Of a stretch of 64,000 nt of DNA, positions 1 through 64,000 are shown piece by piece (the first letter of the stretch is position 1; each line of letters starts with the position of its first letter). Made by a program: the position numbers and the translations under genes. The notes under the pieces are model-generated. The model was not told where the DNA came from, searched no databases, and was given only the letters and a program-made list of their open reading frames with translations. The DNA comes from Tubulanus polymorphus. Taxonomy: Eukaryota; Nemertea; Palaeonemertea; Tubulaniformes; Tubulanidae. Location: NCBI RefSeq assembly GCF_964204645.1, contig NC_134026.1:248001-312000 (forward strand). Direction: 5' to 3'.

Positions 1-3000
1 ATTTCATTTACTCGAATTTCTGTCTCTGATTAATCAACAGTTGGCAGCAAATTCGTCAGATTTCGCGTCCTCGAATAATGAACATCATTTATTGTGGCGC
101 GATATCCGCGGATTACTATAGACGACACTAATCAACGCCGAGACTTAGCGAGAGATTAATGATCGCGATCATATATAGAATACGAGCCTACCGTGAAAAA
201 TAAAGGATTCGAACCCAAACATTCCAATCAACGGATTAATGACGTTACGTCATAACAACGTTGATAAGCTGTATTCTTACGCTGGGGGATAATCGACGTA
301 GTTTTTACCGCCGCGATAAGAAAATTCCAAGAAAAAAAAACAGCCACGAAAATTAGAGTACGCATAGTGTATATGAGAAAAAAACATCAACCAATAAAGT
401 TAAACCGGCGACCGACTGGGGAAACAAGAGGAATTCAAATACACTCAATTTTATACAAATAATGGACGGCAAATAATGTGAAATGGCGAATCAATATTTT
501 ACTCTTCGCTGTCAGCTGCGAAGTAGACCTTTTATGTTGAAAGTAAAGAAAATAACCAATAAGTAATATGGTCTTGCACACGCCTACTTAGGTTCATATC
601 TGTAAATATCTTATTTCTGAAAAATATCATTTCGCTGATTGATTTTCTGTATATTTCATGTCATTTCGGAATTGCACGCACGATTTGCTTTTTTTATTAT
701 TACTTCGCGTATGTTTCAGCCACTTATGCGGACAACTTTCCATTAGTTACGGTTTTTGTCGAATAACAAGCAAATAGTTCAATCTATTGAGTAGGCGGCG
801 TGACGTGTCATTTCATCGAAAACATTATGATTGAGTAAAAGTTTCTACAGTTGTGAAGATCAAAGTTCATTCCCAAATATTTAAAACATGGGGTTTACTA
901 CGTCCGTGTGAACCGAGTCAAAATAATCCTGCCGTTCCCTAGTTGTGACTCGAGTTTCAATCACAAATTTAGCCCGGCCAAAAAAGGCTCGCGTGGATCG
1001 CGGATTACGATAGATATTTCCATGAGAATCATGTGTTCAGTGTTTGTTGTCTGTGGTTCAGTGTTAATAGTCGATACCCAGTAACAACCGGTAACAACCG
1101 GTAACAGCCGGTCGCGCATTCTACATTTGCATTTTTCATCAAATCGTCGTTGATTATTATTGACAGTATAAACCGTTACGACTTTAGATCGCAGCTGAAT
1201 TGAGGAAACCCGAACGAGTGCGCGTGCGCGTAAACCGACGCCGGAATTAGATGGGAAAGAATCTTATACCCGATTCTTTAAGCCATTGACACGTGAGATG
1301 TGTTTAGAAATATATCGTGTTTGTATAGTTTCAAAATGAGAAATAAATTGTTTTTTAGATGAACGATATGATCATGAGGTTTTAGATGAACGATATATGA
1401 TCATGACTGTATGATTACGCATTCGTTCAACTAATTTGCTACCTGTTTCTAATCTATGATATTCCGGTCCAATGATAGCCAGTTAGTTGTGACATTCAAT
1501 TCGATTTAAAAAGTGGTTTCCTACATTTTTAAAGTGGTTTCCTTCCTTCGTAAAACCTTTCCGTATTATTAGATACACATCTTCGGGCTGGAAAAAGAAA
1601 CAAAGTAATTTCTTCTCATAACCATTATATAACAGCCAATCCGTTCTAACATCATCTTTCAATCTGAAAGAAAGTTCTGTAATCTAAAATGTCTATCAGC
1701 TATTATATCTGCATTGAAATGAAAGACGAATCTGGTACAATTTTTTTTTCTCCTCGTGAAATAAATAATAGAAATGTTTTGCTTCGAGTATTGTTTGTTT
1801 TTTACGTAGTTACAAATGATGTCGTTGACATCAAAGTCTGTCAGTACATGTAGCACTATTGATTGTGACGATAGAACGCCAGACACGGAGTCCACGTTCG
1901 CTTCATTTCACCTGAGCTTGTATTCTCCACGGCTACGGCATTTCTAGGACATAATGTTACCGGTGTCCGGTCATTGCAGAACCATACGCCTGATTACTGG
2001 CAACTATCGGGTCGTTGCATTTGCCGCTATCATGTTTAATGCATTTTTTGTAGATGATTATGTCAGTGGTATATCCTCGTCCACGCGCCAGATTTACCCC
2101 CACGGCGAGAATATCATACATTGATTCGCGCAGCTGTGCTTCAATTTGCCAATCAAATCAGTCTGTACACGGACCACATGAGGCGGCGTCGACTAATTGC
2201 TGTTGGAATGAACGCTAACTCTCTGACAACAGAGAACTTTATTTTTTTCTAAATAAAAGCTTAATTGCACTTCTTAAAGTAAAACTGCTTGTCTTTGTCT
2301 GTCTCAGTCTCGAGTGGCTGTGGATGCGATTCTAGTCTAGAGTTACAGTTGAAAAGACTTAGAACAGTTGAAATAATCCAGTATTGGCAATAACTGCGAA
2401 TATGAATGAGAAATTGAGGTGTAATTTGAGTTTTCAGAAGCAATCCTGAAATTTAAGGAAAAAAAGTATGTTGACATCACGTATAGGACATTAACTGCTC
2501 GCAAAGCATGATGCGACCGATGTGAAAAGCTATAATTACGGTGTTCGTCTATCGCGCGCGGAGTCCATTTAGTTTCCTGTCTCACACGAAATCATATACT
2601 TCATAATTTCACGACGCCGTTTCTGCACTTGTCAGTTTCATCATTTGTCGGAAATCTCACCACAATTAGCATTTACTCCGTTTTCTGCTTATTCTACTAA
2701 TAACAACACGGTTTTTTTTTTCGGTTGACAGTTTAATTCAAACGACGCCAGACGCTTTTAACAGTTTTTTCTTAACGCTTTAAGTTTGAATTTAAATCTC
2801 TCTTAATCCGAACGAGTGAAAGAAATCCACCCCACGCTATAACCTACTTTAACGACGCCCAAGCATTATTGAGTTTTTGACATTTTGAATAGAAGTTGAA
2901 CCATTTTAATCCGTTGGGCCCAAACCAGACTAATTTTTTTCGCATAATGATTGAATTGAATTTCATTTACATTCACTAGATCCAGTTAACAAACTATAGC

Positions 3001-3044
3001 AACTAGTAACATACACAATATATCAATTAAACTAGAGTATAAAC
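1..3044. other. No gene recognised; AT-rich non-coding DNA
   Basis: Frames here are short (80 codons or fewer) and show no family resemblance. The only structure seen is a short tandem run at about 1080-1113, where the 10-base unit TAACAACCGG is repeated three to four times. Distal exons or regulatory DNA of an off-window gene cannot be excluded. Confidence 0.5.
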
Positions 3045-3053
3045 AATAAATGA

Positions 3054-3249
3054 CGTAATAGAACGATAACCACACTCAAACGTGGTGAACGGATAATAAG
3101 ATAAAATCCCACTATTTACAGATTAAAAGAATTTAAAAACCAGAATTTATTTATTCAATCAAAAATATTTAAAAGACACGACGTTTCGATCTCACCCTAG
3201 AGATCATCGTCTAAATTCTTTTAATCTGTAAATAGTGGGATTTTATCTT
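3054..3249. mobile_element. Short insertion with inverted termini and hammerhead-like core
   Basis: The 196-base insert is flanked by the direct repeat AATAAATGA (3045-3053 and 3250-3258), which reads as a target-site duplication. About 40 bases at each inner end are inverted copies of each other (AATAAGATAAAATCCCACTA against its complement at 3225-3249). The interior, read on the minus strand, holds GACGATGATCTC, a short loop, GAGATC and GAAACG. This resembles the hammerhead order of a CUGANGA box, stem II and GAAA. It begins with the same sequence as the 39882-40095 insert. It is a non-autonomous element; a relation to Penelope-like retroelements is an inference. Confidence 0.7.
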
Positions 3250-3258
3250 AATAAATGA

Positions 3259-4471
3259 GGTTATGATGTGACAGGCAGTATAATGAAGGATGGCCCCAGT
3301 AAGTTGGAGGTATACAGTGCCCTAATCGTAATAAACTCATTTTCTAGGAATGGAAATACACTTGACGCGCGTTCTATCCCGCGGCACTGCGATGATTCCA
3401 CAGTAAAATGGTCACTGATTGATATAAAGTTATACGGGGAAAATTCTGGTAGAAATGATTTAAGGATTTGCGTCGTTTTTTCTGTAGTAAAATATGCGGG
3501 CGCTGATTCTATTGGATACTCTGTTCGATGTCCTCTGATCGTGTATATATATATGTATATCTTACCGCGGTTATAAATGATATTGATAACTTCGAGCGCC
3601 GTCGTTGAACAAACGGTCTAAGGCCACGCGCGTGAAGATCGATTTCGGGTATTTCTCTTATGATCTTTGCTCGGTTATTCTTTTTTCGTAAACAAAACGG
3701 GCTGCGTTTGATGTATTGGAGAGATGAGAGATGTACACGATGCCGATGCTTGAGGCAAGTGTGACTGTGGTGTGTGTACAAAAGCAAATAGCTGGGCGTA
3801 AGGTCAACTGTGAAGTAAATAGGAAACCAAATTACTCGCGAGTAAACTAGCTGCAAATCAAATCCTGATATACCTGTGCACGCATTTCAAATTCCCAATT
3901 TTTCACTGATATTCCAGTCACGTGACGGACGCAGTTTATTTGCGCAAAAAGAAAATGGGGCGAACATAATATAACTGAATCGTAAAGCGTGGGAGGACAC
4001 GGAAGCGACAAAAATAAAATTTGCAACAAGACGGTCGTCATATTTTTGACGAAGTAAAAGGTCGAATAAACTAGGATCCTGAATTCAAATCACGACGTCT
4101 TAAAGTTATGCAACTTTTTATGAATCTGATTCAGAATATTTCGGATTGTGAGTAGATAATAGCTGGAAAGTGGTCCATTTACAATTCGTGAATAACATCA
4201 GTTCATTGATATCTAGTATTCATATAATATCGTATATAACGTTAAATAAATGGACAAATTTATTGTTCGGAGTTAGAAATATTATTCCTGCAATATGTAT
4301 GTGTCTAGTGTTTCCAGCTAGCAATCCCTTGTTATCAGAGAATCACGTGGTTGAAGGGAGCGCTTGACAATCGGTCACCTGACTGGTTAGCGCACCAAGT
4401 GGTCGCATTAAACACTTACTTTCCAATGTGCTGCTCTCAATGAAGGGTTACCGCGTAGGGTTTGAACGCCA
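3259..4471. other. No gene recognised
   Basis: Frames of up to 115 codons occur on both strands and overlap one another. None shows a domain, splice-bounded exon or family motif. I see nothing that supports a gene. Confidence 0.45.
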
Positions 4472-4616
4472 GGGGCTGGTGCCATAGTCATAGCTTTGAC
4501 TTAAGACCAGTCTAAGGCTATTTTAGTTCTAAAGCTAATCTAACAGCTTAAGACCACAGTTTTAAGATTTTTAGACCACTTTTGGACTTAAGTCTCGACT
4601 ATGAGACCGGTCCCTC
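4472..4616. mobile_element. Foldback MITE-like element
   Basis: The left end GGGGCTGGTGCCATAG is an imperfect inverted match to the right end CTATGAGACCGGTCCCT. The interior is made of repeated CTTAAGACC and GGACTTAAG words that also pair with each other. The same words recur in the 6300-6420 and 61217-61346 elements, so this is a dispersed family of short hairpin-forming elements without coding capacity. Confidence 0.6.
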
Positions 4617-6299
4617 AGTTATCCCAGTTCGGCCTTTACCAGCGGCCAAAGTTTTCTATTGTTCAGATGCTGTTAGAGAAAACTGAAATGAATAACTTCC
4701 CCTGAAAATACACTAACACATTTTGTTATATGTGTTTTCTATGGAATGCTGGAGGAAATGTCTGGCCGCTGATGACCAGTAAAAAGATGTGTTACAACTT
4801 GATATTCATGGCTACTTACTGTGGGACTAAAGAGGGGATTTTGTTAACTGAAGCAATCGTTGCTGCAGTTGATGTAAATTGTAATTTATTACCCAACAAT
4901 ATATCAATGTCAACGTATCTGACCGATCTTATAAGGTCTTGGATAAATTGCTAGACAACATGACCATATATCACTAACCGGTCTGTAATCCCCGCATGAT
5001 GTCGACCACTGTCTTCGTTTGAGGTCAATTTCGCCATAAAATGCTGATTGTTGCCATATCGTTGATTTGCGCGCGCATATTGTTGTTAATGGCCTATATT
5101 TCACGTCAGTACACTGATGCTGCTATTAGGGCACTATTTGTGACAATATGGAAACGCATCCTTACCACGTACAGTTGCTAGAGCGCTGATTGGTCATTTG
5201 AATTTTATACATTCGTTAGAAATGCATCAATTTATCCAGGTTTTCTTTGCCGGTGTCTGTCCGTGGGATCTGTGGGTATCGCGCTAATCTGTCGGTTTCG
5301 GTTTTTTCATCGACAATCTAGTTTTCATTTGATATTGCGGGAATTTCAGTCTATTTTATACTAATCATACTAAATTATGTAAAGCTTCAATAAAATTTTT
5401 GTTTCCAAACTCCGGCACGTGACTCGTCGCAAGTCACTAAAAGATTACGTCATGTTATGTTCGCTCACTTTTTCTTCAATGAATGATTTGGTAAAAAATA
5501 GAAAATATCGTATAAATGGAATTATTATCACGAGAATTCGAGCTGTAAAGCGGGCTCCAGTGAGATGTAACATAATCAGCGTCTTGAAGACGACGTTTCT
5601 GTCCAAAGCGTGAATAGAAATAGATCTACGTATTTCTAAAGACCGACGATGATTAGATGTACAAGAAATCACATCTCATACTGCGAAACCGATTCTCAGG
5701 GGTTATCATGTCTATCAGTGGGAGAACTTATCCAGACTGTCGGTTACAGTCTCCTCTATCGTATGATCCACCTCATCTAACTATCAACGTGGGAATTCGG
5801 TGATTGACATAGTCAAATCAAGCGTTCATTCGTGCTGCGTGAAGTTTATGCAATGTAGGATATCTCCGAGGATATGATCGATTGGTCTTGCCGAATCCGT
5901 GATAAAAGCCAATCTGAATTTTATGAGAAACGATCGCTTGGCATGCGAAGGAAAGCATTCAGCCATCGTCGTTTTCATCTGCGAAAAGACGACCGAGTTG
6001 TCAACAGAAATTGCGATGCTGATCGGCCGGGTTTAATGAAGTGTATTTTCATCAATATGTACCAGATTGACGATGCAGATGCCGTGTCGACGGACTAGAG
6101 CTGCGGTAATTCGAGTCACGTTTACCGCGCACAAAGACCAACCATAAAAACTATCGGTGTTATGTAACCTGTTCAGAATTCTAGTCATTACTTCACTTTC
6201 AGTCTCTTTATCAACTTCGATCTCTTTTAGCGATCAAACTCCGCCCCTAATCTTCGGATATTCGGTCAAATGCTTTTCACGCAACAACTTTTATCTGCT
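4617..6299. other. No gene recognised
   Basis: Only short frames are present, with no recognisable domain or convincing exon. No repeat was identified. Confidence 0.45.
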
Positions 6300-6420
6300 G
6301 GGGCCAGTTGCAAAAGTCGTTTTAAATCTTTAGACTGGTCTTAAGTTATTCGTTTGGCTTTAGAACTAAGTTGGTCTTAGGCTGGTCTTAAGTCTAAGCC
6401 ATGACTATGCAACTGGCCCC
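6300..6420. mobile_element. Foldback MITE with near-perfect ends
   Basis: The 121-base element starts GGGGCCAGTTGCA and ends TGCAACTGGCCCC, an exact 13-base inverted repeat. The interior carries repeated TTAGACTGGTCTTAAG-type words in both orientations, so the element would fold into a long hairpin. It has no coding potential and no clear target-site duplication was seen. It is the best preserved member of the family that includes 4472-4616 and 61217-61346. Confidence 0.75.
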
Positions 6421-9221
6421 TGGTTATAGAGCCTTTTACGAGTGTGTGCTGTATCTTAAGAGCGACCTTGCCATCTACATCTTAGTCCGCCCTTAGATGC
6501 TTTTAAATACATTAATATTTTGAATATAACTTTTTCTCAGATTCTAATGTCTCATCTTTTCCTTTTTGGAAAATAGCGATGAAAATGGGAAGGACTAAAA
6601 AAAACAATTTTTTTTAATTTGATAATATTTGCAGAATTCTGGGAGGTGAATCCGTACTCAAAGGAATTGAAATGTCTTATGGCAATAGATTATCATGATT
6701 ATTATCAACTGCCTCGACACTGAGTCGAATAAAGCCGAATCACCCGCTCTCAATCAAGTCGATTTTACAGTTGATTTGATGGTGCCTAAAACGTGGCTCA
6801 TCAAAACACATCATTACTCTCTAAAGCTAATAGACTTCAACTAATGCTCGAAATTGAATTCGGTTTGTTATCCGCGGCTCCTAAACAAAGTCAAATCTAA
6901 TGAAATAACTAAACCAGCAATCCTAGCGATGAAACAATAAGATTTAAAAGATAAACCTCGCGTTCTTCATTAGAAACACGTTCTTGTTATAGTTCATACA
7001 TGTACAATTTATTAGCAAGCACATCAGGATCATCACGAGAATGGTCCGGGACATATCGCATTATCAATCTCTACATAGCCTACTAAAAAGACGTGTTTCA
7101 TCCCCCGTGAGGGCTCATACAGATGTGAGGTATAAAATACGTATGATCCTGCGGTGAACGAGGTGTCAGCTGTAGCGTCTGAAATTCTCGGTGTCAGATT
7201 CTCTTGAAGTTGATTCGCAGTTTGTTGATCGTATCAAATTCTTATCAGAAAGAATCTTACTCGCTAAATATGACCCGGATTTATCCAGAACATCGCGATT
7301 TGAACCCTTGACAATTTCACTGACAAGCGCCTTTCAAAATAGATATTTCGCTTTCAGTTCATATCTGAATATCTGATGTACGAGATGAATCAGATAAACC
7401 TGAAATAGTTTGAAATCTGAACTTGATTAAGGACATAAACGTGTAAATTTGTAACGACGGTAAACTGAATGGGTTACTCCAACACCAGCTATCCCACCAG
7501 AAGGACTGAATGGGTTATTCCGACAATCCCACCAAAAGGCGTGACGAGCACAATATTAGACTGGTTGCCTGTCCCATTCATAGAGACCGGTAACCAGACT
7601 AGCGCAAAATTGGTTACACAGCCTTTGGGCTTTTCTGGGCCGGAATAGAAGCACGTAATGAATTGTTACATTAAATATGTTCATGATTACATTCTTTGCA
7701 AATAAATGTTATTGTATTGTATTGGTTCGGTTTCAGACACCGAAGCCGCTACAGGTTCGAACCCCAGCTATGTAGGATGAAGAAAACTCGATTGAGTCAA
7801 ACGTGTTCAATACACGCGAACGATACAAGCAACGATACGAAACTGTAATAATTTTCCTTTTTTGATTTCATCGTTTCTCAAAATGCTATCGAGTAAACGA
7901 CTGGTGACGGAATATCGCGCTGAACGGAGGCGCTGGCTGTCGGCTGCCGTGAATATTCGATCCTACTCCGTTACATTGGTAATTTGTCACATTTGTAAAT
8001 TGCACGCTGTTCGGCGGGTAATAGATGGTTGGAAGGTTTGATAGTTTTCTATTATCATGAATCGGTCAGGTGTCGACGAACAATTACGGTCGCCTGTTAC
8101 TATATCGATCGACTGTCTCTCCTCGAGTTCATCTTACCCAGCAATGGAATGCGCGTCGGTTGTTATTAGAAGTGTTTCGTCGGTTTTTACTTTCCACTTG
8201 TAGGATCGGAGTGAATGTATTTTAATTCGTTTATCTTATCACCAACACGCGGTGATTGCCTCTTGTGTATTTCGCGATTGGTTTGATTCGATTTGATGAA
8301 TGTTGTTCGCACCGTTTTGATCGATCGTCTGCTGAATTAAGAATGAAAAAAAAGTTTTCACAACGGATAAAGTTCACTGAAACTTCAAACCTACGACTAT
8401 TATATCAATCATTCTTTCAACTAATTCATCATTCACATTTTTAAATGTCTATTAAAGTGTAACATCCCTCGCTGTATCCGGTCCTCTCGCTTGTAACATC
8501 CGACCTATTAGTACTCAATGCCCATCAGTTATATTCATCTATCGTGTCAGAATGCCCAGATTCACCCGGGCGATGAGAAGGGAAAAGTGACACGCGAGAC
8601 AGTGTCACTACCACAGGTCATCTATTAGAGGTCATCTATTAGAGGTCATCTATTAGAGGTAATCTATCAGAGGTCATCTATCAGGCCACGTGTATCCAAA
8701 TAATCATGGGCGGACAGCGGGGAATAGTAAGACTGTATCAGCGCTTATCATGGGTAATCCATTGTTCCTGGGTGGAGAGAGGCAAGAACTTTCTCATGCA
8801 CATTTTCCCAAACTGATTGCGTTCATCTTTTTCCACGGCTCAGAACTTCATCGTCAAGATTGAATGGCCTTGTATATATACGACACGTAATCATCATAAC
8901 GTAGTTGCTTTGATTTTGGAAGGTTCGGAAAAGTTCACAAACGAGCTTATGGAATTAATATTCCCTACCGTTACATATTCCTAGCGGCCAACTGACGACC
9001 AGTCGAGATCCTATCAACATCATAAGCTCTGATAGCCAATTTTGCCAGATAGACAAAAATCAATAGATGAACATAGCCCGAAGTTATGTTCGAATTGGCA
9101 ATTTGCTAGTGGCTCGGTGGTTCTTTTTATATCACGGTTTCTTTCGCCACTGATGAGGAGTTTATTTAGTCGTGTATAAACGAAGTAGGTAGGACTCGGC
9201 AAGCACTTATTTAATCTAGTT
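6421..9221. other. No gene; minor repeats
   Basis: No exon is recognisable. A 36-40 base unit beginning CTGAATGGGTTA is duplicated in tandem at 7469-7541. Near 7680-7715 there is a tail built from TGTATTGTATTG words, typical of a 3'-truncated retrotransposon end. The motif GGTTCGAACCCC at about 7742 resembles a tRNA B box but has no tRNA fold around it. Confidence 0.4.
8615..8684. repeat. 14-bp tandem repeat, five units
   Basis: The unit AGGTCATCTATTAG is repeated five times end to end. The last two units carry one or two substitutions. It is non-coding and 70 bases long. Confidence 0.9.
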
Positions 9222-9290
9222 AGCTCTCTCTCCCTCTCCCTCTCTCTCTTTCTCTCCCTCTCTATCTCTCCTCTCTCTCCCTCTCTCTCG
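9222..9290. repeat. CT-rich microsatellite
   Basis: About 70 bases of CT and CCCTCT repeats on the plus strand, a pure pyrimidine tract apart from a few interruptions. Confidence 0.95.
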
Positions 9291-9299
9291 ATATAACTA

Positions 9300-9640
9300 T
9301 TTCGTAATAACTATCTCGTTACTCTCGACCGGATAAGCACCACTCGGGACGTAGTAAGATTGCCTCTGAGACGCCAGAGCCGCTCGTCGGGAATAGGATT
9401 CGAGTCCGACCGCTGTATGACGGCCGCCTGCTCCGGACATGTAACGACACCTGATGGTGGTTGGATTTCAGCAAGTCATCAGCTCGTTGTGTGCACGGCA
9501 TACACCGTAGGATGGTCTTTGGGTCGAAAAGCTATAAAACGACTAAGGAATAATTTACCTTCTGAATTGAAAATGAGCTATATTTGAATCATATTTATTT
9601 ACGTTGTAATTATGTATTTTTTGTGTATCTAGTGACGTAG
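9300..9640 (+). repeat. Possible tRNA-derived SINE
   Basis: A segment less AT-rich than its surroundings contains GGATTCGAGTCCGACC at about 9387, which resembles a pol III B box. It runs on into an AT-rich tail near 9580-9640. No A box or target-site duplication was clearly seen and there is no second copy in the window, so this is a weak call. Confidence 0.25.
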
Positions 9641-10720
9641 AATTTACAGGTTTTTGGCGATAAAGTATCACGTGACAATCTAAGGTCTCGGTTTGATCGG
9701 TAACATTCTCAAATAAAGCGCGTCATTTTCAGCAGCTACTCAATTTAGAATGGATATCACCACCGCGGGTGAGGTTACAACTGGAAATACAGCCGATGCT
9801 ATCTGTTCGCCGAAAGGACATATTATCTACTGGAAAAAAAAACATCAAATATCTCGGTGCCTATTAGACAGGATTATTGTGGAAAATTGAGCATGAACTA
9901 TCATAACATTGCCAGCAGTGAGATAAGAGAATCGCGAGACGACGCGAAAAATTAACGATTATCCCCGAAAAAACATCTACAATAATATGTGATGAAGTTT
10001 TTTATGTTTCGTAAGATTTCGGGCTATTTTCTTTTCCCCGGTGGGAAATCAATTTGCAGAACACGTGACCCAGACTCGTACTGTATGTCCTATAGCGATG
10101 TGAACTTGAGCTGTACCAGGGATCCGACGCTTTCAAAAGCGATCAGATCCGTGTGTTCATTTTTTTGCGACAGCGGCATAGGGACAGTAATTAGAAAGAC
10201 TTCCGGCCTTGACCTACAGCACCACCTGGTGAGACCACCGGTGAGAGTGACTGAAAAAAAGAATCAATTGCTGAAGCGACGACTAGAGTTCCCGAATAAT
10301 CAATGGTTTTCTCTCTATTACAAACAACTCTCCAGAAACATGGAATTACATGAATCTAATCGTGTTTATAACAAATCACCCGAAAGAAGGAAATCACTCG
10401 TAGAATTTATCCTTGTTTCTAGTTTAAAACATCTCGAATGTAACTGAAGAAGACACCGACCCGGGTGAACTATCCGTGAAAATCGATCGGGATACACGGA
10501 TAGAATATCCGTTCAGCTGTCACTAATCTCTTACTAAATTCTCACTACAGCTACAGCCTGACATGTATTACAGTCACCAGTTTGATTCGCCAATTTCCGT
10601 TTTATTTGAAAGGTTTGAGATTTTCGAATGATGCGAAGGAAATGAACTTCCAGACGGGTTACAAGTTGATGTTTATGGAAATTGCTGATAAGTGAACGCC
10701 GCCGCCGCCGCCGCCGCCGC

Positions 10721-10754
<34 letters not shown>

Positions 10755-13725
10755 GATGCGACTGTGGTCTGTCGTCTCCACCGTTAAGAAATGTATTATG
10801 AATCAAAACCTGCCTTACCCAGTGTTTTTATGTACTCATCATTTGTTTTCTAAATAAATAAAGATTCGTTTTGGATGAGATGAATTTCAGACACAGTTTT
10901 CGTATTAGATGATTACGTCATATAGTCGTCACTTTCGGTTTGTCCCCGTGGTGTTAATTACATCGTGGCATTTATAGATACAATTTTAATGATCTAATTA
11001 AAATTAACTCTTAGGGCCCGTTCCTCGATCTACGATCAGTTCAAGCTCAGTTCGGTTCTATAATTAATCTAACAAATTACGACCAGTCTAAGTCCCATCT
11101 TCGCTCTTAACTTCAGACCATCTTTTTCCTAAAGCCAATCTATGAGTTACTTTGATTTAATGCCACTCTCAAACTACACAGGCCATAGTTGTGTGACTGG
11201 ACACTGATGTTTTTTGCTTCGTTAGTTAGCCGATATCTCTTTGTCAAGCGAGATCAATTTCATCCCAAGTGTAGATACAGCTAGACGAATATAAAGGTGA
11301 ACGTTCATTCCGTTAACAGATCTATCGCCGAAATGTCATTTCCAGGCGTTTCGATTGCTCTCTGCCGGAAAGCTAAATGGTCATTCAACGAACAGAGAAC
11401 GTCAGAAATAACCTGTAGGTTTCATTTATCCAGAAATCATGAACACTTTCAGAAACTATTGTCTTATTATCAGGTTATATCTACGTATCAACCGTAGGAA
11501 TCACAGGACATTCAACTTCAGCATTGCGCCTCGTAGAAATGGTTACTACTTTTAGTCAACGATATTTTTCGATATCGAAACTAAGAAATAACCCGAGTTA
11601 AATGAAGACTATTTTTCATTCTAAAACATATTGCACCAAGAACGATTATATACAATCATACGAACGTGCTTTCCGGATTTTTCAAGGGCTCTTATATTAT
11701 TTACGTTGATTGACGAAATCATCACGGGAATCAAATTCTTCGAGTAACAAGTAGAATTCTTGTAAAAGAATTGGACAGCTAAGAAGCGCAACATCGGCAA
11801 ATGGACTGCAGTCGGTGACAGCAATTTTCTCGAGAGATTTAAGCGCAGTAGAAATCATCCTCGTAGACCTGTTTTAATGGTCGTTCAGAGATAAAAAAGA
11901 ACTCAACCCATAAAACTTGGCCATAAAATATTCAAATGTTTCGAAATTATATCCATCAACACTGGTTACTACATTTATAAATGATATATCAACTATTAAA
12001 CTTTATTTCATCATAAATATACAATACGTGTATATATAAACCGCATTCACAGTGCGTAAGAACATTCAGATTTGGCCCCGTCCAAAACGAACCAAGAGTT
12101 CACACTTGCAAAAAGGTTCGTTCAAAATTGGTCTATTCTATTCATTCCGACCAAAAAGACCGATCCAAATCCGATCTTTCATAACGAACCATTTCCTAGA
12201 AACTTTGCTATTAGTTTTGCGTCTAGCATGGACGAGTGATCGGACAGCATTGACTTGGTCTGTTCCGGGTACGGATGGATTTAGAACAGACTAACCTCAG
12301 CTATAGTGCCTTTTTAATCACACGCATTTTCCATAAAAGTAATCGTTAATTCATTACAGTAAATTAGTTTTATATAAGCATTAAGCAGGCATAAGTATTC
12401 CAGCGAGTTGATTGGTATTTAGCGCCGGCTTCGATTGCTATCCGTGTCAAATAGTTGACCATCGTTTCGATCTACGTATCTGTATATATGTCGAAAACTA
12501 GTGATTGACATCTGGAAATTGAGAGCTTTTCCTCAATTGACGCTTCAAGAAGAATATCTTTGCGATGATTGATCGAGACTATGTTAAGGTTCTCTCGTAC
12601 GGTCGAACTTGTATACGTCGCATTTAGTTGGCGTTTTTTCAGCTCGAAACCGATCAATCATTGAAACTGTATATGATAGCGTGTAAATCTCGCTGGCCAA
12701 AAGAAACATTAGCTGATAAGACGTTTGCGTGCCTACCGGTACAGGTCATCGCCGAGGTATCCTCGCTGACGTATCGATGATAATTCACGCTCTGAGTCGC
12801 GTTGATCTACAGTTTCATGCAGATGACAGAAACGCGGAGTTCTATAAATTAAAAATATTTAAGCCGGTAATAGGAAGAGACGTTGTCACGAACCGGATTA
12901 GAAAGTCATCGGCGTTGCTTTAAGTCGGGTGTTAGATCCGATCTGCCTCGCCGTAAAGTATGATAAATTAACGCCTGTCATTCAGTTATAATACGTTTTA
13001 CATAACGCGCCGAGCCATCAATTAGATTTCTAATAAACAGAGACTCTATCGAACTACGACCATCGAGGTTCGTGTAAGACCTCTCCCCCTTAATCGAAAA
13101 ACAGAAACAACCTCGAATGGCGTTCAGGCCGAGTCAACTGAGATTGTACACATGGAGTCGGATCCGACCCCCGGAACTACTCCGAACATATCGAATAAGA
13201 TTTAAACATATTTTCTATTAGTCCACTATCACCGTGTATTCGTAATGATGATTGAATTTTCGATGTGATTTGCAAACTTTTTCTGCGTTTCTCCCATCAT
13301 TTCAATGCAATACAACAACAATATTCATTCCATTATTTTTTCTGCAGTACTTTCTAGACTTTAAACGATAAAAATATTAAATTCATAGAAAAATATCATT
13401 CTTCTATTTTTCCCTGTTCCGTCGCATTACGAGTCGTCTGCTTTTAGTCTTCAACTTTGCCCATCCCCTGTCCAATATTTCCTTCAAAAAATCCGTACTC
13501 CGAGTAGTCAAGAAAGGCCCGGGGAAGAAAATGAAATGGAGATATAATGAGCGCCCATTTCACGAGTCTAGACTGATAAATCATCATCATTTCTCGTCTG
13601 AAGTTAGTTTTCTAATTATAGCAACTGTGAAGCAGCCGAAACTCTAGATCGCACGCGGCGACGACGGCAAAAATTTACCATCTGTCAAAGCGCGTTATCT
13701 TTTCTGCTATTTACAATTTAACATC
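9641..13725. other. No gene recognised
   Basis: The longest frame (9989-10447, plus, 152 codons) has no domain, no splice support and ordinary background composition. I see a triplet repeat at 10697-10754 and a possible degenerate foldback element at about 11013-11206 (begins GGGCCCGTTCC). No other structure was recognised. Confidence 0.45.
10697..10754. repeat. GCC/GCT trinucleotide repeat
   Basis: About eight GCC triplets are followed by about eleven GCT/CTG triplets on the plus strand. On the minus strand this reads as a glutamine run followed by an arginine run inside an otherwise unremarkable 90-codon frame. I regard that frame as fortuitous. Confidence 0.95.
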
Positions 13726-13728
13726 ACC

Positions 13729-13772
13729 GAATATACGATATACGAGATACGAGATTCAACATACGAGATACG
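13729..13772. repeat. Short imperfect repeat of ACGAGATACGA words
   Basis: TACGAGATACGA and close variants are repeated several times just beyond the stop codon of the gene at 13783-16003, in its presumed 3' untranslated region. Confidence 0.7.
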
Positions 13773-13782
13773 ATTTCTCTTT

Positions 13783-16003
13783 TTAAAGTCTAACGGTTAT
13801 TGTCGTTATCTTTTTACTCGCTACATCGCCGCCATTACTACTTCCGGTATGGCGGTCGGATCTATTTTTAGAATTATCGCTACACAATTCACAAGAAGGA
13901 GACGTGTAATCTTTAGAGAGCTTCGCGTTCACGGGGGGAAGTTTATTTTTCACGTTCTCCGCAGTGCTATTTCTAACTAGGAGTTGTTGTTTACCGCGTT
14001 GATGTAGCACCGACTGTTTTTGAATATTAATGAACCCGCCGCTATCTGATCCACCGTTATCGGCTGTAGTTTCTTCTTCGATTTTAGGTTTTCGTACTTT
14101 GGCTGACGGTCGGAATCCTCGTCTCGACAGACCTGAACGCGAAGGCGGGGGTGTATAGGGTTGTCGCTGTCTACCTCCATTATCTAAATGAAAGTTAAAC
14201 GTAGACGCAGCCGCTACCGGTATTTTATGCGTGTAAGTTGGAACTTCTGTTTTTGTCTCTTGCGCTATGTAATAGGAGAGAACTTTGTCCGTATGAAAAT
14301 CATAATCACGTGATTGACCGGGCGCGGATTTCTGCTCAATTGTCGGTGGAATGACTTTGTAATTTTTGCCGTGATAGATATTGAACGGGATATGGTCCAA
14401 TTCCGGAGATTCCGGTTGCCGGGCGAAAAGAGCCGGCGATTTTTGTTGAAACGATCGAATCGATTGGGGTAGATTCCTGTGGCGCTTCCTGGTCGTGGTC
14501 GCGAAAGCGCTGAAATTATCGTCCATTGAGTCATAAATTGAACTGGATCCTCCGATACCTCGGTACTCGATAGCTAATGGGACGGTTTCATCGTCACTCT
14601 CATCATCTTCAGTGCTCGGTGTTATATTCATGAAACGGTTTGAAGAGAGGTCGGTTACTGCACGATTATAACTTCTCGAAGGAGAAATCTCTGCTCCTGA
14701 GAACCCGTCGAATCTGACCGCCTTTACTTTATCTTTACTCGCAGTTTTACCGGACTTTTTATAGAATCTATTACGATGATCGGTCGTATATTCTTTAGTT
14801 TCGACCCACGTGTTCTCTTCTTCGTGTGAACCGGCGGTGATCGGTAGCGGATGATCGCTCGTGATCGGTAGCGGATGATCGCTCGTGATCGGGCGTCTAT
14901 TCTGTTGTTGATATTTCCCGGCAAGTATCGCCGGACTGTTAGATTTGAAGGTCATATTATCCGGATTGTCGCACAGCATCACCCGCGCCGAATTTACCCG
15001 AGATTGTCTGATCATATGATCGATATAACCAGACCTTCTATAAGGAAAATAACTAGTCAACACGCAATCAAAACTGGCCGAGGGTGTAGCCGGGAGCCTG
15101 GACCGAAAGTCCTGATCTACAGCTACTAATTCCGTATTACCAGCAGAGGTTTGCGCTCTAGGTACGATATTCAATTTATCTTCGTCATCGTCTTGGTAAT
15201 TTGATTCGAGTTCAAGACCGTACGAAGCCAACGATGATTGCAACTGTCTCCGGGAATTATCTTTGGCTGATATTTGTTTACGCGGTGGTAGACTTTGCCA
15301 GGTTTTCATCATCTTGTTTTTGTAGGCTGATTCACTGCAAAAAATAGATTAACGACGAGTGAGTTGCAGACATGATCCAATGAGGTACGAACGAAGATGA
15401 ATTGAAGGGTTGTGGACACGTAACGTATCCTAATAATCGAAGAGATAGAATCGAATCTAGAGGAAGGACATGTCCACTAGATTAGTCGGTGATGTTCCAA
15501 AAAATGATATTTCTCCCAGCGCTCAAATCAATTATTGTTATAGCAAAATCAATGATATACAGAATGGAGGATAATGGCGACAAAAATCAAGTGGTTAGTG
15601 TTCTACTGAGGGATTCCAAGCCATGAGTTCTAACTTCCTAATCCAGTGTCTCCGGGTAAGACACTTATCATCGTCCTAGGAGTATGGGTAACCTGGTTCT
15701 GAGTATTCCGGGTGTTACATCTCACCAGGGAGAGATGCGACTAATACATCAGAGACTAGGGTAATGAAACGAGTGTCAATGAAAGCATTCGATGTGGATA
15801 TTTAATAACTCTCTCGGAATCATCATCATTTCTATTTGTTCAGTAAATACACAGGACCGGGGTAAGACATACCTGGGTAAAACTGGTCCCGAGTAACATT
15901 TTTCGACTATGCACACTCGGCCGCCACCGAAACAAATCATCGGCCCCTCAACTTGTGAATCTTTCATTCGAATTAGCTGATATTCGTCCAAATTACTGCT
16001 TTC
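13783..16003 (-). CDS. Unrecognised disordered protein, 3' exons
   Basis: Two exons fit together. The last, 15334-13783, has 517 codons including a TAA stop. The one before it, 16003-15873, follows a T-rich tract and TAG acceptor and ends in the donor CAG/GTATGT. The upstream exon leaves AG and the downstream one starts with T, so the phases agree and form a Ser codon. I do not recognise the product. The small exon encodes a hydrophobic, Gly/Cys-containing stretch (GPMICFGGGRVCIVEKC). The large exon is polar, rich in Ser, Arg, Pro and Asp, and probably disordered, with an ITSDHPLP tandem duplication about a third of the way along and an acidic TEDDESDDET patch. The true start lies further upstream in an exon I could not place. 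It may belong with the frame at 18787-19521, but I found no good donor connecting them. Confidence 0.7.
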
Positions 16004-17157
16004 CTATGACAAAAAATAAAATAAAACAGATTTCGGTTGGTGATATTATAGTCAGACGCGAAGGTCCTATCTTATGTTTCTTCGGTTGTATCTAAAACGA
16101 TATCTATCAAAATTAGTAAAAATTAGCCATTCGATTTTTGTTTATAGAAATGAAAATACCTCCGAATCCTCATTAGAAATATGCTTCATAAATGCTGAAC
16201 ATTGTTTTCCGGTGCATAGATTCGTTATATAGATATCAAGTATCATAAACTCATAAAATCATTAACTATAACTCTCAGCCGAACGACATATCAATGTATA
16301 TATGTGTTGCGTGCGCGGTCCTCTTAACTACAAACAGGCCTACTCTAGTTTCTTTATGTTGTATATCTTGAAAAGAATCCTTACAAAGAAATATTCCGTA
16401 CAAAACAAAAACCGGGTATAAAATAAGATATACGTATTAAATAACGGAATACATTTGGCCCGATTCGTGTGAATTCTAGCCACAAAAGTTGTTACAGAAT
16501 GACTTACGTGAATAAGCCTTATTCTATAGCTACCGTTTTATAAACAACACCAGTTCGAGCATAATAACTCATAGAAAACCACTGAAAATCTTTTTCTGAA
16601 GTTTAACTTTTTTTGTCTGTATCAGAAACCTAATTCTACGATCGATATCAGCCCACTATGTCAATAATACATATTCAAATGTCAAATAACGGATGACTTT
16701 CAATCGAGAGAGAGTGGTTCATATCATGAGTGAAAATATTGAATAAATAAAGTTAAGAATTGACTGAAACAGGTTCTGATAATTTTTATCTATTTAGAAT
16801 CGAGCGCTGGTTCGAAAAAAACACAACTGTTGAACAAGTTCTATTTATAATTTCTCCATGCGTCATCTTTTGAAAGAAAGTGCTTGTGCGGCCATATCGT
16901 ATGAAATTTAATGTGTTTGGCTTAAGGCAAATTTTACTCGTTATTTTTTCCCGTCATTTCGAAAATATTGATAATAGAATTATGTTCCACGTACCTGTTA
17001 TAAAACATCGCCTTATTCACACTAATCCTTCCACCTTCATCTTAATTCGAGGATTTCTCATTGAATATTCGTCGAGAATGTTTTATAAGTAAATACGATA
17101 GTTATAAGACGAGTGTGTATATGTATGTGTGTAGGTGAGGTGACTTCACCAATGACC
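16004..17157. other. No exon recognised; probably intron or intergenic
   Basis: This lies between the exon at 15873-16003 and the repeats at 17158. It probably includes an intron of that minus-strand gene. No coding segment or repeat was identified. Confidence 0.4.
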
Positions 17158-17370
17158 AGTCATTAGCTTACAGTACTCTATAGTTTACCGTCGTTAGACC
17201 AATTCAGTTTAATAGCAATAACACTATTACACACAGTAAGTCTCCGTTCCGTGACAACACAGTTCAAGAAACTAATGCTCTTTTATATTTGAACCCAGGT
17301 ATATGCCTTATTTTTGTGGTCGGTTGGAACTTAAAAGTATTCATTCTGCGAGTTTAGATTGAACATAATT
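17158..17370. repeat. Dispersed repeat, copy A
   Basis: This stretch matches 26352-26545 in the same orientation. Shared blocks include AGTCATTAGCTTACAGTACT at the left, CTCTTTTATATTTGAACCCA in the middle and CTTAAAAGTATTCATTCTGC near the right end, with indels between them. The type of element is unknown. The second copy sits directly upstream of carnosine-synthase copy 1. Confidence 0.8.
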
Positions 17371-17949
17371 CCGTGGTGTCTTATCAAAACTACGCCGTAA
17401 AATACTCAAAGCGATTACAATATCAGAATTGAAAAGACCACTGACTACTTGACAAATTATGTAAATAGAACTAAAACGTTCATTTGAACATTATTCAATA
17501 TAGTAAATAATCTAAAAGCAAGGTAAATAGAAACCGCGTAAGAATCGATTGAGCTTTTTTACTCCGAAAAACAGACGCCAGTTTGGATCTGAGACCGGTG
17601 GAAAATCGATTTGTTCTATAGTCAATTTACGTAGCGACGTAAGACTAGTCTTAAGGTTTTTAAACCACTTTTGGATAAAGTTACGACTTGCGACACTTCA
17701 CATCATTTACATCCCCAACTTTCATGTATTCAGTTGAAATCAGTGCTAAGCTCAGCGCCATGCGAAAGGAAGGACTTCGAGTTGCAAAAATTCACCAAAA
17801 AAACTTTTTATTTCTGGTAATAATCGAAAAGTTACAATATAGAGGTAGTGATGACAAGCCTCGATAATCAACATCATGAAGTGACGAGAGATCATGGATC
17901 GTGTATATATATACATATATAAACAGACTAGATTAGGTTATGGTAGAAT

Positions 17950-18190
17950 AGCCCGTACACTCAGACGTGGAGAATAGAAACAATGATATATATTTAAAGA
18001 ATTAGAAACGAATCCTTTTTTTATCAATAATTAGAATAAAAAACGATTGGGACTCTCTTGGAGACCATCGTCGGGTGTGGCTGACAACGGTCTCCAGAGA
18101 ACAGTCCGAAAAGTCCATTTCTATTTAAAGTCTTGATAAAGAAAAATTAGTTTTTTCAATCTTTTAAATGTGTATAAAGTTAGGATTATA
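17950..18190. mobile_element. Diverged hammerhead-like element
   Basis: This begins with words related to the heads of the elements at 3054 and 39882 (ACACTCAGACGTGG). At its centre it carries CTGACAACGGTCTCC on the plus strand and CCGACGATGGTCTCC on the minus strand, placed head to head. It has decayed more than the other copies and no target-site duplication was found. Confidence 0.45.
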
Positions 18191-18224
18191 ACCTGCTTAT
18201 AGATTCAGCAATGATGTAATAGAT

Positions 18225-18830
18225 CAGCTGGACGGTGGCGCTGGTCTGGAGGGACAGTCTGTTAACTGCAGTGTTCAGCTGGACGGTGTCGATGGTCTGG
18301 AGGGACAGTCTGTTAACCGCAGTGTTCAGCTGGACGGTGGCGCTGGTCTGGAGGGACAGTCTGTTAACTGCAGTGTTCAGCTGGACGGTGTCGATGGTCT
18401 GGAGGGACAGTCTGTTAACTGCAGTGTTCAGCTGGACGGTGTCGATGGTCTGGAGGGACAGTCTGTTAACTGCAGTGTTCAGCTGGACGGTGTCGATGGA
18501 CTGGAGGGACAGTGTCTGTTAACTGCAGTGTTCAGCTGGACGGTGTCGATGGTTTGGAGGGACAGTCTGTTAACTGCAGTGTTCAGCTGGACGGTGTCGA
18601 TGGTCTGGAGGGACAGTCTGTTAACTGCAGTGTTCAGCTGGACGGTGTCGATGGTCTGGAGGGACAGTCTGTTAACTGCAGTGTTCAGCTGGACGGTGTC
18701 GATGGTCTGGAGGGACAGTCTGTTAACCGCAGTGTTCAGCTGGACGGTGTCGATGGTCTGGAGGGACAGTCTGTTAACTGCAGTGTTCAGCTGGACGGTG
18801 TCGATGGTCTGGAGGGACAGTCTGTTAACC
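18225..18830. repeat. 51-bp minisatellite, about 12 units
   Basis: Twelve units begin CAGCTGGACGGTG and are 51 bases long. Units one and three read GGCGCTGG where the others read GTCGATGG, and the sixth carries a two-base insertion. Because 51 is a multiple of three, long frames run through the array on the plus strand (period LDGVDGLEGQSVNCSVQ). The two-base insertion shifts them, so I do not call them genes. On the minus strand each unit contains an in-frame TGA, and the right-hand unit supplies the stop of the frame at 18787-19521. Confidence 0.97.
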
Positions 18831-19521
18831 AGTGTTTAATACGAACATGAACCGGCAAACTTTTCGTATCGATTTCGCGTAGTATTTTTCTAACCATGGC
18901 AGGATGACGCACGTGATCATTGGCTCGTTCAGCGCGTTTTATTTCCAACTGCTGAAAGTCAAATAAAGCTCTACAATTCAGGGCGCTTTCTCTAACGGTC
19001 GTGGCGGCTGCACCCCCTCCCGCAGCGCCGCACGGCGGTGGTCTCACAGTCGTCCTATTCTGCGGTTTAGTCACCGCGAATTCCCCGGTCTGAGTCCCGT
19101 AACGTCGTAACGAATATCTCTGCGGCAACGAATGCAATAAAGGACATAAATTCGGCGTCTTCTTCGTCGACGTTTTATTATTGTTTATCGATGGATAATA
19201 TTTCCGTTTAGGTAACACGTGAGCGGCGTCAGTTTTCTGTAGTTTATTCGATGTCGAAGTCTCGTCGGATCTCGTTGCCGGTGAGACTGAAGACGGATTC
19301 GGCCGCGTGTTTAATTGTCCAGAAGCTAACCGGCCGTTTAAAGTCATCGCCTCGACGTTGAATGGGTTTATCGTAGTTTCCGGTGAGCCCCGTGAACGTA
19401 CAATCAGTCGGTTTGCAATCTGCTGACGAGCCTGTGATAACCGAGCGCTCTCCTGGCGGATGAAGGCCGGGATATCCCGGTCGTTTGGTCGGATAGTCAT
19501 CGAATGGATATCCTCGTTCAT
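18787..19521 (-). CDS. Unrecognised 244-residue protein ending in minisatellite
   Basis: An open frame of 244 codons starts at an ATG in a fair context (AAAATGA). There is an in-frame stop 45 bases upstream and an acceptor-like TTTTATAG just before that, so this could be the first coding exon after a 5' untranslated intron. The product is basic and Ser/Thr/Pro/Arg-rich, with a Gly-Ala run in the middle and a more ordered, possibly helical C-terminal part (MVRKILREIDTKSL and flanks). I recognise no family. The final residues (LTDCPSRPSTPSS) and the TGA stop come from the last unit of the 51-bp minisatellite, so the natural 3' end may have been replaced, or a splice donor before it may be missed. 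It could be a 5' exon of the gene at 13783-16003. Confidence 0.55.
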   Translation of the reverse strand: MNEDIHSMTIRPNDRDIPAFIRQESARLSQARQQIANRLIVRSRGSPETTINPFNVEAMTLNGRLASGQLNTRPNPSSVSPATRSDETSTSNKLQKTDAAHVLPKRKYYPSINNNKTSTKKTPNLCPLLHSLPQRYSLRRYGTQTGEFAVTKPQNRTTVRPPPCGAAGGGAAATTVRESALNCRALFDFQQLEIKRAERANDHVRHPAMVRKILREIDTKSLPVHVRIKHWLTDCPSRPSTPSS

Positions 19522-19832
19522 TTTTGGGCGAATTCCCCGTTGACGCCGATTACTACATCGTTACACCTATAAAACGAAAAAACAGAAATAATTTAGAGAA
19601 AAAAATTACAATCATGTCCGAAAAGTTTGCTGGATAGTTTATTTAGATCAACGTCTCCACTTGATCCTTTTCATCTGCAGGAATACTGCAAAAAGAGCCT
19701 TTGAATCCTTAAAAAGAGATAAAATGGATGAAACTTAATCACGGAAATCATTGGTAATTGACTTAATCGAACTGTGGTTTTCTAATAGTTATGGAATACA
19801 TAATACAACCACGAAATAAATTCTAACACGCC

Positions 19833-20071
19833 CAGGACCAACTTCGGTTTTCGTAGCTAGTCGACTATTGGTCGCAACTAATAACCGAAAACACTATATT
19901 TCGGTCGTAACGTATTTCACAGTGTCGGCCATCTTGGAAATGGGTCGGAACTACAGCGGCCGCGCTCAATCCCATGGTCGACCATTTCCGGACCATAGTT
20001 CCGACTAACGGACATTCGGTTTCGTTTAGTTCGACTATAGTCAACTAACTCCGATAACCGAAGTTCGCCCT
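19833..20071. mobile_element. MITE with about 40-bp inverted ends
   Basis: The left end (CAGGACCAACTTCGGTTTTC) and the complement of the right end (CAGGGCGAACTTCGGTTATC) match and continue to match for about 40 bases. The element is about 239 bases with no coding capacity. No convincing target-site duplication was seen. It lies about 300 bases upstream of the ATG at 19521, in the presumed promoter side of that frame. Confidence 0.75.
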
Positions 20072-23000
20072 GAATGCGGCGCATGTCGTGAGTGAACTGA
20101 TGATATCTATTTCATAGCAGTTTGAAGTATTCTCATTACGGACATCAATTTGAAGTATTTTATTGGTTTTTCAATGATGAGAAGTTCGAGACTCGACATG
20201 TGAATTACTATTTGAAACATGTCGCGAGGTCATGGGAAAAACTACGAGTAATAAATAATTCAAACTCGTTCACACGATACATGACGATACATGACGATTA
20301 CCAGTAGGAGACAAGATTGAAGCTGCTGCAAATTGAAATTCTTTCTTTTACAAATGATCGAATTGCAAGATAGACTGAAAATAACTGAAGCAATCTAAGT
20401 GAGAACAGTGAACTATTTCATTGAATGATTCTCTTCAGGTCGAGTGCGGAACTGAAACATGGAACTGAAATCTGCTCTCAACATTCGGAAATCGACTGAA
20501 TGAATGAATTATTTTTGGGTGAATCTCTAGAGAGCTTCTATATATATATATAGTGTGTCATTGAGAAATTTGAAAATGATTATACCTTATAACACTTTTA
20601 GTAATGACTTCACCGAGAACTGCCGAACTATGGGTTCAGATTGAACCCACAGTTGAGTAACGATTAAGACAAAGCATTTTCTTAATTTGAACCTACCGCA
20701 TTTTTCGAAATATTACACTTCCAAAACCCCCGAGCTGTACGGGAATGACGGCACATTGCATTCTGTTTAATCGCGTATCCAACTGGTGGTTACCACTAAA
20801 CAGCAGTGTATCAAAGTCCAGAACTGGTTTAGTTAATTACATCTGTAACTAGTGACATCGCGTGCTATTGGCTTCATTATAATAAAACTCGACACGAAAT
20901 TCGAGTCACCAACTCTGAATGATTGTGTATAGAACACACTATGAATCTCATAAACACTTCGTTCAACTAACGCGGATTATTTTCGTGTAGCTATAATAAA
21001 TATAAGTTGACAGTGCGTGAATCTGAAAATGTCAGCCATAAAACAACACGTAAAACCGGTCTCTTTCCAGTGTATTAAAACACAAATTAAGTCTATACAT
21101 TTTTCGGATTATTGTGAATTTTTTGTGAACTCTATATAAACCGTCTCACAGTTGGGTTCGGTTATGTGGTGCGTCAAGAATACTATTTATCTGCTTTATT
21201 CCTCCGTAGTGTAACTCAAACATCGACAGACGATCCTGTCGCAAACAAAAGTTACTTTCAAATTCTTCTACTTTTGTGCTCATTTTCTTACATTATAAGA
21301 ACGATAGAATAAGATTACCGTACAAATTTTTGGAAAAATATACTTAGGCGAAACCAAACGACGACCCGACTTTCTACTTATTGGAAAAAGATGCGCCGCG
21401 TATTATGAAAATAGCGATTGTTCTCCAAAAGTTCGCATTCACCGAAAAATGGAATAAATCGCTTCGGTTTTGATCGAGTTCATGTATCGTACATTTTACG
21501 GCTTATGAATAGATTTGTTTAATGCGACAGTAAAATATTCTTTTAAATTCATTCATTTCTTGCCGAAAGTGTGTATTCAAAACCGGCTCATAAGTTGATC
21601 GGCTTTAAACCGCGATGTAAGAAAATCCAATGCAAATAAAGTCGTCGGTGTTAAATATAATTGAAAATTACACGGAATTATGTGAAACATTTAGGCGTCC
21701 AATATTTTCACACGAAAAAGAAGTTAACACTATGGAGCGAGCAAAACAATATTCACCCGATAATAGTGCAACCGTCAGCTAGCGCCCTCTGTGTCGCAGT
21801 GATAAATGTTGTATGTAACTGCGTCTGTGATTGGCGGCACTGCTCTGCCAATCACAGATAACTTCCGGGTTATGGTTGAATATTTGTCCACCCTCGAGCT
21901 CTGTGTCTGTCATCTCGGGAGTTGAAGAAGCTAATGCTTTTCAAACCTGTGGCGACAAATTCGAAGACACCGGTTTTTTTCCGTGTAATAGGGTTATAGT
22001 TAGGTTAAGTCATTAGAGATTCATTGGGGACATATTCATCCATTTGGGATACCTAAACTCCAGTCGCGCCCTGATTTTGGTCCTTAAACTGCCGGATGTT
22101 CCGGGCGTCCTATATTCATGAAACATGTTGTCCGGTTTAGTTGTCGTTGTCGCGTGACGGAGGCGTCAGAAGTCAACCAGGGATTGCAGAGCTAAGCCAT
22201 CGATTTAAATGTTACAACATTTATTATCACATATAACACAAAACACAAAGCGTATATAACAGGTATTAAATAATTTTCTGACGGAATCAAGTGAATCCAG
22301 GAAACCAATTTGATACTGCGTATATATCATGACATTTGACTTCGTAGACTAGCTGCAACTCTATGAAATCCCTGGGGCGAATCGAATTCCCAGAGCAAAT
22401 CCTAGAGGAGAACTATATACAACTGGGAACTGTGAGCGAGTAATAACCGTAAATAGCCAGTTCTAAATTGAATAGTTCTGAATACAAAAATTATCCTCTT
22501 TATGTATTTTTGATACAACCTAATACAATATGAAATCCAAATCCATATCAAATCTATATACATGAAAACATTAGACACACTTAAATAAAACAAACACATC
22601 AAACAAATTTAACACCACACATAAAGACAAAAAGGATTCAATCGCCAACAGTCGTCATGTCGACGTCACGAATGTTGTTCGTCAATCGAGGTTTAGCGCC
22701 GGCAGCGAAATGAAAATATTGAAATACTATCTTATAGAAAAGGAACAATGATTAAAGTCGGATTTCGTTGATGGATTTTCTGTGTTATGGCGCTGATTTT
22801 TCACTGTCATTCGAGTCAACTTTATTGATGTCTATGAGATTGCATTCAGTGTATCATAGATACCGCATCGTATTGAGGATCACTATTCACAAGCTTCAAT
22901 TAGCATATGACAGCTATTAATGAAATAACTTTTGAAAAAAATAATTCATATCTCCGGGAACCGCTGCGAGAGTCGTTGTCGTTTTGAATTTTATTTCGAC

Positions 23001-23130
23001 AATTCGACTTTTATTTAATGATGAAGCACAAGTTATAAGCAACCAAGGTTAAAAAAGAGTAAAAAGAGAAAAGAGTAAAAAGACTAAGAAAGGGAGGCTG
23101 GAAATATAAAATCATTTCACCAGCTTTTGC
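20072..23130. other. No gene recognised
   Basis: Only frames below 70 codons are present. No element, exon or domain was identified. The last few hundred bases are the presumed 3' flank of carnosine-synthase copy 1. Confidence 0.45.
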
Positions 23131-26100
23131 TCAATCACGGACTATTGGAAAGTCAGTAAACTTTTTAACGTCGTATTCTTTGTTTGAGATTCCAAACCGT
23201 TCGCAAAGTTTCAACAATTTTTCTTTCGCTTCTTCTAAATTATCAGTTTTAACGCCTAAATGACAAATCGGTCTTTCTGTATCAGTATCGACAACATCAT
23301 TAGCTGTACAGCATTGAATTAGGCTGAACTGAATTTCACCAGATTTGCACAATTCATTGATTTCATCAATTCGATTCCAAATATGAGAGTGAACTGATTG
23401 TAAACAAATAACACCTACGAGTTGTCCACTAGGGGCAGGTTTGTAGATGTGAGGCTTCACTGCGCACGCGCACATGAACACACATCTCAGTAAATCAACT
23501 CTGTAACATTCCTTTATCCAATCCCTCACGTAAAATCCTGCCATTCGAGCATTTATTTCGATCAGTTTCGGTCCTAATGATGTCATCATGAACCCTACGC
23601 TAGAACTTCCACTAGTCAAACCTATTGTCAAACAGCATTGGTAAGCAGCGGAGATCAGCTGTGTTATCTTATCTGGAGGTAAGCATGATGGCATACATGC
23701 TCCCGTTTCAACGCAACTTCCGTCTCTAGTTGGACCAAGGTCAGACAGAAACGCTGCGATCAACTGACGTTTATACATAACTATATCCACATTGTGTTCC
23801 GTTCCTTCTAGAAACGGCATCATCATCATACTAGTTCCAAAACTTATCCCAATTCCAGGTAAATCTTCTTCTGAGCTCAGTTTCTTTTGTACAAGATTGA
23901 AATAAGTTTTAGATTCGTTTTTATTTTGAACGCGTTTAGCTCCTACTGAAGCTGCTCCGAATTCACGTTTGATGATACAAGGAAACGACATTGAAGCCTC
24001 GTCTATGTCACGTTCGGTTTCTATTTCGACGCTTTTTTCGGCGTAAATTCGCGCTTGAGGAAAATGTTTATATTCGCTACGACTTTGGAAAAGAGTTTTT
24101 TGTGTCGATGATTTTTTCTTAGCGATTCTACAACCATTCAGACCGGAACCGTTCAGAGATAACAACTCACAAATGTGAGCGCACAAACGAATGCAGTCTT
24201 CCCAGATTGTACAACAACCATCTATTTTTAGACGACAATTAGCGAGTATTTTGCTGATATTGATGGCGTGTTGCTCGTCTCGAGTGTGATCCGTAAAGTC
24301 ATAATCGATAAATCGGGTTACATCTGGAATGTCATGTGACTTGCGGTCAACAAGAATGATCTAAAACATAGAAGGTACCAGTGTATATTAATCCATTAAT
24401 GAAGGTATTTATACTAGAAAACCTCATTTGAAATATATTATGCGTGGATCTGCTTTTACCTTTAAATTATCTTGTTTAGCTGCAGCCCACATGAATGCTT
24501 TACTTGGACCTCCTTTCGCTATCACAACTATCACTTTACCCCACATCGTATATAGTTGAGATCTTTCACACATCCTCTCAACCAATGGAATCACTGATGT
24601 TCCTGGATTCAGGTCGGTAGATGCACGTAATGGATCGCTGACCAAACTCTTTAAACAGCTTTTAACCCCGATCCCGATAGGACAGTAGCGACCATCGCGT
24701 TTTACCAAGATGAAGTCAGCAGCTACAAAAACAATACACAATTCAAACCTTTGTCTAAATGAAATACACATATAATAAAATGGCTTTAGTGTTTCTTACC
24801 TATAAAATCTGTTTGTGTTTGGTCATTTTCATTATTATTCTCCTGTTTAATTATCTCTCGTAGCAAGTTTTCCGAGTCGTTTTTCAGTTGTTTTTTAATT
24901 CTATCTATTTCTGATGTTTCTACACCCCACTGTAGTAGAGTCGTTTCTATCGATTGTGCTGTTGTATTATCGCTGGTGATTGGCTCGTTTATGCGACCGA
25001 CTCTACATATGAAACCCGTGGCGATTGGTTGATCACAGTGCCCTCTACATGCGATAACTCGAACTCGGAAAGATAGATTATTTACTCCATCAGCTGCTGA
25101 AAGGAATTTCATTTATTGAACTTCTAAAAGCTTATAATCCATAAATCATTTACATGTTCATTCGACATACCTGTTGGACCTGGTTGATAGAATCGTTCTA
25201 TTAATACATAATCTCCCGGCTCAGACCGCGACAGTAAAGTGACAGCCTTGTTACAGATATTGTCCTGATCAGAATCACTATGGATAGAAACTTGTTCCTT
25301 GTGACCCGTTGCTATTCCGAATTTTCTCACCGAAATCTTTGTTAAAAAAATTCAGAAAAATCTCCTATAGAATTCACCAATACATCGATAAATTTAGAAC
25401 GTCTAGATACGACAGAAATTACCTTGTCATTCGAGGAATCGAGATGTTGCAGAAATCTTCGTATATTTTCACTAACCACATTCTTCAAGTCAGTTTTTAT
25501 ATCTATTTCCTGTATCTCTACACAAACATCTCCCGGTATATCGTATTTATGAGGAACGTAGTTACATAATGCTAATGATTCAGGGCAACTAATTCCTGCT
25601 TTACACATTAAAATACGTGTCCAAATCTTGTCATCTAGTTTCCTATTGATCGAACTCGATGTCGGACAATCTAAATCATACTTGAAATCTGCAATTCCCG
25701 GTTCATCGTCGCTAAAATTATTCATCAAATAAGTCACCCTCCTCGGTGGATCGAATACATCGAGAAAACTCGCACCGCCGTTGTACATCGATATCGCTTT
25801 ATGCAGCAAGATCGTCTTTAACGCAGGATTTCGATCACTTAGTTTTATTGACAGCCAAGAAGTCGATAAAACGAGATGTACATTACCCGCACATGATTGG
25901 CCACCTTGCAGTAGTACAGGCATACATTCGACGGGTGATGATAGAATAACGATATTTATACCTGTTTCTGGTAGTTTTGTTCTGGGTATTATCGTACGAT
26001 CCTCAGTTTCTGGATGGTTTGTTTCATACAGCGTGTATTGTAGAATGTTATAATAGTGTTTAACACGTTGTCTTTCATCATCAGACATTCGCTGCTGATC

Positions 26101-26172
26101 GGAATTTAAAGATTCGAGATTCACATCCTGGTTCCATTCGCAGTAAGGTATTTCATTCAGCGCTGAAGACAT
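23131..26172 (-). CDS. CARNS1: Carnosine synthase-like ATP-grasp enzyme, copy 1
   Basis: Carnosine synthase joins beta-alanine (or a related amino acid) to histidine using ATP. Exons are 26172-25423, 25336-25171, 25096-24800, 24722-24460 and 24360-23131. Each boundary is GT-AG and the phases agree, giving 901 residues, close to the vertebrate enzymes. The ATP-grasp module lies in the last exon: CIIKREFGAASVG near residues 620-632 and GPKLIEINARMAGFY at 755-769. Intron 1 is only 86 bases. The copy is over 95% identical to copy 2 in most exons. Two patches differ sharply: residues 701-716 keep a family-like ETGACMPS, while 741-753 read SGSSSVGFMMTS where copy 2 has SGVFNVDIVLTS, and the later GG pair is AG. 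That patch normally contributes acidic residues, so activity may be altered. The family call is sure; the substrate is not. Confidence 0.93.
23140..26155 (-). repeat. Left arm of the inverted gene duplication
   Basis: This is the inverted counterpart of about 30880-33960. Homology covers the coding exons and introns and fades at the start codon on one side and just before the stop codon on the other. Introns 1, 3 and 4 remain alignable, with a 15-base indel in intron 3. Intron 2 (25097-25170, 74 bases) is largely unrelated to its 133-base counterpart at 31867-31999. Confidence 0.93.
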
Positions 26173-26204
26173 TTCGATGTTTGATTTGAACAGATTGATG
26201 CAGA

Positions 26205-26330
26205 TACTATAATGGTCGTTGATGTAAGAAACTCACTCACAGCGGTCGTGATCTTTCAGCTGAACTTTACTAACTGTCATTAACAGTCACCACGCAGATC
26301 CTTAAGTCTGATTAAGGTCTTTTGAAAAAA
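26205..26330 (-). promoter_or_regulatory. Upstream block of synthase copy 1, repeated at 29474-29605
   Basis: About 125 bases immediately upstream of copy 1 recur in the same orientation at 29474-29605 with roughly 90% identity. The block contains the inverted pair ACTGT CATTA ACAGT. It should hold the promoter or 5' untranslated region of copy 1. No TATA box is obvious. Copy 2 does not have this sequence upstream of its first exon. Confidence 0.55.
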
Positions 26331-26351
26331 GTTATTGAATCATCTCACTTC

Positions 26352-26545
26352 AGTCATTAGCTTACAGTACTCTAAAGTTTACCGTCTTTTTTACACGGTT
26401 TGCTTCCCTTCCGTGACCACACATTTCATTAAAGATAAAGCTCTTTTATATTTGAACCCAGACACATATTATATATTCTATATTATTTTCGAGGTTGTCT
26501 GGAACTTAAAAGTATTCATTCTGCAAGGTTAGATAGAACATAATT
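26352..26545. repeat. Dispersed repeat, copy B
   Basis: This is the second copy of the repeat at 17158-17370, in the same orientation and about 190 bases long. It stands directly beyond the upstream block of synthase copy 1. Confidence 0.8.
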
Positions 26546-26580
26546 ATATGTATATTGTATTTATTTCGTCAAAGTCATTT

Positions 26581-27047
26581 GGGGAGCGTTCTAATAGTAC
26601 GTACGACCTTAGGGGGAGTGGGGTAAAGAAATAATGTACTAACTTCGTATGGGGAGAGAGAGGTGGGGGTTAAAGAATAATGTACGTACTTTTCTGGTAG
26701 GGGGGTCTCTCAAACAAATGTACGTACTTAATGGACGAGAGATATCCAAAATTACGTCAAACATATGTCTGAGACAAAATGAATTACTGTTAACCGATCC
26801 TTATCTCATGAAATCCTTAGTTAATACTAGCCTATATAGTAAGTGAAGTGAAGGCAGGTCAAAAGTGCTATTAAGTTGGATTAAGTGTCATGTTATGTCT
26901 AATTTGTTGATTTGAGGGAGAGGGGTCTTTCAAAATGTACGTACGGGTCGGGGGTGGGGGTTAATGAAATAAGTACCAAGATCGTACAAGGCGGGGGGGG
27001 TCTAAAAAACGGTAAAACTGGCTGTAAGTACTATTTTAACGCTCCCT
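26581..27047. mobile_element. TIR element with G-rich interior
   Basis: The left end GGGAGCGTTCTAATAGTAC and the complement of the right end (GGGAGCGTTAAAATAGTAC) match over about 28 bases with a few changes. The 466-base interior has no frame of interest. It is built from several G-rich tracts (GGGGGAGTGGGG, GGGGGTC) alternating with the palindromic word GTACGTAC. It is a non-autonomous DNA transposon; the superfamily was not identified. It lies in the spacer between the two synthase genes. Confidence 0.7.
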
Positions 27048-27119
27048 ATAATACTTGTATATGACAATCTTTCATTGATTTTACAGTTGGCGTTTTTCCT
27101 CGAAATATACAGACATATC

Positions 27120-27578
27120 TTTTACATTTAAGTTACCCTAGGAAGGAATTTCCGTCCCTTAAACGTCTGTAAAAGGAATTTTGCAATGCGCTTTAAGAGA
27201 TTGTTGGAGGTTGTGTTCATCAAATCTATGAATTTATAATGCTCGGATTATTCCAATAGTATCGGGGAATGAAATTGCTTCTCGGGGTGTTATAGTGGAT
27301 ACAGCATAGTAAAACGTGGTACTCGTCTTCGATTTGATTCGGGTTACAGCTACACAAAAGGTTTTCGCGTGGGATCCGTGGCCTGGTCCATCTACCACTT
27401 TCTATCATAAGGTCGTAGCTTCCACAGCGGGATTTACTGAAAGTATTTACTAAACAAGGGTCACTAATATCAAGTAATCTCTCGTAGGTAAAAGAAGATT
27501 TTAGGTGCTTATAGATATAACATTTGCGGCTAGTTTCAATAGAGTGAAACCAGTTGATCCGCAGCTGAATTGTACTTT
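27120..27578 (-). pseudogene. Non-LTR retrotransposon ORF2 C-terminal tail, broken
   Basis: Read on the minus strand, this encodes the tail found after the reverse transcriptase in many LINEs. The order is NWFHSIETSRKCYIYKHL, then ESGRW, the cysteine cluster CSCN...IEDEYHVLLCC, and KFIDLMNTTSNN with LLKRIAKFLLQTFK. The last part is one frame away from the first because of a single-base shift at about 27235. The rest of the element is missing here. A further ORF2 piece on the same strand lies at 29240-29440, so both may derive from one LINE split by later insertions. Confidence 0.8.
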
Positions 27579-28396
27579 ACAGTTGCGTTTAGGCGTAGGC
27601 CTGGAGATGTATGTATCAGTGTTTTGTTAGTAATGCAGTCAGCCAGTGTTAATGGTGTTGTCCCTCTTGCGAAAATCGTTATACTCACGGACTTGTGATA
27701 ACTCCTTGGGGACAAAACACCTGGCTGCATGCAAGAAATCGTGAAATTCGCCGACGACATTTGCGTTAAACCGATCTAAATGGCGGATGTATGAACTCGA
27801 TGTTCCAGCGCGCCGTATTCAGCTTCGTTGTGGTATTTTCAACTCGTATGTTGCGATATAAACTGTGGAGAAGTTATAGACTCCTGTATCGTAAATCTGG
27901 TTCTACGTTGAAGCCATTGATATTGCGTGTTTTCGCGCTGGATGGTGTATTATTAGGCTGCGAGGAACTGCGTTGGATAACGTCATTCGTCCGTCCATGG
28001 CGTACTGTGTTGTTGTGGTTGCTGTTGAGTCTTCATGCGGTATATTTTCAAACTTCGTAATTGCGGTGGTGTTAAGTGCTAGACTTTTTACGGTATTAGC
28101 GGAGGCAGCGGTCTCAAGATACTTTCATTTTCCGAGCGGGTATCCTGAACTTTAATTTGTGGTTTTGTTGAACTGTAATCCTGAACTTTTAGTGCGTGTT
28201 ATTACTATGAACTTTAACGAGTAGTTTTAGAATATGGTCTAGTTAATATCTTTGGGGAAAAAGACGCGATTTGGCGTTTTTCATCCGTTTGTTGCTGTTT
28301 TCTTTTTCAGGGTTTTTCATGAGGTGTCGGCTTGTGTTTCAGAGGTTGTCTAAATTCAAAATTTCGGGACGAAATTTTAAGCTGAGTGGGGAGTGA
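27579..28396. other. 818-bp segment bounded by a 24-bp direct repeat
   Basis: The 24 bases at 27555-27578 (core GATCCGCAGCTGAATTG) recur exactly at 28397-28420. The first copy is part of the LINE tail. The segment between has somewhat higher GC, no recognised domain and a plus-strand frame of 89 codons. It may be an insertion with a long target-site duplication, or the trace of a local rearrangement. Confidence 0.4.
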
Positions 28397-28420
28397 TGAT
28401 CCGCAGCTGAATTGTACTTT

Positions 28421-29239
28421 CAAAAAGATCAAACGATTAATATACGTAGGTTTCTTGGCATGTCCTGGGAGAACACACGCATTGTTCCTTATGTACGATA
28501 ATACATTATCCGCCTTAATGGTTGTTTGTCTGAAACATTTATACTTGTATCAGACGAGCATTCTAAATCACTTTGAAGGTAATCACGGGGCTGTAGTCAT
28601 GAGAAGAATTCGTGGAAATGAGCAATTATGAAATCAACTTATGAAACACTCGCTGACCCTTAGTCTGATAATTCGATAATAAGGAGTTATATTAAAGAGT
28701 AATATTAAAAAGTAATATTAAAGAGTTTTATTATTTTAATTGATAAGGGTTTGTGTGTTTAAATTTGAATGTACTAATAATGTTAAAGAATATAAATAAG
28801 AAAGATGATATTTCGGCTTACATTGTATACTACTATTTAGACAAAATTAAATACCATTCATTGTGGGAATTGTAATCATTGGATTAGTTAAAATAAATGA
28901 GTTCGAGGGTTGGAAAAATAGTATATATGTAATCTCTTCGGTGCGGTTGAGAAGGAGAGCAGACCGGCAGGTATCCTGACGTCGAGGGTCGGGTTAAAGT
29001 TAGCAGCGAATGAAAAGTCTAGGAATCAGGACCCCAGCTCTGCGTCGTGGTGCTGCGTTGGTTGCTCGTTCCCTTTTACGGCTGGCCGCAAGCAGGGTTC
29101 TGGATTTTTCTTGGGTGTGGACGCAGCCGTATAAAAGGGGCCGCACCTCGAGAGAGAGCGGACTCTTTTAGAAAGCATTCGACTTTCTCGCCAGGGACCG
29201 GAGTTTGTAATAGAGGAAAAAGACAATAGAGAAAGGGAC
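28421..29239. other. Spacer without recognised feature
   Basis: This part of the spacer between the synthase genes is partly very AT-rich (28650-28930), then more GC-rich. No gene or element was identified. Confidence 0.4.
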
Positions 29240-29440
29240 CGCGGAACACAGTTTTGGATAAATATTGATCTTTGAGTCTTTGCTCGACAAGTTTTATAGG
29301 AAAGGTGGCATTTCCTGCATCCTGGGAAATCCAAAAATGACCAAGACCTAAATCATTAAATAAATCACGCATTTTGGATGCCCAATTAGATATGAGAGGG
29401 TTGTTATTCATCTGATTCAGGAGATGAATGACCCAGAAAT
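29240..29440 (-). pseudogene. Non-LTR retrotransposon ORF2 fragment
   Basis: The minus strand reads MNNNPLISNWASKMRDLF, then NDLGLGHFWISQDAGN and KLVEQRLKDQYLS. This matches the segment that precedes the C-terminal tail in LINE ORF2 proteins (NWA..., LG...W, RLKD motifs). The frame after KDQYLS no longer resembles the family. It is a truncated relic, probably of the same LINE as 27120-27578. Confidence 0.65.
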
Positions 29441-29449
29441 GCCACTAGT

Positions 29450-29605
29450 CATAACCTATTGTCAAACGACACTTTTTGTTGCATGGTCGTTGATGTAAGA
29501 AACTCACTCACATCGGTCGTGATATTTCAGCTGAACTTTAGAAACTGTCATTAACAGTCACCACGCAGATACTTCAAACTGCTTCAGTCTTGTGAGAAAG
29601 AATTA
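29450..29605 (-). pseudogene. Truncated third synthase copy (exon scrap joined to promoter)
   Basis: At 29451-29477 the sequence CCACTAGTCA, one extra T, then AACCTATTGTCAAAC matches the last exon of synthase copy 1 (23606-23634, same orientation). It is followed within about 15 bases by the upstream block of copy 1 (29474-29605, matching 26205-26330). The 2.6 kb of gene that should lie between is gone. This is an internally deleted relic and cannot encode protein. Confidence 0.65.
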
Positions 29606-29989
29606 TTGAATTACCTCAAATACACTTAAGGTTTGTCATTAATTTTTCTTCTACTCAAAATATCTACTTAAAACCTACGTTGCGATTGTCTACTTGAAAA
29701 GGGAATTGAACTTATAATCGCTTTGATCGATATTTTGGATAGTTAGTGTTCATTGGAATAAAAAAGTTTTTGGTGAAGAGAGTTTGTGAAATGAGCGCTT
29801 GTTAAAAAGTTATATTGAAAGTTCACTGTTTTTTTTTTGAGCATGTAATCGTTGACTTGTTCAGTAGGTACAAGGTTCCATTGACATCAAAACACGCGAG
29901 AGTTGTATATAAGCTCGGCGTGCTGATACTGCAAGATTTAGTGTCAGTAAAAAGCCGATAAGTTGTGACCAATTATTTATATCTTCATA

Positions 29990-30085
29990 TAAAGTTATAT
30001 GATCCTTCCACGCCGGGATTCGAACCCGGTGGCATCGCGACCATACCGTATCGCTATAGGAAACCATGCGTAAAGCCCCAGCACA
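29990..30085 (-). repeat. tRNA-like sequence (SINE or pseudo-tRNA)
   Basis: On the minus strand, GCGATGCCACCGGGTTCGAA continues into TCCCGGCGTGG, a good TpsiC arm and B box. It is preceded by a plausible anticodon-arm region (GATACGGTATGGTCGC). The acceptor ends do not pair well, so it is not a functional tRNA gene. A tRNA-derived SINE head is the likeliest reading. Confidence 0.5.
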
Positions 30086-30550
30086 CATTTATTTGCACAA
30101 CTGCTGCCCAGATTTCCATGATTCAAATCATTTCGAATTCGATAATGAACCAAAATATATTGCAAAACAGTATTCGTAAATAAATATGATTCCTCTTTAT
30201 GCCGGGAGAGGCAGCTATAAAACAATACATTGAAAAGAAATTTATTGCTTTTATCGGAATTAGAATCTTAAGTAGAAAAGACAAAATTCCGTGTTTAAAT
30301 TTCAAAATATCGATTTACACGGTTTGCTGCTTGCTGAAAGCTGTTTTAACATAAATTTTTACTGCTTTAGCATAAAACTCAACAAATCCATAGGTCATCA
30401 AGACTTTCCCTTCGACACCTGCCGCCACTGTGATCGATAATTCCTATACTGCCATCGCTGACAAGCATTATGTGAAATACTGTAAGATCCGGTGACGTGT
30501 TAACTACAGATGTTTATCAACTGTAAGTGCCTGATAGTGTCATTAGAAAT

Positions 30551-33500
30551 ATGGATGGTAATCGTTTAGATCAGTCTCAGGAGGTAAGTATCAGAGGCAA
30601 ATCGTGTAACATGTCGTGTTCCAAACCTCAAAGCCCATATGGCATTAGTCATGATTAGTCATATCCATTAATGCATGTACAAAAAAATGCGTACATAAAG
30701 TTTAATTTGTTTGGATTTCGGCGGCTCTTAATTTTTGATTACCGGGATATTTGACCACCGAGCACCACTCAGTCCAAGGGCCTTTCTCCTATTTTAGGGA
30801 AATTCATACTCGAAAATCATATCTGTATCTTATTTAGAATAAATGGGAAATAATCAAGACTTGTGAAGATGCCACCCTGAATGGAATCCCTTACTGCGAA
30901 TGGAACCAGGATGTGAATCTCGAATCTTTAAATTCCGATCAGCAGCGAATGTCTGATGATGAAAGACAACGTGTTAAACACTATTATAACATTCTACAAT
31001 ACACGCTGTATGAAACAAACCATCCAGAAACTGAGGATCGTACGATAATACCCAGAACAAAACTACCAGAAACAGGTATAAATATCGTTATTCTATCATC
31101 ACCCGTCGAATGTATGCCTGTACTACTGCAAGGTGGCCAATCATGTGCGGGTAATGTACATCTCGTTTTATCGACTTCTTGGCTGTCAATAAAACAAAGT
31201 GATCGAAATCCTGCGTTAAAGACGATCTTGCTGCATAAAGCGATATCGATGTACAACGGCGGTGCGAGTTTTCTCGATGTATTCGATCCACCGAGGAGGG
31301 TGACTTATTTGATGAATAATTTTAGCGACGATGAACCGGGAATTGCAGATTTCAAGTATGATTTAGATTGTCCGACATCGAGTTCGATCAATAGGAAACT
31401 AGATGACAAGATTTGGACACGTATTTTAATGTGTAAAGCAGGAATAAGTTGCCCTGAAACATTAGCATTATGTAACTACGTTCCTCATAGATACGATATA
31501 CCGGGAGATGTTTGTGTAGAGATACAGGAAATAGATATAAAAACTGACTTGAAGAATGTGGTTAGTGAAAATATACGAAGATTTCTGCAACATCTCGATT
31601 CCTCGAATGACAAGGTAATTTCTGTCGTATCTAGACGTTCTAAATTTATCGATGAATTGCTGAATTCTATAGGAGATTTTTCTGAATTTTTTTAACAAAG
31701 ATTTCGGTGAGAAAATTCGGAATAGCAACGGGTCACAAGGAACAAGTTTCTATCCACAACGGTTCTGATCAGGAGAATATCTGTAACAAGGCTGTCACTT
31801 TACTGTCGCGGTCTGAGCCGGGAGATTATGTATTAATAGAACGATTCTACAACACACATCAGACTGGTATGTCGAATACATGCATTACGTTGCTTATAGG
31901 CTTTATTATAGGCACATCATATATCCATAATCATTCACTGTAGTGTTATGAAGAGTATTGACTTATGATTTGTTGACGTGTGATTTGTTGATTTTGTAGC
32001 AGCTGCAGGACGGAATCATCTGTCTTTCCGAGTTCGAGTTATCGCGTGTAGAGGGCGCTGTGATCAACCAATCACCACAGGTTTCATATGTAGAGTCGGT
32101 CGCATAAACGAGCCAATCACCAGCGATAATACAACAGCACAGTCGATAGAAACGACTCTACTACAGTGGGGTGTAGAAACATCAGAAATAGATAGAATTA
32201 AAAAGCAACTGAAAAACGATTCGGAAAACTTGCTACACGAGATAATTAAACAGGAGAATAATAATGAAAATGACCAAACACAAACAGATTTTATAGGTAA
32301 GAAACACTAAAGCCATTTTATTATATGAGTATAAATCAGCCCTACTTCATTTAAAGACAAAGGTTTGAATTGTGTATTGTTTTTGTAGCTGCTGACTTCA
32401 TCTTGGTAAAACGCGATGGTCGCTACTGTCCTATCGGGATCGGGGTTAAAAGCTGTTTAAAGAGTTTGGTCAGCGATCCATTACGTGCATCTACCGACCT
32501 GAATCCAGGAACATCAGTGATTCCATTGGTTGAGAGGATGTGTGAAAGATCTCAACTATATACGATGTGGGGTAAAGTGATAGTTGTGATAGCGAAAGGA
32601 GGTCCAAGTAAAGCATTCATGTGGGCTGCAGCTAAACAAGATAATTTAAAGGTAAAAGCAGATCCACGCATAATATATTTCAAATGAGGTTTTCTAGTAT
32701 AAATACCTTCATTAATGGATTAATATACACTGGTACCTTCTACGTTTTAGATCATTCTTGTTGACCGCAAGTCACGTGACATTCCAGATGTAACCCGATT
32801 TATCGATTATGACTTTACGGATCACACTCGAGACGAGCAACACGCCATCAATATCAGCAAAATACTCGCTAATTGTCGTCTAAAAATAGATGGTTGTTGT
32901 ACAATCTGGGAAGACTGCATTCGTTTGTGCGCTCACATTTGTGAGTTGTTATCTCTGAACGGTTCCGGTCTGAATGGTTGTAGAATCGCTAAGAAAAAAT
33001 CATCGACACAAAAAACTCTTTTCCAAAGTCGTAACGAATATAAACATTTTCCTCAAGCGCGAATTTACGCCGAAAAAAGCGTCGAAATAGAAACCGATCG
33101 TGACATAGACGAGGCTTCAATGTCGTTTCCTTGTATCATCAAACGTGAATTCGGAGCCGCTGCAGTAGGAGCTAAACGCGTTCAAAATAAAAACGAATCT
33201 AAAACTTATTTCAATCTTGTACAAAAGAAACTGAGCTCAGAAGATGATTTACCTGGAATTGGGATAAGTTTTGGAACTAGTATGATGATGATGCCGTTTC
33301 TAGAAGGGTCTCGACATGGAGTTGATATAGTTATGTATAAACGTCAGTTGATCGCAGCGTTTCTGTCTGACCTTGGTCCAACTAGGGAAGGGTATCTAAC
33401 GGGAACTGGGGTTACGATGCCATCATGCTTACCTCCAGATAAAATAACACAGCTGATCTCCGCTGCTTATCAATGTTGTTTGACAATAGGTTTGACTAGT

Positions 33501-33974
33501 GGTGTTTTTAATGTCGACATTGTGCTGACATCGATGGGTCCGAAACTGATCGAAATAAATGCTCGAATGGGAGGATTTTACGTGAGGAATTGGATAAAGG
33601 AATGTTACAGAGTTGATTTACTGAGATGTGTGTTCATGTGCGCCTGCGCAGTGAAGCCTCACATCTACAAACCTGCCCCTAGTGGACAACTCGTAGGTGT
33701 TACTTGCTTACAATCAGTTCACGCTCATATTTGGAATCGAATTGATGAAATCAATGAATTGTGCAAATCTGGTGAAATTCAGTTCAGCCTAATTCAATGC
33801 TGTACAGCTGATGATGTTGTTGATACTGATACAGAAAGACCGATTTGTCATTTAGGCGTTAAAACTGATAATTTAGAAGAAGCGAAAGAAAAATTGTTGG
33901 AACTTTGCGAACGGTTTGGAATCTCAAACAAAGAATACGACGTTAAAAAGTTTATTGATTTTCCCCAAGTCTAA
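30551..33974 (+). CDS. CARNS1: Carnosine synthase-like ATP-grasp enzyme, copy 2
   Basis: This is the head-to-head partner of copy 1. Exons are 30838-31614, 31701-31866, 32000-32296, 32389-32651 and 32751-33974, with the same intron phases and exon lengths as copy 1 where comparable. No ATG matches the copy 1 start, because the region was altered (in copy 2 the aligned ATG at 30869 runs into TGA). A 33-base exon at 30551-30583 has ATG and a strong GAG/GTAAGT donor. It splices in phase to the acceptor at 30837 and gives a 919-residue protein beginning MDGNRLDQSQ. The ATP-grasp motifs are intact here (VFNVDIVLTS, GPKLIEINARMGGFY). In contrast, the patch ETGACMPS of copy 1 reads GTGVTMPS. The last residues (FPQV) also differ. 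The first exon is an inference; the rest is firm. Confidence 0.88.
30880..33960 (+). repeat. Right arm of the inverted gene duplication
   Basis: This is the counterpart of 23140-26155 in opposite orientation. Neither flank is shared with the left arm, so the homologous block coincides almost exactly with the coding region plus introns. Confidence 0.93.
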
Positions 33975-34897
33975 ACACTGAGATTAAATGTATTCAAGTT
34001 TTTTTCTAGATTTCATGCTAATTGTTGTTTTTATGAATTTATCATTAAACATAGAATTTCTTATTATTAAATAAAGAAGTGTCTAGTTTGATGTGTTACA
34101 GTCGTTTCTTTACGAATCCACTTAAAAAAACATGTGTAAGACGATTCAATTGAAAAAAAATCATAAATTCAAATATGAAATGCATAATTTTCATAACTTG
34201 CTATAATTTCTTTCTGAATACAGATCTAATCATGAAAATTGGTTTTTAACGATATCCCAAACGAATATCGTATTTTCCTTGATACTGGTGTCTATCATGA
34301 TTATCATGAATTTTATGATTAAAGGTTTACGAATTATTTGAATGTGATAAATGTCACGTCAAAATGAGTATAAAAACATTTCAAATAACATCCTGTATTT
34401 TCTTTATACAATCATGAAAACGATTTTTTAAAGTTTGAGTTTATGCACGTGGTTTACAGCGATCATTACTATAACAAGCAGCTGTAAAACTGATGGCAAA
34501 GGTCTTGAAGTTCATTTACTGCGAGTGAGCCCCAGCGGTACGTTCCGTTCTAAAACAATCGAAAAATATTACCGCAAATAGGCGTTTGGCTGCGAGGCAA
34601 TTTAGAAATGATGGACGACAAACCTCAGGGAAAACCGCAGTAATGATCGCTTAATGCATCTCCCGTCAAGAAACAAATTGCCTTCAGTCTCTCTGCATCT
34701 CACAGCTTCGCGTGAACGCGAAATTGTCTTGCAAAATAAGAAACTGATCCCGCTTTACACAAGTCATATTTGCAGGTTGTAATGAGGATCTCTGTCGTGA
34801 CGAAAATGGAGATCCCAATGAAAGGATTGTTGGAGTTCCCAAAGACAAACCCTTGAATTAGCCCAATCATTATTTTGTATAGTTAAAACCTAGACAC

Positions 34898-35060
34898 CAG
34901 GACCCGTTTCCACGGTAGTGAGTTTAGAGTTGGCGCTTTAGTTAACGTTACCTCAGAATCCAGCTCCTAATTGTGCGTTAGTTGTGAGTTAGAATCAGAT
35001 CATTTTCAATTCTTAACTCTAGATTCGAATTAAACTCAGACTCGTGGAACTGGATCCTGA
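34898..35060. mobile_element. Foldback element, CAGGACCCGTTTCCAC type
   Basis: The left end CAGGACCCGTTTCCACG is an inverted match to the right end CGTGGAACTGGATCCTG, and matching continues inward (GAGTTTAGAG against the complement of the right side). It is about 163 bases and non-coding. Related ends occur at 39685-39771 and 59981-60098. Confidence 0.65.
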
Positions 35061-37208
35061 ACTGATATTCTACTTCATTTCAAACAACTGCGGCATCAGA
35101 ACAATGAATATACACGATTTGATGTCTCATTATTCATTTTCTATATATAAAAGTTACAAATACATTAATATTTTCAATTATCGTTTGAAGACACCTTTAA
35201 AAATGAAATGATATCTCGATTATAAAGTGAATATTTATCATCGCACACATCAAGAGTCAATTAGAGTCATCTGTGTGATGCGCGATAGCATTTTTATTTT
35301 ACGGAAAATAATTACAGCCAAAATGATCGAACTGTGAATGTGACAGCTTGCCACACGAAATGGACATCTATTTTACCATTATATTCATTGGTGAACTGTT
35401 TATTGGTGTAGTGCGTCCCATTATTAAAACTTGTTCATCGTGTAGATCATTACAAACGACATTTCATGCCATCTTCTTTTGTGTGCATAAACAGCAGCAG
35501 CAATATAATATATACATTTATCTTAAACGTCGAGGCCGACCGAACACTGACTCATCGCCGGACCCAGTTATATCTGGCGTTGATTATGAAACCTATTTTC
35601 TAATTTTCTAATTAAAAATCCAGACTTTCTTTTCTGGAACCTATTACGACGACGTGTTGCAGATTTTTACGCAAATCGTATTATAAAATAGTATATATAA
35701 TCTTACAGCGCAGAAATCGATGCCTTAGAAAATCCATTGAAAAGCCACATTATGTGGAAGGAACAGCTTTATTCTGGAATTAAATAATAACCCTGTCGTG
35801 TAACATATGTCATCCAATACCCAATTATCTAAAGTTCTATAGTCCATCGCATCGCGGCGACTGATCGTAAATTTATCTTTATCTGAGGCAACAACAACAG
35901 CTCTGCGCGAGGCGGGATCTATTTAATTCTTGTTATAAGGATTTATAAATTCACGCACAGATTTCTTTAAGACTATTACTAGCGCTTTAAACCTAAAACA
36001 CTTAAACCTTCTTTATCAGATTAGAGGAATCAAGTTGTAATGCGATAATCCTCTTATAGTCCGATAACGGGTATTATTTTAATTAATACATTCGTGTTAA
36101 ATCGTCTTGAAATTTGCAACGTAAAAGTTAAAAATTGTTTGATCATAAAAACAATTCTAAACCGAGTTACGAGTTAGGACCTCCTATGCAACCAGTTTTC
36201 CACGGATCTGAATCCTAAATACGATTTAAAAGGCTTAGATTGATCATTAAGTGAGGATAGCTCGATCTTCACATAAGTCACGATTGTAGAAGGGTGAGAC
36301 GATTGCTATAGTAATGATTACACAAATACTATGGAAATTAATTTCGTTCTAAGAGTCCACGGTTTGAATGAGTATGAAATGGCAGAAACTAATTCGGTCT
36401 CGTGCAACTTACTACAAAGACATATACGATAGAAATGTGTTTTGCAGACGACTTTCATAGAGAATTGCGACGACAAGATGCGTGATTTTAACTACGACAT
36501 ATGCCGTCAATAATTTATGGTCTATTAGGTATTATAGAATTTTCTATACGCAGATGTTCCGTTTTACCTATAGAAAAACAATTCAGATTTCCTATTGAAT
36601 TCCGGGACTGGGGACTGTGTCAATGTAATATTGTGAATCAATGTGATTGATGATTCGTTAATTACTTACACTCGATTCAAGTAGAGAAAACCACACGTTT
36701 TTTGCACGCGTTTATTATTCAGCTTTTGCGTCACTGTTTTATCGACAACTTTCAAAAGCTGATGTTACAATTTCTTCAACTATGATTGTTCGTATTCGAT
36801 TTATACATGTATTATATAATGTACCGTACTTACATTGTGCTTGATCCAATTTCACTAGTTGTGGCTTAGAATATGAAACTATTATGAAATTATAAATATG
36901 AATTCATTTTCATTTCAAATAACATTACAATACTTAGATACGTTAGATTACATTAAATATGCATTTAATTAGGCATACAAAGTTGCATGTAGTTTGACTG
37001 TTTAGAATGAAGATTAGTTAAATTCTAATGCGTTACTCGATTCAAACGTTTACTGAGAACTGTGGAACTGGGCTCTGGAATCGCTCTCTACTTGTTAGCC
37101 TTAAAGAGATGTAGACATTCGACAATTAAGGCAATTTTGTAGATTATGACTGCATTTGAGTTCTTCGCCTTCGCCTTGAGGTTATTCAAGGACGGTTCTA
37201 TGCATGTA

Positions 37209-37319
37209 ATAGAGTTATAGGCTGGGGATAATAATACCAAATTTGGAGCGCATTTGAGCCACAGCTGGTTAGTGTACCTGCGCTATATAAATGACTATTA
37301 TTACTATTATTATTATCAT
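37209..37319 (+). repeat. SINE-like 3' end
   Basis: The stretch GGAGCGCATTTGAGCC, then TGCGCTATATAAATGAC and a run of TATTATTAT is the typical 3' end of several invertebrate SINE families. The 5' part was not recognised, so only the tail is called. Confidence 0.6.
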
Positions 37320-39684
37320 TCGACACCTAAAACTGATATTCACGGTTCAAAGGGTTCTTTGTAAGCGAAAAGTTCAACCGTAGAATCCACAAATTCCATT
37401 TCATTTGGTAGATAAAACAGCTACAACTGTGGAACAATTCATCCACTTCAATTTTACATTAACTCGCTGTAGTTTCCTCTCATGAATACGGGTTATGGCT
37501 CGATAACATCTTAAGTTACAGATCTTTTCTTCTTAATCTGGAATATTCTGGTGCCATCATTTCGTTAATCCCTAAATGGCATGTTTGAACTGTCATCAGT
37601 GTCTATCAACTGACTAGAATTATTGTCGTAATCTCAGTGACTGATGTCTGTTGACTTAAGACTGATGTCTGATGTTGACTTACGTGTTTATTGCCGTCGC
37701 GACGATCAGTTTTAGTCGTGTTTAAGAAGGTGCTATAATCTGCGTAGAAGTCGCTTAGTTTCGGTTTACAAAGTGTCGCATAGGCGAGAAATAAGATCGG
37801 ATATCAGACGAATTTAAGACACTGACCGCGGCGAAAAGAAAACAAATTGCTTTTAGTTCAAGTATCCGTGACCTGACCGTGTCGTTCAAGTGAAATCCTT
37901 CATCAATGGATTTCTACGAATAAAGGCTTCTTTTACCACATTTAAATTCTTAAAATCTTTTACATAATTGTATATCATAGCGGCTGCTGTTTTATGTCCT
38001 CGGGTTTATTTTCTGTGCGTTTTTCATCATTGTCCTTCGATGTGAATTCTGTCGAATTCTTTGACATTGTTTGCTGCTAGTTATTTTACGCGCGCTGTCG
38101 AATCTTATTTCAATCAATTTGTGAATTCAACTGAGAAATGTTTTGGCAACAAAGTTTCCCCAGTTAAAGAACGTTAGAACTATTTACTGTAAGCAGAAAT
38201 AACTCGGTCATTGTCGTCTTTTTTCTGAGTTCCGAACCATTTTCCGGTAGACCGCGCCTTTCATTTGACTTTTCATCAATTCGATATAGAAGCGCAGAAT
38301 TATACTCTTTATAATGGTGTATAATATACATTGATTTCATAACACAATAAAGCGACATATTCTTCTGAAAATTCATTGTCCATTTTCGAAGTGAATTTGA
38401 TTAGAATCCGTTTATTCTTCACCATATTCAACAAACAACTCGCGGTGGTAAAAAAAACGATCTGCCCAGAATACAATGGGGTTGTGTAGACCGCTTGTTA
38501 GCTTGTCAATCAATCTGCCAACCGCCATTTAAGACCTATCAAACTTGACTTGTTTAAGGTGTACGACGGCTCCAAAGAAGCTAAATTGACGGTTCCCGTC
38601 TTAAAATAACCTTGCGCCAAGTCTTAATAAGCCGAAATTGGGAGTTATTAAATGCGGGACAATGTTCGATCTTAGCATCGTGACAGATAATTACATATAG
38701 GGTTAAGAAGGCGGACTATATTAGCCGAAACTACACGGTATCGCACACGGTTCTTGTACCAGTTTGAATTGCAAACGGTCTCTTTTTACTGGAAACGTCA
38801 AATAAAGCGGCGTCAATCGTCAAACTGGCGCGCTACAAACCAGCTGATGAGCTGAACGAGCGATCATCGCGTCACCTAACTCAGTTGAATTGTCGGTTTT
38901 AATTTGTTTTGCATGGATACAATGTTAGTTTAATTGAGAGTTTTCATACTATATACGCGGTTATAATAGACAGTCGATTGTGTCGTTTGGCGCATAAAGA
39001 ATCGCCTGGATCTTGATCGACGTCAAAAAAGGGTGACGTTAACGGAGTATTTTTGACAGGAATTTAATTGCGTTAAAGCCGAGCCAAATCGTATCCATGT
39101 CGCCCGAGGCTTTTCTCGGTGAATATTATGAAGAATGGTTAGATTAGGTCCGCTTCGCTGTTATGTCATTCTTTAAAAAAAAAAGTCGAATGATTATCTT
39201 AAAATATTCGAGAGAAAAAAATAAGATGCATGAAAATAATTGGTTCATATTTATTTAATTTCAATTTGATTCACTGTTCAAACCCAGATCCTCGGATATC
39301 AAAACGGACATTAGTGAAACAATATATTTCAGAAAAAAAAAACCGGACAATTTTTCAAGGTAATTTTAGTGTTATCTCAGATTTTTAGGTATTAAGAATG
39401 AGATAAGATTTAGTTTTTTAATATCCGAATTTACATAGAATGTTTGGCATTGACTTAATTCCAAAAAGATTGGAACTTAATAGCGGTCTAATGTACCTTA
39501 CCAGGATCCAGTTCCGTGATATCTTACAATTAAACTCAATGGTCGCCATTGTTAATTCATTTCTCATAAAGATTATATAATTCATAATACACACAAAATG
39601 ATACATAGGATTAAAGGACTATTTACAATAAAAAATATTGAAAATAAACTGATTGTAAGTCAAAGTTAAAACCGACAACTAGAA

Positions 39685-39771
39685 CAGCATCCTGAGCCAC
39701 AGTTATGAGTTTGAGCTAACTCTCTTCGGTGTCTAAACTTTACTCACAATTCATACAGAACTGGATCCTGA
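39685..39771. mobile_element. Short foldback element
   Basis: CAGCATCCTGAGCCACAG at the left pairs with CAGAACTGGATCCTG at the right as imperfect inverted ends. It belongs to the same family as 34898-35060. Confidence 0.45.
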
Positions 39772-39881
39772 AGTTTGAAACTAGGACCCGTTCTGAACTA
39801 AGGGTAAAACAAATAGACGTATCTAATCATTAATGGAGTGAGAGAAATAAAAGAATAACGTCTTCAAATATGTATAAAACC

Positions 39882-40095
39882 CAATAGAACGATAACCACA
39901 CTCAAACGTGGTGAACGGTTAATAAGATAAACCCACTATCTACAGATTGAAAGATCACCTAAATATCAAAAACACACCTGACGACGATCTTTAGGGTGAG
40001 ATCGAAACGTCGTGTATTCTATATATTTTAGATTGAATAAGAGAATTCTTGTTTTAAAATTCTTTTAATCTGTAAATAGTGGGTTTTTATCTTAT
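39882..40095. mobile_element. Insertion with 13-bp TSD and hammerhead-like core
   Basis: The 214-base insert is flanked by TATGTATAAAACC on both sides (39869-39881 and 40096-40108). It starts with the same head as the 3054-3249 insert (AATAGAACGATAACC) and has the same inverted inner ends (AATAAGATAAA and CCCACTA words). The interior on the plus strand contains CTGACGA, a GATCT/AGATC stem around TTAGGGTG, then GAAACGTC. The interior is in the opposite orientation to that of the 3054 copy. Confidence 0.78.
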
Positions 40096-42437
40096 TATGT
40101 ATAAAACCTGATTAACCCCACATGACTATTGAACAGTCTGTAACCGCCACGGATTCTGTTGTGTTTTCTAAGCTCATTAATTCAAGCAATTTGCTACATT
40201 TACCGGACGTTTTGACGACATTTCCCAGTGTTACCGGCTAACGATTTATTTTCCGAAGACATCTCATTTCCGACGATAATTTCCTATCGTGTTTATCGGT
40301 CTACAAGGACCAGAGAGTATCTGTATCGTGATCGAGTTGAGATGGTAATTTGAACGTAAAGTTGTTCGACGGTTTTTCGCCCATGGGATGCAATTTATTG
40401 ATGATCCTAATTGCTAAGCAGTGTCACAAAGTTAGATGGTAATGATATAGCGATGTGGTTAGACACTTAAAATCGCTGAGGGCTTTTTCAATCACCTCTC
40501 TTGCTATTCAGCTTATTTTATCGCGAGGAGGCGAAGAAAAGATGATGAGGTTGAAACAACGACAAATTAACAGAAAACGGAGAAAAGTAAATTCAGCAAA
40601 TCGTGATCAGTACGAACCATTTAGGGGTTCGAACCCGGTAGTTTTCATAATTTAAATCTGGATGTATTTTTGCATCGTGTAGCGGTATTAGATCCTAACT
40701 TACCAAATTAAATGAAAAAAATGGCAAAATGCTACGAGAGCCGCGCGTAAGATTTTCTACTGGTTTTTAACTGCTAATAAAATCATCGATTTCACACACG
40801 GTTCATCCGCAATATTGAAAGTCGTAATCCGATATAATTAAATCGGAATAGTTGAGAATTATTATCAATAGTTAGTCGACTATCATTAGTTTTTTCGATT
40901 GTTTATTATTCGGATTTCCTCGTACAAATAAATAGGATTATGATGGGTGTGTGAGACAGACGGATTCATAACGAATTTGATCCTTGTTCAATTAATACGG
41001 CGTGAATATAAAATATTTCGTCGAATGAATAAATTGATAAAAATGAATATAAATCTTCGTCGTCGAAGATCGATTCAGTTTTTGTGTTTGAAGGTATTAT
41101 CTGGTTGGAACAGAGGACATCGTGACTATCTGAAAATATGACCGGATCAACACACCTCTTACAAACAGTAACCGTATTAGGTTTGTTTGCTATGTGACAA
41201 TACGGAGAGAACGAGTGAGCGAGTGCGGACGGTTCGGTCGGTCGGTCGGTCTCTGAGTTGGTTGTCACACAGGTATATTACTCGTCCCTTATCTACGTTC
41301 TTCATTTGGCTGCATTAAAACTTCATTACCGGCGGTAAATAACGTTTATTTGGACTAATAAATTGGAGTAACGAGTTTAATAGACAGCGTTAATAGATTG
41401 CGGACAATGCCGGTTTTATGACGAGAGACAAAATGATCTTCGCCATGCGTGCCATCACGGATCCGCACAAAACCTTAACTTGTAATAATATTTACCGAAG
41501 TTTCGCAAATAGCCCTGGCCAGTATCGTAGCGTCAATGCGCGTCTACGACGAATTTTTAAGAATATCGCGTTGAAATAACCGCGGTTTGTTTGGTCTAGA
41601 GTTGGTTGACGACAAATCTCGATAAATAAAATGAATGAGAGGAATTTAACGGACTAGGCCTTTGGGCTATCTCTACGTGTGTTCAAATATCTGCATCAAG
41701 CTCCGAAAGCTTTATATATGTTCTGAACTGTTTCTCGCTCAAATGCCGTACATTCCAAAAGTTGCTAGGACTAAAAGGGAGACAAAGGTTTTTTAGAACG
41801 ACTTTTGTGGATTTTTTCAGCCGAAATCAACACGCAAAAAAACGTGTTGTTATTTCGTGTTGGAATGAACTATTCGCGCTTTCGATGTTCGGCCTAAATT
41901 ACTGTTTTCATAAAACACGACTTTATAGTTCCATAATCAAAATAATACGAGACAACACAATCTGCGAGCGCAATGTGGATCGACTGAGTAGAATTAAATT
42001 CCATATATTTTACCCTCAGGGGTCGGTAAATTATTTCTGATGAGAATTCAAAGTCGGCAAAACACAAAGAATGGGATTCGATCTGGTTTGTGGTTGGTTT
42101 TTGGGAGAGTGCACCGAGCGTTCTAATATCCGCAAATTTAGATTAATTTTCAAGGTATTGTGGGACGCGAGGGAACTCACTGACTAGTAGAGTGTGGAGT
42201 GTGCAGTGTAATCAGGATTAATTCAACTCCCAAATGATAGCGACTGAGGAAAAATTGACAGTAACTTCTGTGAGACATTTAAAACTGACTTCGAAGTTCA
42301 GTATAACCGAACTCACTATAAACAAATCTTATGTGAAAATCAAACAAAAACCTCAAAACGTATTTCGATTTCACTTATATGTGACACGACTTCTAATTAT
42401 TCAAGTCATATTCTAACCTCCAACTTGTAGAACAGGA

Positions 42438-42504
42438 CACCGGTCCCACCGAGCCCACCGGTCCCACCGAGCCCACCGGTCCCACCGGTCCCACCGGTCC
42501 CACC
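42438..42504. repeat. 9-bp minisatellite CCCACCGGT
   Basis: About seven units of CCCACCGGT or CCCACCGAG follow each other. One plus-strand frame would read Thr-Gly-Pro or Thr-Glu-Pro triplets, but no exon context is visible. Confidence 0.9.
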
Positions 42505-43445
42505 GTTTATCTGAAGTTTTGGTTGAATTTAACCCTCTTGCACCCAGCTACACAGTTCGCAAACACAAAGTCATACTTAATAGATAACTATCGAACTGGG
42601 TCCTGATTCTCAGACGAAGACTGTTGCTTAATGTCTTCATTTCAGCGCTCAATTTAGTTGTTTATATATTTTTATATATTATTTCACATTTATTCTACGG
42701 GAATACACGATATATTGATGTCCTATCAGACCGAATTACTGCATAATTCTACAACTATATTCATCTAGTGACATTATGATTTATAACAGACTCGGGATAC
42801 TGGTGAAAACAATTAATTCTCTGCGGGTATCGTGTGTGTAATGATCTTACGTCGTAGAAACTATTTCATACTGCAGAAGATTATTAATGATAAATATATG
42901 ATAATACGGGTAGATTCTTTTTTTTATAAAATGCATTCGTCATTGCGGAAAAGCGCCGTCTCTGTGTTTACAGGAGAGAAAAGCGATTTATATTTAATTT
43001 GTTTCCGATAACAATTGTTTGACGGCTCTAAAAGGTGTTTCGGTTTCGGCCGACCGAATTCGCGTATAGAAATTGCCCACGGTATTTCAATGCGAGCTAG
43101 GTCGCTAGATTAATTACGGAGGTTTAATGATGTTTTAATGATCAGCCATTATGCACAGGTAAAAATGAAATGATTTATACTAAATAGCGAACGTAAAACT
43201 ATTAATCTTTTGGAAAAACATTAATTTACGTTTATTGATGATGATTCAGTTTTTTTCAGCAGACATGTCGCCCACTTTCATACCGTTTCAAATCAGACTT
43301 TTACAAAAAATACAATTCCGTGACATTATTCTATGGTTTCTATGTGTATGTTATCTTTTTATATCTGTCTGCATAGATACGACTGGACGACATGTATTTA
43401 TATATATAAAACAAGTCGCTAGTTTTTTTACTAATAATTTCTTTC

Positions 43446-43590
43446 TGTCTGACTTGAATACTTGAAAACACCCTAACAAAATTAAAACTCACTAAACACA
43501 GATTTATGAGATTAAAAACTGAATATATTTATGAAATTAGAATACACAACATGTTCGGACTCTCTCTAGATGCCATCGTCAAATTGCTTG
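43446..43590 (-). mobile_element. Diverged hammerhead-like element
   Basis: On the minus strand, TGACGATGGCATCTAGAG is followed by a short arm, GTCCGAACATG, and then TGTGTATTCTAATTTCAT. This follows the order of the interiors at 3054 and 39882, with a changed GAAAC box. It is a decayed single unit without visible target-site duplication. Confidence 0.5.
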
Positions 43591-45757
43591 GAAAACTATC
43601 ATAAAATCAATGTTATAAATTTTCTTGAACTTCCTAGAACTTCCTTAATCTCAACCAGAGATTGCTCTGAAATACTGACATGTCTGCACCACTGGGCTTT
43701 ACTCAGTGGGTTAGACCAGGACAGTTCAGTCAGGTTTTTCCAACGTATAATATAGAGATGCTATTATTAGTGTCCATGAAATGCGTCATTACTGCGCAGT
43801 TAACTATAGTAGTGATAATGAGAGACGACAGGAGCTGCACTAGCAGACTGATGTGGGATACTGGATTCATCTCCATCCCCTGCTCCGTATCTCACGGGTG
43901 GCACATCTGTATGCACTCGCTCACCGCATCTACGATTCAATAAGTCCCCGTGACGAAATTCACTCGTCATTGGATTACGGAGACAGTAACGATTAGAGGC
44001 AATGTTTACATTAGGTTTCAATGCAGAATGCGCCTAATCGGTGTTCGGACAATTCACTCCCAGGTGTTTAGAGGCTCTATCTCACCGTCACATTTCCTGC
44101 AATAAAATCCTCATTAAATCTGGTAAACATCGGCTATTTAGACTAATCAATCTAGCTATAACCACAGTAACTAGTTCTAATAGATAGAATGTGGCTCAGC
44201 GATTGTAACGCGCTATTGTTAGTGAGTAAACACTGTCCGAAACGGAACGTGCTCGACTGGCGATATTTCACAAAAACTTGCGAAAGAAAAATATTGACTT
44301 GTTTAAACTTAATCATTAAGTATCCGATTGTGAAGTCGTTCGAATAATAGAGATTCGTGCAATTCAAATTGAGATGGTCGTCGAGAACTGTTTAATAAAC
44401 TCAGATTTAATGCAGTTAGCAACGTAATTGTGTTTAATATCACACGATTTCATTAATTAACTATAAGCGATGAGCGGTTGCCTTTTAATTAACCATCTGC
44501 TTCGAGAGACCAACTTCCGGAACGGTGTTTTCGCATTCTACAAGTTCCATAGTTACATCGGATGAAATATTTATTGACTAGTTTACGGTTAGGCTTTGTG
44601 GCAAGCGAGGATCCACCAGACGGCAACAGTATCGTGCATGAAAATTACGATGCCGGATTTCTTCATTTGGATTTAACCGAAATCGATCTATCATTTTCTC
44701 AAAAACGATAAATAGTACCACGTACAAACCCTAGATATCTACCTAATTTGCCGAATATTTTACGTGGTTGGCTAAAAATCTAGATGAAATTTTGATCGGG
44801 TATGTCCTACTGTTGGGCGCGCCATCTGGTGAGATAGATAGGGCACGGGTACGGGCTCGTTAGGGAGGTAGCGCTAATTTTGATAGAAAACAATACTGAA
44901 AATAACGTGCGACAAACTATTAATCATATCACTAAGATTTAAACCTTGACCCAGCCCTCGCTACACACAGGTATTCGCTTCTCCAAGTTCTTTCTGTTCG
45001 CATATTTCGCTTCAAAGCGATGACCAGGAAAATTAAACCGGTTTTTCGAATCTCTTAAGATAAGAGGTTATAAACTAATTAGAACATTGCCGCGCACTGG
45101 TGTTTTATACAGAAAGATGATGACACGTTATTAATCAGTGCGTACTCGGAATATAATTGAACTAACATCTGTGACCCTGACACAGACTGTAGAATTAGAT
45201 GTCTTATTACTTTTTTTGTGCAGTCTATATCGAGTCGTCAAAAGACCCGTAGTTTGATTTCGATAAGAAACTATAGCCTGATTGACAGTAATACCGTTAG
45301 ATGTGTGGCGACATGTGTTGCTGTTTTCATTTATCGATGAAAAACTGTATAGAATTGTCTAGAAATATATTATTTACCGGCGCTATCTCATCCAGGGACC
45401 TACATACAATATATATACATCATTAACTTCGTATTTTCTGGTCACAATCGCGCAAAAAAAATCACAATAGCGAAAATAACCGTTTTTTGCGATCAGCGCC
45501 AATCTGCCTACTGATAGAACGACGCATGACCCGACCGAAGCGTGGCGAAATAGATTAGATAAAAATTGGAAATAATTTTAAAAATTTCTCAAAACAAAGA
45601 CGTTTTTGTGTCTATGATTTTTAATGTATCTCTTCTCAGTGTGAGGCCAGTGCAAAATATCCTATTCACGCACTACATACTCTGTGTGTACAGACCAGCC
45701 GGGAGATCCTGGACTTAAGGACTTTCCTGGGCTCACTGAACACAGGTTGAATCAAGT

Positions 45758-45923
45758 TCGTAGTCGAATTAAATACTCCAATCCGTGTAAACTGTAGATG
45801 ATTTCCCACAATAGAAGTTTATATGATAAACGTTTCGGCTGTTAACTTACAGCCATCATCAGGTGGAATGGTGGAATCATCATTCCACCTGATGACGGCT
45901 GTAAGTGGACTTCATTCAATTCT
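45758..45923 (-). mobile_element. Insertion with 13-bp TSD and hammerhead-like boxes
   Basis: The 166-base insert lies between two copies of GGTTGAATCAAGT (45745-45757 and 45924-45936). On the minus strand it reads CTGATGA (45862-45856), one extra U, a perfect six-pair stem GGCTGT/ACAGCC with loop AAGTTA, then GAAAC. Next come a five-pair hairpin GTTTA/TAAAC and TTC at the expected cleavage position. The outer stem is poor and offset by four bases, so activity is doubtful. A second, partial CTGATGACGGCTGTAAG lies on the plus strand at 45889-45905, head to head with the first. Confidence 0.7.
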
Positions 45924-46640
45924 GGTTGAATCAAGTACTCATTGACACAAAGATGAGAAATCTCAACCAGACTCCTTGATTTAATGATTATCATAATATT
46001 TTGTTCAATGAAGCTTTGAATCCCACAGATTCACAAATCGATCCAATTTCTGGTTAATCTATAAATAAATCTAAACTCAAACAATTTTTGCGAAACTGGA
46101 CGCTGAAAAATATCGATTGACTTGTAGGGATGTTACCCAGTTGTGAACTATATCGAACTCCTCAATGTGCCATCAATTCTTGAGGTTCTATCAGTCCACA
46201 ACAATTCTCTCTCAAGATACAGACATAAAGAAACTAACAATCGTGAATTTATTGAAGATTTTCTTGTATTATAGATAATAATCATAATAATAATGTTAAT
46301 AATAAATATAATTTCATGATTTATATACAGCGGATTATATTTTACATATAAATATTTACAATATTGTTTTTTTCAACGAGTAATAAAATGCGAATTTTTA
46401 ACGGCAATGGTTCATTCAAATCCGCGGCCGCATCGTTAAAGTCCAAGTCTTTCCACATCTTTTAAAAAAATGCACTTAACACCGAAAAATATTTCTAATC
46501 CGAATGTTGTTTATATTCTTCTCAGCACCAACGTGATCAATCCTAGCAATATGGCCACAAATACATAAATCATAATCTATAGTTCTATATTGCACTATTC
46601 AGCGTTTTTTCATTTCGTGTATTTTTACGTCAGTTTATTT

Positions 46641-50295
<3,655 letters not shown>

Positions 50296-50898
50296 CTTAT
50301 CGTTCAGTTTATAATGAACTATGAATGTTTGATATTATATTCCAGAATGAGTTGATATGAGAGAGCGAGAGAGACGCGCTGAAGTGAATAAACCAACTGC
50401 CACAGCGGTTTCACTTGTAATAACAATCATTCGGACACTGTTAAACCTGATATCACATTCGCGCGCAGCTCGTGATGAGTTTATGCATTAAGTAAATTAC
50501 CCGGCAGTATTTTTTTCATTAGAACACCATTTGCGTTAAAGACGGACGCGTCACGATTGGTCCGTCTTTTGATCATCCGTCATAATGCGGTGCGCTATTG
50601 GTCACGGTGACAGTAGGCGTGTCACACGAGTTTCACGACGCTTCTCGGTTTGATTGATCTACTGTATTCACATTGTATTGTAATCGAAGAAACTAATTTT
50701 GCCGCAAAACGAGGATGACTTTACCTTCACCATAATGCGAGGCACAAACCCGGAATCGACGAACGTGGGTCACCGAACAAACCGATGTGTATAATGAATT
50801 TATCAATTTGAAACTTTTTTTCTGAAAGAAGCTGCTGTTGGTTATATAGAAAATCCCACACTCAAGAGAATAACAAGTCCGTTAGGGTTTCCTTTATG

Positions 50899-51043
50899 AG
50901 TAGAGAATCCTACAATAGTAACGAAAAAGAATGTGATATAAAGTATTCCAGTATAGATGACTATTAGAATATAGTGGAAACGTCGAATAAACTACACTAG
51001 CTCTAGGAAACATTTATTCACTTTATATCATGGGATTCTCTAC
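50899..51043. mobile_element. Foldback with hammerhead-like core
   Basis: GTAGAGAATCC and GATATAAAGT at the left recur as inverted copies at the right (ACTTTATATCATGGGATTCT). The interior has GATGA, a CTAT/ATAG stem and GGAAACGTCG on the plus strand, again the order of a hammerhead core but incomplete. Confidence 0.5.
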
Positions 51044-51099
51044 ACATTTCGTCACAACACGAATATAGTTTTTTTTATCAAAGGTTATCAAAGGTTTCC

Positions 51100-51180
51100 T
51101 TTAGTTGAGGATTTATTTTCAACGTTTTGATTATACATCCTATAGTAAGAAGTCATCAGGAAACTCGAGTTACAGAAGAA
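51100..51180 (-). mobile_element. Single hammerhead-like unit, degraded
   Basis: On the minus strand, TTTCCTGATGACTTCTTACT, then ATAGGATGTATAATC and AAAACGTTG reproduce the box order CTGATGA, loop, (G)AAAACG with a changed base in the second box. No flanking duplication was identified. Confidence 0.4.
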
Positions 51181-54100
51181 TTCTGATATACAGTCGCTAA
51201 AGTAATCTGGATGTATGACAAATTAAGGGTGATACAAAGTAAAAATAACATGCTCTTGGTTATTTCTTATCTAACATCAATATTTCTATCTAACAAAATT
51301 GAACTTTATTCTTCGCGCGTCGTTACTTGCGCAAAAAAGAACTAGGAAATATTGAATACGGTTTGTTTGAAGCTCGGAGGCTGGGGGGGGGGGGATTATG
51401 AGACACTGGGAGGTGTGGATATACCGTGCAGTCTCCGCTAGCGGCTGGGTTATAGTCAGAGGTCGTCGCGACGACGAAACAAGAAGCCTCTGGCAAATAT
51501 ATTCAAATCGTTTAAGATTAATTACCTGACGATCTAAATGGTGTTTTAATGAGGCCTAGTTTACAGTGGTTTCTACCCGTGTTTACGAGTCTGCACCGAG
51601 ATGGTTCTGTAATATCGTATCAGTGAATAAATTCTCAACACTTGGATGAGTTTGAAATATGATCGCTCGGTCTGAAGTGTAAGTCCATAGGCTACAATGG
51701 CTATAATTAATTGCGTTATACGCCTCGTCATCTTACACAATGACAATTGAAGTTTAATTACCCTTAATGGTTTCACTTTAGTCGTATAACCAGTTTATAT
51801 TGATACTCATCGACGATGAGTTTGGACGGTTTTCATTCGGCATAGAAAGTCTTATTTGAATTGGGCACTAATCACCGAGCGATTAGTTCAAAATTGAATT
51901 AAATGCACGTGTCTAATTTATCAAACGTCAAAATATTTTTAAGGAACATTTTGCGACCTGCCCGCTTTATTTTCGAATGCGCAGAATACCTGCGCTCGCG
52001 TGAACTGTGGTCGAACTGTTCATCCAAGGAATACACGCTTATAAACGCAATGGCTGAATAAGCGTGAAGAAAAGCTTCTCAAGTCGACCTTGCCTTAGTT
52101 GGGACGAACATTATGCTGTAACTTATCAAAAACAGCAAATGCGACCAGTTGCACTACGTCATCAAAGCGCTCGCCTGTCGTTATAGATCAGGAATCAGTA
52201 TCAGCGGAGTGAATATTCTATTCGTCTCGAAGAAGGATTCTTCTATCAGATTATTACACCTCCAACCCCTCCGTTTTCAAATTCATTAGTCCTCTAGCAA
52301 ACAGCACGCCAAATCTATGTAGAAAATTAGCATGCCATTTTAATGAAATATTTAAACGTAGCTAGTTCCTACACAGAACTCTGACTTCAAATTTCACTAC
52401 TATTTCAAAGCAGACTGCGATAGATTTTGTTTAATCATATTTCCCATCCAAAAATGAATATATACTATATTCTGCAAACAAATTGAATTTGAAATACAGA
52501 TTCGGAATCACTTGGCGATTCACTCTCCCCCGTATTTTTTAAAGTGTTCGAGTCAATCACGTGCACCGGCGGGATATTCGAGGGACTCATTAGAGGGTTA
52601 TAAGATTGATCCAATCCAATAGAAGCGCGTCGCCAGTGCCCTAAATAGAATCTGTCAAAATGTCTAAAGACGCCAGAATCGACACTAAATGGCAACCGTC
52701 AAAGCTCCAATTACTAACTTTGACAGGTACAAGCGCAATAGACACCGCTACTACATTTAGAAATAATCCTGTCTTCAAACCTAAATGACATTGTACGTTT
52801 GACAGGTATCTGTGTTTTTATATAATAGCGGTATTCTAAGCAGAGAATTCTATTAATTCTATTTAAATCTGAATCTAATAATTTGTTGTTTTCAACGATT
52901 GCAAAGAGTTTTCAGTCAAACAGCATTTACCGCCTTGTCATTATTTCATTATTCTGCATGTATTTTGCATTATGAAATATTTCATTTTTCCGTAACTAGT
53001 TTCGCAGTTGGTGCTGTCTTTTGAAATGTTGGTGAAATTTGGATATACCACTTCTAGTTGTAACCTCGCATCAAATCACTAATATCTGTAACGGAAATTA
53101 ATGTGAATATTCTGATATATTTAGTAATGTTTATAGATCGATACCTTCTTCAATTCGTCTTTATACACATTTTCAAGTGATATTTCCATCAATTTCAAAT
53201 GCTCAGAACCGTTATTTCTTTGATCTTAGCCGCGTGTATCTCTTAACAGTGAGAAATTTGACTACGAATTGATCGTTACGAATACATCATTTCATACTAT
53301 ATAGGAACCGGTGTAACCGCGATCTGAATAGATTCGAATGCGCCCACAATTATTCGAAGTCCCTATGTAATCAATAAATAGCCGGGCGGATAGCACCTGT
53401 GTACCGAGTATTGTCTTAGCCCGTCATCGCTGCGACGTAAATTATTGCATTAAACACCCAGTTTATTGTCTATAAGAATTGAAATAAATTGTTGGCGGTG
53501 AAATATTTCAGGTATTCATCATCAGCTAAACAGATCGTATGACCACAGTGTCTGGTTAGAGAGGTAACACGTGGCTATAATTTCGTATACAGATATATAT
53601 TTAAGTATTCCCTTATTGTCCAATATGTCTTCAACAGGTGGATATACGAATGTATGTTTTTCAATTTATAACAACAGTGAATTAATAATTGCCTCGTAAA
53701 GTCATCTTTCTTCCTCGCAGTCTGGTATTAAGTGCCTGCCAGATATTTATGTCGGTATCTTATGCAGATAACTTCCACATGTAGAAGACTTTAAAATGTG
53801 TGAAAGCCACATTTATCGTGCGCCATGTGATAATTATTTATATAAGTCCCTTGTTCCTTGCCGTTTATAGGCAGTTATCATTTAAGTAACTGTCAACTTC
53901 TGGTGGAAATATTCCTTAATCTTAGGTCTTAGGAACCCGGTTTAATTTCAAAAATTGACGAGTTCTTCCGGTAAGATAAGATTATCTCCAGTGAAGAAAA
54001 TGCATGGTCTTCTGTTAGATAACTTTAATCTTCTAGGCCCGGTTTTGTGAACTGGTATTGTCGAGGATGGTACAGTTTATAAAACCAACCCCTGGTGGGT

Positions 54101-54269
54101 GTTACATTATTGTAACATGATCATGATGTTCATTTCCTGTCAAATTATATAAATTCTGCCATTTTCTTATATTGATCTTTTGTATTAATCGGCTCTGCGC
54201 ATATTTCTTTTGTTGAGCAATACACTTTGAATTAAATTGAATTGGATTGATTTATACCGTGGGGAAATC

Positions 54270-54340
54270 CAGTCCGCTATAGGCCAGTAGAACTAGTCCG
54301 CTATAGGCCAGCAGAACTAGTCCGCTAGTCCGCTAGTCCT
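54270..54340. repeat. 30-bp tandem duplication AGTCCGCTATAGGCCAG
   Basis: A unit of about 30 bases is present twice, followed by shorter AGTCCGCT repeats. It is preceded by a run of TTGAATT-like words resembling a LINE tail. Confidence 0.85.
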
Positions 54341-56007
54341 GTGGTTATACAGCTTGTAAACACTAAACACATTCGTTGTTTTTATTTTAGAGTTGCTGAC
54401 TACATGACGTTGAGTTTGGAGACCCAGTTTACCCGTATAAATACATGAGCGCAATGTATCTACACCGATATGGCGCATCCCAGACACAATCAAAGATTTC
54501 ATACAAACCGAAAAGCCGCCGCGGTCGAAAACTATTATACAGGCGGCGAGATGAAAGCACTCGTAATTTGGAAATAAAAGGTGTATTAACGGATGGAATA
54601 TGGCACATGGTGGCATCCCCAATTCAATGTAATAATAGACGATGCAATATGTGGCCATATCTTAAATGCGGCAGACGCGAGACGCGGGCGTCATTTGTAG
54701 AAATCGAGCCGAGAAGAATAGAACGTTTCAAGTTGGGAAAAAATGAGTTTCGAACGCGCAGCGAATCTGTTACACGCAGTTTTTATACCGATTGTCATGC
54801 GATATCTCGAATTCGGTGCAACAAACGCACAAAGCTTCCAGGTTTATGAATGCAGTTATTTTATTCGATTCCTAGTTCTTGTGATTATTCATTTCGCTCT
54901 ATAGAAAATCGTATATAGTTAGTTAATTCCTGCCGCTATAGATAGTGTCATCGATGAAATCACATATTGATGTTAATCATCACTCGGTCTGATTTGATCA
55001 GAAATTAGTGCGCATTTTCCCCCGGTTAACGGACAATTCATCTTTTTATACATGGACGGTCAATTGAAAATTGAATAGTCTGAATGTATCGTTCGTTTGA
55101 TGAGCGTTTCGATGGAAAACCAAACTTATTTCCTAGCGTGCGTGGAAAATAACATACTCCATTAACCTTTTGATGGAGCACATTCTCAACCTGTACGCTC
55201 AATTGATGTAAATTACCTACCAAACGAAGCCATTAAATCTAAATTAACGCACGTAAGGTTTTCATCTCACGTTTTCCTGCATGGCTGCACAAACCGTAAA
55301 TGAAACTGGAAACATCCGAGATGAAATATAAGCAGAGTAATGTCGGGTAATTTCTTTTGGAAATAAATCTATTAGGCTTTATTAATATGGATTATTATGA
55401 TAGGAAAACTAGAATTTGCAGTAATATAGATGTTTTAGTTTATGAATGAATAGTCATTGGTCTTTATCACGTCTACTTTACGCTCCATTTAGCGAATCGT
55501 AACCGTTGTCAAAGCTGGCACACGCAAGCCGGATGCTTCATCAATCTAACCACAAAATATTCATTGCTTTTCGACTTGCTTCAACAAACAGAAGCCGGTT
55601 TGATGCTTTCTTTCGTGTTTATGTTCCGTTCTTATAAGGAAATTATTAAATCTCTTATTATAGAATAATTTTGCGCCTTTCTACCGGCGATAGAAATACT
55701 GCACCTGGAAACAAAAATGCCGAAGTTTTTTCAATAGAATGGTCATTACTTTTGGAACCTAAATTTGATTTAAAAAACTTAAAAATATATATGACTATAT
55801 TTACACCAATATGATATCGTCTTGGCCGAGAAACACTTTAATCAATGATGGAAAATATATCTGACCATCAGACGTGTTTCTACTGGCAACAGTTGAATGC
55901 GTTATTCGATGTACGGAACGGCCTGAAAAATGCCAAAAAGAAAAGATACTTGTCGGGTAATTACAGACCTATCAATACCGTTTTCATACCTAAATTAATC
56001 TCTGAAT

Positions 56008-56971
56008 ATGGATAAATGTATTGTTTCTGTAAGCAAGGTAACCACCCGAAGCATCACAGGATCTCTACCACCACCAAGACCAGTTTCACCCAGCAGTTCG
56101 CCGCCACCTGTTTGCGCCTCACCGAAACGAGGAAAATCTCTACAACCAACATCATCCAAATACGCAGAGACGACCTCCCCGAAAAAGGTAAAATATACCG
56201 AAAATCTAACAGATGGTTTTTCAACAAATAGAATGCCTTACCAAAAGTATTAAAAACGATTAAAAATAGGGATCAGTGAAGAAAAGACCAACAACAACAG
56301 ACACCACTACTTCAACCGAATCGCAAAACCCTCCTCGAGAATTTCAAGATATGTTGAAAATATACAATGGATTTTCCAAAAAGAATTCAGCTAAAATTGG
56401 CAATGATTCAACCGACATAAACTTTGACACATCCCCTCGTAGAAATAATCATAGGAGACTTATTGACGTCACTGAGCTATTGAAAGACATGTTAGAGACT
56501 GTTTACATGTCACAATGTGTTCAGGTAATTTTGAATTGTTAGCCCTCAGTTTAGAGAATTTTTATATTGATATTTGAGGATACAGTCTACAAGATTTTTT
56601 GATTGGTTCCCAAAGTCTTTTTACAATAAGTAGCAAGGCCTGCCACAGAAAACGTCACACAAAATCCTGAAACATTCACATGAAAGATACTTGAGCTTTG
56701 TTTTTTACAGAGTTTGAAAACTAGAATCAACACAATGGAAATAGAAAATAGACCATGTCCAGATTCAGTGGATTGCGATGAACTTGGATTCGAGCTGAAA
56801 TTTCGATTAGCTCTTTATTCGCCTGTGCTGAAAAAAGAACTCCGTCGACAGAATAAAGTATTAGTTGAAGAATCGTTTCCCGCAGTGAGAATGGTGCCGT
56901 TTTACGATATCGATGAAGAACAGGATTGTCACCTTATCTGTGAACTCCGCGGACGCGCGCACATTAACTAA
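56008..56971 (+). CDS. Unrecognised three-exon protein, 227 residues
   Basis: Three exons fit with phase-0 GT-AG borders: 56008-56187 (ends AAAAAG/GTAAAA), 56282-56524 (ends CAG/GTAATT) and 56711-56971 (after TTTTTTACAG, ends TAA). I recognise no family. Residues 1-90 are Pro/Ser/Thr/Lys-rich and probably disordered (SLPPPRPVSPSSSPPP). A helical segment near residues 121-141 (RRLIDVTELLKDMLETVYMS) ends exon 2. Exon 3 encodes an apparently folded part with alternating charged and hydrophobic residues (FELKFRLALYSPVLKKELRR and VRMVPFYDIDEEQDCHLICE). The exon 1-2 splice needs the acceptor GTGAAG rather than the CAG five bases earlier, which would open into a stop. Upstream exons are possible. 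The Pro-rich beginning and small exons suggest a nuclear or scaffold-type protein, but that is only a guess. Confidence 0.68.
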
Positions 56972-59900
56972 ACTGGGCGGCGATTCTGGAGAAATTCTCA
57001 CGATCTGTTACTGAGTTTACGAGTGGAATGAAAACATTTTTCCACAACACAATCTACTGGAAGATGTGCAATAACACTGATGATTATAGCGGGCAGATTT
57101 TTCAATTAAAGCTCGTTTTTTTGTTGTCGCATTTTCGCGGTGCCTGAATAACAAGAAAATGACATCAAACCCGCGGCGATGATGAGTGTAGATGAATAGG
57201 GCTGTTACTGTTAATGAATTATCGCTGCTTTGGTCACATCAATAGCCGTTGCTTGATTATCAATTAATGAATTTAATAACGACCGATAATGGGGGTGTAA
57301 TAGTGAACACCAATACCGTCAATATTGTAGTGTAATTACATAACGAGGCACGTCGGGTCTTCGGTAAGCGCATACTCAGTCGCCGGATGTAGGCATCGCG
57401 TTCGTGCCAGGCGGCGACGTCACATCGGTGCGTTTCACAGGACGTTCATTATCGAATCGAATTGAAATGAAGTCGATTCGTTCGAGTGTTTGAGGTTGAA
57501 TCGTCGTGTTGTTCGCTGAAATGTTATTACACCTGATTAACTAACTGACTCATTCGTGTTGTGGTGAATTCTTTCAGATTCCGCTCTGTGAAGCGTAATT
57601 GTCTCATCAATAATAATATTTTGAATTATGAATAGCCATTAGACGTGGTTAATACTGTACTTTGGTTGGCCTTGTATCCTCCGTTCCTATTGTATCCTAG
57701 TGACCCTTTTGTCACTGTTGTATCGTGATTTTTTCATTAGTTGCGTTCAGTACGGAAAGGGCTCGCGATATTTGTTACGCCAGATGACGTGACGAGCAAG
57801 AAAACTTGTTCTCAAATATCCAATATTTGTTGCCAAAGATATTCCATTTATCGATCAACTTTAAACTGAATCTTTGGCTCCCGAATCCATGAACTGAATT
57901 CATTTTTCTGCTCAGTGATTGGTAGTCCTATAATTTTCCATTAAGAATAGATTTATTTAATAAGAGAAAAAGTAATTCTACTAGCGCACCTAGCGGATCC
58001 TCGCGTGCCGATACTGGAATCATCCAGTGCCACAGTAACGTTCGAGGTTCCAGCAACATTAAACTATAACATTTGGACATACTGTATGAGCATTAGCGTA
58101 TGCCAAGTCGTGGTATGAGGGATTTCTGTACAGTTATCATCGTTGAGTTGTTTGCACCAATATAGCCCCGTCAAGCCTCACTGAACATTCTGTGTTTTTA
58201 TTTCTCACACGATTATTTATCTAAAAAAATATCATAACATTCGTATAGACCTAAACTGGATTGATTTCGTGGTGCTGCAAATTTCTCGTGACACGCGACC
58301 GCGATATATGGCACGGTGAGTTTCTGCGCCTCGTCGTGTCACCGGCCCATTACAAAAGGAACACATAACCTTCTTTACGATCGATGCCATTTTGAAACTA
58401 TTTCCGAACGTTCATCTGTCGCTAATTGGTTCGGTTCGTCGTTTGCCATTTTGTTATTTTCATAAAGCGTCCTTTTAGCGTCCATAAACAAAAGCGCATT
58501 TGTCCCGAGCAAACGGCTAGTAGCCATTACTTGTTTACTTTACAAACACGATAATTCGTCAACAGTGAAGGGTAAATACGTTTAATTGCCTCGAAATCTG
58601 GATGAATTATGAGAAATTATTGGAAATCTTTTCTGGAACGTGCTATGGATGATGCCATCATTAACAAAGGAAACAGCGCGGTTGCGCTGTGTGACCAATG
58701 TTTCCAGTCAAACAGAGGAAGTTTTGCCGTTTGATTTCGCGTAGAAACTGTGTACACGGCGAGTCGGTTTGCCCGGTTAGCTATTAACTCAATAATTACG
58801 AGCTTCGATTGCGATTAATAAGTTTTGATTCGGCGCGCGACGAGAAGTGGATATTTTTACAGTTAATGGAGTGAGTATCGTGAGAAACAGGTAAAACCCG
58901 ATTTCATACGGCAAATAGCTTCCTTCAATTACCATTGATGAAATAATCCAGATCCAACAATACAACAAGAAAATGAGTCTTCGAAATGTTTCATTCAGCT
59001 TCAGTTTATTCGACTTTGTCCTGATAGTCATCTTCAGGATTACCGTATCAGGATATACTCGAATAGAATATCAGCTGTATAGAATATAAAACAGTGATTG
59101 CTCCTTCAGACGAACAGAACAAACAAAATCTAGAAATATTTTTGGAGTGTAGACTGTGGTATCCTTTATTTGACAAAATTGGCTGATATTTTACATGTAG
59201 ACAAATATACATAAATACATAAACATTTACTTATCATAAATACATTCATTGTACAATCTGAATACATCGAAAGCATCAGTGCAAATTCACCGGTATATAC
59301 GTCAGATTTTTCAGCATTTTCATTGATAAATATAGCATATAAAAATTACAACAGATAAATCAATTATGTCGGCTTTTTAATATTTGTAATTGTATATGAG
59401 TACGTAAATAGATATGAAACGGTCAGCTCTGAAACGAAGCTATGCAAATCCAACGGTATGTAAAATTTCGAACCAGAAATTGAATGAATTTTAAAAACAA
59501 ATAGAAACTATAGCTTTAAGAACCAGTGAACAGTAGATTGCGTGTGGTTTATGTTAGAATGACAAATTTATAGCTTTTTACGCTTATCAAAGCATAATTC
59601 ATTAAAACAGACATATCAAACCCCATAATCATTGATATATACACAGGATGAATATCCAATTTCATTCATTTCAATAATTCCTTCTAAAAACAACATTGGG
59701 ACGGAACGCACTATATCTATCGGTATTGTATTCGTTGCAGTGCTCGACCGGAAGTGGAGGACGGTATGATCGAAGCAATTTACATCGCTAAAAGTTTCTC
59801 CAACGTTGGATTGCTGGAGCTGAAAAAAGCTCTCCAAGTTTACAAGAGAATCTCCCTGAACTAAAGACCCCTAAACCCCTAAAACTAGTATATTATATAT

Positions 59901-60268
59901 CAGAAATGGAAATGCGGTAACTGGTTAAATATATACTATTGAGTTTTCCTTATATGGATAATACATGTAATAAGACACATAGACTCAGTTCCACTGATAT
60001 GTTATATGTTTGACTCTAGAAATAGAATTAGTTCATTTCTAAGTACGTTTTAGTACCTTTCAGTCAAACAAAAACCTACAACTCTGGAACTGGGTCTTTA
60101 TACTTTAAATGATTGAAGAATATGATAATATATATGTTTTAGGGTAAAGTCATTTTTATGCTCTTCAGGCATCGTTCTGACAGAGAGACACTAGTGTTAT
60201 TAGCTCTCAATGACGTAGAACTACGGGTTCCAAGTGGTTAAGCACCAGATTCACTGATTCACGTGTTT
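56972..60268. other. No gene recognised
   Basis: This is non-coding DNA between the gene at 56008-56971 and the 3' end of the MAM/LDLa gene. It contains a foldback element at 59981-60098. Frames remain below 80 codons and one (58789-59031, minus) is hydrophobic without other support. Confidence 0.45.
59981..60098. mobile_element. Foldback element, AGACTCAGTTCCAC type
   Basis: AGACTCAGTTCCACTGATAT at the left and CTCTGGAACTGGGTCTTT at the right are imperfect inverted ends, and TGTTTGACT and AGTCAAACA pair further in. It is related to 34898-35060. Confidence 0.6.
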
Positions 60269-63200
60269 TTAACACTCAGTGTTGTTGTCAGTCAGACTAG
60301 ATTCTGTATTGCGATCATTATCACTCCTCGTTGCTGCTGTCTCCTCTCCCTCTCTTTGTCCTTGTTGTTCTTCCTCTTCGGGTTTAGGTTCCGGACGAAC
60401 TTCGTCAGTAGCCAACTCGACGGCTGCGCCATCTGGCGGATTTCCCGCGTCGGGGATATTCGACAGAAATGTGAACTGCGTCACGACGGAGAGTTGACTG
60501 CCGTGAAGCATGGCTTCTTCAATCGCCTGCTCGTAAGTGGGAGGAGGGGTCATTCTCCTGCCGCGGCGGAAGTTAGGCGGACCAGCCGGAAATATGGTCC
60601 GGTAACTCGGTGGGCGGCCGAATCGAGAGAAAAACGCCGACAGGGACGAATCGCGTCTGTTTCGGCGACCGCGATGACTGACATTCTCGGATATAGTTTC
60701 TAAATGATTAGTACTCGCGTATTGGTCATCATCACGTGGTCTAGTGTTTGGTGAACGGGTGCGATATATAGCCACACTTATACCTACTATAATCGCCATA
60801 CACACCACACATCCTGTAACACCTCCCGCTATTTTGATCGTACTGTCATTGGGTTTACCTGCGAAATAAAACAATGCTGTATGAAATAAGTATCGAAAAC
60901 AATTTACAGAATCTAAAAATTACGCCACCCTAACCCTTCAATATTTCTGGAATTTTTTTCAGCTTCTTAAATGAAGCCCACTTGACCATTTTGAATGTAA
61001 AACAAAATTTCCAATTGTATTTTTATAAAATGATATTCAAATTATTTGTGAAAATATCTAGTAGTTACAGAGATACGATCAAAGCTATCCAGGCTCCAGT
61101 TTCACGAAACTCATTTTTTTAAATTTTATTGCTATTGTTTACTTGATATCGTCAATGAGGACAACGGTTCAAACTTAACTGATTAAAGCTTTAAACTTGT
61201 TCATGAAACTGGACTCAGGGCCCGGTTGCACGTTTGCGACTAAGCCCAAAAGTAGTCTTAAGTTTAGACTTCCTAAATGATATTTATAATCAAGATGGTC
61301 TCAGACTGGTCTTCAATCTAAGACATGCCTGTACAACATGAGCTGTATCAATAAACATTATACCTTTATCATTTGTACCAGAGCCTGATTTATCTTCATC
61401 TGTACAGTCTTTATTGAAGGGCGATTCGTCAGTTTTATCTCCACAGTCATTAGTTCCGTCGCAGACTAAACTCTGGAAGACGCACTTGCCGTTATGACAT
61501 CGGTAGAAGTGAGAATTCGGGCAGGGTGGATAGGCTATCGTGAATAGAAAGCAAAAACTTGGTTTTTATCGAAGTGATTTAGATAAACATTAAGCCTTGC
61601 GACCGCCTGTACGTTCGTCGCAGACTCGCCGCCCTACGCGCCCATGGGACTATACCAGTGACGCCAGTTGCAACAAGCTTTGCATGTTCTCAATGTTTTA
61701 CTTTCGGCGACGCGACCTTTTCTCTTTTTAGTCACAACCCTGATAGACGCTGCTTTTGCAAAAGACAAACACAGTGTCACGAGCGACAGACACGCCCTTG
61801 CATCAGAGGAATCCATTTGGGTTCAGTTGCCATGGACCGCATCGCATCAACCCACACCCGCCCTCTATACATGAATGCATGGTGGCGTCGCAAGTCAACC
61901 CATACCCGCCTTCTATACATGAATACATGGCAGTGGCGGATTTAGCCTACCGCACTTGCCGCTAATGCGGTAGTCAACATTTTTCCTCTAACAACATTTT
62001 ATTTATTTCATGGATGGATTTGACTTAGCTGATTCCTTGGAAAAAGTACCCATATTAAAACAGGATTTAAAATCCCCCGTAGGCACGTCGTGCCTTCGGC
62101 ACTCGTATTGCACATCTCGTGCCTTCGGCACTCGGTTGCCGAAAATGCGGTAGTCATATTATGCTTCTGGATCCACCACTGCATGGTGGCGTCGCAAGTC
62201 AACCCACACCCGCCCTCTATACATGAATACATGGTGACTGTACTGTAAGGGTTAACGATAATTCCTGCATCCCGCGGATTTCGACAGTTAATTTATGACG
62301 ATGAACAAAACGGATGTAAAATATATAGTCGCATGCGATGGTTGTACTTAATGGTAACTCACCGATGCCACTACAGGGGGCGTTGCGAATATGAATCTCA
62401 TCGAGACCTAAACCATATCTATTATACTTTTTGTATATCTGTCTAAGTTCGAACACAATCTGAAATATTAAATTGAAATCAACATTATATTTCAGTCTCT
62501 GAATAGTTACATTGACAAAATGTTGTGAAATACTGATGAAAAATAACTTAGTAAAGTTAAGACCCTCGAAAATGTTTCTACAAAACACACTTTTGATATT
62601 AGTTTATCGCTTGTTCGTGACGATAGAAAATATAAGTTTCCAAGAATTAGTTACCAGGAATTGATAAGCGGACGGTACAAAGCTGACAGAAACTTTAATC
62701 CAACGTGAATCACTGGAAGGTATTTTCCAATTTGTAAGAAATTTCAGCGACATTTTATCCGCATCATCGCCTCGTGAACCTTCATAGACGCTTAACTTAG
62801 TCATCTGATTTCGAATATTCGCATTCGTGAACCAAAAATCTAAACATTTCCAGCCTTTATCCCACGTACGGATGATCGGTGTACTGATGACAATTTCTCG
62901 GGGATAGGGACCCATCGTTAACAAATAATGACCCATCTTAGTACCATCTGTAAAATAACAAAACGAACATTAATCTTTTGGACGATTAACTATTTCTTAA
63001 GCCGGTAAATTCAACAAATATAGTTTCAGACTTTTTAGAGATTATGATCTATTTACATTAAGAGTGAACAAGGAAGTGGTTAGATTACGGTATGTCCTAT
63101 ATTTTCTTCATTATTTAAATCATGATTTCAAAAATGCTCTCTATCACGGGACTTTCCATATTTCCTTTATTATTTACATCATGATTTCAAAAATGCTCGC

Positions 63201-63474
63201 AATAGAATCGATTTCCTTTTGTAATTCATCTGAATGAATCATGATGCGTGTAGAGCATGGACGATAGATTCATGGTCAAAGCGAACTTACATTTCGTGAC
63301 GTCCTCATTTGGAGAGGAGTACTTTGCCAGCACTACCCGGGTGATATTAGCATGCTCGTAGTAATCCACATTACAGGAGCCCTTTTCAAATCCACAATAA
63401 AATAGATCTATATGAAGTAAAAGAAAAAACAGAATTAAAGAATACACACGTGGATATATAGAAGAACACAGCAT
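60269..63474 (-). CDS. Small MAM-LDLa transmembrane protein with PPxY tail
   Basis: Exons are 63474-63291, 62947-62655, 62459-62363, 61534-61364 and 60858-60269. All borders are GT-AG and phases agree, giving 444 residues. Order: signal peptide ([20 protein letters not shown]); MAM domain across exons 1-3, with CGFEKGSCN near its start, REIVISTP and the closing [13 protein letters not shown]; one LDL-receptor class A repeat in exon 4 ([20 protein letters not shown], then DKTDES); a transmembrane helix in exon 5 ([20 protein letters not shown]). The cytoplasmic tail of about 170 residues carries two PPxY motifs (PPSY, PPTY) that normally bind WW domains of NEDD4-type ubiquitin ligases. An upstream in-frame ATG at 63546 would spoil the signal peptide, so I chose 63474. 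MAM plus LDLa pairs occur in several animal receptors; this short combination with a PPxY tail fits none that I can name. It is likely a type I surface protein in adhesion or ligand uptake. Confidence 0.9.
61217..61346. mobile_element. Degenerate foldback element in intron 4
   Basis: It begins GGGCCCGGTTGCACG and contains the CTTAAGT and AGACTGGTCTT words of the 6300-6420 element. The right end (TGTACAACATGAGCT) has decayed. It lies just downstream of the LDLa exon donor of the minus-strand gene. Confidence 0.5.
61840..62232. repeat. 48-bp minisatellite units around a hAT-like insertion
   Basis: The unit containing GGTGGCGTCGCAAGTCAACC, then CACCCGCCCTCTATACATGA, occurs before (61840-61930) and after (62182-62232) the element at 61931-62181. 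The copies differ by a few bases. All lie in intron 3 of the MAM/LDLa gene. Confidence 0.8.
61931..62181. mobile_element. Non-autonomous hAT-like element
   Basis: The 251-base element begins CAGTGGCGGATTTAGCC and ends GGATCCACCACTG, the usual look of hAT termini. Just inside each end lies a shared AATGCGGTAGTCA word, and the interior holds a duplicated TGCCTTCGGCACTCG hairpin. CATGG flanks it on both sides, shorter than the usual eight-base hAT duplication. It has inserted into a tandem repeat. Confidence 0.7.
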
Positions 63475-63843
63475 GGAATCTTCAGACGTTAGGCCTCCTA
63501 TTACCTGAGTTAGAATAGGGTCACAACGAAATATACCTGTTTGCATACAATAAAAATGTTAAGATTGATAATAGATTTCATTCACAACAACGTTTCAGGC
63601 TACTAGCTAGGGGGTAGTCTTAAAACGGAGAGAATGCAACTGATTTTCAAAATATGATCTATATATTTTTTCCATTTCATTGGTTCGGTGCCAATGCTCA
63701 GGACCTCAAGATCAAATTCTAAATCACGTGTTCTCTTTACATTTGGAGTAAAGTTTAATATATATGAACACACGTATATGTGCACAGATCTATTTCAAAC
63801 AGATTTTTATTGACAATGTAATCGATGTCACACGCGCCCCTAG
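63475..63843. other. Intergenic, about 370 bases
   Basis: This lies between the start of the MAM/LDLa gene and the stop of the next minus-strand gene. It should contain the promoter of the former and the 3' untranslated region of the latter. A 60-codon minus-strand frame at 63603-63785 has no splice support. Confidence 0.45.
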
Positions 63844-63980
63844 TTAAATGTAAACCTCGTGGTAGCCTGGTAAATATACCGAAATGTCATCTCTGTAAAT
63901 ACGATCGTATGTGACAAGGCGTGGCACATGTCCAACATGTGTGTACTGGTAGTACATATCCATCACCTCTATCAATGCAG
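63844..63980 (-). CDS. Last exon of an unidentified gene, cut by window edge
   Basis: On the minus strand an acceptor (TTCATTGCAG) at 63990-63981 is followed by an open frame of 45 codons plus two leading bases, ending in TAA at 63846-63844. The peptide is tyrosine-rich, with IEVMDMYYQYTHVGHVPRLV, then TYDRIYRDDISVYLPGYHEV and YI. Good acceptor context and biased composition make a real C-terminal exon likely. The rest of the gene lies beyond the window. I do not recognise the protein. Confidence 0.6.
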
Positions 63981-64000
63981 CTGCAATGAATATTTGAAAG

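Follow-up and report, generated by a model that had tools for sequence, protein, structure and literature searches.

Two copies of a carnosine-synthase-like gene, A and B, stand head to head in this genome with coding sequences that are near-identical except in a few short patches, and the three patches of the last exon lie over predicted active-site stretches. An about even chance is given to the explanation that the two are old paralogues made alike by exchange, with selection holding the active-site patches different. Under this proposal, A and B would be two old head-to-head paralogues of a carnosine-synthase-like ligase of the ATP-grasp type, and gene conversion (non-reciprocal exchange) would have left most exonic sequence near-identical, along with three of the four introns that the copies share. 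The active-site stretches would have escaped overwriting, exchange there being selected against in copies that are functionally different. Copy B would have kept the acid of the metal site and lost two conserved glutamates, and copy A would have kept the glutamates and lost the acid. Conversion is thereby the presumed process, selection the presumed reason, and changed specificity or lost catalysis the presumed effect.

The window, i.e., the whole stretch of DNA analyzed, is 64,000 nucleotides long (G000:C2:248001-312000, from an assembly of 268 Mb in 77 contigs) and contains no N. The copies lie on opposed strands with their 5' ends facing across a spacer of 4.4 kb (Table 1). Their inverted arms (23147-26160 and 30877-33964) are 95.1% identical over 1,969 columns and 98.0% identical over 1,002 columns, and the inverted head-to-head pair described in a first-pass annotation is therefore real. 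That annotation saw two five-exon genes of about 900 residues, which fits copy A; in copy B a sixth exon is predicted. It also had the homology stop at the start and stop codons. The homology runs from A 26160/B 30877 to A 23147/B 33964 and is nearly coextensive with the coding region, but in copy B there is no in-frame ATG at its edge, and the frame starts at a splice acceptor at 30838. The predicted leader of copy B has 11 codons and is joined in phase 0 via GT-AG across a 254-bp intron. A short Met-led peptide similar to that of copy A is found at the start of the copies on contigs C10 and C6, so the leader of copy B looks like the newer state.

Table 1. Coordinates of the two gene copies, their patches, and related features, in window positions
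Feature	Position	Strand	Remarks
Copy A, carnosine-synthase-like (ATP-grasp) gene	23131-26172	-	901 aa, five coding exons; open frame joined at GT-AG introns
Copy A exons	26172-25423, 25336-25171, 25096-24800, 24722-24460, 24360-23131	-	GT-AG joins
Copy B	30551-33974	+	919 aa, six predicted coding exons; leader exon predicted from splice signals and phase only
Copy B predicted exons	30551-30583 (leader), 30838-31614, 31701-31866, 32000-32296, 32389-32651, 32751-33974	+	
A 3' flank, common to C11 copy	22511-23130	-	620 bp; G000:C11:9018213-9018802; 87.3% over 631 columns with gaps
A 5' flank piece	26212-26347	-	direct-orientation duplicate at 29483-29618, 88%
Spacer repeats	27226-29444	-	two open frames and a multi-copy repeat
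Spacer relic	29435-29618	-	33-bp last-exon piece (29435-29467, 91%) adjoining the copy of the A 5' flank
Patch 1	A 23788-23805	-	A GTEHNV, B GSRHGV (33306-33323); 6 of 6 codons differ
Patch 2	A 23695-23727	-	A RDGSCVETGAC, B REGYLTGTGVT (33384-33416); 11 of 11 codons differ
Patch 3	A 23572-23610	-	A GSSSVGFMMTSLG, B GVFNVDIVLTSMG (33501-33539); 12 of 13 codons differ
Patch 4, copy B odd	31848-32022	+	exon 3 end (B YNTHQT, A YQPGPT), whole of intron 3, and exon 4 start
Smaller exon 3 cluster	31755-31775	+	B HNGSDQE, A HSDSDQD; copy B odd at 4 of 5 differing bases

Most of the gene is very similar between the copies. The first exon was correctly called near-identical, as only 3 of 239 residues differ in the first homologous exon (732/738 bases identical); exon 5 is identical at 263/263 and the last exon at 1154/1224, with 10 gap columns. 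The three introns placed within the homology do belong there, with identities of 97.7-99.0% in ungapped columns (one of them with 15 gap columns). The remaining one, intron 3 (A 25170-25097/B 31867-31999), is not alignable (41/68, with 71 gap columns). In the alignment of the arms, A and B share no flanking sequence. The identity proved to be a mosaic, a feature that the first-pass annotation had missed: over three short runs in the last exon it drops to about 49%.

These runs, patches 1 to 3, hold 29 differing codons out of 30 (in runs of 6, 11, and 13), versus 22 out of 377 elsewhere in the last exon. The largest number of differing codons within 11 is 11, a value reached in 0 of 20,000 shuffles (best 8). 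At the nucleotide level the last-exon patches agree between A and B at 44/90 positions and contain no indels. The corresponding values against the distant paralogues are 40/90 (A with C8), 49/90 (A with C6), and 53/90 (A with C10), and 45 to 48/90 for copy B. The two copies are thus as different here as they are from paralogues that are 57-61% alike, though beyond the patch region the two match each other at 98% and C10 at 67%. Synonymous sites in the last-exon patches are no less altered than the others, with 18.7 differences at 22.7 sites, and dS is 0.92 in the exon 3/4 patches (21 codons, with the smaller exon 3 cluster pooled with patch 4) compared with 0.026 in the backbone (832 codons). 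Because the patches were marked out by the very differences being counted, this contrast between patch and backbone is inflated; the shuffle test and the all-site runs test described below are unaffected. With synonymous sites near saturation, the patches cannot be put down to recent change in a young duplicate; they must be older than the near-identity that surrounds them.

A search of the genome with the last exon of copy B found six family members, namely A (92%), B itself, and copies on contigs C11 (93%), C10 (61%), C8 (61%), and C6 (57%). The C11 copy, whose detectable homology starts within the first homologous exon (A 25611), is broken: exon 4 carries a 28-column insertion, exon 5 has a single-column gap, and the last exon has lost ten codons. 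It shares the 3' flank of copy A (471/500 ungapped columns in the tabulated stretch), and its intron 3 is of the A type (71/74), while its last-exon patches are of the B type (86/90). The odd copy is thus A in the last-exon runs, where B resembles C11, and B in patch 4, where A resembles C11. The start of exon 3 is common to A, B, and C11 (25336-25290/31701-31747) and reads ISVRKFGIATGHKEQ in A and B; at the same place C10, C6, and C8 have VKPI.NSY or IKPI.NSY, which suggests an old frame change in the clade of A, B, and C11.

Sites at which one of these three copies stands apart were scored over the 2,418 columns that they have in common, and they set apart C11 at 87 sites, B at 65, and A at 62. 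Along the gene they form 69 runs, against a shuffle mean of 142 and minimum of 117 (10,000 shuffles). The excess of clustering persists when intron 3 is left out (64 runs, mean 120), when the coding exons alone are scored (59 runs, mean 107), and when just the last exon is used (35 runs, mean 58), with 0 of 10,000 shuffles as low in each case. Neighboring segments of the gene have different histories and clearly different ages. Once the patches are removed, the clustering is weak (52 runs against a shuffle mean of 61, a count matched or undercut in 180 of 10,000 shuffles), and 83 of the 123 sites set C11 apart, the others 23 and 17. The mosaic is therefore carried by the patches, and the backbone has mostly one history, A and B versus C11. 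The first-pass annotation had proposed repeated gene conversion between the arms. Exchange is supported by the differing histories of the segments, but this last count is no good indication that it was repeated. The grounds for exchange between the copies, in segment histories and in the synonymous contrast, are stronger than those offered originally.

Patches older than the backbone identity leave two readings: the copies themselves are old and were homogenized outside the patches, or the patches were imported. Exchange between the copies probably best explains this contrast in age. Reading the pair as old paralogues made alike accounts for the match of 199/204 between A and B in the blocks separating the patches, where C11 reaches 189/204 with A and 192/204 with B. 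It also accounts for the end of homology at the borders of the gene, old paralogues having unrelated flanks. It needs no donor, and none was found: genome searches with the last-exon patch region and with the exon 3/4 patch returned three places and five pieces, respectively, all of them in A, B, or C11. Several points count against it. A single event would do, given a backbone with mostly one history; the two near-identical blocks that separate the last-exon patches measure no more than 60 and 84 bp, which is little for a conversion tract; and the evidence is drawn from one genome.

A recent inverted duplication is a serious if unlikely alternative. Segments would then have been imported from lost paralogues, into the last exon of copy A and, in copy B, into the stretch that spans exons 3 and 4 as well as into the two ends. 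The low backbone dS and the mostly single history of the backbone agree with it, and the weak clustering left after removal of the patches moves weight toward it and away from old paralogues made alike. The relic in the spacer, which is probably what remains of a further copy on the minus strand, likewise suggests that another copy once existed. Several imports into both copies are needed, however, some of only 18-39 bp and from donors that the searches of the assembly did not find. Moreover, copy B has neither the flanks nor the intron 3 of copy A, while C11 has both the 3' flank and the intron 3 of A.

It is rather unlikely that conversion was at work in a purely neutral way, where stretches that had become too different by chance escaped further conversion, without functional selection. 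Intron 3, with its large difference in length, is likewise unconverted; it is noncoding yet different, so a patch can be protected by heterology alone. According to the discussion in PMC3728101, conversion is reduced where differences are clustered. On the other side, the last-exon patches are free of indels and fall on normally conserved stretches, where drift should be slow.

The position of the patches favors selection. Pfam ATP-grasp_3 scores above the cut-off in the last exon of both copies, and ATP-grasp_4 does so in copy A only; as in CARNS1, BacD, and BL00235 there is an ATP-grasp domain, and in A and B it is located in the last exon. A profile built from the last exons of all six members matches BacD (3wnz, E 5e-14) and BL00235 (3vot, E 1.1e-11), and in the profile alignment patch 2 lies over FTETSH and patch 3 over THTE of BacD. 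BL00235, C10, C8, and C6 share the Glu of each of these stretches; the ETS and NVE columns have Glu in BacD and BL00235. The columns of the patches are if anything better conserved among C10, C8, and C6 (19/30 invariant, versus 187/360 elsewhere), as expected of an active site. We take the aligned conserved acidic residues to bind substrate and Mg2+, from structural work on BacD.

Copies A and B each lack some of the residues that BacD, BL00235, C10, C8, and C6 have. At the THTE column, an acidic residue is present in B (Asp), C11, C10, C8, and C6, and A has Gly. At the FTETSH column, Glu is present in A, C10, C8, and C6, and B and C11 have Gly. A Glu in patch 1 (A, C10, C8, C6, and BL00235) is Arg in B and C11, at a column that is less certain, as BacD has an insertion there. 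Columns held by the majority of paralogues are kept in patch 1 at 5/6 by A and 3/6 by B, in patch 2 at 5/10 by A and 2/10 by B, and in patch 3 at 7/12 by each copy, though at different ones. So both copies have departed from the pattern of the family, and at complementary places. Copy A may be catalytically weak, and copy B may be altered in specificity. The name carnosine synthase for A and B is a putative label, given by the first-pass annotation and based on motifs; carnosine synthase (CARNS1/ATPGD1) makes beta-alanyl-histidine.

According to passages of PMC6920838, Trp332 of BacD is a specificity residue and most ATP-grasp enzymes require Mg2+; the Glu residues of BacD are unnamed in the passages seen of PMC9321006, PMC12568646, PMC6920838, and PMC13338154. 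A search for bacterial relatives by sequence pattern matched 46 stretches, of which 0 were confirmed, and a structure prediction for the last exon from a two-sequence alignment was unusable (mean pLDDT 31). The exon 3/4 patch falls in the N-terminal half of the protein, whose large exon has no Pfam match. We do not propose that this patch marks the counterpart of the active site in a second ATP-grasp domain, as hhalign of the N-terminal against the ATP-grasp half found no internal repeat.

The same residues bear on the remaining alternatives. The first-pass annotation had also offered selection for two doses of one product, and both frames are open, but A and B diverge at places that line up with conserved catalytic residues of ATP-grasp ligases, which makes this very improbable; two enzymes kept different would fit better. 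A recent duplication followed by positive selection on the proteins, with no conversion involved, could draw on the 18 of 46 amino-acid differences that fall in the 30 last-exon patch codons and another 10 in the exon 3/4 patches, but it is already contradicted by the near-saturated synonymous sites of the patches and by the difference in intron 3, and it deserves almost no credence. An assembly artifact, from haplotypes or false duplication, is just as hard to credit, with B flanks for which genome searches gave no other place apart from a short dispersed repeat, no N in the window, patches that differ, and a third copy elsewhere with a mixed pattern.

The surroundings of the genes have their own history. 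The claim that neither flank is shared stands for A against B, as no common sequence was found between their flanks in the arm alignment. It does not stand for copy A more widely, given the 3' flank in common with C11 and the piece of its 5' flank that recurs in the spacer. Genome searches with the B flanks (E up to 1e-4) turned up no second copy, apart from a short dispersed repeat. Within the 3' flank of B, at 34940-35064, lies a dispersed repeat of about 80 bp with at least 34 other matches in the genome. In the spacer, the open frame at 27226-27576 has 150 scored matches among 660 candidates in the genome, and the multi-copy repeat at about 27575-28430 has five other near full-length places at 95-98%. 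The open frames at 27226-27576 and 29076-29444 have no Pfam match; we take them to be LINE-like. A 24-bp repeat around the spacer insert was considered as a target-site duplication and rejected, as copies elsewhere run across it.

Two pieces of the region upstream of A (26351-26545) recur in the same orientation at 17157-17370, one of 39 bp at 95% and one of 141 columns at 78%. A genome search with 26150-26560 gave, among the matches listed, four places, all on the contig of the window and within the window. Together with the spacer relic, these pieces indicate more rearrangement at the locus. Elsewhere in the window, a minisatellite at 18224-18836 (period 51, 12 copies, 96% matches) is open in several frames, and pieces of a gene on the minus strand at 61290-62969 include a domain of LDL-receptor class A, together with a MAM match that is weak and below the cut-off. 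Genes of this kind suggest that the DNA is from an animal.

Conversion with divergence kept at selected sites is already established. In the copepod Tigriopus californicus, the account in PMC3728101 has GOT1p1 and GOT1p2 as linked enzyme duplicates with islands of high divergence within coding sequence homogenized by conversion, along with chimeric haplotypes, and it gives a neutral alternative as well. The A/B locus is similar in its linked enzyme duplicates, its islands of divergence amid similar regions, and its chimeras. While the Tigriopus work covers several populations and an intronless pair, the pair described here is inverted and comes from one genome, and its patches span 6-13 codons, are synonymously near-saturated, and align with catalytic stretches. 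Human opsins, according to a review (PMC3924837), also combine conversion with divergence preserved at selected sites. As in that account, divergence peaks at functionally decisive sites and is low in the flanking introns, but altered function is known for the opsins and only predicted for A and B. The pair seems to add a new case to these, one whose patches are short, near-saturated, and placed over catalytic stretches. Among the titles listed in a literature search made without the species name, none described such a pair, which is no evidence of its being unpublished.

A more speculative extension, which we consider unlikely, is that the active site consists of exchangeable micro-cassettes, with a scaffold frozen by exchange in which A-type and B-type patches are kept and with the C11 copy as a natural chimera. 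Copy A might then be a pseudoenzyme or regulator and copy B a ligase of new specificity, the two forming a complementary pair. If A and B are indeed old paralogues made alike around patches that selection holds different, the pair itself would mark which residues matter: with all other differences wiped out by exchange, the surviving ones would be evolution's map of functional sites. How copies diverge under conversion could then be tested directly on single catalytic motifs, and the locus would supply two animal dipeptide ligases whose active-site losses are reciprocal.
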